NCBI RefSeq assembly: GCF_000269985.1
Contig: NC_016109.1
Span: 682,001-746,000, forward strand
DNA length: 64,000 bases
Direction: 5' to 3'
Source of the DNA: Kitasatospora setae KM-6054
Lineage (GTDB): Bacteria > Actinomycetota > Actinomycetes > Streptomycetales > Streptomycetaceae
The first letter of the stretch is position 1; each line of letters begins with the position of its first letter. The notes beneath the pieces are model-generated. The model did not search any database, was not told the DNA's origin, and saw only the letters and a program-made list of their open reading frames with translations. The translations under genes and the position numbers were made by a program. Positions 1-64,000 of this stretch are shown here, in pieces.

Positions 1-2
1 CG

Positions 3-191
3 GGCGCGGCCCGGGTGCTGCCGACCTTCCTGCTGGACGGCTTCGTCGCGGGCAGCTGGGCGGTGAAGGGCGCGGAGCTGCTGGTCACCCCGTTCCGCCC
101 GCTGCCGGCGGAGGCCGCCGAGCGGGTCGCGGCGGAGGCCGGGCGGCTGGCGGCGTTCCTCGACCCCGGGCAGCGGGTGGCGTTCGCCTGA
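3..191 (+). CDS. AlkZ-like winged-helix DNA-binding protein, C-terminal fragment
   Basis: Only the last 62 codons lie inside the window; the gene begins upstream of base 1. The visible tail reads LPTFLLDGFVAGSW and then a short helix and strand before TGA. That motif is typical of the C-terminal strand pair of the AlkZ/HTH_42 family (winged-helix proteins related to the DNA glycosylase AlkZ, which excises alkylated or crosslinked bases). Most family members in actinomycetes have no assigned substrate, so a repair role here is family knowledge, not something this fragment proves. It converges on the phosphatase gene, with only about 40 bases between the two stop codons. Confidence 0.7.
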   Translation, partial: GAARVLPTFLLDGFVAGSWAVKGAELLVTPFRPLPAEAAERVAAEAGRLAAFLDPGQRVAFA

Positions 192-230
192 GGTCCGGCC
201 GCACCCGACCCCCGCACCCCCGACGCGACG

Positions 231-1724
231 TCAATCCAGCGCGGCCGCCAGCACGGTGACGTCGTCCCGGCCCCAGTCCAGGCCGAACCGCCCGGCCTCG
301 GCGTGCAGCGCGCGGACCGCCCCGGCGGGGGCGGCCCCGGGGTGGGCGGCCAGCAGGTCGGCGACCCGCGGCTCGCCGAACTCGCCCGCCGGGCCGCGTC
401 CTTCGGTGAGGCCGTCGGTGCAGAGCAGCAGCAGATCGCCGGGGTGGAAGGCGGTGTGGCGCTCGGTCCAGGTGCCGGGTTCGGGCTCGATCAGCGGGTG
501 CAGCAGCGGGCCGGTGGGCTCCAGCCGTTCGACGGTGCCGTCGGCGCGGCGCAGGAACGGGCGCTCGTGGCCGGCGTTCAGCCAGCCGAGGCGGCCGGTG
601 CGCGGGTCGAGGCGGACCAGCACCAGGGTGGTGAAGCGGTCCTCGTCCGGGTCGAGGGTGTGCCAGGCGGCGCGGACCGCGGCCACCGGGTCGGCGGCGG
701 TGCGCAGCGAGCCGCGCAGCGCGCACTTGAGCTGGACGGCGAGCAGCGCGGCGTCCACGCCGTGCCCGGAGACGTCGCCGAGCAGCAGCGCGGTGGTGCC
801 GTCGGGCAGCGCCAGCACGCCCAGGTAGTCGCCGGCCAGCAGGCCCTCGGCGGCGACCAGTTCGCCGTGCGCGCGGACGCCCGGGCCGGCCCGGTGCCGG
901 GAGGCGAGGATCGCGCCGAGGCCCTGCACGCAGCGCCCGTTCTGCTCCAGCGCCTGGTGGTCGCGGCGGGCCTGCCACTGGGCGGCGCGCAGCCGGGTCC
1001 GGAGGGTGTCGGCGGCCTGGGCGAGCCGGTTCAGCGCGACGGGCGCCCGGGCGTCGACGGCCCGGGGCGCGCCGTCGTGGCGCATCCGGCGTTCGATGCC
1101 GGCCAGCGGGGCGAGCAGTCGGCGGGTGATCTGGCGGGCGGTCAGCCCGGCCAGCACGACCAGCCCGCCGCAGAGCGCGAGCAGGTAGAACAGCACGGCC
1201 CGGCTCTCTCGGTCGGCGTCGGCGGTGGTGGTGTGCGCCTCGGCGGCGAGCAGGGCGGTGAGCCGGTCGGCGTGGCCGCGGACGGCCGGGTAGCCCTCGG
1301 CGGCGGTGCCGGACGCGGCGCAGGACTCCAGCGCGGCGTCCCGGTCGGCGGTCGGCAGGGTGTCCAGCCAGCGGGTCGTGGTCAGGTCGAGTTCCCGGGC
1401 GGCGGCGGCGAGTCGCGGGTGCCAGTCGGAGAGCTCGCGCAGTTCGGGGAGCCGTCCGGCGAGCCGGCCGCGGGCGTCCGCGTGCAGGGCGGCGGCCTGG
1501 GCGCCGCCGTCGGCCAGGCAGGCGCTGCGGGCGTCGCCGACCGCGGTGCGGGCCTGGGCGAGGGCGGCCTGGGCGGGGCGGATCCGGTCCTCCAGGTGGC
1601 GGACGGTGCTCTCGTGGCGCTCGTTGACCAGGTAGCCGCCGACGGCAGCGGCCCCGGCCACCAGCGCGGACACCGACAGGGCGACGGCCGACAGCGACGG
1701 GGGTGCGACGGGGCGCAGCGGCAT
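231..1724 (-). CDS. Membrane-anchored SpoIIE/PP2C-family protein serine phosphatase
   Basis: A 497-residue signalling protein. A first membrane helix (about residues 12-31) precedes a helical extracytoplasmic region. A second helix near residue 180 follows, then a HAMP-like stretch (ARQITRRLLAPLAGIERR). The C-terminal half is a PP2C/SpoIIE catalytic domain with GDYLGV, LLLGDVSGHG, NAGHERP and LLLCTDGLTEGR, which carry the metal-binding aspartates. Such enzymes dephosphorylate anti-anti-sigma factors in partner-switching cascades, and many actinomycetes have dozens of them. The ATG at 1724 is preferred because GGAGGAAG lies about 9 bases upstream; the frame stays open to 1883 but without a comparable ribosome-binding site. 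No sigma-factor partner gene is adjacent, so its target is unknown. Confidence 0.88.
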   Translation of the reverse strand: MPLRPVAPPSLSAVALSVSALVAGAAAVGGYLVNERHESTVRHLEDRIRPAQAALAQARTAVGDARSACLADGGAQAAALHADARGRLAGRLPELRELSDWHPRLAAAARELDLTTTRWLDTLPTADRDAALESCAASGTAAEGYPAVRGHADRLTALLAAEAHTTTADADRESRAVLFYLLALCGGLVVLAGLTARQITRRLLAPLAGIERRMRHDGAPRAVDARAPVALNRLAQAADTLRTRLRAAQWQARRDHQALEQNGRCVQGLGAILASRHRAGPGVRAHGELVAAEGLLAGDYLGVLALPDGTTALLLGDVSGHGVDAALLAVQLKCALRGSLRTAADPVAAVRAAWHTLDPDEDRFTTLVLVRLDPRTGRLGWLNAGHERPFLRRADGTVERLEPTGPLLHPLIEPEPGTWTERHTAFHPGDLLLLCTDGLTEGRGPAGEFGEPRVADLLAAHPGAAPAGAVRALHAEAGRFGLDWGRDDVTVLAAALD

Positions 1725-1741
1725 GACGGCTTCCACTTCCT

Positions 1742-1807
1742 CCCCCCGGCGGCCCCCGGTGTCCCCCGATGTGCCCCCGGCGGCTCCCGGTGTTCCCCGG
1801 TGCCCCC
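1742..1807 (-). other. G-tract cluster upstream of the phosphatase gene
   Basis: Seven runs of three to six cytosines on the plus strand fall within 66 bases, so the minus strand carries seven closely spaced G-tracts. They lie 18 to 83 bases upstream of the phosphatase start, where its leader RNA or promoter would be. The pattern fits a potential G-quadruplex. In DNA this GC-rich, chance is a real alternative. Confidence 0.4.
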
Positions 1808-1931
1808 GGCCGGCCGCCCGGCCCCGCCCGATCGGGGCCGTGCTCCCACCCTCCACCCTGCCCCGCTTTCCGCCCCCGGTCACCAGGGCTTTCGTCCCGG
1901 GAAGCCGGGGACGGAAGGCGGGCGGGGACGG

Positions 1932-2654
1932 TTACTGCGCGTTCAGCGAGGTGTTGTTCCACCAGCCCTGGCGGCCCGCGGTGAACGCCACCGCGCGCTC
2001 GCCGATCCGCGCCTCGTAGCGGGTGCCGGTGGCCAGCGGGCTGCGCGGCGCGGCGCCGTGCGGGTCCTTGACCGAGGGCACGGTGAGGGTCGCGGCGGGG
2101 GCCAGGTCGGCGGCCTGGAAGCCCTGCGGGTCGACGGTGGTGATCACCTCGTCCCAGTTCGGGGCGCCCGCCAGGGTGTGCGTGAGGTGGACCTCGTCGC
2201 CCCGGCCGAAGACCAGCTCGGTCAGGTGGTCCGGGTAGCCGGCGTCGGCCACCAGCGGCAGGTAGTGCACCACGTCCTCCTTCCGGCTGCTGACGTCGAT
2301 CGCCGGGAGCAGCGGGGTGAAGGTCCGCCTGCCCTCGGCGTCGACGGTGACCCGCTCCAGCTCGACCGGCAGCGAGGTGCGGGTGCCGTCGACCAGTTCC
2401 CGGAGCGGCCAGTGGCCCTCGGTGAACAGCGAGTAGTAGACCTGCTGGTCCTCGTGCGCGGCCAGGTCGTCGAGGTAGGTGGTGCGCAGCCGGTCGTCCA
2501 GGCCGAAGGCGGTGATCAGCTGGAAGGCGTGGATCGGGACGAAGTACAGGCCCAGGTGGTAGCTGAAGACCGTCTTCTTGCCGATCAGCAGGAACCGGTG
2601 GCCGTGCCGGTCGCCGGTGGCGCTCAGGGTGTCGGACAGGGGCGGGGTGCTCAT
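1932..2654 (-). CDS. Uncharacterised third gene of the LodAB-type operon
   Basis: A 240-residue soluble protein with no signal peptide or membrane helix; I do not recognise the family. It begins MSTPPLSDTLSATGDRHGHR and contains an aromatic-rich patch (FSYHLGLYFVPIHAFQLITA) near residues 30-50 and a Trp-Trp-Asn-Asn end. Its ATG overlaps the stop of the upstream flavoprotein gene (ATGA), so the two are probably translationally coupled. That arrangement ties it to the quinoprotein oxidase system upstream. A role in maturation, secretion or substrate handling is possible but is inference only. It is the last gene of the operon and ends about 200 bases before the phosphatase. Confidence 0.8.
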   Translation of the reverse strand: MSTPPLSDTLSATGDRHGHRFLLIGKKTVFSYHLGLYFVPIHAFQLITAFGLDDRLRTTYLDDLAAHEDQQVYYSLFTEGHWPLRELVDGTRTSLPVELERVTVDAEGRRTFTPLLPAIDVSSRKEDVVHYLPLVADAGYPDHLTELVFGRGDEVHLTHTLAGAPNWDEVITTVDPQGFQAADLAPAATLTVPSVKDPHGAAPRSPLATGTRYEARIGERAVAFTAGRQGWWNNTSLNAQ

Positions 2655-3811
2655 ACCGGGGTCTCCTCGGTGGTCGTGGTCGTGGTGGTGGCAGTGCGCT
2701 GCGGGTGCTGCGGGTGCTGCGGGTACTGCCGGTCCCGCCAGAACGGCCGGTCGCTCCAGCGCCGTTCGGCGGCGTAGTGGCTGCGCAGGGTGCGCAGGTA
2801 GGCGGCGCGGACGGCGGCGACCTCCCGGGCGTAGCCGCCCAGCGCCTCCCCGTCCCCGCCGAGTCGGGCGTGCACCGCCTGGCCGGCCCGCAGGCCGGTG
2901 AACAGGGCGGTCAGGATCCCCTGCGAGGACAGCGGGTCGAACGCGAGCGCCGCGTCCCCCGCCGCGACCCACCCCTCGCCGTCCACCCGGTCCAGCCACG
3001 CCGTGTGCGCGGGCGCCCGCCGCAGCGCGCCGCCCCCGGCGGGCCAGGGGTGCGCCGCGGCCAGCGGGCCGACGTGGCGGGTGTCGGCGAGCCGGGCGGC
3101 GAAGGCTTCCCCGGCCGGGCGCGCGTCGCCGCCGTCGGCGTCCGCGTACCAGGCGAGGAGCCGGTGGCCGGTGGGGAGGGGGGCGGTGTACCACCAGCCG
3201 TCGGGGGCGGACTCGACGGTGGTCGTGGTGTCGGCGCCGGGCGGGTCGGCGGGGTCGAGGGTGAGGTGGACGGCGACCAGCCGGTCCCGGGTCAGGGTGC
3301 GGGCCCCGCAGGCGCGGGCGAGGGCGGCACGGCGGCCGGTGGCGTCCAGCAGCCAGCGGCAGCGGGCCGTCTCCCGGGCCGGGCCGCGCAGTTCGACCGT
3401 CCAACCGCCGTCGGGGGTCCGGGCGAGCGGCCGGACGGCGGTGCGCTCGGCGAGCTGGACGCCCTGTGCGCGGGCGCGGTCGCGCAGCCGGCCGTCGAAC
3501 CGCGGACGGTCGAGGTGCCAGCCGTGGCCGTGCGGGTCGCGGATGCTGTCGGTCGACGCCAACTCCGGGCCGCCCCAGGCCGAGCGGTTGGCCGGGCAGG
3601 GCAGGTGGCCGTCGGCGAGGACCCGGTCCGCGCCGAGGTCCCGCAGCAGGACCCGGGCGGCGGCGGGCAGCGCCTCCCCGACCGAGCCGGGCCCGCGACC
3701 CGCGTCCGCGAGCAGCACCACCCGTCCGGCCCGGGCCAGCACGATCGCCGCCGCCACCCCGGCCGGCCCGCCCCCGGCCACCACCACGTCGTACCGCGCC
3801 CCGCTCACCAC
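2651..3811 (-). CDS. LodB-like FAD-dependent oxidoreductase (quinone cofactor maturase)
   Basis: About 386 residues. A Rossmann nucleotide-binding motif (VVVAGGGPAGVAAA) starts about ten residues from the start, followed by a second FAD motif near GEGWVAAGDAALAFDPLSSQG, as in tryptophan-halogenase/geranylgeranyl-reductase-like flavoproteins. In Marinomonas, LodB is the flavoprotein needed to form the cysteine tryptophylquinone of LodA. The LodA-like gene lies directly upstream, so the same role is likely. The start is uncertain: GTG codons at 3811 and 3808 lie just before the Rossmann strand, while the frame stays open to a GTG at 3874. That longer version would draw its N-terminus from a duplicated copy of the lodA-like 3' end, so I prefer the short form. 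No strong ribosome-binding site is visible for either. Confidence 0.8.
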   Translation of the reverse strand: MVSGARYDVVVAGGGPAGVAAAIVLARAGRVVLLADAGRGPGSVGEALPAAARVLLRDLGADRVLADGHLPCPANRSAWGGPELASTDSIRDPHGHGWHLDRPRFDGRLRDRARAQGVQLAERTAVRPLARTPDGGWTVELRGPARETARCRWLLDATGRRAALARACGARTLTRDRLVAVHLTLDPADPPGADTTTTVESAPDGWWYTAPLPTGHRLLAWYADADGGDARPAGEAFAARLADTRHVGPLAAAHPWPAGGGALRRAPAHTAWLDRVDGEGWVAAGDAALAFDPLSSQGILTALFTGLRAGQAVHARLGGDGEALGGYAREVAAVRAAYLRTLRSHYAAERRWSDRPFWRDRQYPQHPQHPQRTATTTTTTTEETPV

Positions 3812-3830
3812 CGCACCGCCGGCCACCCGC

Positions 3831-4022
3831 CGAGCCGTCTCACGCCGCCCCGCCCTCCGGCCGCGCCCCACCACCGCTCACGGACTCCTCGCCCCTCCTC
3901 CCCCTCTCCCCCAGGCCCTCCGCCAGGAGCCCCGAACACCCCGAACGCCTTGAACACAGCGAGCCGCCTCACGCCGCCCCGCCCTCCGGCCGCGCCCCGC
4001 CACCGCTCGCGGACTCCTCGCC
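3831..4022. repeat. Direct repeat: duplicated 3' end of the LodA-like gene
   Basis: Bases 3831-3893 and 3960-4022 are the same 63-bp sequence with three mismatches, 129 bp apart. The right copy encodes the last residues of the LodA-like protein and its stop codon. The left copy lies in the gap before the LodB-like gene and still carries the matching stop triplet. The 66 bases between the copies are pyrimidine-rich on the plus strand and show no gene. This looks like a tandem duplication that lengthened the lodA-lodB spacer. Confidence 0.85.
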
Positions 4023-5963
4023 GAACGGGTCGAGCTTGTCGACGTAGCCGACCGCGATCTCGTCGGCTGAGTAGCCGGTGTGGGCGGCGGTGGCGGCGAG
4101 GAGGGTGGTGTGGGTGGCGGTGCCGAGGGTGGTTTCGGGGATGTGGAGGGTGACGGTGTTGCGGTCGGGGGAGACGCCTTCGAGCGGGAAGCCGGGGGTG
4201 GACTCGACCTGGAGGGTGGCGGGGAAGCGGCCGTCGCCGACGGTGTAGCGACGGGTCTCGACGATGCCGAATTCGTGCCATTCGCCGATGGAGCGGGCGA
4301 GTTGTTCGAGGTAGTCGCCGCGCAGGCCGCGCAGCCAGGAGGAGCGGCGGGCGAAGGCGTCCTCGCGTTCGTCGTCGGTGTGGACGGTGCCGGCGTTCTC
4401 CTGGTTGACGATCCGGAAGTCCTCTTCGGTGAGGACGTGGTTGGGGACGCGGGCGGGCCAGAAGGTGGGGACGTACGGGTCGTAGCGGACGCTGGGCAGC
4501 GCGGTGGACTCGTAGCCGGAGCGGCAGCTCGCGGTGTCGGTCTGCCAGGGGATGGCCATCCAGCGGGTGAGGTCGCCGGGGCCCTGGGCGTGCAGCGGGC
4601 CGTCCTCGGCGAGGGCCTGCCGGGTGGTGAGGGCGGGGCCGTAGTCGGGTTCGGTCTGGCCGTCGGGGCGGTGCAGGATGCGGAAGGGCTCCTGGTACAT
4701 GGTGGGGTGGCGGATCGGCCAGGTGACCTCGCAGCCGGGGTGGAAGGCGTCGGCGAGGCAGAAGTCGAGGGCGGCGCGGTCGAGCAGGGCGGGCTGGTCG
4801 GCGACGGGGGCGTCTTCGAGGCGGCGGGGGAAGCCGGGCCAGGGGGTGGTGTCGAAGTCGCCCTTGGCCCAGGCGCCGAGTCGGGCGATCTGGGTGTCGG
4901 AGAGGGTCATGTACTGGAGGGGCGACTTGGGCTTGCTGGCCATCGCGTCGCCGTAGAACCAGGGCCAGGGCTGCGGGGAGAGGCCGTCGCGGGCGTGGTC
5001 GCGGATCGCGGTCCAGATCTGGCGGCGCGCTTCGCGGTGGCGTTCGGCGGTGCTGCCGAGGCGGGCGAGCGTGGCGGGGGCGAGGAAGTCCTGCGGGCCG
5101 CCGAAGCCGTACTGGGCGGCGAAGCCGTGGTTGACCCACTGGAGTTCGTGGAAGCGGCGGAGGATCGGCAGCACGTCGCGCTCGAAGTTGACCCGGGGGT
5201 CGGGCGGGATGCTGCCCTGCCGGAGGAAGACGTCGTGCAGCAGGTCCCAGAGGGTGCGCGGGGTCTTCACGTCGGGGGCGTAGTTGGGCGGGGCGACGAC
5301 GACCCAGGCGCCGTGGACGGGGACGTCCCGGCCGTCCAGGGTGAGGGTGGCGGTGACGGGGCCGTCGGAGGTGTCGTCGTACCAGCCGTCGTTGTTGCCG
5401 AAGGAGTGCAGTTCCTCGCCGTTGGGGGCGCCGGAGGTGCCGGTGCCGCCGAGGAAGACCAGTCGGCCGTGGTCGTCGGTGTGCATCCGGCCGAGCGGGA
5501 CGTCGACGCCGAGGAAGGTGCCGCCGGTGAACTCGACCTGTTCGCCGCTGCCCGCGCGCAGGGTCCTGCGGCCGGGGTCGATGACGAGCTGTCCGCGGTC
5601 GGCCTGCTCGGGGTTGCGGCGGGCGGACTGCATGCCGGCCATGTCGGGGATGTCGAAGGCCAGGTCGAAGTTGTACCAGGCGGACTTCCGGTTGGCGACG
5701 TGCACGGCCCACTCGATGGCCACTCCGGCTTCCGCGGTGGTGAGTTCGCGCACCACCCGGTCCTGGGCGTCGTAGCCGTAGATCCGGAACCGAGCGGCCT
5801 GGCGCTTGATCGCGCCGGTGTCGTCCTTGTGCGCGCCGGGGGTGACGGGCTCGGGCTCGGGGGTCTCCGGGCCGTGGAACCAGCCGTCCGGCCGGGTGCT
5901 GTTGCCCAGCCGGGCCAGGCCGATCGCGGGGTGGATCTTCGCGTACGAGATGTCGTCGGTCAT
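3969..5963 (-). CDS. LodA-like cysteine tryptophylquinone (CTQ) amino-acid oxidase
   Basis: A 664-residue protein of the LodA/GoxA family. These enzymes oxidise an amino acid (the epsilon-amine of lysine, or glycine) and release ammonia and hydrogen peroxide. The family N-terminus is clear (YAKIHPAIGLARLGNS), as is the FYGDAMASKPKSPLQYMTLS block. The two residues that would be crosslinked into the cofactor are present: Cys411 in FHPGCEVTWPIRH and Trp473 in MAIPWQTDTASC. Their 62-residue spacing is close to the 65 of Marinomonas LodA (C516, W581). The ATG at 5963 is preceded by GGAAAGGA at about 9 bases. No signal peptide is seen, although family members are often found outside the cell. The substrate cannot be read from the sequence. 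Confidence 0.9.
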   Translation of the reverse strand: MTDDISYAKIHPAIGLARLGNSTRPDGWFHGPETPEPEPVTPGAHKDDTGAIKRQAARFRIYGYDAQDRVVRELTTAEAGVAIEWAVHVANRKSAWYNFDLAFDIPDMAGMQSARRNPEQADRGQLVIDPGRRTLRAGSGEQVEFTGGTFLGVDVPLGRMHTDDHGRLVFLGGTGTSGAPNGEELHSFGNNDGWYDDTSDGPVTATLTLDGRDVPVHGAWVVVAPPNYAPDVKTPRTLWDLLHDVFLRQGSIPPDPRVNFERDVLPILRRFHELQWVNHGFAAQYGFGGPQDFLAPATLARLGSTAERHREARRQIWTAIRDHARDGLSPQPWPWFYGDAMASKPKSPLQYMTLSDTQIARLGAWAKGDFDTTPWPGFPRRLEDAPVADQPALLDRAALDFCLADAFHPGCEVTWPIRHPTMYQEPFRILHRPDGQTEPDYGPALTTRQALAEDGPLHAQGPGDLTRWMAIPWQTDTASCRSGYESTALPSVRYDPYVPTFWPARVPNHVLTEEDFRIVNQENAGTVHTDDEREDAFARRSSWLRGLRGDYLEQLARSIGEWHEFGIVETRRYTVGDGRFPATLQVESTPGFPLEGVSPDRNTVTLHIPETTLGTATHTTLLAATAAHTGYSADEIAVGYVDKLDPFGEESASGGGARPEGGAA

Positions 5964-6120
5964 CGCGCTCGACGTCCTTTCCGCCGCACCGGGCCGGGCC
6001 CGGGCCGGGGTTCGCCGGCGCGCGCAGCAGGGCCTCCCAGTACGGGAGTTGGCGGTTGAGGGGGCGTTGGACGCCCCGCCGTCCACCATGACAGGTCGAG
6101 TACGACCGACCGTGCCGGAA

Positions 6121-6176
6121 CCCGCCCGCGCGACGCACCGTCAGCCGAACGAGTGACGGTGCGCCGCGCGGGCGGG
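6121..6176 (-). terminator. Long hairpin terminator after the lipocalin-like gene
   Basis: Arms 6121-6143 and 6154-6176 pair over 23 bp with one mismatch around a 10-base loop. The hairpin begins 11 bases past the stop of the minus-strand gene ending at 6187. It should end that transcript and insulate the LodA-like operon that follows in the same direction. There is no U-tract, as is usual for actinomycete terminators. Confidence 0.75.
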
Positions 6177-6186
6177 CGGGTCGCCG

Positions 6187-6801
6187 CTACTGCCGGGTCA
6201 GCGTGCCGACGGCCACCGTGCGGTTCCAGGCGAAGTCCAGTCCGCCGTCCTTGCGGAGGTCCAGCGTGAAGTCGCCGCTGACGCAGGTCGTGACGGTGTT
6301 GCGGACGACCGCCTCGTGCCCGGTCAGCCGCCGGTCGGTGCGCTCGGTGAGCGTCCACCGGGTGGTGCAGCCCAGCGGCGTGTACTCGGCGTCGGCGAAC
6401 TCCTCGCCGAGCTTCGGCTCGCGGATGCTGACCTTCAGCACGTACTTCCGGCCGCTCTGGGTGATCGTGCCCTGCCAGTCACCGACCCACCCGCCCGCCG
6501 GCGACGGCGGGGCGGAGGCCGACGGCGGGGCGGCAGCCGACGGCGAGCCGGCGGGCGGCGCAGAAGTGCCGGGCGCGGGCGCCGACGGCGCGCCGGCCGC
6601 CTCGGGCCCGCCCCCGTCCGAGGACGTCGCCAGGAACACCCCGATCAGCGTCGCGACCGCGGTGATCACGGCGGCGATCGCGGTCAGCAGCGCCGGCCAC
6701 GGCAGCGGCCGCCCCCGCCGCCCGCCGGCCGCGCCCCTCCTGCCGCCTGCCCCGCCCGTGCCGCCCGTTCCCCCGCCGCCACCGCTCGCCTGACCGGCCA
6801 T
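6187..6801 (-). CDS. Single-pass membrane protein with extracytoplasmic beta-rich domain, unknown function
   Basis: About 204 residues. A Gly-rich, Arg-containing cytoplasmic N-terminus is followed by one hydrophobic helix (about residues 33-57), a Pro/Ala/Ser linker, and a roughly 100-residue beta-rich domain starting GGWVGDWQGTITQSG. The domain has two cysteines (GCTTRWTL and TTCVSGDF) that could form a disulfide. The layout resembles actinobacterial proteins often annotated only as hypothetical. ATG 6801 is used because the TTG at 6807 has no support. It sits between two hairpins, so it is probably transcribed alone. Confidence 0.75.
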   Translation of the reverse strand: MAGQASGGGGGTGGTGGAGGRRGAAGGRRGRPLPWPALLTAIAAVITAVATLIGVFLATSSDGGGPEAAGAPSAPAPGTSAPPAGSPSAAAPPSASAPPSPAGGWVGDWQGTITQSGRKYVLKVSIREPKLGEEFADAEYTPLGCTTRWTLTERTDRRLTGHEAVVRNTVTTCVSGDFTLDLRKDGGLDFAWNRTVAVGTLTRQ

Positions 6802-6807
6802 CAGCAA

Positions 6808-6842
6808 CCACCCCCGACGGATGGCTACCCCGTCGGGGGTGG
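6808..6842 (-). terminator. Perfect 13-bp hairpin after the LacI-type regulator
   Basis: CCACCCCCGACGG (6808-6820) and its exact complement (6830-6842) flank a 9-base loop. The hairpin starts 16 bases past the LacI-type gene's stop at 6858. It likely terminates the sugar operon, and it ends only 7 bases before the next gene's start. Confidence 0.8.
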
Positions 6843-6857
6843 AACGGAACCCGGGGT

Positions 6858-7856
6858 TCAGGCCGTCGGGACGGGCCCGGTGGTGGAGCGGATGACCAGC
6901 TCGGGGTCGAAGAGCAGCTCGCCGGTCGGCGTGTCGCGGCCGGCCACCAGGGCGAGGACGCTGCGGCCGACCTCCAGGGCGAGGCGGTCGGCGGGCTGGC
7001 GGACGGTGGTGAGCGGCGGGTCGGTGAACTCGGTGATCATCGTGCCGTCGTAGCCGACCACCGAGACGTCGCCGGGCACCGAGCGGCCGAGCCGGCGGGC
7101 GCCGCGGATCACGCCGAGCGCCATGTAGTCGCTGGCGGCGACGATCGCGGTGGCGCCGCGGACGAGCAGCGCGCCGGCCGCGGCCTGGCCGCCCTCGACG
7201 GTGTAGGACTGGCGGATCACCAGTTCCTCGGGGTGGGTGGCGCCGCGCCGGGCCATCGCGTCCAGGAAGCCGCGGACCCGGCGGTCGGCGGGGCGGTTGC
7301 CGGCCGGGCCGGAGACCATGCCGATGACGCGGTGGCCGAGCCGGTGCAGGTGGTCGACGGCGAGTTCGGCGGCCAGCCGGTCGTCGGTGGAGAAGACCGG
7401 GGCGGGCACGCCGTCGGCGAACTCGCCGTTGACGCCGACGTACGGGATCCGGCGCGAGCGCAGGATCTCGTAGCTCTCGGTGGCGACGCCCTCGACGGTG
7501 TTGGACGCGGAGAGGAACACCACCGCGGCGATGCCCTTGTCGATGATCGCCGAGATGTACTCGGGCTCCTGGACGCCACCGGCGAAGGACGGGCAGAGCA
7601 CGGTCTTCAGGCCGTGCGGGGCGAGCGCGGACTCGATCCGCTCCGCGACGTCGGCGAAGAACGGGTTGGAGACGTGCTCGGTGACCACGGCGACCAACTG
7701 GCCCTCGACGGCCCGCTCGTAGCCGAGGTCGGCCATCGCGCGCTCGACGGCGTCCCTGGTCCGCTTCGCCACGCCCTGCCGCCGGTTGATCACCCGGCTG
7801 ACGGTGGCCTCGCTCACGCCCGCGTGCGCGGCGATCTCGACGATGCCGATCTTCAT
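6858..7856 (-). CDS. LacI-family transcriptional regulator of the sugar locus
   Basis: A 332-residue repressor with the classical N-terminal helix-turn-helix (IAAHAGVSEATVSRVINRRQGVAKRT, residues about 6-31) and hinge. A periplasmic-binding-protein-like effector domain follows (VVTEHVSNPFFADVAERIE and later GYDGTMITEFTDPPLTTVRQ). ATG 7856 is preceded by GAGGAC. It is the last gene of a minus-strand operon after the binding protein, two permeases and the GH36 enzyme. It most likely responds to the imported sugar and controls this operon and perhaps the divergent secreted glycosidase. Candidate operators lie in the 12859-13077 interval; this is inference from position. Confidence 0.92.
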   Translation of the reverse strand: MKIGIVEIAAHAGVSEATVSRVINRRQGVAKRTRDAVERAMADLGYERAVEGQLVAVVTEHVSNPFFADVAERIESALAPHGLKTVLCPSFAGGVQEPEYISAIIDKGIAAVVFLSASNTVEGVATESYEILRSRRIPYVGVNGEFADGVPAPVFSTDDRLAAELAVDHLHRLGHRVIGMVSGPAGNRPADRRVRGFLDAMARRGATHPEELVIRQSYTVEGGQAAAGALLVRGATAIVAASDYMALGVIRGARRLGRSVPGDVSVVGYDGTMITEFTDPPLTTVRQPADRLALEVGRSVLALVAGRDTPTGELLFDPELVIRSTTGPVPTA

Positions 7857-7905
7857 GTCCTCACCCTCACCGGAACCCTCAGCGGACGACGCTCCGCCGG
7901 GCCGC

Positions 7906-9720
7906 TCACTGGACGCCCCGGATCCGGGCCAGTCCCATCCGGGGGACCCGCACGCCGTGCAGGCCCGGGGCCAGGGTGTTCCGGGTCCGCCCGATCATAC
8001 GGCCGTCGGGGCCGTGCACCTCCATCTCGGCGTCCACCGGGCCGCCCCGGACCTCGACCACCACCCGGTCCGCGGCGCTGCCGTTGACCAGCACGGTCTC
8101 CCGGTGCGCGGCGGGGTCGAGCGGGACGACCCGCTCGGTGTGCACGTCGACCACCCGGACGCCGTCGGCGACCGACTCGACCAGGGTGTACTGCTCGTCG
8201 GGGCGGCCGGGTTCGACGTCGCCGTCCAGCAGTTGGGGCCGCAGCTCGCGCCAGCGGGCGAGCCAGAAGCGCAGCGCGTCGAGGTGCTCGGCGGGCAGTT
8301 CGTCGAGCCGGACGGAGACCTGCGGGACGGCGTGCAGGGTGCTGATCAGGTTGCGGGCGGCGGTCTCGACGGGCGCGCCGGCGTCCCAGAGCAGCGGGTC
8401 GCTGTGCACGGCGCCGCCGGCGGCGAGCAGTCCGGTGTCCAGGGTGCGGATCCGGTTGGCGGTGGTGTCGCCGGGGCAGTCGAAGGAGCGCAGCAGGTTG
8501 CCGAACTCGGCCATCGCGGGCCCGACGTAGGGCTGGCGCAGTTCGAGCAGCAGCTCGGGGCGGACGGCTTCGAGGGCCGCGCGCAGGTCGGTGAGCAGGC
8601 CGATCAGGGCGGCGCCGACGTCTCCGCCGCCGTCCCGGGCGTAGACCATCGCCTCGTCCAGGAAGTCGACCTTGAGACCGTCGAAGCCGTGCTCGCGGAC
8701 CAGCCGGACGCAGGTGTCGACGACGTGCGCGCGCACCTCGGGGCGGCGCGGGTCGAGCACGTGCGCGCCGGGGACGCCGGCCGGGCGGGGGGCGTACCGG
8801 GCCCAGGCGGCGTGGCAGTCGGCGTCGGGGCCGAGCAGCAGCGGGGCGGTCCAGGCGAGGTAGCGCAGGCCGGTGGCGCGGACGGCGGCGACGTGCGCGC
8901 CGAGGTCGGGGAACTTGGCCTCGTCGGGCCGCCAGTCGCCGACCCCGGCGTAGCCGCGGCCGCTGCCGTGCCGCTGCCAGCCGTCGTCCAGGATGGCCGC
9001 GCCGAAGCCGAGCCCGGCGGCGAGCGCCGCCTGCTTCTCCACCTCGGCGGCGCTGACCCGCTGGTTGTAGGCGTACCAGGTGCACCAGAGCGGGAGCCGG
9101 GCGGCCTCGGGGACGGGCATCGCGGCGGTGCGCGCGGCGTACCAGGCGCGCAGCGGGCGCAGCGCGGCGGCGACCGAGGGGGCGCGCGGGGCGAACAGGA
9201 CGCGGTGGACGCGGTCGGCGGGGGCGAGGTGGAGGTGGACGACGTAGCTGTCGTTCTCCTCGGAGACGCCGTAGCGCAGGGTGGTCTCGCGGACCGGGTC
9301 GGCGGCGGCGAAGGTGAGCAGGGTGGCGCCGGAGTGGTCGTGCAGGCAGCCGGCCGGCAGGCCCTTGACCAGGCTGGTGGCGGCCCGGCCCTCCCAGTCG
9401 GCGACGGGGGTGCGGCGCCAGTCGGCGCCGGGGTGCCAGTAGCCGGCGGCGTCGCCGAGCGGCAGGGTGAGCCGGACCTCGACGTGCGCGCCGGGGGCGT
9501 GGACGGCCAGGACGGTGAGTCCGGAGGGGTCGCGGGTGGCGGTCCAGGCGGTGTCGGCGCCGTCGGCGAGGACGGCGGCCCGGACGGTGTCGAGCAGCGG
9601 CGCGTACCGGGCCGGGGCGAGTTCGGCGGTGGTCACGGCCTCGTCGGCCGGGGTGGCGACGGCGGCGGTGACGGGCCCGGGGGCCGGGGTGGTGACGGGC
9701 CCGAGGGCCGGGGTGGTCAC
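7906..9720 (-). CDS. GH36-type (alpha-galactosidase-like) intracellular glycoside hydrolase
   Basis: 604 residues, no signal peptide. A beta-sandwich N-terminal region is followed by a TIM-barrel catalytic domain with family-like motifs: WCTWYAYNQ, GFGAAILDDGWQ, GFDGLKVDFLDE (the KVD aspartate is the expected nucleophile) and LRSFDCPGDTTANRIR (candidate acid/base). A C-terminal beta domain ends the protein. These features place it in clan GH-D, nearest GH36/melibiase, so an alpha-galactoside is the likely but unproven substrate. The GTG at 9720 is chosen because AAGGAG, embedded in the stop region of the preceding permease gene, lies at the right distance. It would act in the cytoplasm on the sugar brought in by the adjacent ABC importer. 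Confidence 0.85.
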   Translation of the reverse strand: MTTPALGPVTTPAPGPVTAAVATPADEAVTTAELAPARYAPLLDTVRAAVLADGADTAWTATRDPSGLTVLAVHAPGAHVEVRLTLPLGDAAGYWHPGADWRRTPVADWEGRAATSLVKGLPAGCLHDHSGATLLTFAAADPVRETTLRYGVSEENDSYVVHLHLAPADRVHRVLFAPRAPSVAAALRPLRAWYAARTAAMPVPEAARLPLWCTWYAYNQRVSAAEVEKQAALAAGLGFGAAILDDGWQRHGSGRGYAGVGDWRPDEAKFPDLGAHVAAVRATGLRYLAWTAPLLLGPDADCHAAWARYAPRPAGVPGAHVLDPRRPEVRAHVVDTCVRLVREHGFDGLKVDFLDEAMVYARDGGGDVGAALIGLLTDLRAALEAVRPELLLELRQPYVGPAMAEFGNLLRSFDCPGDTTANRIRTLDTGLLAAGGAVHSDPLLWDAGAPVETAARNLISTLHAVPQVSVRLDELPAEHLDALRFWLARWRELRPQLLDGDVEPGRPDEQYTLVESVADGVRVVDVHTERVVPLDPAAHRETVLVNGSAADRVVVEVRGGPVDAEMEVHGPDGRMIGRTRNTLAPGLHGVRVPRMGLARIRGVQ

Positions 9721-9725
9721 GGTGG

Positions 9726-10547
9726 TTACTCCTTGACGGCACCGGCCAGCAGGCCGGAGACGAAGTGGCGCTGGAGGGCGAGGAAGACGATCGCCATCGG
9801 GATCGCGGCGACGGCGGTGCCGGCCAGGATCGCGCCGTAGTCGGTGTCGGTGACGCCCTTGAGCGAGGCGAGCGCGACCGGGACGGTCAGTGCGGCGCTG
9901 TCGCGCAGCACGATCAGCGGCCAGACGAAGTCGTTCCACTGGAACAGGAACAGGAAGATCGCGAGGGCGGCGAGCGCGGGCCGCATCGGCGGCAGCACGA
10001 CCCGCAGGAAGAGCCGGAGTTCGCCGCAGCCGTCGATCCGTCCGGAGTCGAGCAGTTCGTCGGGGATGGTGCCCATCGACTGGCGCATCAGGAAGATCCC
10101 GAACGGCAGCGCCAGGTTGGGCAGGATCACCGCCTGGTAGGTGTCGAGCCAGCGCAGGTCGGCCATCAGCTGGAACAGCGGGACGAGGGTGACCTGGGCG
10201 GGGACGACCAGGCCGAGCATCAGCAGCGCGAACAGCCCGTGGCGGCCCTTGAAGCGGTACTTGGCGAAGGCGTAGCCGGCCAGCGTGCAGACGGTGCCGG
10301 CGCACAGGGTGTAGATCCCGGCGATCAGCAGCGAGTTGAGCACGACCCGGCCGAAGTGCGCCTGGTCCTGGAGGGTCCGCAGGTTGGCGCCGAGGTGGCC
10401 GCCGGGGGCGAGCGGGGGCGGGGAGCCGAAGATGTCGGTGTTGCTGTGGGTGGCGGCGACGACCAGCCAGTAGAACGGGAGCAGGACGGCGGCGAGCGTG
10501 AGGGCCAGGCCCCAGGTCAGGGTGATGCTCCGGGCGGTGGTTCTCAT
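9726..10547 (-). CDS. Carbohydrate ABC transporter permease (MalG-like)
   Basis: 273 residues with six predicted membrane helices starting at SITLTWGLALTLAAVLLPFYWLV. The conserved EAA-type loop that docks to the ATPase reads ELLDSGRIDGCGELRLFLRVVLPPMRP, and the C-terminus is typical of MalG/LacG proteins. The ATG overlaps the stop of the upstream permease by 4 bases. No ATPase gene is in the locus, which is usual in streptomycetes, where a shared MsiK-type ATPase serves several importers. It forms the membrane channel with the next gene. Confidence 0.93.
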   Translation of the reverse strand: MRTTARSITLTWGLALTLAAVLLPFYWLVVAATHSNTDIFGSPPPLAPGGHLGANLRTLQDQAHFGRVVLNSLLIAGIYTLCAGTVCTLAGYAFAKYRFKGRHGLFALLMLGLVVPAQVTLVPLFQLMADLRWLDTYQAVILPNLALPFGIFLMRQSMGTIPDELLDSGRIDGCGELRLFLRVVLPPMRPALAALAIFLFLFQWNDFVWPLIVLRDSAALTVPVALASLKGVTDTDYGAILAGTAVAAIPMAIVFLALQRHFVSGLLAGAVKE

Positions 10548-11515
10548 CGCTTGCCTCCGGGCTTGTGGCCGGGCTTGTGGCCGGACTTGTCGCCGTCGCG
10601 GTCGCCGAGCACCTTGAACTGGACCAGGCCGAGGAGGCCGATCAGCACGGCCAGCGCGTAGGCGATGGCGGAGGCGTAGCCGAAGTCGAAGTAGCTGAAG
10701 GCGTTCTGGTACAGGTACATGCCGATGGTGAGGGTGGCGTTGTCCGGTCCGCCGCGGGTCAGGACGTACGGCTCGTCGAAGATCTGCAGGGTGCCGATGG
10801 TGGAGAGCACGGTGGTGAGCAGCAGCGCGGGGCGCAGTCCGGGCAGGGTGACGTGCCGGAAGGACGTCCAGCCGCCGGCGCCGTCGACGGCGGCGGCGTC
10901 GTACAGCTCGGTCGGGATGGTCTGGAGGCGGGCGAGCAGGATGACCGCGTTGTAGCCGGTGTAGTGCCAGGTCAGGGCGAGGGCCAGGGAGAGCTTGGCC
11001 CACAGCGGATCGGTCAGCCAGGGGACGGCGTCGATGCCGGCGAACTGCAGCAGCCAGTTGACCAGGCCGTACTTCTCGTTGAGCAGCACCGAGAAGATCA
11101 CGCCGTAGGCGACCAGGCCGGTGACCATCGGCAGGAAGAAGCCGAGCCGGAAGACGGCGCGGGCGCGCAGCAGCCGAGAATCGAGGGCGACGGCGAGGCC
11201 GGTGGCGAGGGCGAGCATCAGCGGGACCTGGACGACCAGGACGGTCGCGGTGTTCTTCAGCGCGGTCCAGAACAGCGGGTCGTGCAGCAGCCGGGTGTAG
11301 TTGTCGGCGCCGACGAAGGTGTCCTGGCCGTCGACGGTCTTGTGCAGGCTGAGCACGAAGGACCGGGCGATCGGGTAGAGCTTGAAGACGGCGAACAGGG
11401 CGAGCGCCGGCAGCACGAACAGGTACGGGGCCGCCCGCCGGGCCCCGGACCCGGGCCGGCGGCGGGCGGTGGCGGTGCCCGGGCGGCGGGCGGTGGTGGT
11501 GCCGGGGCTGCTCAT
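10544..11515 (-). CDS. Carbohydrate ABC transporter permease (MalF-like)
   Basis: 323 residues. A basic Thr/Arg-rich N-terminus leads into six membrane helices (first APYLFVLPALALFAVFKLYP). The EAA loop reads ELYDAAAVDGAGGWTSFRHVTLPGL. The C-terminal tail has a short tandem repeat (GHKPGHKPGGK), matching a repeated GGGCTTGTGGCC in the DNA near 10560-10582. Start and stop overlap the neighbours by 4 bases on both sides (ATGA), so the importer genes are translationally coupled. Confidence 0.93.
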   Translation of the reverse strand: MSSPGTTTARRPGTATARRRPGSGARRAAPYLFVLPALALFAVFKLYPIARSFVLSLHKTVDGQDTFVGADNYTRLLHDPLFWTALKNTATVLVVQVPLMLALATGLAVALDSRLLRARAVFRLGFFLPMVTGLVAYGVIFSVLLNEKYGLVNWLLQFAGIDAVPWLTDPLWAKLSLALALTWHYTGYNAVILLARLQTIPTELYDAAAVDGAGGWTSFRHVTLPGLRPALLLTTVLSTIGTLQIFDEPYVLTRGGPDNATLTIGMYLYQNAFSYFDFGYASAIAYALAVLIGLLGLVQFKVLGDRDGDKSGHKPGHKPGGKR

Positions 11516-12858
11516 CGGACGACCTTGCGGCCCGTCTGCTGGGCGAGCTGGTCGGCGGCCTGCTTGAGCACGTCGGCCGGGGCGGCGCCCTTGAGCAGCA
11601 CCTTGGTCTGGGCGTCGGTGACGACCTTGAGCGCGCGGGCGTAGTCGGCGCTGTAGTTGAAGGCCGGGGAGGGGGCCTTGAGCGCCTCCAGGAACACCTC
11701 GCCCTTCTGCCGGCCGCCGAAGAACGCGGACGGGGTGTGGAAGGCCGGGTCGTCGTAGGCCGCCATCAGGGCGGGGGCGATGCCCTTGTCCTGGTAGATC
11801 TTCACCTGGGAGGCGGGCCGGGTGAGCGCGAACTCGACGAACTTCCAGGCGGCGGCCTGGTGCTTGCTGGTGCCGGAGATCGCCAGGTGGGTGGAGTTGA
11901 CGGTGGCGGCGGTGGAGCCGCCGCGGCGGACCGCCGGGGGCAGCCGGACGCCCCACTTGCCCTTCTCCTCGGGGACGGTCTCCTCGATGATGCCGCCGTA
12001 CCAGGTCGGCATCGGCAGGACGGCGCTGGTGCCGGCCTTGATCGCGGCGATCTGGGCGTTCCAGCCGCCGGAGAGGTCGGCGAGCAGGTCGGCGTCGTTG
12101 AGCTGCTTGATGATCGTCATGGCCTTGACGGCCTCGGGCGAGTCGAGGGTGATCGCGCCGTCCAGGTCGAAGTAGAACGCGCCCTGGAGCTGCAGCAGCA
12201 GTTGGAAGAAGTTGGCGGCGTCCGGGACGGAGGCGGGCTTGTCGATGCCGAGCAGGTACTTGCCGGTCTTCGCCTTGATCGTCTTGCCGGCCTCGACGGT
12301 GTCGTCCCAGGTGTCGAGCGCCTTCACGTCGACGCCGGCCTGCTCGAACACGTCGGAGCGGTAGTAGAAGCCGCCCGAGTTGGCCTCCCACGGCAGGGCG
12401 TTGATCCGGCCGTTCCTGCCGCCGACGGTGGCCCACAGGCCCTGGGCGAAGGCGTCCTTGTAGCGGTCGGCGCCGAGCTTGGCGAGGTCGGCCAGGCCGT
12501 TCGGGAACTTCTCCGTGTAGCCGGGCAGGTAGTCGATGCCGATGTGCAGGACGTCGGCGAGGCCGGCGCCGCCGGCCGCCAGGCCGGTGGTGATCTTGTC
12601 CCAGATGGCCGGGTTGCCGATGTCCTCGACGGTGACCTTGACGCCCGGGTACTGGACGTTGAACGCGGGGACCAGCGCCTTCAGTTCGGCGGCCGGACCG
12701 GCCCAGCTCCAGACGCTGATCTCGCCCTGGTCGGCGGCCCCGACGGCGCCGCCGCCCCCGCCGCTGCCGGACCCGCTGCAGGCGGCGAGGCCGGTGAGGC
12801 CGGCTCCGGCGGCGAGGGCTCCGCCGGCTCTCAGGACGGTGCGACGGGACAGGCTCAT
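11512..12858 (-). CDS. Sugar-binding lipoprotein of the ABC importer (twin-arginine lipoprotein signal)
   Basis: 448 residues, extracellular solute-binding protein family 1. The signal is SRRTVLRAGGALAAGAG followed by the lipobox LAAC with Cys27, so export by the Tat route and lipid anchoring are likely. The mature protein begins in a Gly/Ser linker and then EISVWSWAGPAAELKALVP, with the typical two-lobed fold and a late NSTHLAISGTSKHQ block. ATG 12858 has AAGGCGG eight bases upstream. It is first in the minus-strand operon binding protein, two permeases, GH36, LacI. Confidence 0.92.
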   Translation of the reverse strand: MSLSRRTVLRAGGALAAGAGLTGLAACSGSGSGGGGGAVGAADQGEISVWSWAGPAAELKALVPAFNVQYPGVKVTVEDIGNPAIWDKITTGLAAGGAGLADVLHIGIDYLPGYTEKFPNGLADLAKLGADRYKDAFAQGLWATVGGRNGRINALPWEANSGGFYYRSDVFEQAGVDVKALDTWDDTVEAGKTIKAKTGKYLLGIDKPASVPDAANFFQLLLQLQGAFYFDLDGAITLDSPEAVKAMTIIKQLNDADLLADLSGGWNAQIAAIKAGTSAVLPMPTWYGGIIEETVPEEKGKWGVRLPPAVRRGGSTAATVNSTHLAISGTSKHQAAAWKFVEFALTRPASQVKIYQDKGIAPALMAAYDDPAFHTPSAFFGGRQKGEVFLEALKAPSPAFNYSADYARALKVVTDAQTKVLLKGAAPADVLKQAADQLAQQTGRKVVR

Positions 12859-13077
12859 GGGGGGAACCGCCTTGTTTTCCGAGGGTGGCGAGGGTGGGCC
12901 GACGGGGGCGTCGGCGTGCCAGGACGGTAGCAACCAGCGGTTTTGACTTGCAAGATGTCATTGAAAACTTTCTGCCGGTTATGGCACCCATAGCGTGCAA
13001 GTGTCTTGTTGGGCTTCCGACAGGGCTGCTAGCGTCCGGCACCGCATCCCCCGTCACCCATCTGACCGGAGACCCTC
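12859..13077. promoter_or_regulatory. Divergent promoter region of the sugar locus with several dyads
   Basis: This 219-bp gap is the only AT-richer stretch in the area and must carry both promoters. Visible dyads are CTTGCAAG (12947-12954), GAAAACTTTC (12963-12972, arms GAAA and TTTC), TATGGcacCCATA (12980-12992) and CAAGtgtCTTG (12998-13008). A TTGACT box lies at 12944-12949. The GAAA-N2-TTTC dyad has the general form of some actinomycete LacI-family operators. Which dyad binds which protein cannot be decided by eye. Confidence 0.6.
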
Positions 13078-15459
13078 ATGCGCCCTGCCCGCCCCGCCCG
13101 CACCGCCCGCTCTGGCCGCCCCGCCCGCACGACCCTGCTGGCCGCGCTCTCGACGGCCGCCGTGCTGGCCCCGCTGACCGTCGCCGTGCCGACCGCCGAC
13201 GCGTCCGCGGCCCTGCCGAAGCTCACCAACGCCGGCTTCGAACAGGGCAGCGCCGCCTGGCACTTCACCGACGGCACCGGCGTCGCGACCAACAACCCGC
13301 ACAGCGGGAGCAAGCTGGTCTACCTGGACGACGGCACCGGCAAGAAGGTCTGGCAGACCGTCAGCGCCCGCAAGGGCGGCAGCTACGACGTCTCGGCCTG
13401 GATCGCCACCGGCTGGACCGGCGGCAGGTTCACCGTCCGGGTCAACGGCGCCGTCGCGGGCGGCGTCGACCTGCCCTACCGGGCCGCGTACGCCCGCTAC
13501 ACCGTCCCGCGGATCGCGGCGAAGGCCGGCGACCGGATCGAGATCGCCTTCGAGTCGGGCGACGGCTGGATCAACGCGGACGACGTCTCGCTGGCGCTGT
13601 CCGGCCCGGCCGTCACCGACCCCGGCTTCGAACAGGGCGGCGGCGGCTGGCAGTTCACCGACGGCACCGGCGTCGCGACCAACAACCCGCACAGCGGGAG
13701 CAAGCTGGTCTACCTGGACGACGGCGCCGGCCCGAAGGTCTCGCAGACCCTCACCGCGAACGGCCCCGGCACCTACTCCTTCTCCGCCTGGATCGCCACC
13801 GGCGGCCCCGGCGGCACCTTCACCGTCCGGGTCAACGGCACCGCGGCGGGCACCGTCGCACTGCCCGCCGCACCGAAGTACGCCCGCTACACCGTCCCCC
13901 GGGTCGCGCTGAAGGCCGGCGACCGGGTCGAGATCGCCTTCGCCTCGGCGGCCGGCGCCGGCTGGGTCAACGTCGACGACGTGATGGTCTCCCCGCTGCC
14001 CGCCACTCGGCCCAAGGTCGCCTCCTCCGACCCGAAGATCGCCGAACTCTTCGCCTGGGCCGCCGACAAGGCCGGCAGCTGGGCCCAACTGCCCGGCGCC
14101 ACCGGCCCGGTCAACGCCGACGAGCGGCAGACCGGCGGCACCGGCTCCACCACCTACGAGGCGTCGTACTGGGCGGGCTACGCGCACCGCTCCGCCTTCT
14201 ACGGCCGCGACACCGCCCACCAGGTGGACGGCGCCGCCGTGCTCGGCCTGGACGCGGAGAACCGCGACATGCTCGGCGCGTTCGCCGCCACCGCCACCGA
14301 GGAGCACGCGTACTACCCGGTGTGGGCGCTGAACTTCGACGACCGCACCAACCTGTCGATCGACTACCGCAGCCCGAGCGTCTTCGTCCGCGAGGTGCCC
14401 TCGACCTTCGAGCTGGTCGAGAAGGCCGACAAGGCGTACCGCTGGAGCGGCGACGCCTCCTACGTGAACGACCCCGCGCTGTGGGCCTACTACCAGCACG
14501 CCACGAACGAGTTCATCGCGCTGCACGACTCCGCCAAGCCCAACGGCGTCGCCGAGGGCACCGGCAAGGGCATCTTCTCCGGCGCGGCCAGCTACGACGA
14601 GAGCGGCGACGACCGCTTCGCCGAGGCCGGCGACTCGATCGGCTCCCAGTACCAGGCCCTGCTGGCCGTCGCCGACCTGGCCGCGGGGCGCGGCGACAGC
14701 GCGCTGGCCGCGCGGTACCGGCAGCGCGCCGCCGACCTGAAGACCTACTTCAACACCACCTGGAGCGGCACCGGGACCGGCGCCGACATGGTCCGCGGCT
14801 ACAGCACCAGCGGCACCCCGATCACCGGCTGGGGCCGGGAGAACAGCTGGTTCATGCCGCTGAAGAAGATCGTCGACGCCGGGCCGCGCAACGACGCCTA
14901 CCTCGACTACATCGACGAGCAGTCGCAGGGCGACGAGCGCCCCAGCAACATCGAGGCGTACACCTACCTGCCGGACACCTTCTTCGCCTACAACCGCAAC
15001 GACACCGCGTGGAAGTGGATGCAGTACGTCTACGACCGCCGCGACGAGCGCCACATCGTCACCAAGCAGGGCCCCAACGGCGACTACCCGGAGGTCTCCT
15101 TCACCCTGCTCAGCCAGACCGTCCAGGGCCTGCTCGGCGTCGACCCGGACGCCCCCGCGCACACCCTGGCCACCGCCTCCCACCTGCCGACCGGCACCGA
15201 CTGGCTGGGCATCGACGACCTCGCCGTCGGCCGCAACACCTTCGCGCTGCGCCACGACGGCGCCACCGCCTCCACCCTGACCAACAAGACCGGCGCCGAC
15301 ACCTACACCTGGGAGGCCCGGATCCCCGGCACCCACGCCACCCTGACCGTCGACGGCACCCCGCGGCCCGCCGCCACCAAGACCGTCGACGGCACCGTCT
15401 ACTCCTACGTCACCGTCCCGGTCGCCCCGGGCGCCACCGCCACCGTCCGCGCCTCCTGA
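13078..15459 (+). CDS. Secreted multi-domain glycosidase with two tandem carbohydrate-binding modules
   Basis: 793 residues. A signal peptide is likely cleaved near ADASA-AL (residue 44). Two homologous beta-sandwich modules of about 130 residues follow (starts NAGFEQG and DPGFEQG), resembling CBM4/9-like or other lectin-type folds. The remaining ~480 residues look like an alpha/alpha-barrel (six-hairpin) glycosidase: YWAGYAHRSAFYGRDTAHQ, GWGRENSWFMPLKKI, SFTLLSQTVQGLLG, with a short C-terminal beta domain. I cannot assign a GH family. It is divergent from the importer operon, so it probably releases the oligosaccharide that is taken up and then cut by the GH36 enzyme. ATG 13078 has GGAGAC about 6 bases upstream. 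Confidence 0.82.
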   Translation: MRPARPARTARSGRPARTTLLAALSTAAVLAPLTVAVPTADASAALPKLTNAGFEQGSAAWHFTDGTGVATNNPHSGSKLVYLDDGTGKKVWQTVSARKGGSYDVSAWIATGWTGGRFTVRVNGAVAGGVDLPYRAAYARYTVPRIAAKAGDRIEIAFESGDGWINADDVSLALSGPAVTDPGFEQGGGGWQFTDGTGVATNNPHSGSKLVYLDDGAGPKVSQTLTANGPGTYSFSAWIATGGPGGTFTVRVNGTAAGTVALPAAPKYARYTVPRVALKAGDRVEIAFASAAGAGWVNVDDVMVSPLPATRPKVASSDPKIAELFAWAADKAGSWAQLPGATGPVNADERQTGGTGSTTYEASYWAGYAHRSAFYGRDTAHQVDGAAVLGLDAENRDMLGAFAATATEEHAYYPVWALNFDDRTNLSIDYRSPSVFVREVPSTFELVEKADKAYRWSGDASYVNDPALWAYYQHATNEFIALHDSAKPNGVAEGTGKGIFSGAASYDESGDDRFAEAGDSIGSQYQALLAVADLAAGRGDSALAARYRQRAADLKTYFNTTWSGTGTGADMVRGYSTSGTPITGWGRENSWFMPLKKIVDAGPRNDAYLDYIDEQSQGDERPSNIEAYTYLPDTFFAYNRNDTAWKWMQYVYDRRDERHIVTKQGPNGDYPEVSFTLLSQTVQGLLGVDPDAPAHTLATASHLPTGTDWLGIDDLAVGRNTFALRHDGATASTLTNKTGADTYTWEARIPGTHATLTVDGTPRPAATKTVDGTVYSYVTVPVAPGATATVRAS
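13222..13997 (+). repeat. Tandem 390-bp module repeat inside the secreted glycosidase gene
   Basis: The two N-terminal modules repeat with a 390-bp period (GGCTTCGAACAGGG at 13234 and 13624). Within them about 70 bases, covering TDGTGVATNNPHSGSKLVYL, are almost identical in DNA, while the rest has diverged. This suggests recent gene conversion between copies or strong constraint on that loop. Confidence 0.85.
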
Positions 15460-15479
15460 CCCCGCCCCCTCCCCGCACG

Positions 15480-15517
15480 CGCCGCAGCGCCCCGGCCGCC
15501 GCCGGGGCGCTGCGGCG
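15480..15517. terminator. Perfect 16-bp bidirectional hairpin terminator
   Basis: CGCCGCAGCGCCCCGG (15480-15495) pairs exactly with 15502-15517 around a 6-base loop. It lies between the stop of the secreted glycosidase (plus) and the stop of the PRC-barrel gene (minus), so it can end both convergent transcripts. Confidence 0.88.
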
Positions 15518-15537
15518 TCCTCACGCCGGGGCCGCCG

Positions 15538-15885
15538 TCACATCCCGGTGCCGTAGTAACCGCCCACCCCGCGCCGGTAGTCGGCGTCCAGGGCGTGCGA
15601 CTCGCGGTGGTACTCAGGGGAGTTCTTGATCTCCTCCTTGGCCCGGTCGACCCAGACCGTCTTCTCGCTCTCGTCGATCAGCCGGATCACCCCCGCCGGC
15701 AGCAGCACCTCCCGCCCGAAGATCCACGGGCCGGTGTCGACCACGATGTAGCCGTCCTCGGCCTCGTACGAGTGCTTGTCCACCTTGCCGATGTGCCCGT
15801 CCGTCGCCTCGACCCGGTACCCGGTCAGGTCGACGCCCGGCTGGTAGCCCTCGGCCTTCTCGTAGCCCCACATGCCGTCGCTCAC
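15538..15885 (-). CDS. PRC-barrel domain protein
   Basis: 115 residues with a PRC-barrel core (VDLTGYRVEATDGHIGKVD ... GYIVVDTGPWIFGREVLLPAGVIRLID). A charged helical tail follows (KEEIKNSPEYHRES). Stand-alone PRC-barrel proteins are common in actinomycetes near stress genes; their ligands are mostly unknown. Start is GTG 15885 with AGGAGG six bases upstream, rather than an internal ATG. It converges on the glycosidase gene across a strong hairpin. Confidence 0.85.
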   Translation of the reverse strand: MSDGMWGYEKAEGYQPGVDLTGYRVEATDGHIGKVDKHSYEAEDGYIVVDTGPWIFGREVLLPAGVIRLIDESEKTVWVDRAKEEIKNSPEYHRESHALDADYRRGVGGYYGTGM

Positions 15886-15967
15886 AACTTCCTCCTTGTC
15901 GAGGGGAGTTCATCGATCTGCGAACCGGCTGCCCGGTTCCGGCGCGGACATGCGCGGCTATTCGTGC

Positions 15968-16028
15968 TTTTTCGGGCGGGGTCTTTCTCGGGCTGGGCCT
16001 TCTCGGGCGGAGCCTTTTCCGGGCGGGG
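15968..16028. repeat. Imperfect ~16-bp tandem repeats
   Basis: Four loose copies of TTCTCGGGCGGGGCC-like sequence follow one another with a period of about 15-16 bp. They fill the gap between the MarR gene's stop and the PRC-barrel gene's upstream region. No gene is seen here. Confidence 0.6.
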
Positions 16029-16029
16029 C

Positions 16030-16545
16030 TCAGCGGGCCGGTTCTCCCGGGGGTTCGAGGCGGGCCAGCCAGCCGGTGAGCAGGGCCTCCAGTTGGGCGG
16101 CCTCGGCGGGGGTGAGGGGGGCGAGCAGGTCGTGCTCGTTGCGGATGTGGTCGGTGAAGGCGCGGTCGAACAGGTCGCGGCCGGCCTCGGTGAGGGCGAC
16201 CACCCGGCCGCGCCGGTCGTCGGCGGCGGGGCGGCGGGCGACCAGGCCGGCCCGCTCCAGGCGGTCGATCCGCTTGCTGACGGCGCCGGTGGTGACCATG
16301 GTGTGGGCGGCGAGTTCGCCGGGGGCCCGCTCGTACGGGGCGCCGGCCCGGCGCAGGGCGGCCAGCACGTCGAACTCGCCCTCGCCCAGGTCGTAGCGGG
16401 CGTAGACGGCGGTCAGCTGGTGGGTGAGCAGGGTGGCGACCCGGTGCAGGCGGCCGATCACGCCCTGCGGGGCGACGTCGAGGTCGGGGCGTTCGCGGCG
16501 CCAGGCGGCCTGGATCCGGGCGACGTGGTCGAGGGGCTGCTCCAT
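16030..16545 (-). CDS. MarR-family transcriptional regulator
   Basis: 171 residues. The winged helix-turn-helix reads GEGEFDVLAALRRAG ... VTTGAVSKRIDRLERAGLVARRPAADDRRGRVVALT, with the dimerising helices on either side. It is divergent from an EamA-type exporter with only 48 bases between start codons, and two matching palindromes lie in that gap. It most likely represses itself and the exporter and is released by a small molecule that the exporter removes. There is no clear ribosome-binding site. A TATGCT box ends 6 bases before the ATG, so the mRNA may be leaderless. Confidence 0.92.
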   Translation of the reverse strand: MEQPLDHVARIQAAWRRERPDLDVAPQGVIGRLHRVATLLTHQLTAVYARYDLGEGEFDVLAALRRAGAPYERAPGELAAHTMVTTGAVSKRIDRLERAGLVARRPAADDRRGRVVALTEAGRDLFDRAFTDHIRNEHDLLAPLTPAEAAQLEALLTGWLARLEPPGEPAR

Positions 16546-16601
16546 GGTCCCAGCATAACCGGGATGTCTTCCTCGGAAGCTATATTGTCTTCCATGGAAG
16601 C
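16546..16601. promoter_or_regulatory. Divergent MarR/EamA control region with two phased operators
   Basis: TGTCTTCCTCGGAAGC (16565-16580) and TGTCTTCCATGGAAGC (16586-16601) are near-identical palindromes exactly 21 bp apart, two helical turns. The second overlaps the exporter's ATG. TATATT (16581-16586) lies between them and would start the exporter RNA at or next to its ATG. On the other strand TATGCT (16557-16552) lies 6 bases before the MarR ATG. A MarR dimer on each palindrome would block both promoters. Confidence 0.82.
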
Positions 16602-17556
16602 GATACTCCGGTGGGGCGCGCTCACCGCCCTCGCGCCCGTCGCCTGGGGCGCCAACTACTACGTCACCCACCACTACCTCCCCGCCGACGCCCCGCTCTG
16701 GGGCGCCGCGCTGCGCGCCCTCCCCGCCGGGCTCCTGCTGCTGGCCGCCGCCCGCCGCCGCCCGCGCGGCGCCTGGTGGTGGCGCTCGACCGTGCTCGGC
16801 GCGCTGAACACCGCCGCGTTCTTCGTCCTGGTCTACCTCGCCTCGCAGCGGCTCCCGGCCGGCACCGCCGCCACCGTGATGGCCCTCTCCCCGCTCGCCC
16901 TGATGCTCTCCGCCTGGCCGCTGACCGGCGAACGCCCCCGCCCCGCCCAGCTCGCCGCCGGCGCCGTCGGCGTCACCGGCGCGGCCCTGCTGCTCGCCGC
17001 CCCCACCGGCCCGCCCTCCCCCGCCGGCCTGCTCGCCGCCCTCGGCGCCCTGCTGGTCTCCGCCGTCGGCCACGCCCTCACCAAGCGCTGGACTCCCCCG
17101 GACGGCGGCCCCGGCGTCCTGGCCCCCACCGCCTGGCAGCTGACCATCGGCGGCCTGCTCCTGCTGCCCGTCGCCGTCCTCGCCGAGGGCCCGCCGCCCG
17201 CCCTGACCGGCGCCGCGCTGCCCGCCTTCGCCTACACCTCGCTGATCGCCACCGCCCTCGCCTTCCTCGCCTGGTTCGCCGGCCTGCGCCGCCTCCCCGC
17301 CGCCACCGTCGGCCTGATCGGCCTCCTCAACCCCGCCACCGGGGCCCTCCTCGGCACCACCCTCGACCACGAGCCGCTGGGCCCGGCCCAGTTCACCGGC
17401 ATGGCCCTGATCGCGGCCGGCCTCCTGCTCGGCCGCCCGCGCGCCGCCCCTGGAGTCTCCACAACGGCCGGAACGGCCGGAACGGCAGCCGGAGCAACGG
17501 AAGGAGCCCGCGATGGGAACCGGCTTCCAGGTCAGCGCCGACCGGGAGCGCGCTGA
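16594..17556 (+). CDS. EamA/DMT-family drug-metabolite exporter
   Basis: 320 residues with ten predicted membrane helices in two EamA repeats (WGALTALAPVAWGANYYVTHHYLP and the second near LGALLVSAVGHALTKRW). The family exports amino acids, nucleosides or drugs. The C-terminus runs into a short Thr/Gly/Ala-rich tail (from about residue 287) that looks non-structural. ATG 16594 has no ribosome-binding site but is 7 bases past TATATT, suggesting leaderless translation. Substrate is unknown; the divergent MarR gene suggests a toxic or signalling small molecule. Confidence 0.9.
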   Translation: MEAILRWGALTALAPVAWGANYYVTHHYLPADAPLWGAALRALPAGLLLLAAARRRPRGAWWWRSTVLGALNTAAFFVLVYLASQRLPAGTAATVMALSPLALMLSAWPLTGERPRPAQLAAGAVGVTGAALLLAAPTGPPSPAGLLAALGALLVSAVGHALTKRWTPPDGGPGVLAPTAWQLTIGGLLLLPVAVLAEGPPPALTGAALPAFAYTSLIATALAFLAWFAGLRRLPAATVGLIGLLNPATGALLGTTLDHEPLGPAQFTGMALIAAGLLLGRPRAAPGVSTTAGTAGTAAGATEGARDGNRLPGQRRPGAR

Positions 17557-17668
17557 GCCGTGGGCCTTCGGCCGCTCGGTCCCGGCCTCGGCCTCGGCCT
17601 CGGGGCGTTCGTCCGGGAGTTCGGCGCGTGAGGCGCCCCGGCGGGTGAGGCCCCGGCGGGCGGCGGGT

Positions 17669-18058
17669 TCAGTGCGTGTCGACCAGCCGGGCCGGGACGG
17701 CGAGGACCGCGAGGCGGCCTGCGGCGGCGGCGGGGCGGAAGTCGAAGGGGCTGGTGAAGGGGCCGGTGACGAGGATCAGGGTGCGGTGGGCGCGCAGGGC
17801 GCGGGCCCATTCGCGGGCGGCGGCGAGCGGGCCGTCGTACCAGGGGGTGCCGTCGGGGCGGGTGACGACCAGGCGGGTGCCGTCGTAGGCGGCGGCCCAG
17901 TCCTCGCGGAGCGCGGGGAGGGTGTCGGGTCCGGTCCAGCCCTCGCCGGCGGGGGCGGGGCGGTGCGGGGCGGCAGGGGCGACCAGGGCGGGGCGGTGGT
18001 CGGCGAGCAGGTCGGGCCAGGGCGGTCGGGCCCGGTCACCGCCGTCGGTCCGTTCCAT
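17669..18058 (-). CDS. Conserved-type hypothetical protein, 129 aa
   Basis: A soluble protein of 129 residues beginning MERTDGGDRARPPWPDLLAD. The middle part has WAAAYDGTRLVVTRPDGTPWYDG, a beta-hairpin pattern, and then hydrophobic strands RTLILVTGPFTSPFDF. I do not recognise a family and see no catalytic motif. Reading-frame composition (GC at third positions) fits a real gene. It stands alone between the EamA gene and the acylase gene. Confidence 0.65.
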   Translation of the reverse strand: MERTDGGDRARPPWPDLLADHRPALVAPAAPHRPAPAGEGWTGPDTLPALREDWAAAYDGTRLVVTRPDGTPWYDGPLAAAREWARALRAHRTLILVTGPFTSPFDFRPAAAAGRLAVLAVPARLVDTH

Positions 18059-18363
18059 TCCGTCCGCCCCCTGTGATCACCGGTGGTTCCGGGGGCCTTT
18101 CGGAGCGCGGGCCGTTCCGGATCGGCCGCGGCCCGCCCGTGCGCGTTCCGGGCCGCCCGGACGGGTCTCGGGGCGCGGGCCGCCGCGGAGGGGCCGCGGC
18201 ACGGCCGTGCGCGTTCCGGCCTGCCCGGACGGGTCGTCAACTCGCGTTCATGACAGGCGGATGACAGTTCCGTGGCGCCGTCCGCCGGACCCCTACCCGG
18301 GGGTCACTTCGCGGACTAACGTGCGGCCGGACTTCCGATACCCCCTGTCAGGAAGAGGCCCAG
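18059..18363. promoter_or_regulatory. Upstream region of the acylase gene with a 68-bp-spaced direct repeat
   Basis: No gene is seen in these 305 bases. A GC-rich element beginning CCGTGCGCGTTCCGG and ending GCCCGGACGGGTC occurs at 18137 and again at 18205, with two or three differences. The region must also hold the acylase promoter: an AT-richer stretch with TTCATGACAGGCGGATGACAG (split here only for reading) lies near 18246-18266. Function of the repeat is unknown. Confidence 0.45.
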
Positions 18364-21300
18364 GTGCCCGCTGCCCCCGTCCCCCGCCGACTGCGCTCGG
18401 CGACCCTCGCCGTGCTCGCCTCCGCCGCGCTGCTGCTCGGCGCGCTCACCGCCCAGCCCGCCGCCGGCGCCGCCGCCGGGCCCGTCCCGGCCGCCGGGGA
18501 TCCGTGCCTGGGGCAGTGCCAGGACATCCTGACGGCGGGCGAGAACGGCCACGCCACGCTGGCCGGGATCCTGCTGCACCAGAGCGTCGGGACCCGCCCG
18601 GCGCACTCCGCGGACCAGGTCGACGCGTACGACGCGCTGCTGCACGACTACAGCGGCCTGACGCCGGACCAGCTGTCGGCGTACTTCGACGACGCCTCGT
18701 TCGGGGTGCCCGCCGGGCAGGTGGAGAGCACCGCCACGCCGCGTCCGGGCGTGACCATCACCCGGGACAAGGCGACCGGCACGCCGCACGTCAAGGGCGT
18801 CACCCGGTCCGACACCGAGTTCGGCGCCGGGTACGCGGCCGGGCAGGACCGGCTCTGGCTGATCGACGTGCTGCGGCACGTCGGCCGCGGGCAGCTGTCC
18901 TCGTTCGCGGGCGGCGCGGCGGGCAACCGGGCGCTGGAGCAGAGCCTGTGGGCGGTCGCCCCGTACACCGAGGCCGACCTGCAGCAGCAGCTCGACCGGG
19001 TGCGGGCGTCCGGCCCGCGCGGGGCGCAGGCGTGGCAGGACGTGCAGGACTACGTGGCGGGCCTGAACGCGTTCGCGGCGGCCGACGTCGCGGCCAACAA
19101 CTACCCGGGCGAGTACGTGCTGACCGGGCACGGTTCGACCATCGCCCCGTTCACGGCGACCGACGTGGCGGCGATCTCCTCGGTGATCGGGGCGATCTTC
19201 GGCGGCGGTGGCGGCGGCGAGGTCGGCAACGCGCTGGCCCGGATCGCGCTGCGCCAGCAGTACGGCGCCGAGGCGGGCGACCGGGCGTACGCGGCCTGGC
19301 GCGCCGGGGACGACCCGGAGGCGACGGCCACCGTGCACGACGGCACCTCCTTCCCGTACGCGGCCTCGCCCGCGAACCCGGTGGGCACCGCGCTGCCGGA
19401 CCCGGGCTCGGTCGCCGCCGTCCCGCACACCGCCAACGGCACCGGCACCGGCGCGGCGGTCGCGAGCACCGCCCAGTCCGCCGAAGGCGTGCTGCCCGCC
19501 GACCTGATCACCGCGAAGAAGGGCATGTCGAACGCCCTGCTGGTGTCCGGCGCGCACACCGCCTCCGGGCACCCGATCGCCGTGTACGGCCCGCAGACCG
19601 GCTACTACGCGCCGCAGATCCTGATGGTGCAGGAGCTGGACGGCCCGGGCCTGCGCAGCCGGGGCGCGTCCTTCCCCGGGCTGAGCTTCTACGTGGAGAT
19701 CGGCCGCGGCCTGGACTACTCGTGGAGCGCGACCTCCGCCAACCAGGACATCACCGACACCTTCGCGGTCGACCTGTGCGAGCCCGGCGGCGGCACCCCG
19801 AGCACCTCCTCGACCGGCTACCTGCTGGACGGCGCCTGCACCCCGTTCGAGCGGCTGACCCAGCACAACGCCTGGCAGCCGAGCACCGCCGACTCGACCG
19901 CGGCGGGCTCGTACGACCTGGTGGCGCTGCGCTCGGCGTACGGCCTGGTCACCCACACCGGGACGGTCGGCGGGCGGCCGGTGGCGTACACCGCGCTGCG
20001 CTCGACCTACCGGCACGAGGTGGACTCGGTGATCGGCTTCCAGCAGTTCAACGACCCGGCGGCGATCACCTCGGCGGCGGCCTTCCAGCGCGCCGCGCAG
20101 GACATCGGCTACACCTTCAACTGGTTCTACGCGGACGCCGACCACACCGCGTACTACAACTCCGGCACCGAGCCGCTGCGCGCCCCCGGCACCGACCCCG
20201 ACCTGCCGATCCTGGCCCGGTCCGGCTACACCTGGCAGGGCTGGGACCGGGCCGCGAACACCTCGGCGGTCGAACCGCCGGCCCGGCACGCGCAGTCCAC
20301 CGACCAGGACTACTACGTCAGTTGGAACAACAAGCAGGCACCGGGCTTCACCTCCGCCTGGGGCAACGGCGCCGTGCACCGGGCCGACCTGCTGGACACC
20401 CGGGTGAAGGCGCTCGCCCAGCGCGGCGGCGTCACCCGGACCGACCTGGTCCAGGCGATGGAGGACGCCGCCAACGTCGACCTGCGGGCCGAACGGGTGC
20501 TGCCCGAGCTGCTCGCGGTGCTCGACTCCGCGCCGGTCGCCGACCCGGCCGCGGCCGCCGCGATCGCCAAGCTGCGGGCCTGGGCGGCGGGCGGCTCGCA
20601 CCGGCGCGAGGCGAGCAAGGGCGCGGGCGCGTACACCGACGCGGAGGCGATCCGGATCCTGGACGCCTGGTGGCCGCTGCTGGTCGAGGGCGAGTTCCGG
20701 CCCGGCCTGGGCGACGCAGCGTGGGGCGCGCTGACCGCCGTCGCGCCGATCAACGAGACGCCCTCCGGCGGGCAGTTGGGCGCGACGTCCGGCGGCGACG
20801 ACATCGCGGCCGGCCAGGCGCACAAGGGCTCGGCGTTCCAGCACGGCTGGTGGTCGTACGTCGACAAGGACCTGCGGACGGTGCTCGGCCGGCCCGTCAC
20901 CGGCCCGCTGGACCGCGCCTACTGCGGCGGCGGCGCCCCGGCCGCCTGCCGGCAGCTGCTGCTGACCACCCTCGGCCAGGCCGTGGCCACCCCCGCCACC
21001 ACCACCTACCCGGCGGACAAGTACTGCGCGGCGGGCGACCAGCTGTGCGCCGACTCGATCGTGCACCGGGCGATGGGCGGCATCACCGTGCCGCGGATCG
21101 CCTGGCAGAACCGGCCCACCTACCAGCAGGTGGTGGAGTTCCCGGCCCGCCGCACCGACGACCTGACCAACCTGGCCCGGGGCGCCACCGCCACCGCCTC
21201 CGACTACCAGGACGCCGTGGTGGTCGCCTACCCGCCCAAGCAGGCCGTCGACGGCGACCCGGGCACCCGCTGGGCGTCCAAGACGGTGGCCACCGCCTGG

Positions 21301-21561
21301 CTGAACGTCGACCTCGGCAGCGTCCGCAAGGTCGGCCGGGTCGTCCTCGACTGGTCCGACCAGTACGCCACCGCCTACCGGATCGACCTCTCCACCGACG
21401 GCACCACCTGGCGCACCGCCTACTCCACCACCACCGACCGGGGCGGCCTGGAGAACCGCGCCTTCCCGCCCACCGACGCCCGGCACGTCCGGATCGTGCT
21501 GCTCGCCCGGGGCACCGACAACCGCTACTCGCTCGACGAGGTCGGCGTCTACGCCAAGTGA
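18364..21561 (+). CDS. Secreted penicillin-acylase-family amidase with C-terminal discoidin domain
   Basis: 1065 residues. The signal peptide runs to about residue 36. The Ntn-hydrolase body follows: an alpha-subunit-like part (SDTEFGAGYAAGQDRLWLIDVLRH), a spacer, then ITAKKGMSN where Ser389 would become the N-terminal nucleophile after self-cleavage, followed by HPIAVYGPQTGYYAPQI. The family cuts amide bonds of beta-lactams, acyl-homoserine lactones or lipopeptides. The last ~130 residues form an F5/8-type C (discoidin) domain (NLARGATATASDY ... VDLGSVRKVGRVVLDW) that likely binds glycans. Start is GTG 18364 with AGGAAGAGG upstream. Substrate is not predictable, but secretion suggests an extracellular amide such as an echinocandin-like or quorum-sensing compound. 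Confidence 0.9.
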   Translation: MPAAPVPRRLRSATLAVLASAALLLGALTAQPAAGAAAGPVPAAGDPCLGQCQDILTAGENGHATLAGILLHQSVGTRPAHSADQVDAYDALLHDYSGLTPDQLSAYFDDASFGVPAGQVESTATPRPGVTITRDKATGTPHVKGVTRSDTEFGAGYAAGQDRLWLIDVLRHVGRGQLSSFAGGAAGNRALEQSLWAVAPYTEADLQQQLDRVRASGPRGAQAWQDVQDYVAGLNAFAAADVAANNYPGEYVLTGHGSTIAPFTATDVAAISSVIGAIFGGGGGGEVGNALARIALRQQYGAEAGDRAYAAWRAGDDPEATATVHDGTSFPYAASPANPVGTALPDPGSVAAVPHTANGTGTGAAVASTAQSAEGVLPADLITAKKGMSNALLVSGAHTASGHPIAVYGPQTGYYAPQILMVQELDGPGLRSRGASFPGLSFYVEIGRGLDYSWSATSANQDITDTFAVDLCEPGGGTPSTSSTGYLLDGACTPFERLTQHNAWQPSTADSTAAGSYDLVALRSAYGLVTHTGTVGGRPVAYTALRSTYRHEVDSVIGFQQFNDPAAITSAAAFQRAAQDIGYTFNWFYADADHTAYYNSGTEPLRAPGTDPDLPILARSGYTWQGWDRAANTSAVEPPARHAQSTDQDYYVSWNNKQAPGFTSAWGNGAVHRADLLDTRVKALAQRGGVTRTDLVQAMEDAANVDLRAERVLPELLAVLDSAPVADPAAAAAIAKLRAWAAGGSHRREASKGAGAYTDAEAIRILDAWWPLLVEGEFRPGLGDAAWGALTAVAPINETPSGGQLGATSGGDDIAAGQAHKGSAFQHGWWSYVDKDLRTVLGRPVTGPLDRAYCGGGAPAACRQLLLTTLGQAVATPATTTYPADKYCAAGDQLCADSIVHRAMGGITVPRIAWQNRPTYQQVVEFPARRTDDLTNLARGATATASDYQDAVVVAYPPKQAVDGDPGTRWASKTVATAWLNVDLGSVRKVGRVVLDWSDQYATAYRIDLSTDGTTWRTAYSTTTDRGGLENRAFPPTDARHVRIVLLARGTDNRYSLDEVGVYAK

Positions 21562-21570
21562 CCCGTTCGC

Positions 21571-21591
21571 CCGGCCCGTTCAGCGGGCCGG
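21571..21591. terminator. Short perfect hairpin between convergent genes
   Basis: CCGGCCCG (21571-21578) pairs with CGGGCCGG (21584-21591) around a 5-base loop. It overlaps the GNAT stop codon and lies 10 bases past the acylase stop, so it can serve both. Confidence 0.7.
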
Positions 21592-22113
21592 GCGGACCAT
21601 CACCAGCAGGCGCGGCGAATCGGCCGTCGCCGCCTGCGAGTTGAACGCCTCGTACCCCCAACTCTCGTACACCCGCAGCACCTTCCCCTCCCCCGCCAGC
21701 GGGTTGACCATCAGCACCGCCCGGCCCTCGGCCCGGCCCGCCACCAGCGCGTCGTGGATCCGGCGGGCCGTGCCGCTCCCCCGCCAGGCCGCCCGGACGC
21801 CGATCTCGCGCAGCGCCAGCACCGGCGCGTCGGTGAAGCCCGCGGGCAGCGGCTCGGCCATCCGCGCCCAGTAGCGGTCGCCGGCCGCGACGGTGGTGCC
21901 GTACGCGTACCCGACGACGCCACTGCCTTCGGCGCGCCCGAGGACCAGCCCGAACCCGGGCCCGGCCGCGTACCCGTCGAGGCGCTCGGCGAACGCCGCC
22001 ACCCGGTAGTTCGGCAGGTGCAGCAGCGGCGCCCGGACGTCCGCGTACACCGCCAGCAGCTCCCGGCGCGCCCCACCGGTCAGGGTGCCGTACCGGCTCA
22101 GCTCCACGCTCAC
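21580..22113 (-). CDS. GNAT-family N-acetyltransferase
   Basis: 177 residues with the GNAT fold: VVGYAYGTTVA (strand 4), then LREIGVRAAWRGSGTARRIHDALV (the R-x-x-G-x-G/A acetyl-CoA loop) and a C-terminal VYESWGYEAFN. The acceptor is unknown. GTG 22113 is used as start with a G-rich site upstream. Convergent with the acylase gene. Confidence 0.85.
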   Translation of the reverse strand: MSVELSRYGTLTGGARRELLAVYADVRAPLLHLPNYRVAAFAERLDGYAAGPGFGLVLGRAEGSGVVGYAYGTTVAAGDRYWARMAEPLPAGFTDAPVLALREIGVRAAWRGSGTARRIHDALVAGRAEGRAVLMVNPLAGEGKVLRVYESWGYEAFNSQAATADSPRLLVMVRPAR

Positions 22114-22144
22114 TCCCGTCGCCCCTTCCTCGCGGCCGGTCCGG

Positions 22145-22684
22145 TCAGAGGCCGGTGATGACGGTGTCGCCGGTGAAGTCGAGTTCGGCCACGCCGGTGG
22201 TGGAGCAGGCGTCGAGCTGGGTGTTCGCGGCGACGGCGGTCGAGCTGACGGTGGCGCCCTGGAAGGTGCCGGCGGTGATGCTGCCGGCCAGTTCGACCAC
22301 GGTGGTGCCGTTGACCACCCGGGTGTTGATCCGGGTGAAGGAGAAGGTGCTGGTGGTGGAGTCGTTCCAGGTGTAGGTCTTGCTGCCGGTCGGGAAGTTC
22401 AGCAGGTCGGTGCAGGTGAGCGTGGTGGTGTAGTGGTCCGAGGCGGTGGCGGAGGTGTAGCCGGTCGGCAGGCCGGTGCACGTCCAGGAGGTGCTCGCGT
22501 CGACGGTGACGCTCTGCGCGGTGTCGGTGACCGCCGGGCTGTAGGTGGCGGTGGTGCTCGCCGCGCAGTCGAGCAGCACGGTCTGGCCGTGAGCGGTGCC
22601 GGCCGGCACCAGCACCGCGGCCAGGACGGCGGCGGCCAGGGCGGGGACGGAGCGGGCGGTGGCGGAACGGCGCGGGGTACGCAT
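22145..22684 (-). CDS. Small secreted protein of unknown function
   Basis: 179 residues. A signal peptide of about 33 residues ends near GTAHG-QT. The mature part is Thr/Ser-rich and beta-strand-like, with cysteines in LLDCAAS, SWTCTGLP, TLTCTDLL and LDACSTTG, which could give two disulfides. Actinomycetes encode many such secreted small proteins without known roles. ATG 22684 is preceded by CGGAGG. The gene stands between the GNAT gene and the peptide ABC operon. Confidence 0.75.
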   Translation of the reverse strand: MRTPRRSATARSVPALAAAVLAAVLVPAGTAHGQTVLLDCAASTTATYSPAVTDTAQSVTVDASTSWTCTGLPTGYTSATASDHYTTTLTCTDLLNFPTGSKTYTWNDSTTSTFSFTRINTRVVNGTTVVELAGSITAGTFQGATVSSTAVAANTQLDACSTTGVAELDFTGDTVITGL

Positions 22685-22805
22685 GGGTGCCTCCGTACGG
22701 TGGTGCGTGCTGGGGTCCCCCCATGATGGGCCGTCGGACCGCCGGGCGACAGCCGCGTGTCCGGTCCGCCGCACGCCCCGGGGGCGCCCGGGGCTCAGGT
22801 GTCGC

Positions 22806-24902
22806 TCACCCGTCACTCCAGTGGCAGGCCGCCGTGTGGCCGTCGCCCGGCTCGGCCGTCGGCGGCTCGGTGGCGCAGCGGGCCTGCCGGGCGGGCGGGA
22901 GGGTGGTGTGGAGGGGGCAGCGGGCGCGGAACGGGCAGCCGGTGTGGCGGGCGGTCGGGGACGGCGGGTCGCCGGCCAGCAGCAGGCGGGGGCGGGCCCG
23001 TTCGGCCGCCGGGTCGGGCAGCGGGACGGCCGCCAGCAAGGCCCGGGTGTACGGGTGGCGGGGGCGGCCGAGCACGTCGGCGGCCGGTCCGGACTCGACG
23101 GTGCGGCCCAGGTACATGACGGCGACCCGGTCGGCGAGGTGCCGCACCACCGACAGGTCGTGCGACACGAACAGGTAGGCCAGGCCGAGTTCGGCCTTCA
23201 GCTGCTGGAGCAGGTTGACCACCCCGGCCTGCACCGAGACGTCCAGCGCCGAGACCGGCTCGTCCAGCACCAGCAGGTCCGGCCGGACGGCGAGCGCCCG
23301 GGCGATCGAGATGCGCTGCCGCTGGCCGCCGGAGAACTCGTGCGGGTAGCGGTCGGCGTGCGCCGGGTCCAGGCCGACCTGCCGCAGCAGCGCCGGGACG
23401 CGGCGGCGGGCCTCGGCGGTCGGCACCCGCTGGGCGAGCAGCGGCTCGGCCAGGACGTCGCCGACCGGCATCCGCGGGTCGAGCGAGGCCGCCGGGTCCT
23501 GGAAGACCATCTGCACCCGGGGCCGCAGCCGCCGGACGGCGGCCCGGTCGAGCGTCCCGGTGTCCTGCCCGAGCAGTTCGATCCGGCCGCCCTGCGGCGC
23601 GGCCAGCCGCAGGATCTCGGACAGCGTGGTCGACTTCCCCGAGCCGGACTCGCCGACCAGCCCGAGCGTCTCCCCCCGCCGGACGTCCAGGTCCACCCCG
23701 TCGACGGCGTGCACCTCGCCGCCGCGCCGCCGCAGCACCCCGCCCCGCCGCCCGGCGAAGCTGCGCCGCAGCCCCCTGACCACGAGCACGGGCTCCCGCC
23801 CGTCCCCCGCCCCCGGCACGGCGGCGGGCAGCGCCGGCACCGGGTACACCTCGGCGGGCGCGGGCCGCACGGCGGCCAGGTGCGCCGCCCGCACGCACGC
23901 CGCGAGGTGCGCGTCGGCGGCGGGCGGCAGCGGCTCGGCGGCCGGGGCCGGGGGCGCTGCCAGGAGCACCGAAGCCTGTGCGCCTTCGAGGCCCGCCAGG
24001 GCCGGTTCGGCGTCGTGGCAGCGGGCTTCGGCGAGCGGGCAGCGGGGGGCGAAGGCGCAGCCGGGGGCGGGCGGGTCGTCGGGGGTGGGCGGGCGGCCGG
24101 GGATGGGGACGAGCGGGCCGCCGGGGCCGTCGAGGCGGGGGACGGCGCCGAGCAGGCCGAGGGTGTAGGGGTGCCGGGGGGCGGTGAAGAGGTCGTGGAC
24201 GGGGGCGGTTTCGACGATCCGTCCGGCGTACATGACGGCGACCCGGTCGGCGGTGCCGGCGATCACGCCGAGGTCGTGGCTGACCAGGACGAGGGCGGCG
24301 CCGGTCTCGCGCCGGGCGGTGCGCAGGACGTCGAGCACCTGGGCCTGGATGGTGACGTCGAGGGCGGTGGTGGGTTCGTCGGCGAGCAGGACGTCCGGAT
24401 CGTTGGCGACAGCCATGGCGATCATGGCGCGCTGCCGCATGCCGCCGGAGAACTCGTGCGGGAAGGCGTCCAGGGCGCGGGCGGGGTCGGGGAGGCCGAC
24501 CAGGTCGAGGAGTTCGGCGGCGCGGCGGCGGGCGGCGGCGCGGCCGAGGTCCTGGTGGACGCGGAGGGCTTCGGCGATCTGGTCGCCGATCCGGTGGACG
24601 GGGGTGAAGGCGGAGAGCGGGTCCTGGAAGACCATGGCGATCCGGCGGCCCCGGACGGCGGACAGCTGCCGGTCGGGCAGGCCGAGCAGTTCGCGGCCGT
24701 CGAGGCGGACGGAGCCGCGGACGCGGGCGCCGTCGGGCAGCAGGCCGAGGAGGGCGAGCGCGGTGACGGACTTGCCGGAGCCGGACTCGCCGACCAGTCC
24801 GAGCGTCTCGCCGCGCCACAGGTCGAGGTCGACGCCGCGGACGGCCGGGTGGCCGTCGAAGTCGACGCCGAGGTCGCGGACGCTGAGCAGCGGGACGGTC
24901 AT
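22806..24902 (-). CDS. Fused two-ATPase oligopeptide/dipeptide ABC transporter subunit (DppD-DppF type)
   Basis: 698 residues containing two complete ABC ATPase domains. Domain 1 (about 5-320): Walker A GESGSGKS, signature [14 protein letters not shown], Walker [13 protein letters not shown]. Domain 2 (about 375-690): a second [22 protein letters not shown] and [12 protein letters not shown]. Each ends in the oligopeptide-transporter C-terminal Cys motif ([14 protein letters not shown] and [12 protein letters not shown]). Most bacteria encode the two ATPases separately; the fusion is common in actinomycetes. Its ATG overlaps the upstream permease stop (ATGA). It powers import through the two permeases from cytoplasmic ATP. 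Confidence 0.93.
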
Positions 24903-25912
24903 GCGGCACCCCCACGGCGCGAACGGCGGAAACGGCGGGAACCGCGCGAACCGCGCGAACCGCGCGAACCGCTCGGACGCCGGGAACGGCGGTCGCCGGC
25001 GGCCGTCGGGTCGAGCGCGTCGCGCAGCCCGTCGCCGACCAGGTTGACGGCGAGCACGAACAGCACCAGCAGTCCGGCGGCGAAGTAGAACAGCCAGGGG
25101 AAGACCGGGGCCTCGGCGGCGCCGGCGGCGAGCAGGGTGCCGAGCGAGACGTCGGGCGGGCGGACGCCGAAGCCGAAGTAGGAGAGCGCGGCCTCGCTCA
25201 TCACGGCGCCGCCGACGGCGACGGTGGCGTCGACGATCAGGAAGGAGGAGACGTTGGGCAGCACGTGCCGCCAGATGGTCCGGAACGGTCCGACGCCCAT
25301 GTAGCGTGCGGCGGCGACGAATTCGCGTTCCCGGAGCGAGCGGGTCAGCGAGCGGACCACCCGGGCGGTGACCATCCAGTTGAAGCCGGCCAGCAGCAGG
25401 ACGAAGGCGATCCAGCCGCTGCCGCGCAGCCGGGGCGAGAGGACGGCGATCACCAGGAAGGCGGGGAAGATCAGCATCAGGTCGACCAGGAAGGTCAGCA
25501 GCCGGTCGGTCCAGCCGCCGAAGTACCCGGCGCAGGCGCCGACCAGGGAGGCCAGTCCGGTGGAGAGGACGGCCACCAGCAGGCCGATCGCCAACGACTT
25601 CTGCAGGCCGCGGACGGTCTGCGCGAACACGTCCTGGCCGAGCCCGTTGGTGCCGAACCAGTGGGTGGCGGACGGGGGTTGGCGCAGCGCGGTGTAGTCG
25701 GGCGCGGCGTAGTCCCAGGGGGTGAGCCAGGGCCCGGCGAAGGCGAGCAGGAACAGCAGCGCCAGGACGGCGAGCCCGGTGAGCGCCCCGCGCGAGGCGG
25801 CGAGCCGGGCGGCGGCCAGCCGCAGCCGCCCGCGCGGGACGACGGGGTCGGCGGCGTCGGCGGGCTCGGCGGGCTCGGCGGGCTCGGCGAGGGCGGTCGC
25901 GGGGGCGCTCAC
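24899..25912 (-). CDS. Oligopeptide ABC transporter permease (DppC-like)
   Basis: 337 residues, six membrane helices and the binding-protein-dependent transport motif ([20 protein letters not shown]). The N-terminus ([10 protein letters not shown]) and the C-terminus ([10 protein letters not shown]) are low-complexity. Both are encoded by perfect triplicated 9-bp units, GGGCTCGGC at 25862-25888 and CGCGCGAAC at 24943-24969. GTG 25912 overlaps the stop of the upstream permease (GTGA). Pairs with the next gene to form the channel. Confidence 0.92.
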
Positions 25913-26892
25913 GCGGTCCTCACCCGGGGGTCGAGCGCGGCGTGCAGGGTGTCGGCGAGGAGGCCGGCGGCGAGCACCACCACGGCGGCGAACAGGTTGA
26001 CGGCGGCGACCGAGTTGACGTCCTGTTCGTTGACGGCCTGGATGAACCACTCGCCCATGCCGTGCCAGCCGAAGACGGTCTCGGTGATGGCGGCGCCGGT
26101 GAACAGGCCGAGGAAGGCGTAGGCGAACATCGTGGTCATCGGGATGACGGCGGTGCGCAGCCCGTGCCGGACCAGGGCGCGGCCGCGGGTGAGGCCCTTG
26201 GCGCGGGCGGTGCGCAGGTAGTCGGCGCCGAGCACGTCGAGCATGGTGGCGCGCTGGTAGCGGCTGTACGCGGCGAGGCCGCCGAGGGCGAGCGAGAGGG
26301 TGGGCAGCAGCAGGTGCAGCGCCCAGTCGGCGAGGTGGGTGCCGAGTCCGCCGGCCAGGTTGGGGGTCTCGTAGCCGGTGAACGGGACGACCTCGTGGCC
26401 GGCGGCGTCCTTCGCGGCGATGGCGCCGTTCTTGAGCAGCAGGGCGACCAGGAAGACGGGGGTGGAGAGCAGCACGAAGGAGAACACGGTCAGCAGCCGG
26501 TCGGAGATCCGGTACTGGCGGACCGCGCTCCAGGCCCCGGCGGCGACGCCGAGCAGCATGCCGAGCAGGCTGCCGACCAGCAGCAGGCGCAGCGAGACCC
26601 AGATCCGGCGGCCGAACTCGTCGTTGACGGCGGTGCCGTGGATGGTGCGGCCGAGGTCGCCGCGGAGCAGTCCGCCGGCCCAGGTGCCGAAGCGTTCGAC
26701 GACGGGGGTGCGGTCGTTGAGGTTGAGCGCGGTGAGCTGCCGGTCGACGGAGGCGGCGGAGGGGCGCGGCTGCTTGGCCTCGAAGTAGGCGCGCGGGCCG
26801 AGCGCGCTGCCGGTGAGGACGTACGACAGGAACACCGCCGCGAGGAGCAGGGCGGCGTAGTAGCCGAGCCGTCCCGCGAGGTATCGCGTCAC
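25909..26892 (-). CDS. Oligopeptide ABC transporter permease (DppB-like)
   Basis: 327 residues with the N-terminal DppB helix ([23 protein letters not shown]), an extended external loop and the EAA motif ([27 protein letters not shown]). GTG 26892 is chosen because GGAGGC lies 7 bases upstream; the frame remains open a little further. It is the first gene of the minus-strand transporter operon, divergent from the binding protein across a 360-bp control region. Confidence 0.92.
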
Positions 26893-27252
26893 GGTCTGCC
26901 TCCGGTGTGGTTCGCACACCTGGGGAACATGGGCATTTGCCTTCGCTAGTACGGGTTTTGACGCACTTTCGCGCAGCAGTTGTACGCCATGCCGGGCGGT
27001 CCGTCCAGGGTTCGGCGGGTCGCCGGGTCCGGGCGGCCCGGTGAACCCAATGGTCAGAGTGGATCAGACGAGTGCGGACGGCGCGTTTCCGTCGTGTTGC
27101 ACCGCGTTTCTTTTCGATCAGTTCCGCGCACCACCCTGGCGACCGGACTGACGGGCTGTTACGTTCGGCCCGCCGACATCGTTTTGGCTGCCCACAGTCA
27201 AGCTCCGCCACACCTGGCGGCCCCGACTCTTCGAGATCCGAGGACTCCCCCG
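26893..27252. promoter_or_regulatory. Divergent promoter region of the peptide transporter
   Basis: No gene is seen in these 360 bases. The stretch is AT-richer than its surroundings. TTGACG (26958-26963) followed after 16 bases by TTGTAC (26980-26985) is a possible promoter reading toward the binding protein, which would leave a leader of about 260 bases. I could not identify a clear operator or riboswitch by eye. Confidence 0.4.
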
Positions 27253-28959
27253 ATGCGCAGACCGCCCGCTCCCCGCCCCACCGGACACCGCACCGGTCGC
27301 GCCGCCGCCGCGGCCCTGGCCGTGCTGCTCGCCGCGACCGCCTGCAGCTCCGCGGGCGGCGGGTCGGCCGACGTGGCGAAGACGGTGGCCCCCACCGTGG
27401 ACGCCGAGGACAACAACCCGCAGCCGCCGGAGAACGTCAAGGACGGCGGCGAGCTGCGGCTGCCGCTCCAGCAGTGGATCACCCAGTGGAACCCGTACCA
27501 GGTCGACGGCCGGTACGGGGACGCGGTGGAGATCATGTACTACACCGAGGCCAAGCTCTTCCGGGTCGACGCCAAGGGCGTCTTCCACCCCGACCCCTCG
27601 TACCTGGTCTCCGCCGAGGTCACCTCCACCTCGCCGCAGGTGGTGACGTACAAGCTCAACCCGAAGGCGGTCTGGTCGGACGGCACCCCGATCGGCTACC
27701 GCGACTTCGCGGCGGTCTGGAAGGCGTCCAACGGCAAGGACCCGGCGTACAACATCGCCGACCCCTCCGGCTACGAGCAGATCTCCGCCGTCGAGCAGGG
27801 CAAGGACCCGGGCGAGGTCAAGGTGACCTTCGCCGAGCCGTACGCCGACTGGCAGAACCTGTTCAACCCGCTGCTGCCGGCCGCCGGGATCTCCGCCCCG
27901 GCAGACTTCAACGAGGGCTGGGTGGAGAAGGTCCCGCTGTTCGGCGGCCCGTTCGTGGTCTCCAAGGCCGACAAGACCGCGCAGACGATCACCCTGACGC
28001 CCAACCCGCACTGGTGGGGCCCGAAGCCGAAGCTGGACCGGATCACCTACCGGGTGCTGGACGCCGCCGCGATCACCCAGGCGTTCCTGAACAACGAGAC
28101 CGACTTCGCCTCGGCGGGCAGCGCCGCCTCGTACGGCCAGCTCAAGGACGCCCCCGACGCGGCGATCCGCACCGGCACCCCCTGGGACGAGGTGCACATC
28201 TCCTTCGGCGGCAACGGCCCGCTGGCCGACCAGAAGGTCCGGCAGGCGCTCGGCCGGGCGCTGGACCGCGCCTCGCTGATCAAGATCGCCAACAAGGGCG
28301 TGCCGGTGGAGTTCAAGCCGCTCGGCAACCACCTGTTCATGACCAACCAGAACGGCTACCGCGACAACTCCGCCGACTGGGCCGCCTACGACCCGGCCAC
28401 CGCGAGGAAGTGGCTGGACGAGGCCGGCTGGAAGGACGCGGGCGGCAGCCGCAGCAAGGACGGACAGCCGCTGGAGCTGCACTACGTGCTGAACGACAGC
28501 TCCAACCAGGCCCAGGCCGACCTGGCCACCGCCGTGCAGAACATGCTCCAGCAGGTCGGCGTCAAGCTGACCGTCGACAAGGTGCCCAGCAAGGAGTACT
28601 TCACCAAGTACATCAACCAGGGCAAGTTCGACCTGGCCAGCTGGCGCAACACCGACTCCTTCCCGCTCTCCCAGACGGTGTCGATCTACCGCGCCCCGCA
28701 GGGCGACAACGTGTTCGGCAACTACTCGAAGCTGAGCACCCCCGAGATCGACGCCCTGCTGCGCAAGGCCGCCGCCACCCTCGACCCGGCCGCCGCCGCC
28801 GAGCTGTACAACCAGGCCGACGCGAAGATCTGGGAACTCGGCCACACCCTGGAGCTCTACCAGCGCCCCAGCATCGTCGCCGTCCGCAAGGGCCTGGCCA
28901 ACTACGGCGCGGGCAGCCTCGCCAGCACCGTGATCACCTCGGTCGGCTGGCAGAAGTAA
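27253..28959 (+). CDS. Peptide ABC transporter substrate-binding lipoprotein
   Basis: 568 residues, solute-binding protein family 5. The lipoprotein signal ends at LAATAC with Cys31. The mature part has the family core (YTEAKLFRVDAKGVFHPDPSYLVS, YKLNPKAVWSDGTPIGYRDF, and VRQALGRALDRASLIKI). It should capture oligopeptides or related ligands outside the cell for the divergent permease/ATPase operon. ATG 27253 has a GAGG site upstream. The ligand cannot be inferred. Confidence 0.93.
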   Translation: MRRPPAPRPTGHRTGRAAAAALAVLLAATACSSAGGGSADVAKTVAPTVDAEDNNPQPPENVKDGGELRLPLQQWITQWNPYQVDGRYGDAVEIMYYTEAKLFRVDAKGVFHPDPSYLVSAEVTSTSPQVVTYKLNPKAVWSDGTPIGYRDFAAVWKASNGKDPAYNIADPSGYEQISAVEQGKDPGEVKVTFAEPYADWQNLFNPLLPAAGISAPADFNEGWVEKVPLFGGPFVVSKADKTAQTITLTPNPHWWGPKPKLDRITYRVLDAAAITQAFLNNETDFASAGSAASYGQLKDAPDAAIRTGTPWDEVHISFGGNGPLADQKVRQALGRALDRASLIKIANKGVPVEFKPLGNHLFMTNQNGYRDNSADWAAYDPATARKWLDEAGWKDAGGSRSKDGQPLELHYVLNDSSNQAQADLATAVQNMLQQVGVKLTVDKVPSKEYFTKYINQGKFDLASWRNTDSFPLSQTVSIYRAPQGDNVFGNYSKLSTPEIDALLRKAAATLDPAAAAELYNQADAKIWELGHTLELYQRPSIVAVRKGLANYGAGSLASTVITSVGWQK

Positions 28960-29004
28960 CCCGCACCGGGGACGGCGGACGGGCCCGGCCTCGGCGGACG
29001 GTGC

Positions 29005-29991
29005 TCAGCGGTGCTTGAACTCCTCCAGCGCCGCGAGCACCGTCCGCCGCAGCGCCTCGCTGCCGACGTGCCCGGAGTCGTCGAAGACGTGCAGCCGGGC
29101 GTCCGGCCAGACCCTGGCCAGCTCCCAGGCGGTCTGCACCGGGCTGCCCATGTCGTACCGGCCGTGCGCCAGGACGCCCGGGATGCCCTTCAACCTGTGC
29201 GCCCCGCGCAGCAGTTGGTCCTCGGCCAGCCAGGCGCCGTGGCTGAAGAAGTGCGCGCAGATCCGGACGAAGGCGATCCGGTCGTCCGCCTCCCGGTCCC
29301 CGTACATGCCGGGGATCCCGTTCGGCTCGCCGGTGATCACCGCGTCCTCCCAGGCCAGCCAGGCGTCCGCGGCCGCCGCCCGGACCGCCCGGTCCGGGTC
29401 CTCCATCCGCCGGGCGTAGGCGGCCAGCAGCGCGTACACGTCGCCGTCCCAGGTGTGCTCGGGGACGGCGGCCCGGAAGCGGTCCCAGGCTTCGGGCCGG
29501 AACGCCGCCACCCGGTGGTAGAGCCAGTCGGTCTCGGCCGGGCGGGTCGTGGTGACCGCCTGGATCACGATCTCGCTGACCCGCTCCGGGTACCGCTGCG
29601 CGTAGGCCAGCAGCAGCGTCGACCCCCAGGAGGCGCCGTTCAGCAGCCAGCGCTCGATGCCGAGGTGCTCGCGCAGCCGCTCCATGTCGCCGACCAGGTG
29701 GTCGGTGGTGTTCAGCGCCATGTCGGCCGCCGGGTCGGAGGCGTGCGGGGTGCTCCGCCCGCAGTTGCGCTGGTCGAAGCGGACCAGCCGGTAGCGCTCC
29801 GGGTCCCACGCCCGGGTGGGACGGTCCGGCGTCCCCGCGCCCGGGCCGCCGTGCACGTACAGCGCGGGCTTGCCGGCCGGGTTGCCGAGCTGCTCGTAGT
29901 AGATCCGGTTGCCGTCACCGGTGTCGAGGAACCCGCGGTCGTAGGGGCCGGTCGGCGGGTACAGCAGGTCGTCCATGGAGGTCGATGGCAT
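29005..29991 (-). CDS. pip: Prolyl aminopeptidase (proline iminopeptidase), alpha/beta hydrolase
   Basis: 328 residues of peptidase family S33. Motifs are VHGGPGAG (oxyanion hole), FDQRNCGRS, the nucleophile elbow GASWGS, and the late GRYDMGSP and DDSGHVG that supply Asp and His. It removes N-terminal proline from peptides in the cytoplasm, which fits the neighbouring peptide importer. Start ATG 29991; an alternative ATG is at 29976. TAGGAT (30005-30000 on this strand) lies 8 bases upstream of 29991, so the message may have almost no leader. Confidence 0.92.
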   Translation of the reverse strand: MPSTSMDDLLYPPTGPYDRGFLDTGDGNRIYYEQLGNPAGKPALYVHGGPGAGTPDRPTRAWDPERYRLVRFDQRNCGRSTPHASDPAADMALNTTDHLVGDMERLREHLGIERWLLNGASWGSTLLLAYAQRYPERVSEIVIQAVTTTRPAETDWLYHRVAAFRPEAWDRFRAAVPEHTWDGDVYALLAAYARRMEDPDRAVRAAAADAWLAWEDAVITGEPNGIPGMYGDREADDRIAFVRICAHFFSHGAWLAEDQLLRGAHRLKGIPGVLAHGRYDMGSPVQTAWELARVWPDARLHVFDDSGHVGSEALRRTVLAALEEFKHR

Positions 29992-30028
29992 GACCGGCCA
30001 TCCTAACTTCCCTACCGGAAACGGCAAA
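29992..30028 (-). promoter_or_regulatory. Probable promoter of pip (near-leaderless)
   Basis: TTTGCC (30028-30023) and TAGGAT (30005-30000) on the minus strand are separated by 17 bases; TAGGAT matches the actinomycete -10 consensus. Transcription would start within about two bases of the ATG at 29991. Confidence 0.55.
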
Positions 30029-30042
30029 TGAATACCCGTCAC

Positions 30043-30063
30043 CCGGCTCCCGGGACGAGCCGG
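30043..30063 (-). terminator. Small hairpin after the GT2 synthase gene
   Basis: CCGGCTC (30043-30049) pairs with GAGCCGG (30057-30063). It lies 40 bases past the stop of the glycosyltransferase gene. Short and without a U-tract, so only a weak terminator call. Confidence 0.4.
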
Positions 30064-30102
30064 AGAGCCGGGGAGGCGCCGGGTGGCCGGGGTCGGAACC
30101 GG

Positions 30103-31479
30103 TCAGGCTTCCTTGGCGACCGGTCCGGCCGCGGCCTCGGCGTTGCGGCGGGTCTTGGCCCAGCCGTTGCGGCCGCTGAGCATCCGGCCGACGGCCCGCC
30201 AGGAGACCACGTACAGGAACAGCAGGTAGGCGGGGTAGACCAGGCCCCAGCCGAGCGCCCGCCAGAAGCCGGTGCCCGGTTCGCACTTGCGCCGGTAGAT
30301 CGGGCCCCAGATGACGAACTGGCCGACCGCCATCACCGCGTACAGCAGCAGGCCGCGCCAGCCGCCGTCGGAGAGGTAGTCGAGGGCCGCCTCGGGGTGG
30401 CGCTGCCAGGAGAGCACCAGGGCGATCATCGGGAGGGGGTAGAGCAGCGCGCCGAGCAGTTGGAGCCAGGGCTGGCAGAGGAAGAAGGTGAGTTCCAGGA
30501 AGCCGGTGTTGGGGATCCGGTTGCTGCGCCAGATCGCCGGGATGTAGCCGAGGCACTGCATGACGCCCTGGGCCCAGCGGGTGCGCTGGGTGAGGAAGCG
30601 CTTGGTGTCGAACAGCGCCTCCTGCTCGACGTAGGTGTCGGCGCAGAAGGAGTTGATCCAGCCGACCAGCATCAGGTGGATGCCGAGCTCGAAGTCCTCC
30701 AGCAGGCGGCCGGTCCAGGGGCGGCCGCGCTCGGCGTCCAGGTCGTCGAGGGCGGCGAGGCGGACGAACTGGCCGTTGCCGCCGAGGCAGACCGTGCGGG
30801 AGGTCTTGCGGGCGTGCTGGAGGGCGGCGACCGGGGCGCGGAACTCCAGGTCCTGCATCCGGATCAGCAGCCGGCTGTAGAGGTTGCGCACCGCGCCGCC
30901 GTCGGGGGCCGGGCGGGCGTCGTCCCGGTTCATCATCCGGACCTCGATCTGCACGCCGCCGATGTCGGCGCGGCCGAGGAAGCGGCGGGCGGCGATGTGG
31001 TCGAGGCAGCCGGGCGCGGGGCGGCCGTCCGCGTCGAAGACGCCGACCACGACCCGGGTCCGGTCGGTGCCGGGCGGCAGCGCGGCGCACAGCGCGTCGT
31101 ACGCGGCGTTCAGCGCCTCGCCCTTGCCGAGCCGGGCGTTGGGGCGGCGGCGCTGGACGAGGTGGATCGCCGGGTCCTGGATCGCGGCCCAGCGGACGAT
31201 GTCGCCGGTGCGGTCCTCCGAGTCGTCGTCGATCACCCAGATGTGCGCCTCGGGGCAGGAGCGGCGCAGGTAGTGCAGGGTGTCGCCGATCACCGCCTCC
31301 TCGTCCCGGCAGGGCACGAACAGGTGCCACTCGTAGTCGGCCGCCTTGCCGGGCCGCCGGGTGCGGCGCACCAGCAGCGGCAGCACCAGCGTCAGCAGGT
31401 ACAGCGGGAAGAGCAGGCTCAGCACGAGGCTGAGGTCGGAGAGCAGGCCCAGCAGGCCGGAGGGCTCGGAGGACGTCAC
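30103..31479 (-). CDS. Processive-type family 2 membrane glycosyltransferase
   Basis: 458 residues. A membrane helix at the N-terminus precedes a GT-A catalytic domain with WVIDDDSEDRT, VGVFDADGRP (the DxD-like metal site), RLLEDFELG (catalytic base) and QRTRWAQG (the Q-x-x-R-W signature of processive synthases such as cellulose, chitin and poly-GlcNAc synthases). Three or four C-terminal helices follow. It should polymerise a sugar nucleotide at the cytoplasmic membrane and extrude the chain. The UDP-GlcNAc 2-epimerase two genes upstream suggests an amino-sugar polymer. GTG 31479 is used as start with TGGAAG upstream. Confidence 0.88.
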   Translation of the reverse strand: MTSSEPSGLLGLLSDLSLVLSLLFPLYLLTLVLPLLVRRTRRPGKAADYEWHLFVPCRDEEAVIGDTLHYLRRSCPEAHIWVIDDDSEDRTGDIVRWAAIQDPAIHLVQRRRPNARLGKGEALNAAYDALCAALPPGTDRTRVVVGVFDADGRPAPGCLDHIAARRFLGRADIGGVQIEVRMMNRDDARPAPDGGAVRNLYSRLLIRMQDLEFRAPVAALQHARKTSRTVCLGGNGQFVRLAALDDLDAERGRPWTGRLLEDFELGIHLMLVGWINSFCADTYVEQEALFDTKRFLTQRTRWAQGVMQCLGYIPAIWRSNRIPNTGFLELTFFLCQPWLQLLGALLYPLPMIALVLSWQRHPEAALDYLSDGGWRGLLLYAVMAVGQFVIWGPIYRRKCEPGTGFWRALGWGLVYPAYLLFLYVVSWRAVGRMLSGRNGWAKTRRNAEAAAGPVAKEA

Positions 31480-31563
31480 AGGGCTTCCAGGTCGGTGGGC
31501 GGGTCGCCGCCCGGTAGAGGGGGGTGGTCCGGCCGGCCGGGCCGGCCGGACCTGGGGGCGGGA

Positions 31564-31743
31564 TCAGCCCTGGGCGCGGCTTATCCGCGCGTAGCGCATC
31601 ATCAGCACGCCGCCGAGGACCAGGCCCACGGCGAGGACGGTCATCACGATGCCGGGCACGCCGAAGCCGCCGGTGTAGGCGAGTTCGCCTCCGCCGAGGA
31701 CCACTCCGGCGCCGACGGCGCCCTTTCCTGCCGACCCGTACAC
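31564..31743 (-). CDS. Small protein with C-terminal LAxTG-like sortase sorting signal
   Basis: 59 residues, start GTG 31743 with AAGGAGG 5 bases upstream, a very good site. The sequence is Gly/Val-rich, then ELAYTGG, a 19-residue hydrophobic helix (VPGIVMTVLAVGLVLGGVL) and a basic tail (RYARISRAQG). That order (LAxTG, helix, positive tail) is the class E sortase signal used by streptomycete chaplins. However, only about 20 residues precede the motif and there is no obvious N-terminal signal peptide, so it may simply be a one-helix membrane protein. It lies between the GT2 gene and the epimerase gene in the same orientation. Confidence 0.65.
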   Translation of the reverse strand: MYGSAGKGAVGAGVVLGGGELAYTGGFGVPGIVMTVLAVGLVLGGVLMMRYARISRAQG

Positions 31744-31837
31744 GGGGCCTCCTTCTCGTCGGGGAGCCCGCCGGCGGTTTCCCCGGTGGGCTCCGGCCAC
31801 CGCCGCGCGGTCACGGGCGGCTGCTGGGGGGTGGGGC

Positions 31838-32992
31838 TCAGTGGCCGGGCGCGTCGCCCGGCAGGGGCGCGCCGTCGGCCAGGGCCACCGCGATGGCGCG
31901 GATCCGTTCGGAGGCGCGGCCGTCGCCGTACGGGGACGGGGTGTCGCGCAGCCGCCCGGCCAGGCCGTCGTCGGCGAGCAGCGCGCGGGCGGCGGCGGTG
32001 AGTTCGGCGCCGGGCTCGACCAGCCGGCTGAAGCCCGCGGCGACCGCCTCGGGGCGCTCGGTGCTGGTGCGGACCACCAGCAGCGGCTTCTTCAGGACGG
32101 TCGCCTCCTCCTGCACGCCGCCGGAGTCGGAGACCAGCAGCGCGGCCCGGTCGGCCAGCGCGAGGAAGGTCGGGTGGTCGACCGGGTCGACCACGGTGAG
32201 GCCGGCCAGCAGGTGCTCCATGCCGAACTCCTTGACCCGGCCGCGGGTGCGCGGGTGCAGCGGCAGCAGCACCGGGTGGCCGAGCTCGCCGAGTTCGGCG
32301 AGCGAGCCGAGCAGCGCGGCCAGCCGGTCGGGCCGGTCGGTGTTCTCGGGGCGGTGCGCGGTGGCGAGCACGAAGTCGGCGGGGGCGCCGAGTTCGCGGA
32401 CGATCCGGTCCCGTTCGGCGGGGGCGGGCAGCGAGTGCAGGGTCGCCTCGACGACGGTGTTGCCGGTGATCCGGATCCGGTCGCCGTCCGTGCCGGTGGC
32501 CCGCAGGTTGGCGGCGGCCTCGGCGGTGGCGGCGCAGTGCGCGTCGGCGAGCACGCCGACCACCAGCCGGTTGATCTCCTCGGGCATCGCCCGGTCGCCG
32601 GAGCGCAGCCCGGCCTCGACGTGCACCACGGGGATCCCGCAGTAGTGCGCGGCCTGGGCGCCCGCGGAGGTGCTGTTGGTGTCGCCCTGGACGACGACGG
32701 CGCGCGGCGGTTCGGCGGTGAACGCGCGGGCGAGGTCCCGGGTGAGGGTGCCGATCTGGTCGCCGCGGCCGCCGGCCCCGGCGGCGCCGTCGAGGCGCAG
32801 CTCGGGCTCGCGCAGGCCGAAGTTGGCGAAGAACGCGCCGGACAGCGCGCTGTCGTAGTGCTGGCCGGTGTGCACGATCCGGCCCCGGTCGCCGAGCAGG
32901 CGGATCAGCGGGGCGAGCTTGATGATCTCCGGGCGGGTGCCGAGGACGACGGCGATGTCGCGGGCAGGAGGGGCAGGAGGGGGAGGTGCCAT
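31838..32992 (-). CDS. wecB: Non-hydrolysing UDP-N-acetylglucosamine 2-epimerase
   Basis: 384 residues. Motifs: VLGTRPEIIKLAPL at the N-terminus, VVQGDTNSTSAGA, HVEAGLRSGD, TAHRPENTD and SDSGGVQEEA near the C-terminus. The enzyme interconverts UDP-GlcNAc and UDP-ManNAc in the cytoplasm. Beside a processive GT2 it would supply a ManNAc-containing or related glycan. ATG 32992 has GGAAGAA at good spacing. The 215 bases upstream are AT-richer and hold the likely promoter, with no clear boxes. Confidence 0.93.
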   Translation of the reverse strand: MAPPPPAPPARDIAVVLGTRPEIIKLAPLIRLLGDRGRIVHTGQHYDSALSGAFFANFGLREPELRLDGAAGAGGRGDQIGTLTRDLARAFTAEPPRAVVVQGDTNSTSAGAQAAHYCGIPVVHVEAGLRSGDRAMPEEINRLVVGVLADAHCAATAEAAANLRATGTDGDRIRITGNTVVEATLHSLPAPAERDRIVRELGAPADFVLATAHRPENTDRPDRLAALLGSLAELGELGHPVLLPLHPRTRGRVKEFGMEHLLAGLTVVDPVDHPTFLALADRAALLVSDSGGVQEEATVLKKPLLVVRTSTERPEAVAAGFSRLVEPGAELTAAARALLADDGLAGRLRDTPSPYGDGRASERIRAIAVALADGAPLPGDAPGH

Positions 32993-33207
32993 GGTTCTTC
33001 CGCCGCGCGTTCCGGTGGTACCGGAGCAGCGGGCGCGGCCTGGCATCCGGGCCGCCCGGGGAGCCGGTGAGCAGCATCGCTGATCATATGAAAGGTATGA
33101 ACCTCTCTTATGCCAATCGCGCCCGATTGTGACGAAGTCGTGTTGGACGTGTAGAAACTCACATCCATTCGACTACCGCGCGTCACGGCCCCCGGACACC
33201 CCCGCCG

Positions 33208-34617
33208 TCACCCCCGCAGCGCCCCCGCCATCACCCGGGCCCGACAGGGCGCGCAGGCGTGCGCGCCGCGCGGACCGTAGCGGTCGATCGGGGCACCGCA
33301 GCCGCCGCACGGGCCGACGTGGGCGATGTGACACTCCAGCAGGACGGCCGCCGCGCGGCGCTCCTCGTCGGTGACCACCAGGCCCCGACGGACCTGCGGG
33401 GGGATCACCAGCAGCCGCCGGGGGACGGTGTCCCGGGTGTGCAGGGCGACCGCGCCCGCGTCGGCGTCTGCTCCGGCGTCGGCCGCTGGGTAGCCACGGT
33501 GGTGCGCGTGGCGGCGCGAGCGCGGCAGCCGCGGGCCGCCGTGGGCCCGGCCCTCCTCCTCGCGGTAGCGGCAGACCGGGTCGAGCTCCTCGTACGCGTA
33601 GTCGACCCCGGCGTCGAACGGCGCGCCCGGGCCGGACGGCTCCTCCTCCGCGACGGTCTCCCGCCAGCGGTCCCGGTCGGCGACCGGCGCCCACATCCGG
33701 GCGGCCCCGGCGGCCCCGGCGGCTGCGGCGGCCCCGGGGCGCAGCGGGACCCGCAGCGGGACGAGCTCGCCGGCGGCGCTGGCCCCGACCAGTTCCTCCA
33801 CGTCCAGCGGGGGCCGGGCCGGGAGGCAGAGCGCGGGCAGGTACCAGCCGGTGTGCATCCGCCCGCACCAGGAGCCGTTCAGCGGACAGGGGCGGGCGCT
33901 GCCGCGCACGCACTTCCACTGCTGCAGGTGTCGGACGCCCGCCCGGACCGTCATCCGGGTCGACCGGGAGGCGATCCGCTGCCAGGGCAGGTCGTCCACC
34001 CGGGCCCACGGCGCCCGGTCGATCAGCGCGGCCCGCCGGTCGCAGGTCACCCAGAGCGGCACGATGCCGTGCTCGGCGGCCGCCCGCGAGCGCCGGCGCA
34101 CCGCCTCGGCGCTGATCGGGGCGTACTGCGCGGCCCAGCCGATCCGCAGCCCGCCGGGGCCGGTGACCAGCACGTCGCTGCGGATCCGGCTCCCGCCCCC
34201 GGTCCCGTCCGCGCTCCCGCCGCCGCTCCCGCTCCCGCCGCCGCCGCGGGCCCCGAGCTCGTAGCGGCAGCCGTGCCGGTCGGCGGCGCGGGCGATCCGC
34301 TCCTGGAGCGCCTTGCGCCGGTCGTCCTCGTCCGGCGTCGGGGTGCGGCGGAGCGGCAGGTGGGCGGCGACCCAGGTGGTGCGTCCACCGACGGTGCGCC
34401 GCCGTACGTGCATCCACGGCGAGCGTTCCGCCGCCCGGTCCTCGGCTTCGCAGCGGCCTTCGCGGTGGTGCTGGAGGCATTCCAGGAGTTCGCGTTCGCG
34501 CCGGTCGATCGGCGCGGTGATCTCCGCGAGCAGCCCGGGACGGTCGGGGTGGCCCAGGTCGGGCCGGGTGAGGTTGAGCTCGATGCCGTACAGGGTGTGG
34601 AACACGCCGTTCGCCAT
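33208..34617 (-). CDS. CoiA-like (PD-(D/E)XK nuclease fold) protein with zinc-ribbon end
   Basis: 469 residues. The central part RSDVLVTGPGGLRIGWAAQYAPISAEAVRRRS and IVPLWVTCDRR matches the layout of the CoiA/restriction-endonuclease-like core (Asp, then E/Q-x-Q, then a helix). In active enzymes the residue before xQ is acidic; here it is Ala in WAAQ, so catalysis may be lost. CPLNGSWCGRMHTGWYLPALC looks metal-binding, and the C-terminus has CGGCGAP and CAPC, a zinc ribbon. Streptomycetes carry several such paralogues of unknown role. ATG 34617 has no ribosome-binding site and lies 6 bases after TAGCCT, so it may be leaderless. Confidence 0.7.
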   Translation of the reverse strand: MANGVFHTLYGIELNLTRPDLGHPDRPGLLAEITAPIDRRERELLECLQHHREGRCEAEDRAAERSPWMHVRRRTVGGRTTWVAAHLPLRRTPTPDEDDRRKALQERIARAADRHGCRYELGARGGGGSGSGGGSADGTGGGSRIRSDVLVTGPGGLRIGWAAQYAPISAEAVRRRSRAAAEHGIVPLWVTCDRRAALIDRAPWARVDDLPWQRIASRSTRMTVRAGVRHLQQWKCVRGSARPCPLNGSWCGRMHTGWYLPALCLPARPPLDVEELVGASAAGELVPLRVPLRPGAAAAAGAAGAARMWAPVADRDRWRETVAEEEPSGPGAPFDAGVDYAYEELDPVCRYREEEGRAHGGPRLPRSRRHAHHRGYPAADAGADADAGAVALHTRDTVPRRLLVIPPQVRRGLVVTDEERRAAAVLLECHIAHVGPCGGCGAPIDRYGPRGAHACAPCRARVMAGALRG

Positions 34618-34652
34618 GGCACGAGGCTAATGCGCGCGTCCGCGAATATGAA
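34618..34652 (-). promoter_or_regulatory. Probable leaderless promoter of the CoiA-like gene
   Basis: On the minus strand TTCATA (34652-34647) and TAGCCT (34629-34624) are 17 bases apart, and the ATG at 34617 follows after 6 bases. The rest of the 180-bp gap to the next gene is AT-richer and shows nothing else I can name. Confidence 0.5.
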
Positions 34653-34797
34653 CCGAAATCAGCAGAATCAATTCACCGGCGAATTGAATTCCTTTCCGAA
34701 ACCTCCGGGAACGGCGACTTCAAGCCGATCTGCCGTCAATTTCCGGCCATTCCACCGGGATTCCGGCGGCGGGCCGCACTGCCTCCACCGCCCGCCG

Positions 34798-35235
34798 CTA
34801 CCCCAGACCGAGCGCGGCCCGCAGCCTACCGCGCGTCGCGGCGGCCGCCTCCCGGGTGACCGGGTCGTCGCTGCCGAGAGCGTCGCCCAGCAGCAGATCG
34901 GCGGCGGCGACCACGGCGGCCGGCAGCATCACCTCGCGCAGGCCGAGCAGTTGGGCGGCGGCCTGGTGCCCGAGCGACTGCGGGCCGTGCGACGGGTGCC
35001 CGCCCAGCTGGTGCCCGCCCGGCTGGTGGCCGTGGGCCTGCGGGCCGTGCGGCTGGCTTCCGTGCTGCTGACTGCCGTGCGCCTGGTGCCCGGACGGGTG
35101 GTGTCCGGACGCGTGGTGTCCGAGCTGGTGGGGGCCGGCGGGCCGGCCGTGCGGTTCGGCCGGTTCGGGGACGCGCGGGGGCGTCGCCGCTTGCTGCCCG
35201 CCCTGCGGGCGGCGCGGTTCGTTGATCACGGGCAT
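34798..35235 (-). CDS. Histidine-rich hypothetical protein
   Basis: 145 residues. Residues about 28-92 form a Gly/His/Gln/Ser/Pro stretch with about 16 histidines in GH or HG pairs. A helical C-terminal domain of about 50 residues follows (QLLGLREVMLPAAVVAAADLLLGDALG). No signal peptide or membrane helix. The His-rich part could bind nickel, zinc or cobalt, but no metal gene is adjacent except the B12-type regulator 1.7 kb away. The family is unknown to me. Confidence 0.65.
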   Translation of the reverse strand: MPVINEPRRPQGGQQAATPPRVPEPAEPHGRPAGPHQLGHHASGHHPSGHQAHGSQQHGSQPHGPQAHGHQPGGHQLGGHPSHGPQSLGHQAAAQLLGLREVMLPAAVVAAADLLLGDALGSDDPVTREAAAATRGRLRAALGLG

Positions 35236-35337
35236 GCTCCGTCCAACGGGTCACGGGCCACGACGGTTACGCGGCCGGGACGATCGGGTGGTCGACGCGG
35301 GGCCGTCGGGAGGTCGTTCGGGGCCTCCGGCCGCCCC

Positions 35338-35634
35338 TCAGGAGGCGTGCCGGTCCGCGACGGCGGGCCCCAGCGCGGGCCGCTCGGCGCGCGGGGCGAG
35401 GCTGCGGACCGCGGCGGCCGGGGGCTGCGCGGGTCCGGCGGTGTGCGCGTCCCGGATCCACCGGGCCAGCGCGTGGGCGAACTCGGGGCCGATCGCGGCG
35501 GCGTGCTGCAACTGGTCCAGGTCGCCGGGCCGCAGCGGCACCCCGGCCGCCGAGAGGCTGGCCAGCAGGGGTTGCAGCAGCGTCCACTGCGGGCGGACGA
35601 CGGGCAGCGGGCTGGTATGCGCAGGCTCTGTCAC
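35338..35634 (-). CDS. Hypothetical protein, 98 aa
   Basis: A small, soluble, Ala/Pro-rich protein. Residues about 14-65 look helical (WTLLQPLLASLSAAG ... EFAHALARWIRDAH), and the tail seems disordered. Start GTG 35634 has GGAG eight bases upstream. Same orientation as its neighbours; no recognised domain. Confidence 0.55.
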   Translation of the reverse strand: MTEPAHTSPLPVVRPQWTLLQPLLASLSAAGVPLRPGDLDQLQHAAAIGPEFAHALARWIRDAHTAGPAQPPAAAVRSLAPRAERPALGPAVADRHAS

Positions 35635-35731
35635 ACTCGCTCCAACTCCCGACCCCCGCCGGGGTCACGGCCCGCCCACCCGGTTCCACCGCAGGGTGCA
35701 ACGCCGCCGCTCACCCTCCCCCGCCGCGCCC

Positions 35732-36049
35732 TCACGCCCCTCCCCGCCGGGCCAGTCGGCGCAGCGCGAGCGCGCTCAGCAGCGCGGCCCCGACGGCCAG
35801 CAGCACCGCCGGCGCCGCCCAGGGCCCGCCCGCGCCGACCCACAGCGCACCGGCCCAGAGCGCGGCGGCGGCCGCCGCCGTGGCCGACAGGGCGACCGTG
35901 ACGACGAGTACCCCCGGACGGTGGGCGCACCGGGCGACGGGCCCGGGCCGGCGGGCGAGCCGCCGGTCCAGCCGGGGGTCGGTGCGGCGCAGCCGGTGCT
36001 CGATCTCCGCGAGCAGGACGCGTTCCCGTGCGGTCAGTCGGGTGTCCAT
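35732..36049 (-). CDS. DUF3040 family membrane protein
   Basis: 105 residues. The N-terminus LTARERVLLAEIEHRLRRTDPRLDRRL is the DUF3040 signature. Two membrane helices follow (VLVVTVALSATAAAAAALW and APAVLLAVGAALLSALAL) with a basic end. Widespread small actinobacterial membrane protein with no known function. Confidence 0.88.
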   Translation of the reverse strand: MDTRLTARERVLLAEIEHRLRRTDPRLDRRLARRPGPVARCAHRPGVLVVTVALSATAAAAAALWAGALWVGAGGPWAAPAVLLAVGAALLSALALRRLARRGGA

Positions 36050-36158
36050 CGGATCTGCCGCCTCTCCGTGAGGGGGTCGGGTGCCGGTTCGGAGGTGGTC
36101 GGTTCGGGTGTCGACGGGTGCCGGCGGGCGTCGGCGGGCGTCGACGGGCGGCCGGGGC

Positions 36159-36704
36159 TCAGCCGCGGCCGCCGGGCAGCGCCGCCCGGCCGGGCACGGC
36201 GCTCGGCAGCACGGCGTTCGGGGGCAGCGCGTTCGGGCGCGCGGCGTTCGGGTGGCGGCGCAGCCAGTACGGGTTGTCGTGCGGGAGCCCGCCGCTGACC
36301 CGGCCGTACATCCCGAGGGTGGCGAGCAGCAGCCCCATCGCGAAGCTGAACAGGACGTTCGGGACGCGGAAGGCCAACACGTTGGCCGGGCTGTCGAGCA
36401 GCGCGAGGTTGACGAAGCCGCTCAGCACGAACAGCGCCCCGACGGTGGTGGTGACGGTGGACGCCTGCCGCCCGCCGAGCAGCGCCGCGGCGAGCAGGAC
36501 GGCGGCGGTGGCGAGCGAGACGGTGCTGAGCAGTCCGTTGCCGGACAGCCCGGCGACCGGCTCGCCGCGCGTGCCGAAGTAGGGCAGGCCGTCGGCGAGG
36601 CCGAGCGCCCCGAAGGTCGCCAGCAGCAGGGCGCACAGGCCGGCGCCGAGGCGGTGGATCCGGGACAGGCGGCGGTCGGCGGACGTCCGGTCGTGGGATC
36701 GCAT
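36159..36704 (-). CDS. DUF4383 family membrane protein
   Basis: 181 residues with four membrane helices (first LGAGLCALLLATFGALGLADG). The DUF4383 pattern LSTVSLATAAVLLAAALLGGR and the late LGMYGRVSGG are present, with an Asn/Pro/Ala-rich tail. Function unknown; in actinomycetes these often occur next to stress genes. ATG 36704 has GGAGAGGAG upstream. It is divergent from the LitR-type regulator, and one of two repeated operator elements lies on its side of the gap, so it may be light-controlled. Confidence 0.85.
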   Translation of the reverse strand: MRSHDRTSADRRLSRIHRLGAGLCALLLATFGALGLADGLPYFGTRGEPVAGLSGNGLLSTVSLATAAVLLAAALLGGRQASTVTTTVGALFVLSGFVNLALLDSPANVLAFRVPNVLFSFAMGLLLATLGMYGRVSGGLPHDNPYWLRRHPNAARPNALPPNAVLPSAVPGRAALPGGRG

Positions 36705-36793
36705 GGCGGTTCTCCTCTCCGGGCGGCGGGCCCTGCCCACCGCGGCTACCCCTCCCCGATGAAAGGTTTCGCCCGTACCGCACCGGAGGCCCA

Positions 36794-36869
36794 CTCGCAG
36801 CGCTGGTGCAGCGTTTCGCGACCGCCGCCGGACACCGGCCCCTCCAAAACGCTGCAAGAACGCTGCGAG
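36794..36869. promoter_or_regulatory. Two inverted operator elements made of 11-bp iterons (LitR/CarH type)
   Basis: On the plus strand AACGCTGC begins at 36848 and again at 36859, exactly 11 bp apart. In opposite orientation GCAGCGCT (36797) and GCAGCGTT (36808) are also 11 bp apart. The two 22-bp elements match at 19 of 22 positions when one is inverted. CarH of Thermus binds tandem 11-bp repeats, one per DNA-binding domain of its B12-bound tetramer, so this is the expected operator architecture beside a CarH/LitR gene. Confidence 0.8.
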
Positions 36870-36905
36870 AAGGCGCCGGGCCACGACCGGGCGCACACTC
36901 GCGGC

Positions 36906-38033
36906 ATGCCGCGTCCCCACACGCTCCCCACGCTCACCACACCCCCCGCGCCCCCGGAAACCCGTCCGGCGAGCTCCCCCGGCCCCGACACCGCCGACGA
37001 CCCGAGCGCCGTCCCGGACCCGGCCCCCACCGATGACCCGGCCCCCGCCGACGACCCGGGGTTGCCGACCGGCGCGGTCGCGCGGCAGCTCGGGGTGTCG
37101 CCCACCACGGTGCGCTCCTGGGAGCGCCGCTACGGCATCGGCCCGAGCCGCCACGAGCCCGGGCGTCACCGGCGCTGGCACAGCGAGGACGTCTCGGTGC
37201 TGGAGACGATGTGCCGGCTGACCGCCCACGGCCTCCCGCCCGGCGAGGCGGCCCGCACCGCCCTGGCCCAGCACCCCGGCCACGCCCAGCACCCCGGCCA
37301 CGCCCCGCGGCCCGCCGACCCCCCGGAGCCGGACCGCGCCCCACGGCCGGACCGCACCCCGCCGCTCGCCGCCGCACCCCGGCCGCCCGCCCCGCGACCC
37401 GGCAGCCGGGGCCTGGCGGCGGCCGCGCTGCGGCTGGACGCCCCCGAGGTGGCCCGGCTGCTCGGCGCGGCGGTGGACGCGCTGGGCACGGTGCGGGCCT
37501 GGACCGAGGTGATGGCCCCGGCGCTGCGCGCGGCCGGGCGGCGGTGGGCGGCGGACGGGGAGCGGTACGTCGAGGTGGAGCACCTGCTCTCCTGGCAGGT
37601 GTCGAGCGTGCTGCGGGCGGTCGCGCTGCGGGCGGCGGCGGTGCCGGTGCGGCCGGGGCCGCCGCTGCTGCTGGCGGCGATGCCCGGGGAGCAGCACAGT
37701 CTGCCGCTGGAGGCGGTCGCGGCGGGGGCGGCGGAGCGCGGGTTGCCGTTCCGGATGCTGGGGGCGTCGGTCCCGGCGCGGGCGCTGTTGGACGCGCAGC
37801 GGCGGTTGGGCCCGTCGGCGGTGCTGCTCTGGTCGCAGAACGCGCAGACGGCGGACCACCGGCTGGTCCGGCTGCTGGCCGAGTCCGGCTGGGGCCACCG
37901 CGGCGCGCGCACGGCCTCCGCCGTCCTGGTGGCCGGCCCTGGCTGGGGTCCCTCCGGCCCGCCGTCGGCGGCCGCCCTGCCGCGCTCGCTGGCCGGGGCG
38001 CTCGACCTGGCGGCCCGCGCCCTCCCCCGCTGA
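36906..38033 (+). CDS. litR: LitR/CarH-like MerR regulator with B12-binding domain
   Basis: 375 residues. A Pro-rich N-terminus (1-50) precedes a MerR helix-turn-helix (TGAVARQLGVSPTTVRSWERRYGIGPSRHEPGRHRRW), a Pro-rich linker, and a C-terminal helical plus Rossmann cobalamin domain. The B12-capping motif appears as W-x10-EH (RRWAADGERYVEVEH; the usual form is W-x9-EH), and GEQHSLPLE supplies the expected lower-ligand His. Such proteins repress in the dark with adenosylcobalamin and let go in light. ATG 36906 has no clear ribosome-binding site. Repeated operators lie 37 bases upstream. Confidence 0.88.
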   Translation: MPRPHTLPTLTTPPAPPETRPASSPGPDTADDPSAVPDPAPTDDPAPADDPGLPTGAVARQLGVSPTTVRSWERRYGIGPSRHEPGRHRRWHSEDVSVLETMCRLTAHGLPPGEAARTALAQHPGHAQHPGHAPRPADPPEPDRAPRPDRTPPLAAAPRPPAPRPGSRGLAAAALRLDAPEVARLLGAAVDALGTVRAWTEVMAPALRAAGRRWAADGERYVEVEHLLSWQVSSVLRAVALRAAAVPVRPGPPLLLAAMPGEQHSLPLEAVAAGAAERGLPFRMLGASVPARALLDAQRRLGPSAVLLWSQNAQTADHRLVRLLAESGWGHRGARTASAVLVAGPGWGPSGPPSAAALPRSLAGALDLAARALPR

Positions 38034-38171
38034 AGGGCCCTCCCCGCTGAACGGCCATCCCCCGCTGAAGGGCCCGCCCCGCCGCCCGTCCGCCCGTCCG
38101 CGCCCATCCGTTGCGGTCGCGGCTCCGAACCCCGTTCGACGTCCCGACGACTGTGCGCACAGGAGGCTCCG

Positions 38172-38612
38172 ATGATCGAGGTGGTGCGGGAGCTCGCGGT
38201 CCGCCGGCCGGCCGGCGAGGTGCTGGCGTACCTGGCGGACTTCGCGCACACCGTCGAGTGGGACCCGGGCACGGTGGAGTGCGTCCCGCTCGGGGCGGGC
38301 GGGGGCCGGTGGCGGAACGTCTCGGTGTTCCGGGGGCGGCGGACGGAGCTGGTGTACGAGCGGGTGGTGCGGGAGTCGGACCGGCTGGTGTTCGTCGGGC
38401 GCAACCGGACGGTGACGGCGACGGACGAGATCGTCCTGCACCCGGGCCCGGACGGCACGGTGGTGCGCTACCGGGCGCGGCTGCGCTTCCACGGGCTGGC
38501 GCGGCTGGCGACGCCGTTCCTGCGGCGGGAGTTCGAGGGGCTGGCGGACGCGGTGGCGCGGCGGCTGCCCGAGGTGCTGGACGGGGGTCGGCGGGCCGCG
38601 GACGGAAGCTGA
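38172..38612 (+). CDS. SRPBCC-family (polyketide cyclase/START-like) protein
   Basis: 146 residues with a START-like helix-grip fold: VVRELAVRRPAGEVLAYLADFAHTVEWDPG, then strands through VRYRARLRFHGLARLATPFLRREFEGLADAVARRL. These proteins bind hydrophobic ligands. ATG 38172 follows GGAGGC. It sits between the LitR gene and the flavin oxidoreductase; similar genes accompany lipid-modification clusters, so fatty-acid binding is a reasonable guess. Confidence 0.82.
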   Translation: MIEVVRELAVRRPAGEVLAYLADFAHTVEWDPGTVECVPLGAGGGRWRNVSVFRGRRTELVYERVVRESDRLVFVGRNRTVTATDEIVLHPGPDGTVVRYRARLRFHGLARLATPFLRREFEGLADAVARRLPEVLDGGRRAADGS

Positions 38613-38711
38613 CCCGTTCGGACCAATCCGCGCCACCGCCGCCTCCGAATCCGTACTGCGAGGGCCGCCCGGGCGCGGCCGAGGAACAGCGGAACAGCGG
38701 AGGACAGCGAC

Positions 38712-40073
38712 GTGACGACACTCGGCACGGTTTCCACCGGCGGGTCGGTCCCGTCCCCGGCGCACCGGCCGGAGCGGGAGCGGGCGGGGGCCCGGCGGGT
38801 GGCCGTGGTGGGTGCGGGGGTGGCGGGGCTGAGCGCGGCGTACGCGCTGGCGCGGGCGGGTGCGGTGGTCGAGCTGTTCGAGGCGGCGGACCGGCTGGGC
38901 GGGCACGCGCACACCCAGCGGACCACGGCGGCGGACGGCCGGGAGCTGGCGCTGGACACCGGCTTCCTGGTGCACAACACCCGCACCTACCCGGAACTGG
39001 TCAAGCTGTTCGAGGAGTTGGGCGTCCGCACGCAGGACAGCGACATGAGCATGTCGGTGTCCTGCGCGGGCTGCGGCCTGGAGTACGCGGGCGCCCGCGG
39101 CCCGGGCGGGCTGCTGGCGGCGCCGGGCAACCTGGTGCGCGGCCGGTACCTGCGGATGCTCGGCGAGGTGCCGCGCTTCCACCGGCTGGCCCGCGCCCTG
39201 CTGGCGGACCAGGGGCAGGGCGACCCTAGCCTGCGCGCGTTCCTGGACGGGCACGGCTTCTCCCCGTACTTCGTGCGGCACTTCATGACGCCGCTGGTCT
39301 CCGCGGTCTGGTCCTGCGCGCCCGACGTGGCCGGCGACTACCCGGCCCGCTACCTGTTCGCGTTCCTGTCCAACCACGGCCTGCTGAGCGTCACCGGCTC
39401 GCCGACCTGGCGCACCGTGACCGGCGGCTCCGCCACGTACGTGGCGCGGATCGCCGAGCGGGTCGCCGCCCGGTCCGGCACCGTCCACCGCGACGCGCCG
39501 GTCCGCGCGGTGCGCCGGCACCCGGACGGCGTCACCGTCACCACCGAGGACGGCCGGTCGACCCGGGCGGACGCCGTGGTGGTGGCCGTCCACGCCGACC
39601 AGGCGCTGCGGCTGCTGGCCGACCCGACCGCCGCCGAACAGGAGGTGCTCGGCGCGTTCGGCTACTCCCGCAACCCGACGGTGCTGCACCGCGACGCCTC
39701 GCTGCTGCCCCGGGCCGCCTGGGCCCGGGCCTCCTGGAACTACCGGATGCCGGGCTGCGACGCGTCCGCCGACCGGGTCCGGGTCAGCTACCACCTGAAC
39801 CGGCTGCTGCGGCTCGGCGGCGCCGAGGACTACCTGGTCACCCTGAACGAGGACGAGCAGGCCCCCGTCCCCGCCGACCTGGTGGTCTCCCGGACCGTCT
39901 ACGAGCACCCCGTCTACACCGCCCGCTCGGTCGCCGCCCAGCGCCGCCTGCCCGAACTCACCACCGCCCGCACCGCGTTCGCCGGCGCCTACCACGGCTG
40001 GGGCTTCCACGAGGACGGCTGCCGCTCCGGCCTCGCCGCCGCCGACCACCTGCTCGCGGCGGTCGCGCCGTGA
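38712..40073 (+). CDS. FAD/NAD(P)-dependent amine-oxidase-like oxidoreductase
   Basis: 453 residues. The FAD motif VAVVGAGVAGLSAAYALARAGAVVELFEAADRLGGHAHT is followed by DTGFLVHNTRTYPELVKLFEELGV and PLVSAVWS. The C-terminus FAGAYHGWGFHEDGC is the second FAD contact. This family (COG2907) regularly precedes DUF1365 and a cyclopropane-synthase-like gene. In Rhodobacter similar flavoproteins take part in making modified fatty acids. Start GTG 38712 has GGAGG upstream. Its stop overlaps the next start (GTGA), beginning a tightly coupled four-gene operon. Confidence 0.9.
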   Translation: MTTLGTVSTGGSVPSPAHRPERERAGARRVAVVGAGVAGLSAAYALARAGAVVELFEAADRLGGHAHTQRTTAADGRELALDTGFLVHNTRTYPELVKLFEELGVRTQDSDMSMSVSCAGCGLEYAGARGPGGLLAAPGNLVRGRYLRMLGEVPRFHRLARALLADQGQGDPSLRAFLDGHGFSPYFVRHFMTPLVSAVWSCAPDVAGDYPARYLFAFLSNHGLLSVTGSPTWRTVTGGSATYVARIAERVAARSGTVHRDAPVRAVRRHPDGVTVTTEDGRSTRADAVVVAVHADQALRLLADPTAAEQEVLGAFGYSRNPTVLHRDASLLPRAAWARASWNYRMPGCDASADRVRVSYHLNRLLRLGGAEDYLVTLNEDEQAPVPADLVVSRTVYEHPVYTARSVAAQRRLPELTTARTAFAGAYHGWGFHEDGCRSGLAAADHLLAAVAP

Positions 40074-40870
40074 GCCGCCCGGCCGCCCCGCTCCCGGGCC
40101 CGTGGGGCGCGGTGCTGTACGAGACCCGGACCACGCACGTCCGGGCCCAGCCGCGCCGGCTCTTCCGGCACCGCGGCTTCCTCTGGCTGGTCGACCTCGA
40201 CCGGCTGCCCGAACTCCCGCGCCCGCTCCGCCCGCTGGCCCGCTTCCTGCCCCGCGACCACACCCCTTCCGACACCGTCGCGCTCCGTGCCGACCTGGAC
40301 CGCGAACTGGCCGCGCACGGCCTGCCGCCGGCCGGCCGGGTGCTGATGCTGACCCAGGCCCGCTCGCTGGGGTACGTCTTCAACCCGCTGACGGTGTACT
40401 GGTGCCGGGACGCGGCGGGCGCGCCGCTGTGCACCGTCGCCGAGGTGCACAACACCTACGGCGGACGGCACCGCTACCTGCTGCCCCCGGACGCCGCCGG
40501 GCGGGCCGAGACCGCGAAGGCGTTCTACGTCTCGCCGTTCCTGCCGCTCGACGGCCGCTACCACCTGCTGCTGCCCGAACCCGCCCCCGACGGCGCCCGG
40601 CTGCACCTCGCCGTCCGCCTCGACCTGCCCGGCGGCCGGGCGTTCACCGCGACCGTCTCCGGCACCGGCCGCCCGGCCACCCCGGCCGCGCTGCTGCGCG
40701 CCGTCCTGCGGCACCCGTTCGCGACCTACGCGGTCAGCCTGCGGATCCGCGCCCAGGGCATCCGGCTGTGGCTGCGCGGCCTGCCCGTCCACCCCCGGCC
40801 CACGACCACGGCCCCGGCCCCTGCCGCGGCCCCTGCTGCGGCCGGCCCCGGAGGTGCCACCCGCCGATGA
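40070..40870 (+). CDS. DUF1365 family protein
   Basis: 266 residues. Family motifs: LYETRTTHVRAQPRRLFRHRGFLWLVDLDRLPEL, LMLTQARSLGYVFNPLTVYWC, VAEVHNTYGGRHRYLLP, KAFYVSPFLPLDGRYH. No enzyme activity is established; the family co-occurs with FAD oxidoreductase and fatty-acid methyltransferase genes. The last ~25 residues are Pro/Ala-rich. Start (GTG) and stop (ATGA) both overlap the neighbouring genes, so its product is probably needed in step with theirs. Confidence 0.92.
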   Translation: MSRPAAPLPGPWGAVLYETRTTHVRAQPRRLFRHRGFLWLVDLDRLPELPRPLRPLARFLPRDHTPSDTVALRADLDRELAAHGLPPAGRVLMLTQARSLGYVFNPLTVYWCRDAAGAPLCTVAEVHNTYGGRHRYLLPPDAAGRAETAKAFYVSPFLPLDGRYHLLLPEPAPDGARLHLAVRLDLPGGRAFTATVSGTGRPATPAALLRAVLRHPFATYAVSLRIRAQGIRLWLRGLPVHPRPTTTAPAPAAAPAAAGPGGATRR

Positions 40871-42204
40871 CGACCACCAGCCCGTCCCCGTCACCATCCC
40901 CGTCCCCGTCCCCGTCCTGGAGAGGCCGCCCGCCGATGACCGTCACCACCGTCCACCCGCCCGCCGTCGACCCGCTGCGCTGGCCGGACGTCGCCCGGGT
41001 GCCGCACGCCCCGCTGCGGGCCGCGGCGGCCGGGCGGCTGCTGCGGCGGGCGGCGGCGCTGCGCGGGCTGCGGATCGAACTGCCGGGCTCGCCGGACGCA
41101 CCGGGATCCCCGGACGCACAGGACGCGCCGGTGCTGCGGCTGCACCGCCCGGCGGCGTTCGCGCACCGGGTCGGGGCGGGCGGCCTGATCGGCTTCGGCG
41201 AGGCGTACCAGGCGGGCGACTGGGACAGCCCCGACCTGGCCCGGCTGCTGACCGCGCTGGCCGCCCGCCCGGAGACCCTGGTGCCGCCCGGCACCGGGTG
41301 GCTGCGCCGGCTGTACGTGCGCCGCCCGCCGGCCGCCGAGCGCCCCACCACCGCGAACGCGCCGCGCAACATCCACCGGCACTACGACCTGTCGAACGAG
41401 CTGTTCGCGCTGTTCCTCGACCCGACCATGTCGTACTCCTCGGCGGTGTTCTCCGCGCCCTCCGCCGCGACCCGCTGGGCCGACCTGGTGCCCGCCCAGC
41501 ACCGCAAGATCGATCGCCTGCTCGACCTGGCCCGGGTCGGTCCCGGAACCCGCCTGCTGGAGATCGGCACCGGCTGGGGCGAACTCGCGCTGCGCGCCGC
41601 CGCCCGCGGCGCCGAGGTGACCACGCTGACGCTCTCCGCCGAGCAGCTCGCGCTGGCCCGCCGCCGGATCGCCGACGCCGGGCAGTCCGACCGGGTCGAC
41701 GTCCGGCTGTGCGACTACCGGCAGGCCCGGGGCAGCTACGACGCGATCGTCAGCTGCGAGATGATCGAGGCGGTCGGACGCCCGTTCTGGCCCGCCTACT
41801 TCACCGCCCTGGACCGGCTGCTCGCCCCCGGCGGCCGGGTCGCCCTCCAGGCCATCACCATGCCGCACGACCGGATGCTGGCCAGCAGCGACACGTACAC
41901 CTGGATCCTCAAGTACGTCTTCCCCGGCGGCCAGATCCCCTCGCTGCGGGCGATCGCCGACACCGCCGCCGCGCACACCCGGCTGCGGGTGCACAGCGCG
42001 GACGCGTACGGGCCGCACTACGCCGAGACGCTCCGGCTGTGGCGCGAACGGTTCACCGAACGGGCCGGACAGGTCGCCGAGTTGGGCTTCGACGAGGTGT
42101 TCCGGCGGATGTGGGAGCTGTACCTCGCCTACTCGGAGGCCGGATTCCGGACCGGCTACCTGAACGTCCACCAGGTGCTGCTCGACCGGGACGGCGAGCG
42201 GTGA
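40867..42204 (+). CDS. Cyclopropane-fatty-acyl-phospholipid synthase-like SAM methyltransferase
   Basis: 445 residues. The N-terminal lipid-binding-like domain is followed by NIHRHYDLSNELFALFLDPTMSYSSAVF and the SAM site LLEIGTGWGELALRAAARGAEVTTLTLS, then YDAIVSCEMIEAVGRPFWPAYF. It methylates double bonds of membrane fatty acids (cyclopropane or methyl branch). Two starts are possible. ATG 40867 overlaps the DUF1365 stop; ATG 40936 lies 69 bases on with a near copy of the same GGAG-to-ATG leader. Between them a (CCCGTC)n-type stretch encodes Pro-Ser repeats. I give the coupled start. Confidence 0.92.
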   Translation: MTTTSPSPSPSPSPSPSWRGRPPMTVTTVHPPAVDPLRWPDVARVPHAPLRAAAAGRLLRRAAALRGLRIELPGSPDAPGSPDAQDAPVLRLHRPAAFAHRVGAGGLIGFGEAYQAGDWDSPDLARLLTALAARPETLVPPGTGWLRRLYVRRPPAAERPTTANAPRNIHRHYDLSNELFALFLDPTMSYSSAVFSAPSAATRWADLVPAQHRKIDRLLDLARVGPGTRLLEIGTGWGELALRAAARGAEVTTLTLSAEQLALARRRIADAGQSDRVDVRLCDYRQARGSYDAIVSCEMIEAVGRPFWPAYFTALDRLLAPGGRVALQAITMPHDRMLASSDTYTWILKYVFPGGQIPSLRAIADTAAAHTRLRVHSADAYGPHYAETLRLWRERFTERAGQVAELGFDEVFRRMWELYLAYSEAGFRTGYLNVHQVLLDRDGER

Positions 42205-43019
42205 ACGCCGCCGCGTTCGCGGTCGGCGCGGCGGCGGCCGCGGGCGCGGCACTCACCGTGATGCTGCTCGCCTTCGCCGTCGGGCTCCGCACCGGCCGGC
42301 ACCGGGACGTGGACACCGCCTGGGGCCTGGCGTTCACCGCCGTCGCGCTGACCGGCTGCGGGCTCTCCGCCGGGTACGGGGACGACGGGCGGCGGGCGCT
42401 GGCCACCGCGCTGGTCACCGTCTGGGGCCTGCGGCTCGCCGCGCACCTGTGGTGGCGGGCCCGCGGCCTCCCGGAAGACCCGCGCTACGCCCGGATGCTG
42501 GCCAAGGCCCCCGCCGGCCCGGCCCGCACCCGGTACGCGCTGCGGATCGTCTACCTGCTGCAGGCCGCCCTCGTCTGGTTCGTCGCCCTCCCGGTCCTGG
42601 CCGCCCAGTACCAGCCCACCCCACCCGGCCCGACCGCCTGGGCGGGCACCGCCCTCTGGGCCGTCGGCCTGTTCTTCGAAGCCGTCGGCGACGCCCAACT
42701 CGCCCGCTTCAAAGCCGACCCGGCGAACCGCGGCCGGGTCATGGACCGCGGCCTGTGGCGCTGGACCCGCCACCCCAACTACTTCGGCGACGCCTGCGTC
42801 TGGTGGGGCCTGTTCCTCCTCGCCGCCGACACCCCGGCGGGCTGGCTCTTCGTCGGCAGCCCCCTGCTGATGACCTGGCTGCTCGCCTTCGGCAGCGGAA
42901 AACCCATGCTCGAACGCCACCTCGCCACCACCGAACGCCCCGGCTGGGCCGAGTACACCGCCCGCACCAGCTCCTTCCTCCCCCTCCCGCCCCGCCGCCA
43001 CCGCGACAACGCCTCGTGA
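42201..43019 (+). CDS. DUF1295 (steroid-5-alpha-reductase-like) membrane protein
   Basis: 272 residues with about six membrane helices. The DUF1295 C-terminal signature is GLWRWTRHPNYFGDACVWWGLFLLAA with GKPMLERHL and RPGWAEYTARTSSFLP. Relatives reduce double bonds or methylate prenylcysteine. In this operon it would act on lipids at the membrane after the methyltransferase. GTG 42201 overlaps the previous stop (GTGA). Confidence 0.9.
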   Translation: MNAAAFAVGAAAAAGAALTVMLLAFAVGLRTGRHRDVDTAWGLAFTAVALTGCGLSAGYGDDGRRALATALVTVWGLRLAAHLWWRARGLPEDPRYARMLAKAPAGPARTRYALRIVYLLQAALVWFVALPVLAAQYQPTPPGPTAWAGTALWAVGLFFEAVGDAQLARFKADPANRGRVMDRGLWRWTRHPNYFGDACVWWGLFLLAADTPAGWLFVGSPLLMTWLLAFGSGKPMLERHLATTERPGWAEYTARTSSFLPLPPRRHRDNAS

Positions 43020-43197
43020 TCCGCTCGTCCCCGTCGGTGCTTCCGCCACGCCCCCGGACACCCGCCCGCCGATCCTGGCCGACAAGAACCACGCCTCCTC
43101 GTCCGGCCGATCACGGTGCCGACGGCTGAGGCAATCGCAGGGGGACAGTTCGTCGAGGACATGGTCGGCCCACGATGTCGTGTGCCAGGGTGGCGGC

Positions 43198-43782
43198 ATG
43201 GATTGGCAGTCCGAGAGTCCGGACCTCTGGGCGTTCCTGGAGTCTCTGCACCGCGGCGACATCGTGTCCGGGACCGTCGCGGCGATCGAACGGTTCGGGG
43301 TTTTCGTGACCCTGGACGACGGGCCTGCCCATCCCACCTTCCCCGGTGTCGGGTTCATCACCATCCCCGAACTGTCCTGGCGGCATATCGACGCTGTCAC
43401 CGATGTCGTTCAGGTAGGCCGGCGCGTCTCGTGCGAGTTCCTCCAGTTCGACACCCACAACGCGGAGGCCAGGCTGTCCCTGAAGGCACTGGAGCCCGAC
43501 CCCCTTCGGGCTTTCGCCGACCACACAGCAGCGGGCCAGGAACTCCGCGGAACGGTTGGGAAAGTGCTCCCCTTCGGCATCTTCGTCAACCTCGGGGACG
43601 GGATTGTCGGACTGGTCCCCTTCAGGGAAGTCCACGGCCGGGCTGCGGTGAGTCCGGTGGAAGACTTCGAGGCCGGAGAGGAGATCGCCGTCATCGTCAC
43701 GGAAATCGAGCTGCCGACCCGCCGGGTCTTCCTCTCCAGGCCAAAGGGTGGCCGGCACGAAGACGCCGTGCCGGCCACGTGA
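43198..43782 (+). CDS. Two-S1-domain RNA-binding protein
   Basis: 194 residues with two S1/OB modules: GDIVSGTVAAIERFGVFVTLDDG (about 18-40) and GQELRGTVGKVLPFGIFVNLGDGIVGLVPFREV (about 114-147). It likely binds RNA or the ribosome, but no helicase or nuclease domain is attached. ATG 43198 is preferred; an in-frame GTG lies at 43180. GC content by hand count of sampled lines is about 63-70%, below the neighbouring genes, and codon choice is less extreme. That may mean later acquisition. Confidence 0.85.
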   Translation: MDWQSESPDLWAFLESLHRGDIVSGTVAAIERFGVFVTLDDGPAHPTFPGVGFITIPELSWRHIDAVTDVVQVGRRVSCEFLQFDTHNAEARLSLKALEPDPLRAFADHTAAGQELRGTVGKVLPFGIFVNLGDGIVGLVPFREVHGRAAVSPVEDFEAGEEIAVIVTEIELPTRRVFLSRPKGGRHEDAVPAT

Positions 43783-43808
43783 CGGCTCCCGGGGCGGACT
43801 CCTCCCAC

Positions 43809-43994
43809 CTACCGCTTGCCCTGCTTGTCGCTCACCCGGCTCCACTTCCTCCGGAACCTCACGTCCCGGTCTCCAGGTGTCCGGGTCCGTGGGGAAGCTC
43901 CAGGGGTGGGGAGGGCCGTGAGGGCGCGCAGGTGTCGTCGCGCCCGGGGTCCCGCTGGCGCTGCCCGGACGGGCGCCTCGCGGGTGCGGACCAC
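43809..43994 (-). CDS. Possible small ORF after the anti-sigma gene
   Basis: 61 codons ending DVRFRRKWSRVSDKQGKR, a plausible basic C-terminus, while the N-terminal half looks like random Arg/Ala/Pro. It follows the anti-sigma gene in the same orientation. It may be a real short gene with a later start, a remnant, or chance. I recognise no family. Nothing else is visible between 43783 and 44051. Confidence 0.3.
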   Translation of the reverse strand: MVRTREAPVRAAPAGPRARRHLRALTALPTPGASPRTRTPGDRDVRFRRKWSRVSDKQGKR

Positions 43995-44051
43995 CCGGTG
44001 AGGTGTCCGCGCCCCGTCCCCGTCCCCGTCCCCCTTCCCCGCCCCCTTCGC

Positions 44052-44819
44052 TCAGCCGAACGCCAGCAGTAGCACCGGCGCGCCGGTCGGGTGCGGGGAG
44101 CCGCCGGTCGGTTCGACGGTGACGCCGACGCCTGCCGCGCCGTCGAGCGGGCCGGTGAGCAGCAGGGTGCCGCTGCCGGTGGGGAGCAGGCCGGCCGGGC
44201 GCATCGTGCCGGCGTCGTCGTACCAGAGTTGGTAGGTGCGGCCGGGGCCGGGGTCGGGTAGTCCGGTGGCGAGGAAGCCGGCTCTGCCGCGGGTGGCGGA
44301 CCAGACGACGGTGCCGGTCCCGCCGCCGCCGGCGGGGGCGCTGGCGGTGTGGCTGTCCGGGGCGGTGAGGAGGGCGGTGAGGGTCTCCTGCTGGCGGGTG
44401 AGGGCGGCGGCCCGGTCGCGGGCCTGTTCGGCGTCCTGGTGCTGGCGGACGGCGACGGCACCCGCGCCGAGGGCGAGCGCGAGGCAGGCGGCGAGGGCCC
44501 AGCGGGGTGCGCGGCGGGCGGGGCGGCCGGGCGGGGCGACGGGCCGGTCGGCGACCTGCGGGGCTTCCTGGCGGACGCCGGGCAGCGCGGCCAGTACCCG
44601 GGCCTTCAGCTCCGGCGGCGGGGGTACGGCTTCGGCCGCCCCGAGCCGGGCCAGCGCGGCGGCGAATTCCGCCGTCTCCCGCGTGCAGGACGGGCAGTGG
44701 ACGAGGTGGCGTTCGAAGGCATCGTTCTCTTCGGGGTCGAGGGCGTGGGCGGCGTACGCGCCGGTGAGGGTGTGCGGGTCCGGGTGGCCGGTTCCGGTGT
44801 ACGGGTCGGTGGTGGTCAC
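44052..44819 (-). CDS. rskA: Zinc-type anti-sigma factor (RskA-like)
   Basis: 255 residues. The N-terminal anti-sigma domain has the zinc motif H-x3-C-x2-C (HLVHCPSC, about residues 34-41). A membrane helix follows (WALAACLALALGAGAVAV) and then an extracytoplasmic anti-sigma-K domain (TGTVVWSATRGRAGFLATGLPDPGPGRTYQLWY). It should hold the sigma factor encoded just upstream at the membrane until cleaved. GTG 44819 overlaps the sigma stop (GTGA). Confidence 0.9.
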   Translation of the reverse strand: MTTTDPYTGTGHPDPHTLTGAYAAHALDPEENDAFERHLVHCPSCTRETAEFAAALARLGAAEAVPPPPELKARVLAALPGVRQEAPQVADRPVAPPGRPARRAPRWALAACLALALGAGAVAVRQHQDAEQARDRAAALTRQQETLTALLTAPDSHTASAPAGGGGTGTVVWSATRGRAGFLATGLPDPGPGRTYQLWYDDAGTMRPAGLLPTGSGTLLLTGPLDGAAGVGVTVEPTGGSPHPTGAPVLLLAFG

Positions 44820-45403
44820 GCGCCCACCCCCAGGCAGTCGCGCATCCGGATCAGTCCGTCGCGCATCCGGGTCTTGACGGTGCCGAGCGGGGCGCCGAGC
44901 ACCTCGGCGACCTCGGGGTAGCTGTAGCCCCGGTAGTAGGCGAGGGTCAGCGACTCGCGCTGGAGTTCGGTGAGGGTGCGCAGGCAGCGGCGGACCTGTT
45001 CGCGCTCGAGTCGGCCTTCGACCTGCTCGGCGACCTCGTCGTAGGCGGCGCCGCCGTGCGCGGCGGTGGCGGCCCGCCGGTCGCGGTCGGCGGCGGCCTG
45101 CGCGGAGCGGACCCGGTCGACGGCGCGCCGGTGGGCGATGGTCAGCACCCAGGGCAGGACTTCGCCGCGTTCGGCCCGGTAGCGGGCGGCGGTGCGCCAC
45201 ACTTCCAGCAGGACCTCCTGGGCGACCTCCTCGGACTGCGCGGCGTCCCGGACGACCCGCCGGACCAGGCCGAACACCGGTCCGGCGACGGCGTCGTAGA
45301 GCGCGGAGAACGCGTCCTGGTCGCCGCGCACCACCCGGGCCAGCAGTTCCCGCAGGTCCGGCCCGGGCCGCCGGGGCGGGGCCAGTGAGACGACGTGGCT
45401 CAT
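44816..45403 (-). CDS. sigK: ECF sigma factor, SigK type
   Basis: 195 residues. Region 2 reads DAFSALYDAVAGPVFGLVRRVVRDAAQSEEVAQEVLLEVWRTAARY and region 4 reads LTELQRESLTLAYYRGYSYPEVAEVLGAPLGTVKTRMRDGLIRMRDCL. The pairing with an RskA-like anti-sigma supports the SigK group, which in mycobacteria answers redox change. ATG 45403 is chosen over an upstream in-frame start rich in Arg. About 200 bases upstream to the SsgA-like gene hold its promoter; no ECF box is obvious. Confidence 0.92.
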   Translation of the reverse strand: MSHVVSLAPPRRPGPDLRELLARVVRGDQDAFSALYDAVAGPVFGLVRRVVRDAAQSEEVAQEVLLEVWRTAARYRAERGEVLPWVLTIAHRRAVDRVRSAQAAADRDRRAATAAHGGAAYDEVAEQVEGRLEREQVRRCLRTLTELQRESLTLAYYRGYSYPEVAEVLGAPLGTVKTRMRDGLIRMRDCLGVGA

Positions 45404-45602
45404 CCGGTGGCCACCCCGTCCACGACGACGTTCTCGCACTCCCCGACCGGCACAACGGCCTCCCCTGCGGCGGCCGGGACTCCCGGCCGCGACGACTCGA
45501 CGACACGACTGCCCGGTCTTCGTCGCCGCCGGCCGCCCGGATTGCCCGCTCCTTCCCCAAGCCCTCCCCCGGCCCCGGTCCCCGTCCCCGGCCCCGACCC
45601 GG

Positions 45603-46004
45603 TCAGACCGTCAGCCGAGCCACCAGGCCGTCCACGTCCAGGTGTTCGTGCTCGCGGCCGGCCGGGACGAGCGCGTAGCACTCGACCAGGAAGCCGGTGA
45701 CGATCTCGGCCGGGACGTTCACCACCGCCTCCCCGCCCCCGCCGCGCAGGGTGACCAGCACCTCGCCCTCGGCGCCGGGCCGGACGGTGACGTCGCCGTG
45801 GCCGGCGGGGGCGAGGCGTCCTTCGTTGAGCAGGTCGCGGCCGAACACCCACTCGACCGCGTCCAGCCGGCCGACCGGCGGGAAGACCAGCCGGACGGCG
45901 TACGGCAGCGCGGAGTCGAAGTGCAGCCCGGCTTCCACCGCCAGGTGGGGGTGCGGGCTGTGCGGGAGGGTGACGGCGGTGGACCAGCAGGTGGCGACGG
46001 CCAT
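45603..46004 (-). CDS. SsgA-like sporulation/cell-division protein (SALP)
   Basis: 133 residues with the SALP pattern: LHFDSALPYAVRLVFPPVG, VEWVFGRDLLNEG, GDVTVRP, VPAEIVTGFLVECYALVPAGREHEHLDVDGLVARL. SALPs guide septum placement, wall changes or spore maturation and occur only in morphologically complex actinomycetes. Which of the SsgA-G groups this is cannot be told by eye. ATG 46004 has AAGGAAGG upstream. Confidence 0.9.
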   Translation of the reverse strand: MAVATCWSTAVTLPHSPHPHLAVEAGLHFDSALPYAVRLVFPPVGRLDAVEWVFGRDLLNEGRLAPAGHGDVTVRPGAEGEVLVTLRGGGGEAVVNVPAEIVTGFLVECYALVPAGREHEHLDVDGLVARLTV

Positions 46005-46229
46005 GCGGGGTGGCCTTCCTTCCAGACGGCGGCGGGGGACGGTGCCGGGAGCGGTGCTGCCGATAACTGCCGGCAGGAGCCCGACTACCCGCCCGGCCCC
46101 GGGATCCCCGCACCGACGCAGAACCTTCACCGATGCCGTCCGCCCACCACACGAACGGCCGAACCGCTGTCGGTGGCCCGTGATGGAGTGGGCCCCGTTC
46201 GATCGGGTCGGGAGGGCTGGGGGCGGGGC

Positions 46230-47594
46230 ATGGACCGGGCGCGGTGGCGGGAGTTGCTGGGGCTGTGGAGCGGCGAGTGGATCACGGCCCGGCAGGACGA
46301 CCCCGGGGCCGGCCCGCTCGCCCCCGAGGTGCTCCGCGACCGCTGGCTCGGCTTCGCCCCCGCGACCGAGGCGGCCGTCGCCGCCGCCGAGGCCCGCCTC
46401 GGCCGCCCGCTGCCGCCCTCGCTGCGCGAGTTCCTGCTGGTCACCGACGGCTGGCGGAACGCCGGCCTGTTCATCGAACGGATGGCCGGCACCACCGAAC
46501 TCGCCTGGCTGCGGGACACCCCGGACCGCACCTGGATCAGGACCTGGGAGGGCCTCGCCGAGGACGCGGGCGAAGGCGAAGACACGGACGGGGACGGGGA
46601 CGCGGACGACCACGACGCCTGGCTGACCCGCCAGGCCCGGGTGCTGGCCCGCTCGCTGCGGCTCTCGCTGGCCGGCGACAGCGCGGTGATGCTGCTCGAC
46701 CCGGAGGACGTGGACGAGGACGGCGAGTGGGCGGGCTACTGGCTGGCGTCCTGGTCGGGCCTGGGCCCGGAGCGGTTCGGGTCGTTCGCCGAGCTGATGT
46801 ACCGCCAGTGGCGTTCGCTGCACGCGGTGTGCCGCCCGGCCGGGCCGACCCGCGACTTCTGGGACGGCGAGACCGAGCGCGGCCGGCGGGCCGCGCTCGC
46901 GGGCGAACTCGACACCGCGCTCGACCTGTTGGAGGAGGCCCAGGCGTTCGGCCGGCCGCGCGCCGGGCTGCTGGCGACGCAGTTGCGGGCGCTGCTGCAC
47001 GGCTGGGAGCGCGAACTGCCGGGCGCCTTCCGGGGAGCGCGCGACCAGGAGACCTACCTGGCCGAACCGCTGTTCAGCCGCGAGTTCCTGCCGGTCCTGC
47101 TCCGGCAGGAGCGGGAGGCCCGCCACGACTCGCTGCTCCCGCTGCCCGGACTGCGCGAGTCGGCGCCGGAGCCGACCCGGGCGGCGATCGCCGCGTACGA
47201 GGCCGCGTCGGCCGAGCCGGGGTTCCGACTCGTCTTCGGTCCGCCGGAGTTCGACGCGGCCGTGCACGCCCTGGTCGAACGGCTCGCCGCGCACCGGGCC
47301 GCCGCCCGGGAGGCGCAGCGGGCGCCCGCCGTCCCGCCGCCGGGGGTGGTGGTGCTGACGGCGACCGTGACCCGGTGGGTCGACGGGCAGCAGCGGCCCG
47401 CACCGCCCGTGGAGCCGCGCTTCCCGGAGGAGTTCGCCGAGCGGGCGTGGGCGGAGCTGCTGGCGGCGATGCCGCTCTGGCGGCCGCTGGACGCGAACCA
47501 CCTGGCGCCGGTCTCGCTGCTGGCCGAGCCGCTGCTCGCCGAACTGGTCACCCACGAGCGGGCCCACGCCCTGCTGAGCATCCCCCGCGGCTGA
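46230..47594 (+). CDS. SMI1/KNR4-family protein
   Basis: 454 residues. The SMI1/KNR4 (SUKH) core spans about residues 30-190: LGFAPATEAAVAAAEARLGRPLPPSLREFLLVTDGWRN, DSAVMLLDPEDVDEDGEWAGYWLASWSGLGPERFGSFAELMYRQWRSL. A helical C-terminal half follows. SUKH proteins often act as immunity proteins to polymorphic toxins, but no toxin gene is next to it; stand-alone versions are frequent in streptomycetes. An acidic insert (GEGEDTDGDGDADDHD) breaks the core near residue 115. Confidence 0.82.
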   Translation: MDRARWRELLGLWSGEWITARQDDPGAGPLAPEVLRDRWLGFAPATEAAVAAAEARLGRPLPPSLREFLLVTDGWRNAGLFIERMAGTTELAWLRDTPDRTWIRTWEGLAEDAGEGEDTDGDGDADDHDAWLTRQARVLARSLRLSLAGDSAVMLLDPEDVDEDGEWAGYWLASWSGLGPERFGSFAELMYRQWRSLHAVCRPAGPTRDFWDGETERGRRAALAGELDTALDLLEEAQAFGRPRAGLLATQLRALLHGWERELPGAFRGARDQETYLAEPLFSREFLPVLLRQEREARHDSLLPLPGLRESAPEPTRAAIAAYEAASAEPGFRLVFGPPEFDAAVHALVERLAAHRAAAREAQRAPAVPPPGVVVLTATVTRWVDGQQRPAPPVEPRFPEEFAERAWAELLAAMPLWRPLDANHLAPVSLLAEPLLAELVTHERAHALLSIPRG

Positions 47595-47640
47595 CCGCCG
47601 CCCGGGACCGCCCCGCCGCGTGCCGAGTCGCGCCGAGCCG

Positions 47641-48459
47641 TCAGCGCTCCGGCCGGGCCTCGGCGGCGTCCCAGTAGCCGAGGTCGGCGGGGCGGCGCTC
47701 GCGCAGTTCCATCCGGACGGTCACGGCCAGCCGGAGGGTGTCGGTGCGGTTGATCCGCGCCCCGAGCAGCGCGCCGGCCATCAGCGGGGCCAGGGTCGGC
47801 AGTTTGCGCAGCCCCGCCCGGGTCAGCCGTTTGCTGACCTGTCGGCGGAGCGCGGCGCCGCGGTTCAGCGCCAGCAGCGCCCCGGGGCGGGTGAGGTCCA
47901 GGGCGCGGCCCTGGCTCCACACCGCCAGGTAGGCGTACGAGCGCTGCCGGGCGGTGCCGGGCGGCACCTGGCCGTAGACGGCGTAGAGCTCGGCGATCAG
48001 CTTCAGCTCGATCGCGGCCGAGGCGAGCAGCTCGGACGCCAGCTCGACCGGCATGGCCAGCGGCACCGGCATCATCGCCACCGCCCCAGCGCTCGCGCCG
48101 ACCGCCGTCGAGGCCCGCACCGAGCCGGTGGTGAGCAGGTCCGCGAGCTCTTCCGGGGTGGCGGCCCCGGGGTGCTGGGCGCGCAGCGTCGCCAGGTCCC
48201 GGACCGGGATCCGCGGCGCGGCGTCCAGCAGGCGGTCGGTCAGCACCCGCAGTCCGGTCCGGGAGCCCGCCCCGAGCCGCCGCCCGCCCCGTCCGAGCGG
48301 GCCGCCCAGTTTCACCACCAGCGTGCCCATCCGGCGCGCCAGCGGGCCCCGGGGGTCCTCGTCCCGGTCCTCCACCTCACCGGCGATCCGGGCCAGCTCC
48401 GCCGCGACCTCGTCCGCCGTGACCTCGTCCCGCGGGTCCGGCTCACCTTTCGACACCAT
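47641..48459 (-). CDS. Hypothetical protein with EcsC-like hydrophobic core
   Basis: 272 residues. A charged N-terminus (DEVTADEVAAELARIAGEVEDRDED) is followed by an Ala/Met-rich hydrophobic region (GASAGAVAMMPVPLAMPVELASELLASAAIELKLIAELYAVYG) reminiscent of EcsC-family proteins, then basic helices. A membrane-associated role is possible. ATG 48459 has GGAGGG upstream. Convergent with the SMI1 gene. The family call is tentative. Confidence 0.65.
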   Translation of the reverse strand: MVSKGEPDPRDEVTADEVAAELARIAGEVEDRDEDPRGPLARRMGTLVVKLGGPLGRGGRRLGAGSRTGLRVLTDRLLDAAPRIPVRDLATLRAQHPGAATPEELADLLTTGSVRASTAVGASAGAVAMMPVPLAMPVELASELLASAAIELKLIAELYAVYGQVPPGTARQRSYAYLAVWSQGRALDLTRPGALLALNRGAALRRQVSKRLTRAGLRKLPTLAPLMAGALLGARINRTDTLRLAVTVRMELRERRPADLGYWDAAEARPER

Positions 48460-48658
48460 CGGCGTTCCCTCCACCTCTGCCCCGCCCGCCCGCCCGACCG
48501 TCCGGCGGGCGGGGCTCCAGCACGGTTCCTCCATCATCCGTCTGCCCGCCCGCGGCCCGCGCAGTCCCGGGCGCGGGGCGGGAATCCTCCGGCCGGTCGG
48601 GGGTAGGCGCCGGGCGGCCCCGGTGGCGGGGCGCGACGACACGACGACGGAGGCGATC

Positions 48659-48886
48659 ATGGGACTCGGTGGCTGCATCATCCTGTTGGCGGTGGGGGCG
48701 ATCCTGGCGTTCGGCGTGGACTGGCACCTGGCGGGCGTCAACCTGACGGTGGTGGGGGTCGTGCTGATGGCGGCGGGCCTGATCGGCGTGGTGGTGTACG
48801 CCCGGGTGCTGGGCCGCCGCCGCTACCTGGGCGGGCGGGCCGTGAACGAGGTGGTGGTCGAGGAGCACCACCGCGACGTGCTCTGA
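48659..48886 (+). CDS. DUF6458-type small membrane protein
   Basis: 75 residues: MGLGGCIILLAVGAILAFGV-DWHLAGVNLTVVGVVLMAAG, two membrane helices around a short loop with Asp-Trp, then a charged tail (GRRRYLGGRAVNEVVVEEHH). Short proteins of this type are common in actinomycetes; function is unknown. ATG has GGAGG at good spacing. Confidence 0.8.
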   Translation: MGLGGCIILLAVGAILAFGVDWHLAGVNLTVVGVVLMAAGLIGVVVYARVLGRRRYLGGRAVNEVVVEEHHRDVL

Positions 48887-49081
48887 CGGACCGGCGTCCG
48901 ACCCGCCCTCCCCGCGCCCCCGCCCGGCCCGTCCCTACTCGTTCGGCCCCGCCCCGCCGGAGGCGCTTCGCGTGCCGTAGGGCCGAACGGGCGATTTCCG
49001 CGGCGGATCGGCGTAAGTTCGCTGCTGGGCGGCGTCCGGTCTCGGGCGTCGCCGTCGAGCGAGTGAGGACGGGTACGGAAC

Positions 49082-50167
49082 ATGGCTCAGGTCGTCCGGG
49101 GTGTGATCGCGCGTGCGAAGGGGGCGCCGGTGGAGGTGGTGCCCGTCGTGGTGCCGGATCCGGGGCCGGGTGAGGCGGTGGTGCGGGTGCAGGCGTGCGG
49201 GGTGTGCCACACGGACCTGCACTACCGGGAGGGCGGGATCAACGACGAGTTCCCGTTCCTGCTGGGTCACGAGGCGGCGGGCGTGGTGGAGTCGGTCGGC
49301 GAGGGGGTCGACGAGGTCGCGCCGGGTGACTACGTGATCCTGAACTGGCGTGCGGTGTGCGGGCGTTGTCGGGCGTGCAAGCGCGGCCGGCCGTGGTACT
49401 GCTTCGCCACCCACAACGCGAAGCAGCGGATGACGCTGGAGGACGGCACCGAGCTGTCGCCGGCGCTGGGGATCGGCGCGTTCGCGGAGAAGACGCTGGT
49501 CGCGGCGGGCCAGTGCACGAAGGTCGACCCGGCGGCGTCGCCGGCGGCGGCGGGTCTGCTGGGCTGCGGGGTGATGGCCGGTCTGGGCGCGGCGATCAAC
49601 ACCGGGCAGGTGGGCCGGGGCGACAGCGTCGCGGTGATCGGCTGCGGCGGGGTGGGCAACGCGGCGGTGGTGGGTTCGCTGCTGGCGGGCGCGGGCCGGA
49701 TCATCGCGGTGGACGTGGACGACCGGAAGCTGGAGACCGCGCGGCAGTTGGGCGCGACGCACACCGTCAACTCGCGGACGGTCGACCCGGTGGCGGCGAT
49801 CCGGGAGCTGACCGGCGGCAACGGGGCGGACGTGGTGATCGAGGCGGTGGGCCGCCCGGAGACGTACCGGCAGGCGTTCTACGCCCGCGACCTGGCGGGC
49901 ACGGTGGTGCTGGTCGGCGTGCCGACGCCGGAGATGACGCTGGAGCTGCCGCTGCTGGACGTGTTCGGGCGCGGCGGCGCACTGAAGTCGTCCTGGTACG
50001 GGGACTGCCTGCCGGAGCGGGACTTCCCGATGCTGATCGACCTGTACCTCCAGGGCCGGCTGGACCTGGACGCGTTCGTCAGCGAGACGATCCCGCTCGA
50101 CGGCGTCGAGGAGGCGTTCGCCCGGATGCACCGCGGCGAGGTGCTCCGCTCGGTGGTGGTGTTCTGA
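49082..50167 (+). CDS. mscR: S-(hydroxymethyl)mycothiol dehydrogenase
   Basis: 361 residues, zinc medium-chain alcohol dehydrogenase. Catalytic zinc ligands: CGVCHTD and GHEAAG. Structural zinc: [18 protein letters not shown] site: [16 protein letters not shown]. The N-terminus [19 protein letters not shown] and the C-terminal [16 protein letters not shown] fit mycothiol-dependent formaldehyde dehydrogenases. It oxidises the formaldehyde adduct of mycothiol to S-formylmycothiol. It overlaps the next gene by one base (TGATG), and that gene probably completes the pathway. Confidence 0.93.
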
Positions 50168-50796
50168 TGGCGGCCCGGATCGAACAGCTGGTCACCTCGG
50201 GCGAGTTCAGCCTGGACGGCGGCACCTGGCAGGTCGACAACAACGTGTGGATCGTCGGCGACGACGCGGAGGCGATCGTGATCGACGCGGCGCACGACGC
50301 GGCGGCGATCAAGGAGGCGCTGGGCGGCCGGCGGCTACTCGCGGTGGTCTCCACGCACGCCCACAACGACCACGTGGACGCGGCGCCGGAGCTGGCCGAC
50401 CTGACCGGCGCGCCGGTGCTGCTGCACCCGGCGGACGAGGTGCTGTGGCGGCAGACCCACCCGGACCGGGCACCGGACGGGCCGCTCGCCGACGGGCAGG
50501 AGCTGTCGGTGGCGGGCACGGTGCTGACCGTGCTGCACACGCCGGGGCACAGCCCGGGCGCGGTCAGCCTGTACGCGCCGGAGCTGGGCACGGTCTTCAC
50601 CGGCGACACCCTGTTCGCGGGCGGCCCGGGCGCGACCGGCCGGTCGTTCTCGGACTTCCCGACCATCATCGAGTCGATCCGCGGCCGCCTGCTGTCGCTG
50701 CCGCCGGAGACGGTGGTCCGCACCGGCCACGGCGACTCGACGACGGTCGGCGCGGAGGCCCCGCACCTGGACGAGTGGATCGCCCGCGGCCACTGA
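50167..50796 (+). CDS. MBL-fold hydrolase partnered with mycothiol dehydrogenase
   Basis: 209 residues with the metallo-beta-lactamase metal motif STHAHNDHVD and later HTPGHSPGAVSLY, FTGDTLFAGGPGATGRS and RTGHGDSTT. Such genes follow mscR widely and are thought to hydrolyse S-formylmycothiol or related thioesters, giving formate and free mycothiol. The one-base overlap with mscR implies coupled translation. Start ATG 50167. Confidence 0.92.
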   Translation: MAARIEQLVTSGEFSLDGGTWQVDNNVWIVGDDAEAIVIDAAHDAAAIKEALGGRRLLAVVSTHAHNDHVDAAPELADLTGAPVLLHPADEVLWRQTHPDRAPDGPLADGQELSVAGTVLTVLHTPGHSPGAVSLYAPELGTVFTGDTLFAGGPGATGRSFSDFPTIIESIRGRLLSLPPETVVRTGHGDSTTVGAEAPHLDEWIARGH

Positions 50797-50847
50797 CACC
50801 CAGCCCGGGGCCCGGCTCGGGGACGGGGGCCGGGCGTCCGCCGACGC

Positions 50848-51456
50848 TCAGCGCCGGGGTCCGAATCGGACCCCGGCAAGCCGTCCGCGGGAGGCCGCGT
50901 CGGCGAGCAGCACCGACGCGGCGCCGGGGAACGCGGCCCGGCCGCGCCGCTCGATCCCGGCGACCAGCCGGGCGATCCGCCGCACGTGCAGCCGGAAGGT
51001 GCGCGGCGCGGCGGTGCGGGCCCGGGCCCGCTGCCCGGCCAGCGCCTCGGCGGGGCGGACGGCGAGCAGCACGACGTGCAGTTCGCGCCCGTTCCGCCGG
51101 GCCCAGCGGGCGAGGGCCCGGCGCATCCACCAGCGGCTGCCGCAGTCGTGCACCAGCAGCGGCCCGGGGCGGCGGAACGCGGCGCGGGTGCGCAGCAGGT
51201 GCAGGGTGCGCACGGCGGGGCGGTAGAGGGCGTACGGGACGGCGGCGGGCAGCCGGGCCTGGCAGGCAAGGCGGGTGAGCCGGGGGTCGACCAGGGCGGC
51301 GGGGGCGTCCCAGCGGCGCAGCAGGGTGGACTTGCCGCTGCCGGGGACGCCGCCGACCACCACGACCGCGTCGGGGCCGTAGCGGAGCTCCAGCGCCCCG
51401 CCGGCCCGGCCGCGCAGGTCGGCGACCTCGCGCGGGGCGTACCCGGTGACCTGCAC
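50848..51456 (-). CDS. P-loop ATPase/kinase-like protein
   Basis: 202 residues. Walker A is GGVPGSGKST (about residues 36-45). A Walker B-like strand GPLLVHDCGSRWW and lid arginines follow; the C-terminal LADAASRGRLAGVRF is typical of actinobacterial ATP-binding proteins annotated as AAA. It may phosphorylate a small molecule, but no substrate motif is clear. GTG 51456 has a GGGGGGAG site upstream. Convergent with the MBL gene. Confidence 0.82.
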   Translation of the reverse strand: MQVTGYAPREVADLRGRAGGALELRYGPDAVVVVGGVPGSGKSTLLRRWDAPAALVDPRLTRLACQARLPAAVPYALYRPAVRTLHLLRTRAAFRRPGPLLVHDCGSRWWMRRALARWARRNGRELHVVLLAVRPAEALAGQRARARTAAPRTFRLHVRRIARLVAGIERRGRAAFPGAASVLLADAASRGRLAGVRFGPRR

Positions 51457-51497
51457 GTACCGCTCCCCCCGCTGCTCACTGCCGACGGTGGGGCAGC

Positions 51498-51704
51498 CTA
51501 CCGGGGCACTCCCTCCTCCAGCCGGATCGCCCCTCCGGGGCAGGCGGCGACGGCGTCGGCGACCTCGCGGGCGAGGTCGGCGGGGGGCCGGGCGGCGAGC
51601 AGGACGACGGTGCCGTCCCGCTCGTCCTGGTCGAAGACGTCGGGGGCGGCGAGCACGCACTGCCCGGCGCCGCAGCACCGGTCGGGGTCGACGTGGACGA
51701 GCAC
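51498..51704 (-). CDS. Ferredoxin partner of the P450
   Basis: 68 residues. Cluster ligands: RCCGAGQCVLAAP and AACPGGAI, the spacing of streptomycete [3Fe-4S]/[4Fe-4S] P450 ferredoxins, with acidic FDQDERDG. GTG 51704 has GAGAGGAA upstream. A longer frame reaches GTG 51791, which overlaps the P450 stop (GTGA). That form would add a Thr-Pro-rich 29-residue leader encoded by 9-bp repeats. It should pass electrons from a reductase to the adjacent P450. Confidence 0.88.
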   Translation of the reverse strand: MLVHVDPDRCCGAGQCVLAAPDVFDQDERDGTVVLLAARPPADLAREVADAVAACPGGAIRLEEGVPR

Positions 51705-51714
51705 GGGGGTTCCT

Positions 51715-51785
51715 CTCGCGGGGGTCGTCGGGGTCGTCGGGGTCGTCAGGGCCAGCGGGGCCGTCGGGGCCGTCGGGGCGGGGGT
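51715..51785 (-). repeat. 9-bp repeats between P450 and ferredoxin genes
   Basis: GGGGTCGTC occurs three times in tandem, and GGGGCCGTC twice, just upstream of the ferredoxin start. All copies stay in the ferredoxin frame and would encode (TTP)n and (TAP)n if translated. The array lengthens the gap between the coupled genes. Confidence 0.7.
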
Positions 51786-51787
51786 GG

Positions 51788-53011
51788 TCACCAGGTGACG
51801 GGCAGGGTCTCGATGCCGTAGACGGTCATCTCGTGGCGGAACCGGATCTCCTCGAACGGCACGGCGAGGCGCAGGTCGGGCAGGCCGCGCAGCAGGGTGT
51901 CGAGGGCGATCTCCAGTTCCAGCCGGGCCAGCGGCTGGCCGAGGCACTGGTGGACGCCGAAGCCGAAGGCGACGTGGCGGCGGGTGTCGCGGGTGAGGTC
52001 GAGGGTGTCGCCGTCGGGGTAGCGGTCCTCGTCGCGGTTGGCGGTGTTGAGCTGGCAGATGACGCCCTCGCCGGCCCGGATCAGCACGCCGCCGACCTCG
52101 ACGTCCTCCACGGCGACCCGGGTGACGCCGGTCTGGACGATGCTCAGCCAGCGCAGCAGTTCCTCGACGGCGGCGGGGGTGGCCTCGGGGTGGGCGCGCA
52201 GGTGGGCGAGCTGGTCGGGGTGGCGGAGCAGGGCGAGGACGGAGAGCGCGGTCATGTTGGCGGTGGTCTCGTGGCCGGCGATCAGCAGCAGCCGGCCCAT
52301 CGCGCCGATCTCCTCGGTGGGGAGTTCGCCGCGTTCGACGAGGCGGCTGAGGATGCCGTCGTCGGGGTTGCCGCGCTTGCTGTCGGTGAGGGTGTCGAGG
52401 TACTCGGTGAGGGCGTCCTGGGCGGCGAGGACCTCCTCGACCGGGCTGTCCCGGTTGAGCAGGCTGCGGCTGCAGCGCTGGAAGAACTCGTGGTCCTCGT
52501 ACGGGACGCCGAGCAGCAGGCAGATGACCAGCGAGGGCAGCGGGAGGGCGAAGTCGGCGACCAGGTCGGCGCGGGTGCGGCCGGTGGTCATCGCGGCGAA
52601 CAGCCGGTCGGCGACCTGCTGGATCGCGGGGCGCAGGGCGGCGGTCTTGCGGAGGGTGAAGTCGCCGGTGAGCATCCGGCGCAGGCGGCTGTGCTCGGGG
52701 TCGTCCATCCGGATGAAGGAGGTCTTCCCGGCGCCGATCTGCCGGGCGGCGGCGCTGAGGAACGGGAAGCCGGGGCGGGCGGCGTCGGCGCTGAAGCGGG
52801 GGTCGGCGAGGACGTCGCGGGTGTCCTGGTGGCGGGTGACCAGCCAGCAGGGGGCGCCGTCCCAGAGCGCGACCCGGGTGACGGGTTCGTCCCGGACGGC
52901 CTGCTGGTAGGCGGGCGGCGGGGCGAACGGGCAGGCGCCGCGCGGGGCGGGGTGGCTGGTGGCGGGGTGCGCGGCGGCGGGGTGGCTGGTGGCGGGGGCG
53001 GCAGTGGCCAT
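51788..53011 (-). CDS. Cytochrome P450 (CYP105-like)
   Basis: 407 residues. Landmarks: I-helix LLLIAGHETTANM, ExxR as EELLRW, and the heme loop FGFGVHQCLGQPLAR with the cysteine ligand. The N-terminus has a tandem SHPA repeat (ATSHPAAAHPATSHPAPRG). Length and motifs fit soluble bacterial P450s, nearest CYP105, which hydroxylate many drugs and natural products. The ferredoxin follows in the same operon. A palindrome in the promoter region suggests control by a TetR- or MarR-type regulator not encoded nearby. Confidence 0.93.
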   Translation of the reverse strand: MATAAPATSHPAAAHPATSHPAPRGACPFAPPPAYQQAVRDEPVTRVALWDGAPCWLVTRHQDTRDVLADPRFSADAARPGFPFLSAAARQIGAGKTSFIRMDDPEHSRLRRMLTGDFTLRKTAALRPAIQQVADRLFAAMTTGRTRADLVADFALPLPSLVICLLLGVPYEDHEFFQRCSRSLLNRDSPVEEVLAAQDALTEYLDTLTDSKRGNPDDGILSRLVERGELPTEEIGAMGRLLLIAGHETTANMTALSVLALLRHPDQLAHLRAHPEATPAAVEELLRWLSIVQTGVTRVAVEDVEVGGVLIRAGEGVICQLNTANRDEDRYPDGDTLDLTRDTRRHVAFGFGVHQCLGQPLARLELEIALDTLLRGLPDLRLAVPFEEIRFRHEMTVYGIETLPVTW

Positions 53012-53099
53012 GCTGGTTTCCCTCTCCGGCCCGGGCTGCCGTCCGGGTCCCGGCCCCGGTGGCGGGGCGGGTACGGGGTGCGGCAGGGCGGACCCGGCA

Positions 53100-53141
53100 A
53101 TTGAGTGCCTCAGGCAACTAACTCACCGTCACGCTAACTCG
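53100..53141 (-). promoter_or_regulatory. Operator-like dyad and repeats upstream of the P450 gene
   Basis: TGCCTCAGGCA (53106-53116) is a perfect palindrome inside a longer AGT..AGGCAACT dyad, and CTAACTC occurs at 53118 and 53134, 16 bp apart. It lies 90-130 bases upstream of the P450 start. The shape resembles MarR-family sites. The other bases of 53012-53300 show no gene. Confidence 0.55.
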
Positions 53142-53317
53142 CGTTCCGTGCCCGCGGAAAGCGCGCCGGGCCGCCGGAGCGGATTCTGTCCGGAACCCGG
53201 CCCGCCGGACGGCCGCCGCACCGCCGCCCACCAGCCATGACCATGACACCGGACAGCACGGAACCGGCCACCCGGGGGCGGTTCATCCGGGCCGGTCTGA
53301 TCATCTACACTTGGCGG

Positions 53318-53470
53318 CGCGAAGGGGAGTAGTCCCGAAACACCACCGGTCGACACACTGGACGGTTCACCGTCCCGGCCCGTGGGTCGCGCAGGCCATC
53401 TGCCGCGACGGACGAGACCTTCGGCCCGTGCATGGCCCTGCCGCACCCACCGTGCGGCAGGTCTCGTCGC
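53318..53470 (+). ncRNA. Probable yybP-ykoY (manganese) riboswitch upstream of the GDT1-type gene
   Basis: The leader starts with AAGGGGAGTAG (53322-53332), the best-known yybP-ykoY signature. It has GACGAGACCTTCGGCC (53411-53426), matching the conserved 3' part as I remember it. After it, GACGAGACCT (53411-53420) can pair perfectly with 53459-53468, enclosing a smaller hairpin CCGCAC/GTGCGG (53441-53457), a likely switching platform. TACACT at 53306-53311 could start the RNA about base 53318. The downstream gene family is a known target. Confidence 0.78.
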
Positions 53471-53548
53471 GTCGGGCCGAGAGGGTCGCCCGTCGCCAGC
53501 CCGGTGCCGTTCGAGCCTTGCGGCCCGGCCCCTGCAGAAAGCGCTCCG

Positions 53549-54133
53549 ATGTCCTTCGACCCCCTGGCGATGCTCACCGCCTTCGGGCTGATCTTCCTCG
53601 CCGAACTCCCCGACAAGACCATGTTCGCCTCACTGGCGATGGGCACCCGCATGCGCCCGCTGTACGTCTGGTTCGGCACCTCGGCCGCGTTCCTCGTGCA
53701 CGTCGCGCTCGCGGTCGGCGCGGGCAGCCTGCTCGGCCTGCTGCCCGGCCTGGCCGTCAAGCTGGTCTCCGCCGCGCTGTTCGGCTTCGGCGCGTTCGTA
53801 CTGCTCCGCTCCGGCGGTGACGACGACGACGAGGAGGGCGGCGCCAAGACGGTGACCGGCTTCTGGCCGGTCTGGGGCACCGCGTTCATGACGGTGTTCA
53901 TCGGCGAGTGGGGCGACCTGACCCAGATCACCACCGCCAACCTGGCCGCCACCAACGGCTGGCTGCCCACCGCGATCGGCTCCGCCGCCGCCCTGATGTC
54001 GGTCTCCGCACTGGCCCTGCTGGTCGGCCGCTTCATCGCCAAGCGCGTCCCGCTGCGCACCGTGCAGCGGGTCGGCGGCCTGTGCATGGTCGTGCTGTGC
54101 GCCTGGACGCTGTTCGAGGCGTTCACCGCCTGA
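53549..54133 (+). CDS. TMEM165/GDT1 (UPF0016) family manganese/calcium transporter
   Basis: 194 residues with six membrane helices in two repeats. Each repeat carries the acidic family motif: FLAELPDKTMFASL and FIGEWGDLTQITTANLAA. A poly-acidic loop (GGDDDDEEGG) joins the halves. Bacterial members export Mn2+ and are often switched on by manganese riboswitches. ATG 53549 follows a 230-base leader with a probable riboswitch. Confidence 0.93.
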   Translation: MSFDPLAMLTAFGLIFLAELPDKTMFASLAMGTRMRPLYVWFGTSAAFLVHVALAVGAGSLLGLLPGLAVKLVSAALFGFGAFVLLRSGGDDDDEEGGAKTVTGFWPVWGTAFMTVFIGEWGDLTQITTANLAATNGWLPTAIGSAAALMSVSALALLVGRFIAKRVPLRTVQRVGGLCMVVLCAWTLFEAFTA

Positions 54134-54162
54134 CGGCCCGTCCCGACGATCCGTCAGGCGGT
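54125..54162. terminator. 12-bp hairpin terminator between GDT1 and protease genes
   Basis: ACCGCCTGACGG (54125-54136) and CCGTCAGGCGGT (54151-54162) pair perfectly around 14 bases. The left arm contains the GDT1 stop codon. It can end both convergent transcripts. Confidence 0.8.
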
Positions 54163-54271
54163 CCGCCGGCGGGGCGGCCGGGGATCCGGGAGCGCGTCCC
54201 GGCCCCCGGCCGCCGTCGTACCTGCCGCGCGGCGAGCACCCCGGGCCCGGCGCCCGCCCGCCGGGCCCGGC

Positions 54272-55864
54272 TCAGGAGACCGAGACCGCGCTCCACGCGG
54301 CGCCCACCGCCGCGTACTCGGCGGAACCCGCGCCGTAGAGGTCGCGGGCCGCGTTCAGCGAGGCGGTGCGGGCGCCCTTGTAGTCGGTGGTGGAGGTCAT
54401 GTAGACGGTCAGGGCCCGGTACCAGATGGCGGCGACCTTCTGGTTGCCGATGCCGGTGACGGTCGAGCCGTTGCAGGTCGGGCTGTTGTAGGCGACGCCG
54501 TTGACGGTCTTGGCGCCGCTGCCCTCGCTGGCCAGGTAGAACCAGTGGTTGCCGACGCCCGAGGAGTAGTGCACGTCGAGTCGGCCGACCGACTTGCTCC
54601 AGCAGTCCGCCGAGCCGCCGTCCAGCGAGGGCTTGTCGAAGCGGCGCAGCCACGGCGGCGTCGACTGGTCGCTGAACAGGTAGTCGCCCTGGTCGAGCGC
54701 GTTGCCCGCGTACCACTCGACCATGGTGCCGAAGATGTCGCTGGTGGACTCGTTCAGGCCGCCGGACTCGCCGCTGTAGCGGAGGTTGGCGGTGGCGCTG
54801 GTGACGCCGTGGGTCATCTCGTGGCCCATGGTGTCGAGGTCGACCTGCTCGGGGTCGGTGGTGCCGTTGCCGTCGCCGGTCATCATGCAGAAGCAGGCGT
54901 CGGACCACTGGGCGTTGTCCCAGTCGGTGCCGACGTGCACGAAGACGGTGGCGCCCTTGCCGTCGTTCTTGATGCCGCTGCGGCCGAAGGTGTTCTTGTA
55001 GTAGTCGTACGTCCAGGCGGTGTTGGCGTGCGCGTCGACGGCGGCGGTGGCCCGGTCGGCGGAGAACTTCCGGCCGTCGCCCCACACGTTGTCGGTGTCG
55101 GTGTAGAGCGTGCCGGAGGTGGCCTTGACGCTGTTCGCGGCGAGGTTGTGGGCGTCCTTGGTGGTGTGGCCGCGGACGGGGTCGATCAGCGCGTAACTCC
55201 CGTCCGGCTGCTGGGTGGTGGCGAGTGGGACGTCGCCGGTGTACTCGGAGTGGCCGGTGCCGGTGGCGGAGTGCTCGGCGTCGTAGCTGTCGATCGCGGC
55301 GCCGGTGGTCGCGTCGGTGACCACCACCCGGCCGGCCGGCTGGCCCTGCTTGCCGGTGCCGCTGACGGTGGTGCGCCAGGCCAGCCGGGCGGTGCCGTCG
55401 GCGGCCCAGACCACCAGCTCGGGCACCGACACCGCGCCGGATATGCCCGGCGCCTGCCCGAGCGCCTCGGCGGCCCCGCGCTGCGCCGGGACGGCCGGGC
55501 GGGTGGTGGGCACCGCCGGGTCGTGGCCCTTGGCGCGCGAGGAGTCGGCCAGCCGGCCGCGCGCGTCCTGGTGCACCACCAGGTCGCCGCCGACCACGGG
55601 CAGCCCCTGGTAGGTGCGGTCGAAACGGACGTGCTGGGCGCCGTCCGGGTCCAGCACCACGTCCCGCAGGACGAGTTCCTGGCCGGGGCCGTAGCCGAAC
55701 AGCGCGGCGTGCCCCGCGACGTTGGCCCGGGCCCGGGCGACGGCGGCGTCCCGGCCGGGCGCGGCGGTGGCGCTGCCGGTGGTGGCGGTGGTGGCGGAGG
55801 CGAGGAGCAGGGCGGCGAGGGCGGCCGTGCCGAGGGCGCGGCGGCGCGCGGAGGAGGGGCTCAC
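54272..55864 (-). CDS. Secreted thermolysin-type (M4) metalloprotease precursor
   Basis: 530 residues. A signal peptide (to about residue 35) precedes an inhibitory FTP/PepSY-type propeptide (to about 200). The catalytic domain has the zinc site GHEMTHGVTSATANLRYSGESGGLNESTSDIFGTMVEW (HExxH plus downstream Glu), and the C-terminal half has DVHYSSGVGNHWFYLAS with the His that stabilises the transition state. It degrades proteins outside the cell after self-processing. GTG 55864 follows GGAGTCC. An AT-rich promoter with a dyad lies upstream. Confidence 0.94.
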   Translation of the reverse strand: MSPSSARRRALGTAALAALLLASATTATTGSATAAPGRDAAVARARANVAGHAALFGYGPGQELVLRDVVLDPDGAQHVRFDRTYQGLPVVGGDLVVHQDARGRLADSSRAKGHDPAVPTTRPAVPAQRGAAEALGQAPGISGAVSVPELVVWAADGTARLAWRTTVSGTGKQGQPAGRVVVTDATTGAAIDSYDAEHSATGTGHSEYTGDVPLATTQQPDGSYALIDPVRGHTTKDAHNLAANSVKATSGTLYTDTDNVWGDGRKFSADRATAAVDAHANTAWTYDYYKNTFGRSGIKNDGKGATVFVHVGTDWDNAQWSDACFCMMTGDGNGTTDPEQVDLDTMGHEMTHGVTSATANLRYSGESGGLNESTSDIFGTMVEWYAGNALDQGDYLFSDQSTPPWLRRFDKPSLDGGSADCWSKSVGRLDVHYSSGVGNHWFYLASEGSGAKTVNGVAYNSPTCNGSTVTGIGNQKVAAIWYRALTVYMTSTTDYKGARTASLNAARDLYGAGSAEYAAVGAAWSAVSVS

Positions 55865-55899
55865 GCGGGACTCCAGTCGGGGTAGCTGAGGGGTAGCCG

Positions 55900-55950
55900 A
55901 CCGAGATCCTGACGGTGAACATACAAACAGTTCTATTTAACAGAACGGAA
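55900..55950 (-). promoter_or_regulatory. AT-rich protease promoter with a 17-bp dyad
   Basis: GTTCTATTTAACAGAAC (55930-55946) is an inverted repeat (arms GTTCT and AGAAC). On the minus strand a TTCTGT and a TATGTT box are 16 bases apart across it. The dyad would sit over a promoter spacer, a position suited to repression. Confidence 0.5.
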
Positions 55951-55968
55951 CGTGACCGATTCGTAGCG

Positions 55969-57156
55969 TCACCCCCGCCGCTCCGGCCTCCCCACCCGGT
56001 AGCCGCGGGCCCACAGCGTGGCCAGCAGGAGCAGCAGCACCACCGGACCGGCCGCCAGCGACACCGGCAGCAGGGCCAGGAGCAGTGACAGCAGCACCGC
56101 CGGGACGGTGTGCACCAGGACGCCGCGGACCTGCCCGGGCCCGTCCAGGGTCGGCAGCACCGCTGCCAGCGTCACCGCGAAGTAGCCGGCCAGCGCCGCG
56201 CACAGCAGCCGCCGGGTGTCGTCCGGGAGCGTGCCGTCGGCGTGCTCGACCGCCCGGCCCAGGCCGGCCGCCAGCGCCGCCAGCGCGGCCGAGCCCGCCG
56301 CGTGGCAGAGCATCACCCAGCGCGGTCGGCCGCCCGCGACCAGCTGTGGGAAGGCCGCCGCGCCGCGCCGCACGCTCAGCACCGACAGCGAGGCCAGCAG
56401 CGTCATCGCGGCCAGGCCGGTCCAGGCCAGCCGGACGTCCCAGTGCTGCTGGTCGGACGCGGCCCGGATCACCTGCACCACGCCCTCCCCCAGCACGATC
56501 ACCATGAACAGCCCCAGCCGCTCCCCCAGGTGCGCCGCGTCCACGCCCGCCTCCCGCAGCTCCGGCGCCGGCCGGTCCGGGCCCGGACCGCCCTGGTGCC
56601 GCTCCCGCCGGGCCGCCCAGCGCGAGGCCACCCGCTCCCCGTCCTCGCGCACCGCGAGCAGCAGCAGCGCGTCCACCAGCAGGCCCGCGCCCCACAGCCA
56701 GTACCGCCAGCCGTCCGGCGCGACCACCGACACCAGCCACGGCACCGCCCCCGCGCCGTACTGCGCGATCGGCCAGTCCGGCACCACCAGCAGGCTCCGC
56801 CCCTGCCGCCACAGCCGGCCCGCGTACCAGCGCAGCAGCACGTACACCAGCGCGAAGGCGTTCGCCCGCGCCTCCTCGTGCACGCCCTCGACCGCCGCCG
56901 CCATCACCGCCATCCCGGCCATCGCCACGAACAGCGCGAACGAACTGGTCCGCTCCGCGACCACGTCCCCGTACACGGTGAAGCACGCCCAGCTCAGCCA
57001 GAACGCCCCGACCAGCAGCCCGTACAGCCCCACCGCCCCCCAGCCCGGCCCCGCGTGCAGCAGGTGCGCCAACTGCCCGACGCCCGCCACCGCGATCAGG
57101 TCGAAGAACAGTTCGTTCCAGCCCGCATGCCGTTCCGGCTCCGCCGCGTCCACCAT
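55969..57156 (-). CDS. ltrA: Low-temperature requirement A (LtrA) family membrane protein
   Basis: 395 residues with ten or more membrane helices. Family blocks are WNELFFDLIAVAGVGQLAHLL at the N-terminus and HLGERLGLFMVIVLGEGVVQV in the middle. LtrA proteins are named for cold growth of Listeria; their activity is unknown. ATG 57156. Its 3' end faces the protease gene's upstream region in the same orientation. Confidence 0.92.
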   Translation of the reverse strand: MVDAAEPERHAGWNELFFDLIAVAGVGQLAHLLHAGPGWGAVGLYGLLVGAFWLSWACFTVYGDVVAERTSSFALFVAMAGMAVMAAAVEGVHEEARANAFALVYVLLRWYAGRLWRQGRSLLVVPDWPIAQYGAGAVPWLVSVVAPDGWRYWLWGAGLLVDALLLLAVREDGERVASRWAARRERHQGGPGPDRPAPELREAGVDAAHLGERLGLFMVIVLGEGVVQVIRAASDQQHWDVRLAWTGLAAMTLLASLSVLSVRRGAAAFPQLVAGGRPRWVMLCHAAGSAALAALAAGLGRAVEHADGTLPDDTRRLLCAALAGYFAVTLAAVLPTLDGPGQVRGVLVHTVPAVLLSLLLALLPVSLAAGPVVLLLLLATLWARGYRVGRPERRG

Positions 57157-57208
57157 CAGGCCATGATCGGCAACCGGCCGCCCGCCGCCCCTCGGACGCG
57201 CCGTCCCG

Positions 57209-58573
57209 CTACCGCAGGATCCCCGCCCGGCGGGCGGCCGTCACCCACTGCGGGAAGGTCGACAGCAGGCGGTCGTAGAGCTCCGGGTCCGGGAGGGTGC
57301 TGATGTCGTCGACCGCGAAGAAGCCGACGTTGTCGACGCGGCGGCCGGGGAGGGTGCCGAAGTGTTCGAGGACGCCGTAGTCGCCGTCGCCGAGGCCGAC
57401 GAACTGCCAGAAGACGGGCTCCTCGGCGGCGGCGCGCAGCTCGCGCTCGATCTCGGCGTTGCGGTAGACGCCGCCGTCGGAGAAGAACAGCACCAGGGTC
57501 GGGTCGGCCGCCGGGTTGGCCCGGACGTGGTCGCGGACCTGGGCGATCACCCGCTGCTCCTCGTTCTGGAACCCGACGGCCTTCATGTCGACCCGCCCGT
57601 CGGGCAGCGGCGGCCGGATCCGGCGGCGGCCGAACAGCGAGAGCTCGCCGACCCGGACGTGCAGCCGCAGCCAGTCCGGGAGGTCGGCCAGCCGCAGGTC
57701 GGGGAGGCGGGCGGGGTGGGTGGCGAAGGTCCACGCCTGCATGGCGCCGTCGTCGTCGAGCTGGGCGGCGACGGCGGCCATCCGCTCGACCACGTCGGCG
57801 ACCACGCCCCGGTGGTAGAGCGCGCTCATCGAACCGGAGGCGTCCAGCACCAGGATCACCCGGGCGGTGAGGTGCTGGGCGCCGTGCTTGCGCAGGCTGA
57901 CCGCGACCTGCTGCTTGCGCAGGGTCAGCCGCTTGCGCATGTCGACGGGCAACGCCTGCTCCTCCGCCGTCAGTTGCGCGGGCTCCGGCGACGGCGACGG
58001 GCCGGCGGCCGGTTGCACAGGCTGCGGCGGCACGGGCTCCGGCTGCGGCGGGACGGGCTCCGGCTGCGGCGGCACGGGCTGCGGCTGCGGCTCGCGGAGG
58101 GTGAACCCGTGCGCGACGGCGAGGCCCGCCAGGCCGTCCGTCCAGCCCTGGCCGACGGCGCGGAACTTCCAACCGCCGGCGCGCCGGTAGAGCTCGCCGC
58201 AGACCAGCGCGGTCTCCGCGCCGGCGCCGGGTTCGAAGCGGACCAGCCCGACCCCGTCGCGGGCGTCGTCGAGCAGCAGCGCCAGCCCGGGGACGGCGCC
58301 GAGCCCGGCGCCGTCCGAGACGGCCAGCAGCAGCACCCGCTGGACGCCGGGCGGCTGCGCCGCCAGGTCGACGTCGGCCCCGTCCGGCCGGACCGCGACG
58401 CCCGCCGCGCGTTCCCCGGCGCGCAGCAGCCGCGGTCCGCCGTCCGCGCCGAGCACCAGCGCGGCGGCGCTCAGCCCGGGGGTGCCGGGCCCGGTGGCGC
58501 GGTCGAGTCGGGCGCGGACGGCGGTGGCGGCGACCGGCAGGTTCGCGCCCTTGGCGAGGGGAGTGGCTGTCAC
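57209..58573 (-). CDS. TerD-domain protein fused to a von Willebrand A domain (TerF-like)
   Basis: 454 residues. The N-terminal TerD domain starts LAKGANLPV and runs to about 165 (RFEPGAGAETALVCGELYRR, WKFRAVGQGW). A linker with tandem PVPPQPE units follows, then a vWA domain from about 240 with the MIDAS motif LVLDASGSMS and FSDGGVYRN. These proteins belong to the tellurium/stress Ter network and bind calcium and partners. The GTG at 58573 sits immediately after GGGGAGG, unusually close for a ribosome-binding site, so a slightly later start is possible. Divergent from the hibernation factor gene. Confidence 0.9.
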   Translation of the reverse strand: MTATPLAKGANLPVAATAVRARLDRATGPGTPGLSAAALVLGADGGPRLLRAGERAAGVAVRPDGADVDLAAQPPGVQRVLLLAVSDGAGLGAVPGLALLLDDARDGVGLVRFEPGAGAETALVCGELYRRAGGWKFRAVGQGWTDGLAGLAVAHGFTLREPQPQPVPPQPEPVPPQPEPVPPQPVQPAAGPSPSPEPAQLTAEEQALPVDMRKRLTLRKQQVAVSLRKHGAQHLTARVILVLDASGSMSALYHRGVVADVVERMAAVAAQLDDDGAMQAWTFATHPARLPDLRLADLPDWLRLHVRVGELSLFGRRRIRPPLPDGRVDMKAVGFQNEEQRVIAQVRDHVRANPAADPTLVLFFSDGGVYRNAEIERELRAAAEEPVFWQFVGLGDGDYGVLEHFGTLPGRRVDNVGFFAVDDISTLPDPELYDRLLSTFPQWVTAARRAGILR

Positions 58574-58747
58574 CTCCCCAGTCTGCCCGTTCGGGCCCCG
58601 CCGGGCACCGCCCGGGTGCCGGGTCGTCGGCGCGGGGCCGACCGACCCGCCGGAGGGGACCGTTCGGCCCTCGGCCCGCCGCCGGGACCGGAGCAGAGTG
58701 GTGGCCGTCGGGAAGCGGGATTCGGGATTCGGGAGAAGGAGAGGCTG
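58574..58747. promoter_or_regulatory. Divergent control region of TerD-vWA and hibernation factor
   Basis: CCCGTTCGGGCCCC (58586-58599) and GGGACCGTTCGGCCC (58656-58670) share a CGTTCGGsCC core and are partial dyads. Similar cores occur upstream of mscR (48940-48949 and 48980-48989). A doubled GGGATTC lies just before the hpf ribosome-binding site. No gene is seen. Confidence 0.4.
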
Positions 58748-59521
58748 ATGAACCGTCTGCAGACCCGTCCCAGGGCCGAGGTGCTGGTGGAGACGCGCGG
58801 CGCGGTGAGCGCGGGCGCCCCGGAGTACGCGCGGGGGAAGGTCGCGGCCGTGCTGGAGCGGCTGGACGAGCCGGTGCTCGCGGTGCGGGTGCGGCTCGCG
58901 CAGGAGGCCAACCACGCGGTGGCGCGGCCGTCGTTGGCGCAGGTCGTGGTCGACCTGAACGGCCGCCCGGTGCGGGCGCACGTCGCGGCGGCGACCATGC
59001 GGGAGGCCGTCGACCTGCTCCAGGACCGGCTCGCCGCCCGGCTGGCCCGGCTGCGCCACCACCGGCGCGGCCCCGAGCACCGGCCCGAGCACCGGCCGGA
59101 GCAGCGCCCCGCGCACCGCCCGGAGCGGCGGGTCAGGCCGCCCGAGGAACGGCAGGTGGTGCGGCACAAGAGCTACGGGCTGGCGCGCCGCGCGCCGCTC
59201 GACGCGGTGGGCGAACTGGAGGCGATGGACTACGACTTCCACCTGTTCACGGACGCGGACAGCGGCCGCGAGAGCGTCGTCTACCGGGGCACGGCGGGCG
59301 GCTACCGGCTGGCCTCGGCCGGCCCGCTCCCGGCGGCGGCGGTGCCCGGGCTGGTGGCGAGCCGGCTGGGGGTGCCGGTGCTGACGCCGGGCCAGGCCCG
59401 GGGACGGCTGGACCTCAGCGGCCTGCCGTTCGTCTTCTTCACCGACGCCGCGACCGGCCGCGGCAACGTCCTGTACCACCGCTACGACGGGCACTACGGC
59501 CTGATCACGCCCGCCGGGTAG
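58748..59521 (+). CDS. hpf: Long ribosome hibernation-promoting factor (HPF/RaiA) with duplicated C-terminal domain
   Basis: 257 residues. The N-terminal S30AE domain (VEVLVETRG ... VVVDLNGRPVRAHVAAATMREAVDLLQDRLAARLARL) is followed by an RPEHRPEQ-type linker. Two copies of the C-terminal dimer domain come next: DYDFHLFTDADSGRESVVYRGTAGGYRL (about 157-185) and LPFVFFTDAATGRGNVLYHRYDGHYGLI (about 226-253). Long HPF normally has one such domain. It binds idle ribosomes and pairs them. ATG 58748 has GGAGAAGGAGAGG upstream. Confidence 0.9.
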   Translation: MNRLQTRPRAEVLVETRGAVSAGAPEYARGKVAAVLERLDEPVLAVRVRLAQEANHAVARPSLAQVVVDLNGRPVRAHVAAATMREAVDLLQDRLAARLARLRHHRRGPEHRPEHRPEQRPAHRPERRVRPPEERQVVRHKSYGLARRAPLDAVGELEAMDYDFHLFTDADSGRESVVYRGTAGGYRLASAGPLPAAAVPGLVASRLGVPVLTPGQARGRLDLSGLPFVFFTDAATGRGNVLYHRYDGHYGLITPAG

Positions 59522-59700
59522 CGGCCGCAACCTCCCGGCGGCCGTGGGGGTCCGACCGGGAGCGAGGAGGAGGAGCCGGGGCGGTGTGGGGCCGCCCCCG
59601 GCTCCCCGCACGTCCGGCGGCGGCGTCCCCGGCGGCCGCGCCTTCACCGGGTACGCCGGCCGTCCGCCACGCACGCCGCTGTCCACCGCCTCACCGTCCG

Positions 59701-60687
59701 CTACCCGACCGCCAGTTCGGCGACCACGGCGCGGTGGTCGCTGCGCGGCAGGGCGTGCTCGGAGACGGTGACGGCGGTCAGCGCCGGGCCGTGCAGGACG
59801 TGGTCGATCTGGATCACCGGCGGGACGCCGCGGAAGTCCGGGTGGTTCTCCGGCCAGGTCGGGAACAGGCCCGCGCCGAGTTCCTCGTGGGTGTCGGAGA
59901 GGCCGGTGTCCACCAGGTCGCGCATCGGCCGGTGGTCGAGGGTGGCGTTGAAGTCGCCCAGCAGGACGGCGTTGCGGGTCCGGCCCGGCGCGGCGGCGGT
60001 CAGCTCGTGCAGGTCCTCGGCCCAGCGGCGGGCGTCGCCGAGCGGGTAGTAGGTGTGCACGGCGACGATCTGCACGGGGCGGCCGCCGACCTCGACGGTC
60101 AGGTTGACGGTCGGCCAGCCCGGGTCGGCGGCGGCGGTCACCGGCAGCCGGGTGTAGATCGCGGTGTCCCGGTCGGCCGGGCGCTCCCGGTGCGGGAGCA
60201 GTTCGCGGATGCCCGCCGCGTCGAGCGCGGCGGCGGCGGAGTCGCTCTGCTCCTCGACCGCGAGCACGTCGATCCGCTGCTCGCGCACCAGGTCGACCAG
60301 GGACTTCGGCGAGACCTGGCCCATGTAGTTGTTGCTGGTCGCCACCCGCAGCCGGGGCGCGCCGGCCGGGGCGTCGTCCCCGTCCGGGACGAACCTCGGT
60401 ACCAGCCACCACAGTTGGACCACCACCAGGACCGCCGCGACCCCGCCCACCCAGCGCAGCCGGAGCGCCGCGGCCACCGCCAGCACCACCGCGCACAGCA
60501 GCGCCGCGTACGGCAACCCGGCCATCGGCAGCGCCCACCACGTCCCGTCGTCCCACCCGGCCAGCCGCACCGCCACCAGCACGGCCGGCCCGGCGAGCAG
60601 CACCCCGCCCAGCACCGCGGCGGCCCGCCGCCACCAGCGGCGCTTCTCCCCCACCGGCTCGTTCTCCGGCGTACCGTCGTCCGTCAC
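59701..60687 (-). CDS. Membrane-anchored endonuclease/exonuclease/phosphatase-family protein
   Basis: 328 residues. Three N-terminal membrane helices precede an external EEP domain: RVATSNNYMGQ, VLAVEEQSD, VNLTVEVGGRPVQIVAVHTYYP, VLLGDFNATLDHRP, QIDHVLHG and SDHRAVVAEL. All metal and catalytic positions are present. Substrates of this actinobacterial group are unknown (nucleic acid, lipid or sugar phosphate). GTG 60687 has GGGAGGAG upstream. The tail of the gene borders a 180-base gap (59522-59700) where I see nothing. Confidence 0.88.
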   Translation of the reverse strand: MTDDGTPENEPVGEKRRWWRRAAAVLGGVLLAGPAVLVAVRLAGWDDGTWWALPMAGLPYAALLCAVVLAVAAALRLRWVGGVAAVLVVVQLWWLVPRFVPDGDDAPAGAPRLRVATSNNYMGQVSPKSLVDLVREQRIDVLAVEEQSDSAAAALDAAGIRELLPHRERPADRDTAIYTRLPVTAAADPGWPTVNLTVEVGGRPVQIVAVHTYYPLGDARRWAEDLHELTAAAPGRTRNAVLLGDFNATLDHRPMRDLVDTGLSDTHEELGAGLFPTWPENHPDFRGVPPVIQIDHVLHGPALTAVTVSEHALPRSDHRAVVAELAVG

Positions 60688-60760
60688 AACGCTCCTCCCA
60701 GGGCGGCGGCCGGCGGCCATGATCACCCGGCCGCCGTCGAGAAGGACGGACGCGGCGAGC

Positions 60761-60843
60761 GTGCGGCGCGGTTCCGCGTCCTGCGGCGAGCCTGTCGTGC
60801 GGCGCGGTTCCGCGTCCTGCGGCGAGCCTGTCGTGCGGCGCGG
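60761..60843. repeat. Intergenic 36-bp tandem repeat (2.3 copies)
   Basis: Bases 60761-60796 and 60797-60832 are identical 36-bp units beginning GTGCGGCGCGGTTCCGCG, followed by an 11-base partial third. They sit between the EEP and EamA-like genes, both read leftward. The exact identity points to recent expansion. Not a CRISPR: copies abut with no spacers. Confidence 0.88.
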
Positions 60844-60864
60844 GGCCGGCCCGCGGGGGCATGC

Positions 60865-61719
60865 TCAGCGCGCGCTGTCCCGGATGTTCGGGACGGCCCG
60901 GACCAGGGTGACCACGCCGCCCGCCACCAGGGCGACGGCGAGGAGTTCGGGGACCAGCAGCCAGCCGGTGCGGATCGTCTCCTGGAACAGCACCACGCCG
61001 AGCAGCAGGCTGACGGCCGCGTCGCCGATGGTCAGCGCGGGCTGCGAGGCCACCAGCGGGCCGGCCTGGAGGGCGTTCTCCAGCAGCAGGACGGCGGCGA
61101 TGCCGGTGAGCGCGAAGCCGTACGTCTGCCAGGCGGTCAGGAAGGCGGCCGGGCCGTGGTCGGAGAACGTGCCGGTGGCGGACTTCAGCAGGGCGGCGGT
61201 CAGCGCGTTGCCGACCGCGGCGGCGGTGCCGAGCGCCCCGGCCCGGAACACCGGTCCGCGCCCGCGGGCCGCCGCCACGCACAGCGCCATCGCGCCCAGG
61301 CAGCCGACCAGGACGGGCGTCCAGCGGCTCATCGGCGCCTGGTCCTCGGCGCCGGCCGGGGCGGCGCAGCCGAGGAACAGGGCCAGTCCGCCGACCACCG
61401 CCGCGACGCCCGCCCAGCCGGCGGCCGGCATCCGGCGGTGCAGCAGCGGCGCGGCGATCAGCAGCGCGAACGGCAGCTCCAGCACGAACACCGGCTGCAC
61501 CAGCGCCATCGGCCCGAACGCGAGCGCCAGCGCCTGGAACAGCGCGGCCCCGGCCACTCCGACGATCCCCGCCACCCACGCCGGGTCGCGCGCGAGCACC
61601 AGCAGGAACCGCAGTCCCCCGCCCCGGTCCAGCCGGGCCGCCGCCTTCCGCTGGAAGGCGGTCCCGGCCGCGTTGGAGGCGGCCCCGAACACGGCGAACA
61701 GCACAGCGAGCACGTCCAC
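60865..61719 (-). CDS. EamA/DMT-type multi-helix transporter
   Basis: 284 residues with about nine or ten membrane helices (first VLAVLFAVFGAASNAAGTAFQRKAA). DMT-like motifs include FQALALAFGPMALVQPVFVLELPFALLI and SQPALTIGDAAVSLLLGVVLFQETI. The N-terminal QRKAA fits the magnesium-transporter-like (NIPA) branch of DMT proteins widely found in actinomycetes. Substrate is unknown. GTG 61719 as start. Confidence 0.85.
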   Translation of the reverse strand: MDVLAVLFAVFGAASNAAGTAFQRKAAARLDRGGGLRFLLVLARDPAWVAGIVGVAGAALFQALALAFGPMALVQPVFVLELPFALLIAAPLLHRRMPAAGWAGVAAVVGGLALFLGCAAPAGAEDQAPMSRWTPVLVGCLGAMALCVAAARGRGPVFRAGALGTAAAVGNALTAALLKSATGTFSDHGPAAFLTAWQTYGFALTGIAAVLLLENALQAGPLVASQPALTIGDAAVSLLLGVVLFQETIRTGWLLVPELLAVALVAGGVVTLVRAVPNIRDSAR

Positions 61720-61821
61720 CCGCCATCGGTTCCCGCGCCCCCGGCCCCGAACCCCCGCTTCCCCCGAACGGCGGCGCGGGCGGGGCCCGGGGGCTGTTCC
61801 GGTGCGGCCGGGGCCGGTCGG

Positions 61822-64000
61822 TCATTCGCGTGCCGGGGTGACGGCGTGGGCGAGTTGGACGCGTGAGCGGAGGTCGAGTTTGCGGTAGACGCGGGTCAGG
61901 GTCGCTTCGACGGTTTTGACGCTGACGGTGAGGGCGGCGGCGATGTCGCGGTTGCTCGCGCCGGCCGCGGCGAGGTGGGCGCAGCGTTGTTCGGCGTCGG
62001 TGAGGCGGGCGCGGGCGCCGTCCTGCGGGGTGGCGTCCGCCGGGGGGCCGGGTTCCAGTCGCCGCAGGGCGCGGGCGGCGGCGTCGGCCCCGGGGTGGGC
62101 TCCGTGGGCGGTGAAGAGGTCGGCGGCCCGCTGCGCGGCGGTGCGGGCGCCGGCGCGGCGGCGGGCGCGGCGTTCGGTGTGGCTGAGGGCGAGGAGGGTG
62201 CGGCCGCGTTCGAGGGGGAGCTGGCGCAGCTGCTCGGCGGCGTCGGTGAGGCGGCGGGCGGCGGTGTCGTACTGGCCGCGGGCGGCGTCGAGGAGGGCCC
62301 GGGCGCGTTCGAGGGCGGGCAGGACGGAGTCCCGGCCGAGATCGGTGGCGGTGCGGTGGGTGTCGGTGAGGAGCTCTTCGGCTTCGTCGGGGCGGCCGGC
62401 GGCGAGGAGCGCCTCGGCGAGGTCGGCGTGCCAGCGGAGGACGGAGGGGTCGCGGACCTGTTGGAGCGTTTCCAGCGCGCGGACCTCCTGGAGCGGTTCG
62501 AGGGCTTCCTTGGGGCGGCCGGCGGTGAGCAGGAGGTGGCCGAGGGCGAAGAGGTTGCGGGAGAGGAAGACCCGGTTGTCCTCGTGCCGGGAGGCGTCGA
62601 TGCCCCGGCGGGCGTGGGCGAGGGCGGTGCCGGTGCGGGAGGCGGTGCCTTCGACGAGGGCGGAGGTGTAGCAGGCGGGGCCGGGTGGCATGCCCGTCCG
62701 GTCGGAGAGGGTGTGGGCGCGGCGGGCGTAGTCGAGGGCCTCGGCGCAGCGTCCGGCGCGCAGTTCGGTTTCGGCGAGGCTGCGCAGCAGGTCGACGACG
62801 GCTTCGGCGTCCCCGGTCCGCTGGGCTTGGACGAGCAGGGGGAGCAGGGTGGTGCGGGCGTCGGCGGGGCGGTCGTCGAAGAGGGCGTGGCGGGCGGCGA
62901 GGTGTTCGGGGGTGGCGTTGACGGGGACGAGCGCGGTGCGGGGCAGGGACAGGGCGTGTTCGAGGGTGGTGTCGGCGTCGGGGTGGCCGAGGACGCGTTG
63001 GACGCGGGCCAGCATGGTCAGGGCGAGCGCGGTGGTGGTGGTGTCGCCGGCGGTGCGGGCGAGTCGGGCGGCGCGTTCGGCCAGGGCGGCGGCCCGGTGG
63101 GGGGCGCCTTCGCTGACGTTGGCCCAGATGGCTTGGCGGAGCAGGACCTGGGCGGTCAGGTCGGGTCGGCCGGCCGCTTCGTGGATCGCGTCGGCGAAGA
63201 GTTCGTCGGCGCCGTGCAGGCGCTGTCCGCTGGCGTCGAGCAGGGCGAGCAGGGCGCCGACGCGCGGGGCGGGGCTGGTGTCGTGTTCGAGGACGAGGCG
63301 GGCGGCGGCCCGGCCGCGGGGGAGGTCGCCGCAGTGGCTGGCGTCGCGCACGGCGGTCAGGGCGCGTTCGGCGAGCAGGCCGGGGTCCTCGCGCGGGGTG
63401 CGCTGGGCGGCGAGGAGGGAGAGTTCGGCGGCCAGCGGGTGTTCGCCGCGCAGGCGGGCGTGGCCGGCGGCGCGGGCGGTGTGCCGGGCGGTGCGGGGGT
63501 CGGTGGGGTCGGCGGCGAGTGCGGTGTGGCGGTCGCGGCGGAGGCTGTCGTGGCTGGCTCCGGCCAGGCGGGCGTGCAGGAGTCGGCGGGCGGCGGCGGG
63601 GAGCCTGGTGGTGAGTTCGGCGGCGATCGCGGTGGCGGTGAAGCGCACCCGCCCGTCGGCGGGTACGGGGTCGAGCAGTCCGGCGGTCTCGGCCTGGGCC
63701 AGCAGGTGTGCGGCGGCCGGGCCGGCGAGGCGGGTGAGCAGGTCGAGGTCGGGCCGGTCGTCGAGGGCGGCCAGGGTCAGGAGTTCCCGTACGTCGTCCG
63801 GCACGGTGTCGAGCCATTCGCCGACCAGTTGGCGGGCGCGGGGCGGCAGGACGGGGTCGTCGTCGGCGGGGCGTCGGACGGTCGGCGGGCCGGGGGTGCG
63901 GCCGCCGGCCTCGGCGAGGGCCAGGGCCAGGGCGGGGTTGCCGCCGCTGCGGGTGTGCACCCGGGCGACCTCGCCGGGGGCGGGCCGGTACGGGGCCAGC
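61822..64000 (-). CDS. Large LuxR-family (LAL-type) ATP-binding regulator, N-terminus cut by window edge
   Basis: At least 726 codons are visible; the gene continues past base 64000, so the ATPase P-loop is not seen. The visible start, HTRSGGNPALALALAEA, is the end of an AAA/NB-ARC-like domain. A long helical TPR-like repeat region follows, and the C-terminus LTDAEQRCAHLAAAGASNRDIAAALTVSVKTVEATLTRVYRKLDLRSRVQL is a LuxR helix-turn-helix. LAL regulators often activate secondary-metabolite genes, but none are visible here. Confidence 0.9.
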   Translation of the reverse strand, partial: LAPYRPAPGEVARVHTRSGGNPALALALAEAGGRTPGPPTVRRPADDDPVLPPRARQLVGEWLDTVPDDVRELLTLAALDDRPDLDLLTRLAGPAAAHLLAQAETAGLLDPVPADGRVRFTATAIAAELTTRLPAAARRLLHARLAGASHDSLRRDRHTALAADPTDPRTARHTARAAGHARLRGEHPLAAELSLLAAQRTPREDPGLLAERALTAVRDASHCGDLPRGRAAARLVLEHDTSPAPRVGALLALLDASGQRLHGADELFADAIHEAAGRPDLTAQVLLRQAIWANVSEGAPHRAAALAERAARLARTAGDTTTTALALTMLARVQRVLGHPDADTTLEHALSLPRTALVPVNATPEHLAARHALFDDRPADARTTLLPLLVQAQRTGDAEAVVDLLRSLAETELRAGRCAEALDYARRAHTLSDRTGMPPGPACYTSALVEGTASRTGTALAHARRGIDASRHEDNRVFLSRNLFALGHLLLTAGRPKEALEPLQEVRALETLQQVRDPSVLRWHADLAEALLAAGRPDEAEELLTDTHRTATDLGRDSVLPALERARALLDAARGQYDTAARRLTDAAEQLRQLPLERGRTLLALSHTERRARRRAGARTAAQRAADLFTAHGAHPGADAAARALRRLEPGPPADATPQDGARARLTDAEQRCAHLAAAGASNRDIAAALTVSVKTVEATLTRVYRKLDLRSRVQLAHAVTPARE

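Follow-up and report, generated by a model that had tools for sequence, protein, structure and literature searches.

The window, i.e. the whole stretch of 64,000 nucleotides analysed here (C1:682001-746000 of a genome of 8.78 Mb on a single contig), carries a gene for a LitR/CarH-like regulator, a divergently oriented DUF4383 gene, a run of downstream genes beginning with an SRPBCC gene, and an ECF sigma/anti-sigma pair. Direct reading of the intergenic gap between the DUF4383 gene and litR revealed two inverted 22-bp elements, each composed of two units 11 bp apart, which are referred to as candidate LitR boxes. The features of the region are:

36159..36704, minus strand: DUF4383 gene (PF14325, 31.8 bits, cut-off 27)
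36764..36769, minus strand: -10-like AAACCT of the predicted DUF4383 promoter, at +46..51 from the box 1 start according to the fixed-distance rule described below, in a stretch kept in the related genome G030
36794..36815, minus strand: candidate LitR box 1, read from 36815 to 36794 as AACGCTGCACC AGCGCTGCGAG, facing the DUF4383 gene; kept at the same place in G030
36848..36869, plus strand: candidate LitR box 2, AACGCTGCAAG AACGCTGCGAG, facing litR; kept at the same place in G030
36894..36899, plus strand: -10-like CACACT of the predicted litR promoter, at +46..51 from the box 2 start according to the same rule, with GCACACTCG kept in G030
36906..38033, plus strand: LitR/CarH-like regulator with MerR helix-turn-helix (HTH), four-helix B12 cap and Rossmann-like domain (profile, alignment, AlphaFold model)
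38104..38130, plus strand: putative SigK/LitS-type ECF promoter CCATCC-N15-CCGAAC, located before the genes that follow
38172..38612, plus strand: SRPBCC (Polyketide_cyc2) gene (Pfam match)
38712..40073, plus strand: FAD-dependent amine-oxidase-type gene, start uncertain (Pfam match)
40070..40870, plus strand: DUF1365 gene (Pfam match)
40936..42204, plus strand: CFA/mycolic acid cyclopropane synthase-type methyltransferase (profile matches)
42201..43019, plus strand: DUF1295 gene (Pfam match)
44052..44819, minus strand: RskA-type anti-sigma factor, ends approximate (Pfam match)
44816..45439, minus strand: ECF sigma factor of the SigK subfamily (NF007228, 276.9 bits, cut-off 226)

The sigma/anti-sigma pair matches the SigK and RskA models, as expected of a SigK-RskA locus, whereas the LitR gene heading the cluster is a difference; the gene set as a whole presumably resembles that of mycobacterial SigK loci. 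Upstream of the window's own SigK gene, a LitR box was absent at up to four core mismatches.

The LitR-like protein contains a MerR-type HTH (PF13411, MerR_1, 47.9 bits, above its cut-off) with the RxWERRY recognition helix (RSWERRYG, residues 70-77) and a four-helix-bundle B12 cap domain (PF02607, B12-binding_2, 33.3 bits, cut-off 23). In the region of the adenosyl-contact motif, W214 and E225-H226 are conserved with a W-x10-EH spacing, compared with Wx9EH in the CarH motif (a distant actinobacterial relative, L087, has nine residues between W and EH), and the D/ExHx2G/P motif with the lower axial histidine is present as E262-Q-H264-S-L-P267, aligned to Thermus LitR/CarH. Across two alignments of 23 and 20 sequences, W214, E225, H226, E262 and H264 show little or no variation, with H264 invariant in both. 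The x41-SxT/V-x22-27-GG part of the classic B12 motif is not reproduced, S310 lying one residue late and being followed by Q-N, with GPGW replacing GG; the Pfam Rossmann B12-binding model gave no match to the protein at E 0.001, and the NCBIfam CarH equivalog model reached 72.4 bits (cut-off 400). Among PDB entries, a profile search returned Thermus LitR and CarH as best matches (3whp is named LitR), and a structure search with the AlphaFold model (mean pLDDT 81, pTM 0.60) likewise retrieved T. thermophilus CarH as the best PDB matches (E 1e-14) with the same overall fold. The CarH cobalamin domain aligned to the model with a TM (target) of about 0.7-0.8, and superposition on full-length CarH gave an rmsd of 14-21 Å, reflecting a different domain placement with a good match per domain. 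Judged by its sequence and predicted fold, the protein would thus belong to the LitR/CarH superfamily, with B12 use regarded as likely and no stronger, because two places deviate by one residue from the strict CarH motif and the GG is absent.

The two boxes are identical at 19 of 22 bases and are separated by 32 bp. The initial annotation had described two oppositely oriented 22-bp elements with 11-bp repeats and this degree of identity, which the direct reading confirmed, and had placed one element near each promoter, which is borne out as one box faces each of the two divergent promoters; its account of the units needs a correction, since AACGCTGC is found in three of the four units but the fourth reads AGCGCTGC. 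Searching the window with AACGCTGCNNGAACGCTGC at up to three mismatches yielded three matches (both elements and one overlapping at 36859) compared with 0.43 expected, and none of 100 shuffles reached three matches within the window. With the variable position masked, the window held two matches at up to one mismatch (shuffled-unit mean 0.05, largest 1) and two at two mismatches (mean 0.47, largest 4), and an excess of the masked core was absent from the window at three and four mismatches (6 vs 7.3 and 35 vs 74.7 shuffled).

As the initial annotation had suggested, the element was also sought in the entire genome, which encodes three LitR paralogues and three close SigK-type ECF sigma factors, one of the latter in the window. 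A 19-bp pattern with up to three mismatches gave 43 loose matches, in whose surroundings the flank and the -10 were then checked. Both at least two of three flank letters and A-n3-T at +46/47 were present at five of the 43 sites, all of which belong to the three LitR loci: both boxes of the window, one at the ECF gene of LitR no. 3, and those at the photolyase-related gene (DPRP, PF04244) and at the ECF-litR operon of LitR no. 2. A sixth box, ATCGGTGCGCAATCGATGC, with two core mismatches and a -10, lies at LitR no. 2 ahead of a 96-residue ORF (no Pfam family), which is followed by a second DUF4383 gene. Three further sites in the genome combine A-n3-T with one of three flank letters. Among them, C1:564443 (L011:4444) has a perfect two-unit core and lies apart from the LitR genes, the next gene being secreted-protein-like; it may represent a chance match or an outlying target. 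The MMPL and ECF genes of LitR locus no. 3 are separated by a DDE transposase gene (PF01609; L089:10586-11497, minus strand), unlike in G030 (L092), where the ECF gene directly follows the MMPL gene.

For the promoter geometry, 99 matches from the window, the own-genome loci, the relatives and the named loci (best 80 of 430) were reduced to 87 non-redundant sites, bearing in mind that some relative-genome and named loci share identical or near-identical sequence and that ORFs were chosen heuristically and labelled by BLAST against our own reference set. In the direction of the box (n = 87), the next gene encodes an ECF sigma factor at 38 sites, LitR at 13, DUF4383 at nine, a photolyase-related protein at three and products outside our reference set at 24. 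The opposite direction gave ECF 2, LitR 28, DUF4383 5, photolyase-related 1, FAD 1, SRPBCC 1 and other 49, the many LitR cases there arising from divergent ECF and litR genes. NmrA/epimerase- and SPW-repeat-type genes are further examples of box neighbours, and so, judged by its sequence, probably is a DUF427 gene. The -10 (AnnnT) starts at +46 in 30 and at +47 in 36 sites, with no site having both, adding up to 66 of 86, compared with zero to six sites at any other tested offset from +24 to +94. It is present at 36/38 ECF, 11/13 LitR, 9/9 DUF4383 and 2/3 photolyase-related sites; many of the remaining sites may be chance matches, because only 8/24 of them have a -10. A start codon is found at +57/58 in 31 of 86 sites, and a second peak of start-codon-like letters at +49/50 (13 and 19 of 86) is taken to be the closing T-G of the -10. 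A T at +22 (77%) and a G at +24 (66%, n = 88 sites) are -35-like and leave a spacer of 17-18 bp to the -10; in these promoters predicted from sequence, the -35-like T at +22 directly follows the second unit. In the aligned sites, the information at the position of a third unit beside the pair was not above background. Eight divergent and no convergent box pairs were found in the set examined (L072 and L099 look like one species). The window fits the fixed-distance rule with CACACT for litR and AAACCT for DUF4383, both in stretches conserved in G030, and the litR ATG lies at +58 from the box 2 start.

Conservation was assessed in 61 genomes, which were searched with the box pattern (up to one mismatch) and with the LitR protein (present if E was below 1e-20). 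Within the genus, 87 pattern matches were found in 24 LitR-bearing genomes vs 10 in 13 genomes without LitR (Mann-Whitney p 1e-5), and the reversed control pattern gave 10 matches over all 37 same-genus genomes. Outside the genus (24 genomes), an association with LitR was absent, with eight matches in nine LitR-bearing genomes and 23 in 15 without, and the claim is limited to close relatives for this reason. Among the more distant relatives L083-L088, the outlier L083 has a clear box near LitR, ATCTATGC..AACTATGC, with the -10 in place; no box near LitR was found in L084-L087, and L088 showed a poor match with no -10. Comparison of the same gap in relatives, likewise suggested at the outset, showed both boxes to be kept in G030, where a divergent pair lies at the corresponding genes with 15 bp between the boxes vs 32 here. 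A separate observation from a genome without LitR (G033, L053:1501-1530) is a run of three tandem AACGGT-type units with 11-bp spacing.

From the named loci, the best 80 of 430 were selected by LitR protein similarity alone (0.98 Mb), the closest LitR relatives among them belonging to Kitasatospora and Streptomyces. With a spacing of 11 and up to one core mismatch, 23 matches were obtained in 20 of these best 80 of 430 loci (shuffled-unit mean 0.16, largest 1), and every other core spacing from 8 to 22 gave zero to three matches. At two mismatches the core was found in 47 and not in 33 of the 80. When flank and -10 were demanded in addition, 40, 60 and 71 of the best 80 of 430 loci were positive at two, three and four mismatches, compared with control means of 0, 0.3 and 2.6 loci, the flank and -10 having been learned partly on those same 80 loci. 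Non-conservation in relatives, which the initial annotation had named as evidence against the operators, thus applies in part: the box is found in most of these named LitR loci, but a recognisable one at up to three mismatches with flank and -10 was absent in 20 of the best 80 of 430, and the box is not tied to LitR outside the genus.

In the gap that separates litR from the SRPBCC-FAD-DUF1365-CFA-DUF1295 genes there is a second motif, CCATCC-N15-CCGAAC, a putative promoter of the SigK type, which is kept in G030. The own genome contains CCATCC-N14-16-CCGAA at 16 places vs seven for the reversed control, and four copies ending GGCTCCGAA precede the SRPBCC gene, the MMPL gene by LitR no. 3 (L179), a DNA photolyase gene (L177) and a FAD amine oxidase gene (L190). 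In the best 80 of 430 named loci, the strict form gave five matches (controls 0) and the relaxed form 13, spread over 12 loci (controls 0-1); the genes that follow are of FAD oxidoreductase, SRPBCC and photolyase-, MMPL- and ECF-like type, plus a single unplaced lipoprotein-like gene. Over the 61 genomes, CCATCC-N12-15-TCCGAAC had many matches in genomes lacking LitR, and the motif alone is not LitR-specific; its placement fits a cascade from LitR via an ECF sigma factor to effector genes.

We give a probability of roughly three in four to the reading that both boxes serve the neighbouring LitR/CarH-family regulator and its two paralogues as operators, the missing association outside the genus lowering this estimate slightly. 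That the repeats serve as operators of a LitR-type regulator was already the proposal of the initial annotation, and it is strengthened by the recurrence of the box at LitR loci elsewhere and at the three here, together with the CarH fold. The box would consist of two 11-bp half-sites arranged head to tail (consensus about wwCGnTGCrnA-AACGnTGCrAnTkG) and offset by one helical turn; two LitR DNA-binding domains, likewise head to tail, presumably contact them on one DNA face. It would lie directionally at about -58 to -37, with the -35-like T-k-G at its downstream edge, the -10-like AnnnT at +46/47 and transcription starting at +57/58, which in about a third of the sites would coincide with the start codon (leaderless). 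The inverted pair of the window would serve two divergent promoters, that of litR (autoregulation, leaderless) and that of DUF4383, and at other LitR loci the box would precede litS/SigK-type ECF sigma genes, ECF-litR operons and photolyase-related genes. LitR probably binds the boxes under the control of light and adenosylcobalamin and may act here mainly as a light-dependent activator, possibly also as a dark repressor, with activation from the two-unit site via a head-to-tail LitR dimer being favoured; the induced sigma factors would then drive CCATCC-N15-CCGAAC promoters, e.g., that of the SRPBCC-FAD-DUF1365-CFA-DUF1295 genes.

Tandem 11-bp direct repeats are common to the boxes and to the CarH operators of Thermus thermophilus, Bacillus megaterium and myxobacteria, which, in the cited passages, are bound by a MerR-type B12 photoreceptor at target promoters (PMC9304148, PMC8156234). 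The likeness to CarH operators, as first proposed, holds for the tandem 11-bp period but not for unit sequence, unit number and promoter overlap. The Thermus and B. megaterium operators are described with three or four units (PMC9304148) vs two here, and some myxobacterial operators with one or two full repeats plus pseudo-repeats; a Cystobacter CarH dimer is stated to need two tandem repeats (PMC9304148). The unit here, AACGnTGC, does not correspond to the CarH unit nAnnTnnACAn/nnnnTnnACAn, the opposite strand of the upstream unit alone reading TnnGCA compared with TnnACA. Moreover, the mapped CarH operators of the cited passages overlap promoter elements and act by blocking (PMC9304148), whereas the box here abuts the -35 from upstream.

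The Streptomyces LitR-LitS cascade (S. coelicolor litR/litS), as outlined in the cited passages, leads from a LitR-type regulator to an ECF sigma gene and on to effector genes (PMC12705666, PMC5401885). Its hallmark, an ECF gene under a LitR-box promoter, was found at 38 of 87 non-redundant boxes, and a box between divergent ECF and litR genes occurs in S. albidoflavus and other named Streptomyces (start codons uncertain; best 80 of 430), whereas the boxes of the window face litR and DUF4383, with the SRPBCC-FAD-DUF1365-CFA-DUF1295 genes following. Class II LitR of Pseudomonas (PplR1/PmlR2) also has LitR-family sites at light-inducible promoters, but these are given as TGTACA-N12-TGTACA, unlike the 11-bp direct repeats here (PMC9758184, in part). 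The Streptomyces LitR-box sequence was not found among the matches listed from the open-access literature, including the passages concerned of PMC7509140; it may have been described earlier, the original S. coelicolor paper lying outside this scope. For the LitR light system of Streptomyces and related bacteria, the box is a concrete candidate operator that can be searched for; it predicts direct targets in many genomes (ECF sigma, litR, DUF4383 and photolyase-related genes), and as a compact part it is potentially usable for tuning light-inducible expression in Streptomyces.

A site directly upstream of the -35 and abutting it is a usual place for an activator. Given this fixed position and the reported light-activator role of Streptomyces LitR, the box is at least as compatible with activation as with repression in the dark. 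We tentatively propose that in actinobacteria LitR has converted the direct-repeat operator of CarH into a site for activation, and that the three paralogous modules sharing it are cross-wired into one network. The two half-sites would have been reversed in direction and shifted to a constant position immediately before the -35 of promoters that are often leaderless, where the B12 light sensor would recruit RNA polymerase in the light to the ECF sigma genes, litR and DUF4383; the fixed promoter geometry makes this a clear claim that a B12-type photoreceptor can act as an activator. The leading rival to the main reading is the classical CarH mode, in which adenosylcobalamin-LitR oligomers repress both promoters in the dark, light releases them, and the boxes are dark-repressor operators only. 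The CarH fold of the model, the tandem 11-bp repeats of known CarH operators (PMC9304148, in part) and the statement that S. coelicolor litR and litS are derepressed upon illumination (PMC5401885, in part) all argue for it. However, whether the target is an ECF, LitR, DUF4383 or photolyase-related gene, the box keeps the same distance to the promoter, upstream of the -10 and directly against the -35, and Streptomyces LitR is described in the cited passages as promoting litS transcription in the light, with repressor and activator functions (PMC12705666); we regard repression alone as doubtful.

Considerably less probable is binding by another regulator that shares its targets with LitR, although the evidence linking the box to LitR is one of association, seen within the genus and not outside it. 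The own-genome boxes with flank and -10 sit at the three LitR loci, the counts follow LitR presence among same-genus genomes, and 11-bp direct repeats are typical of the LitR/CarH regulator family. Still less credit is given to the element being part of a promoter recognised by ECF sigma factors (LitS/SigK). It is directional, stands at a fixed distance from the -10 and has an ECF gene as its commonest target, and its GAAC-like letters resemble ECF -35 boxes, but two 11-bp repeats with a -10 about 32 bp past the second AAC misfit the two-box spacing of a sigma factor, the separate SigK-like CCATCC-N15-CCGAAC occurs in similar loci without the repeats, and litR, DUF4383 and photolyase-related genes have the box upstream as well. 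On the grounds of this spacing and of the separate SigK-like motif, a sigma-factor promoter was judged unlikely. Chance repeats in GC-rich DNA, for which the short units and the missing window excess at three to four core mismatches might speak, were rejected as next to impossible in view of the low-mismatch excess over shuffled controls in the window, the preference for spacing 11 and the flank/-10 counts in the named loci, the fixed -10 distance, the divergent-only pairs, the target classes and the recurrence in independent genomes.

Some minor observations concern the genome at large. Two ECF matches with identical scores lie in opposite orientation near both chromosome ends (C1:94055 and 8688790), which suggests long terminal inverted repeats. 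Identical 62-base stretches at 944907 (L234:308) and 6504138 (L256:339) point to a repeated gene or mobile element. A link to carotenoids was also considered, and squalene/phytoene synthase-type genes were located at C1:1960768-1962518 and 7912331, away from the LitR loci.
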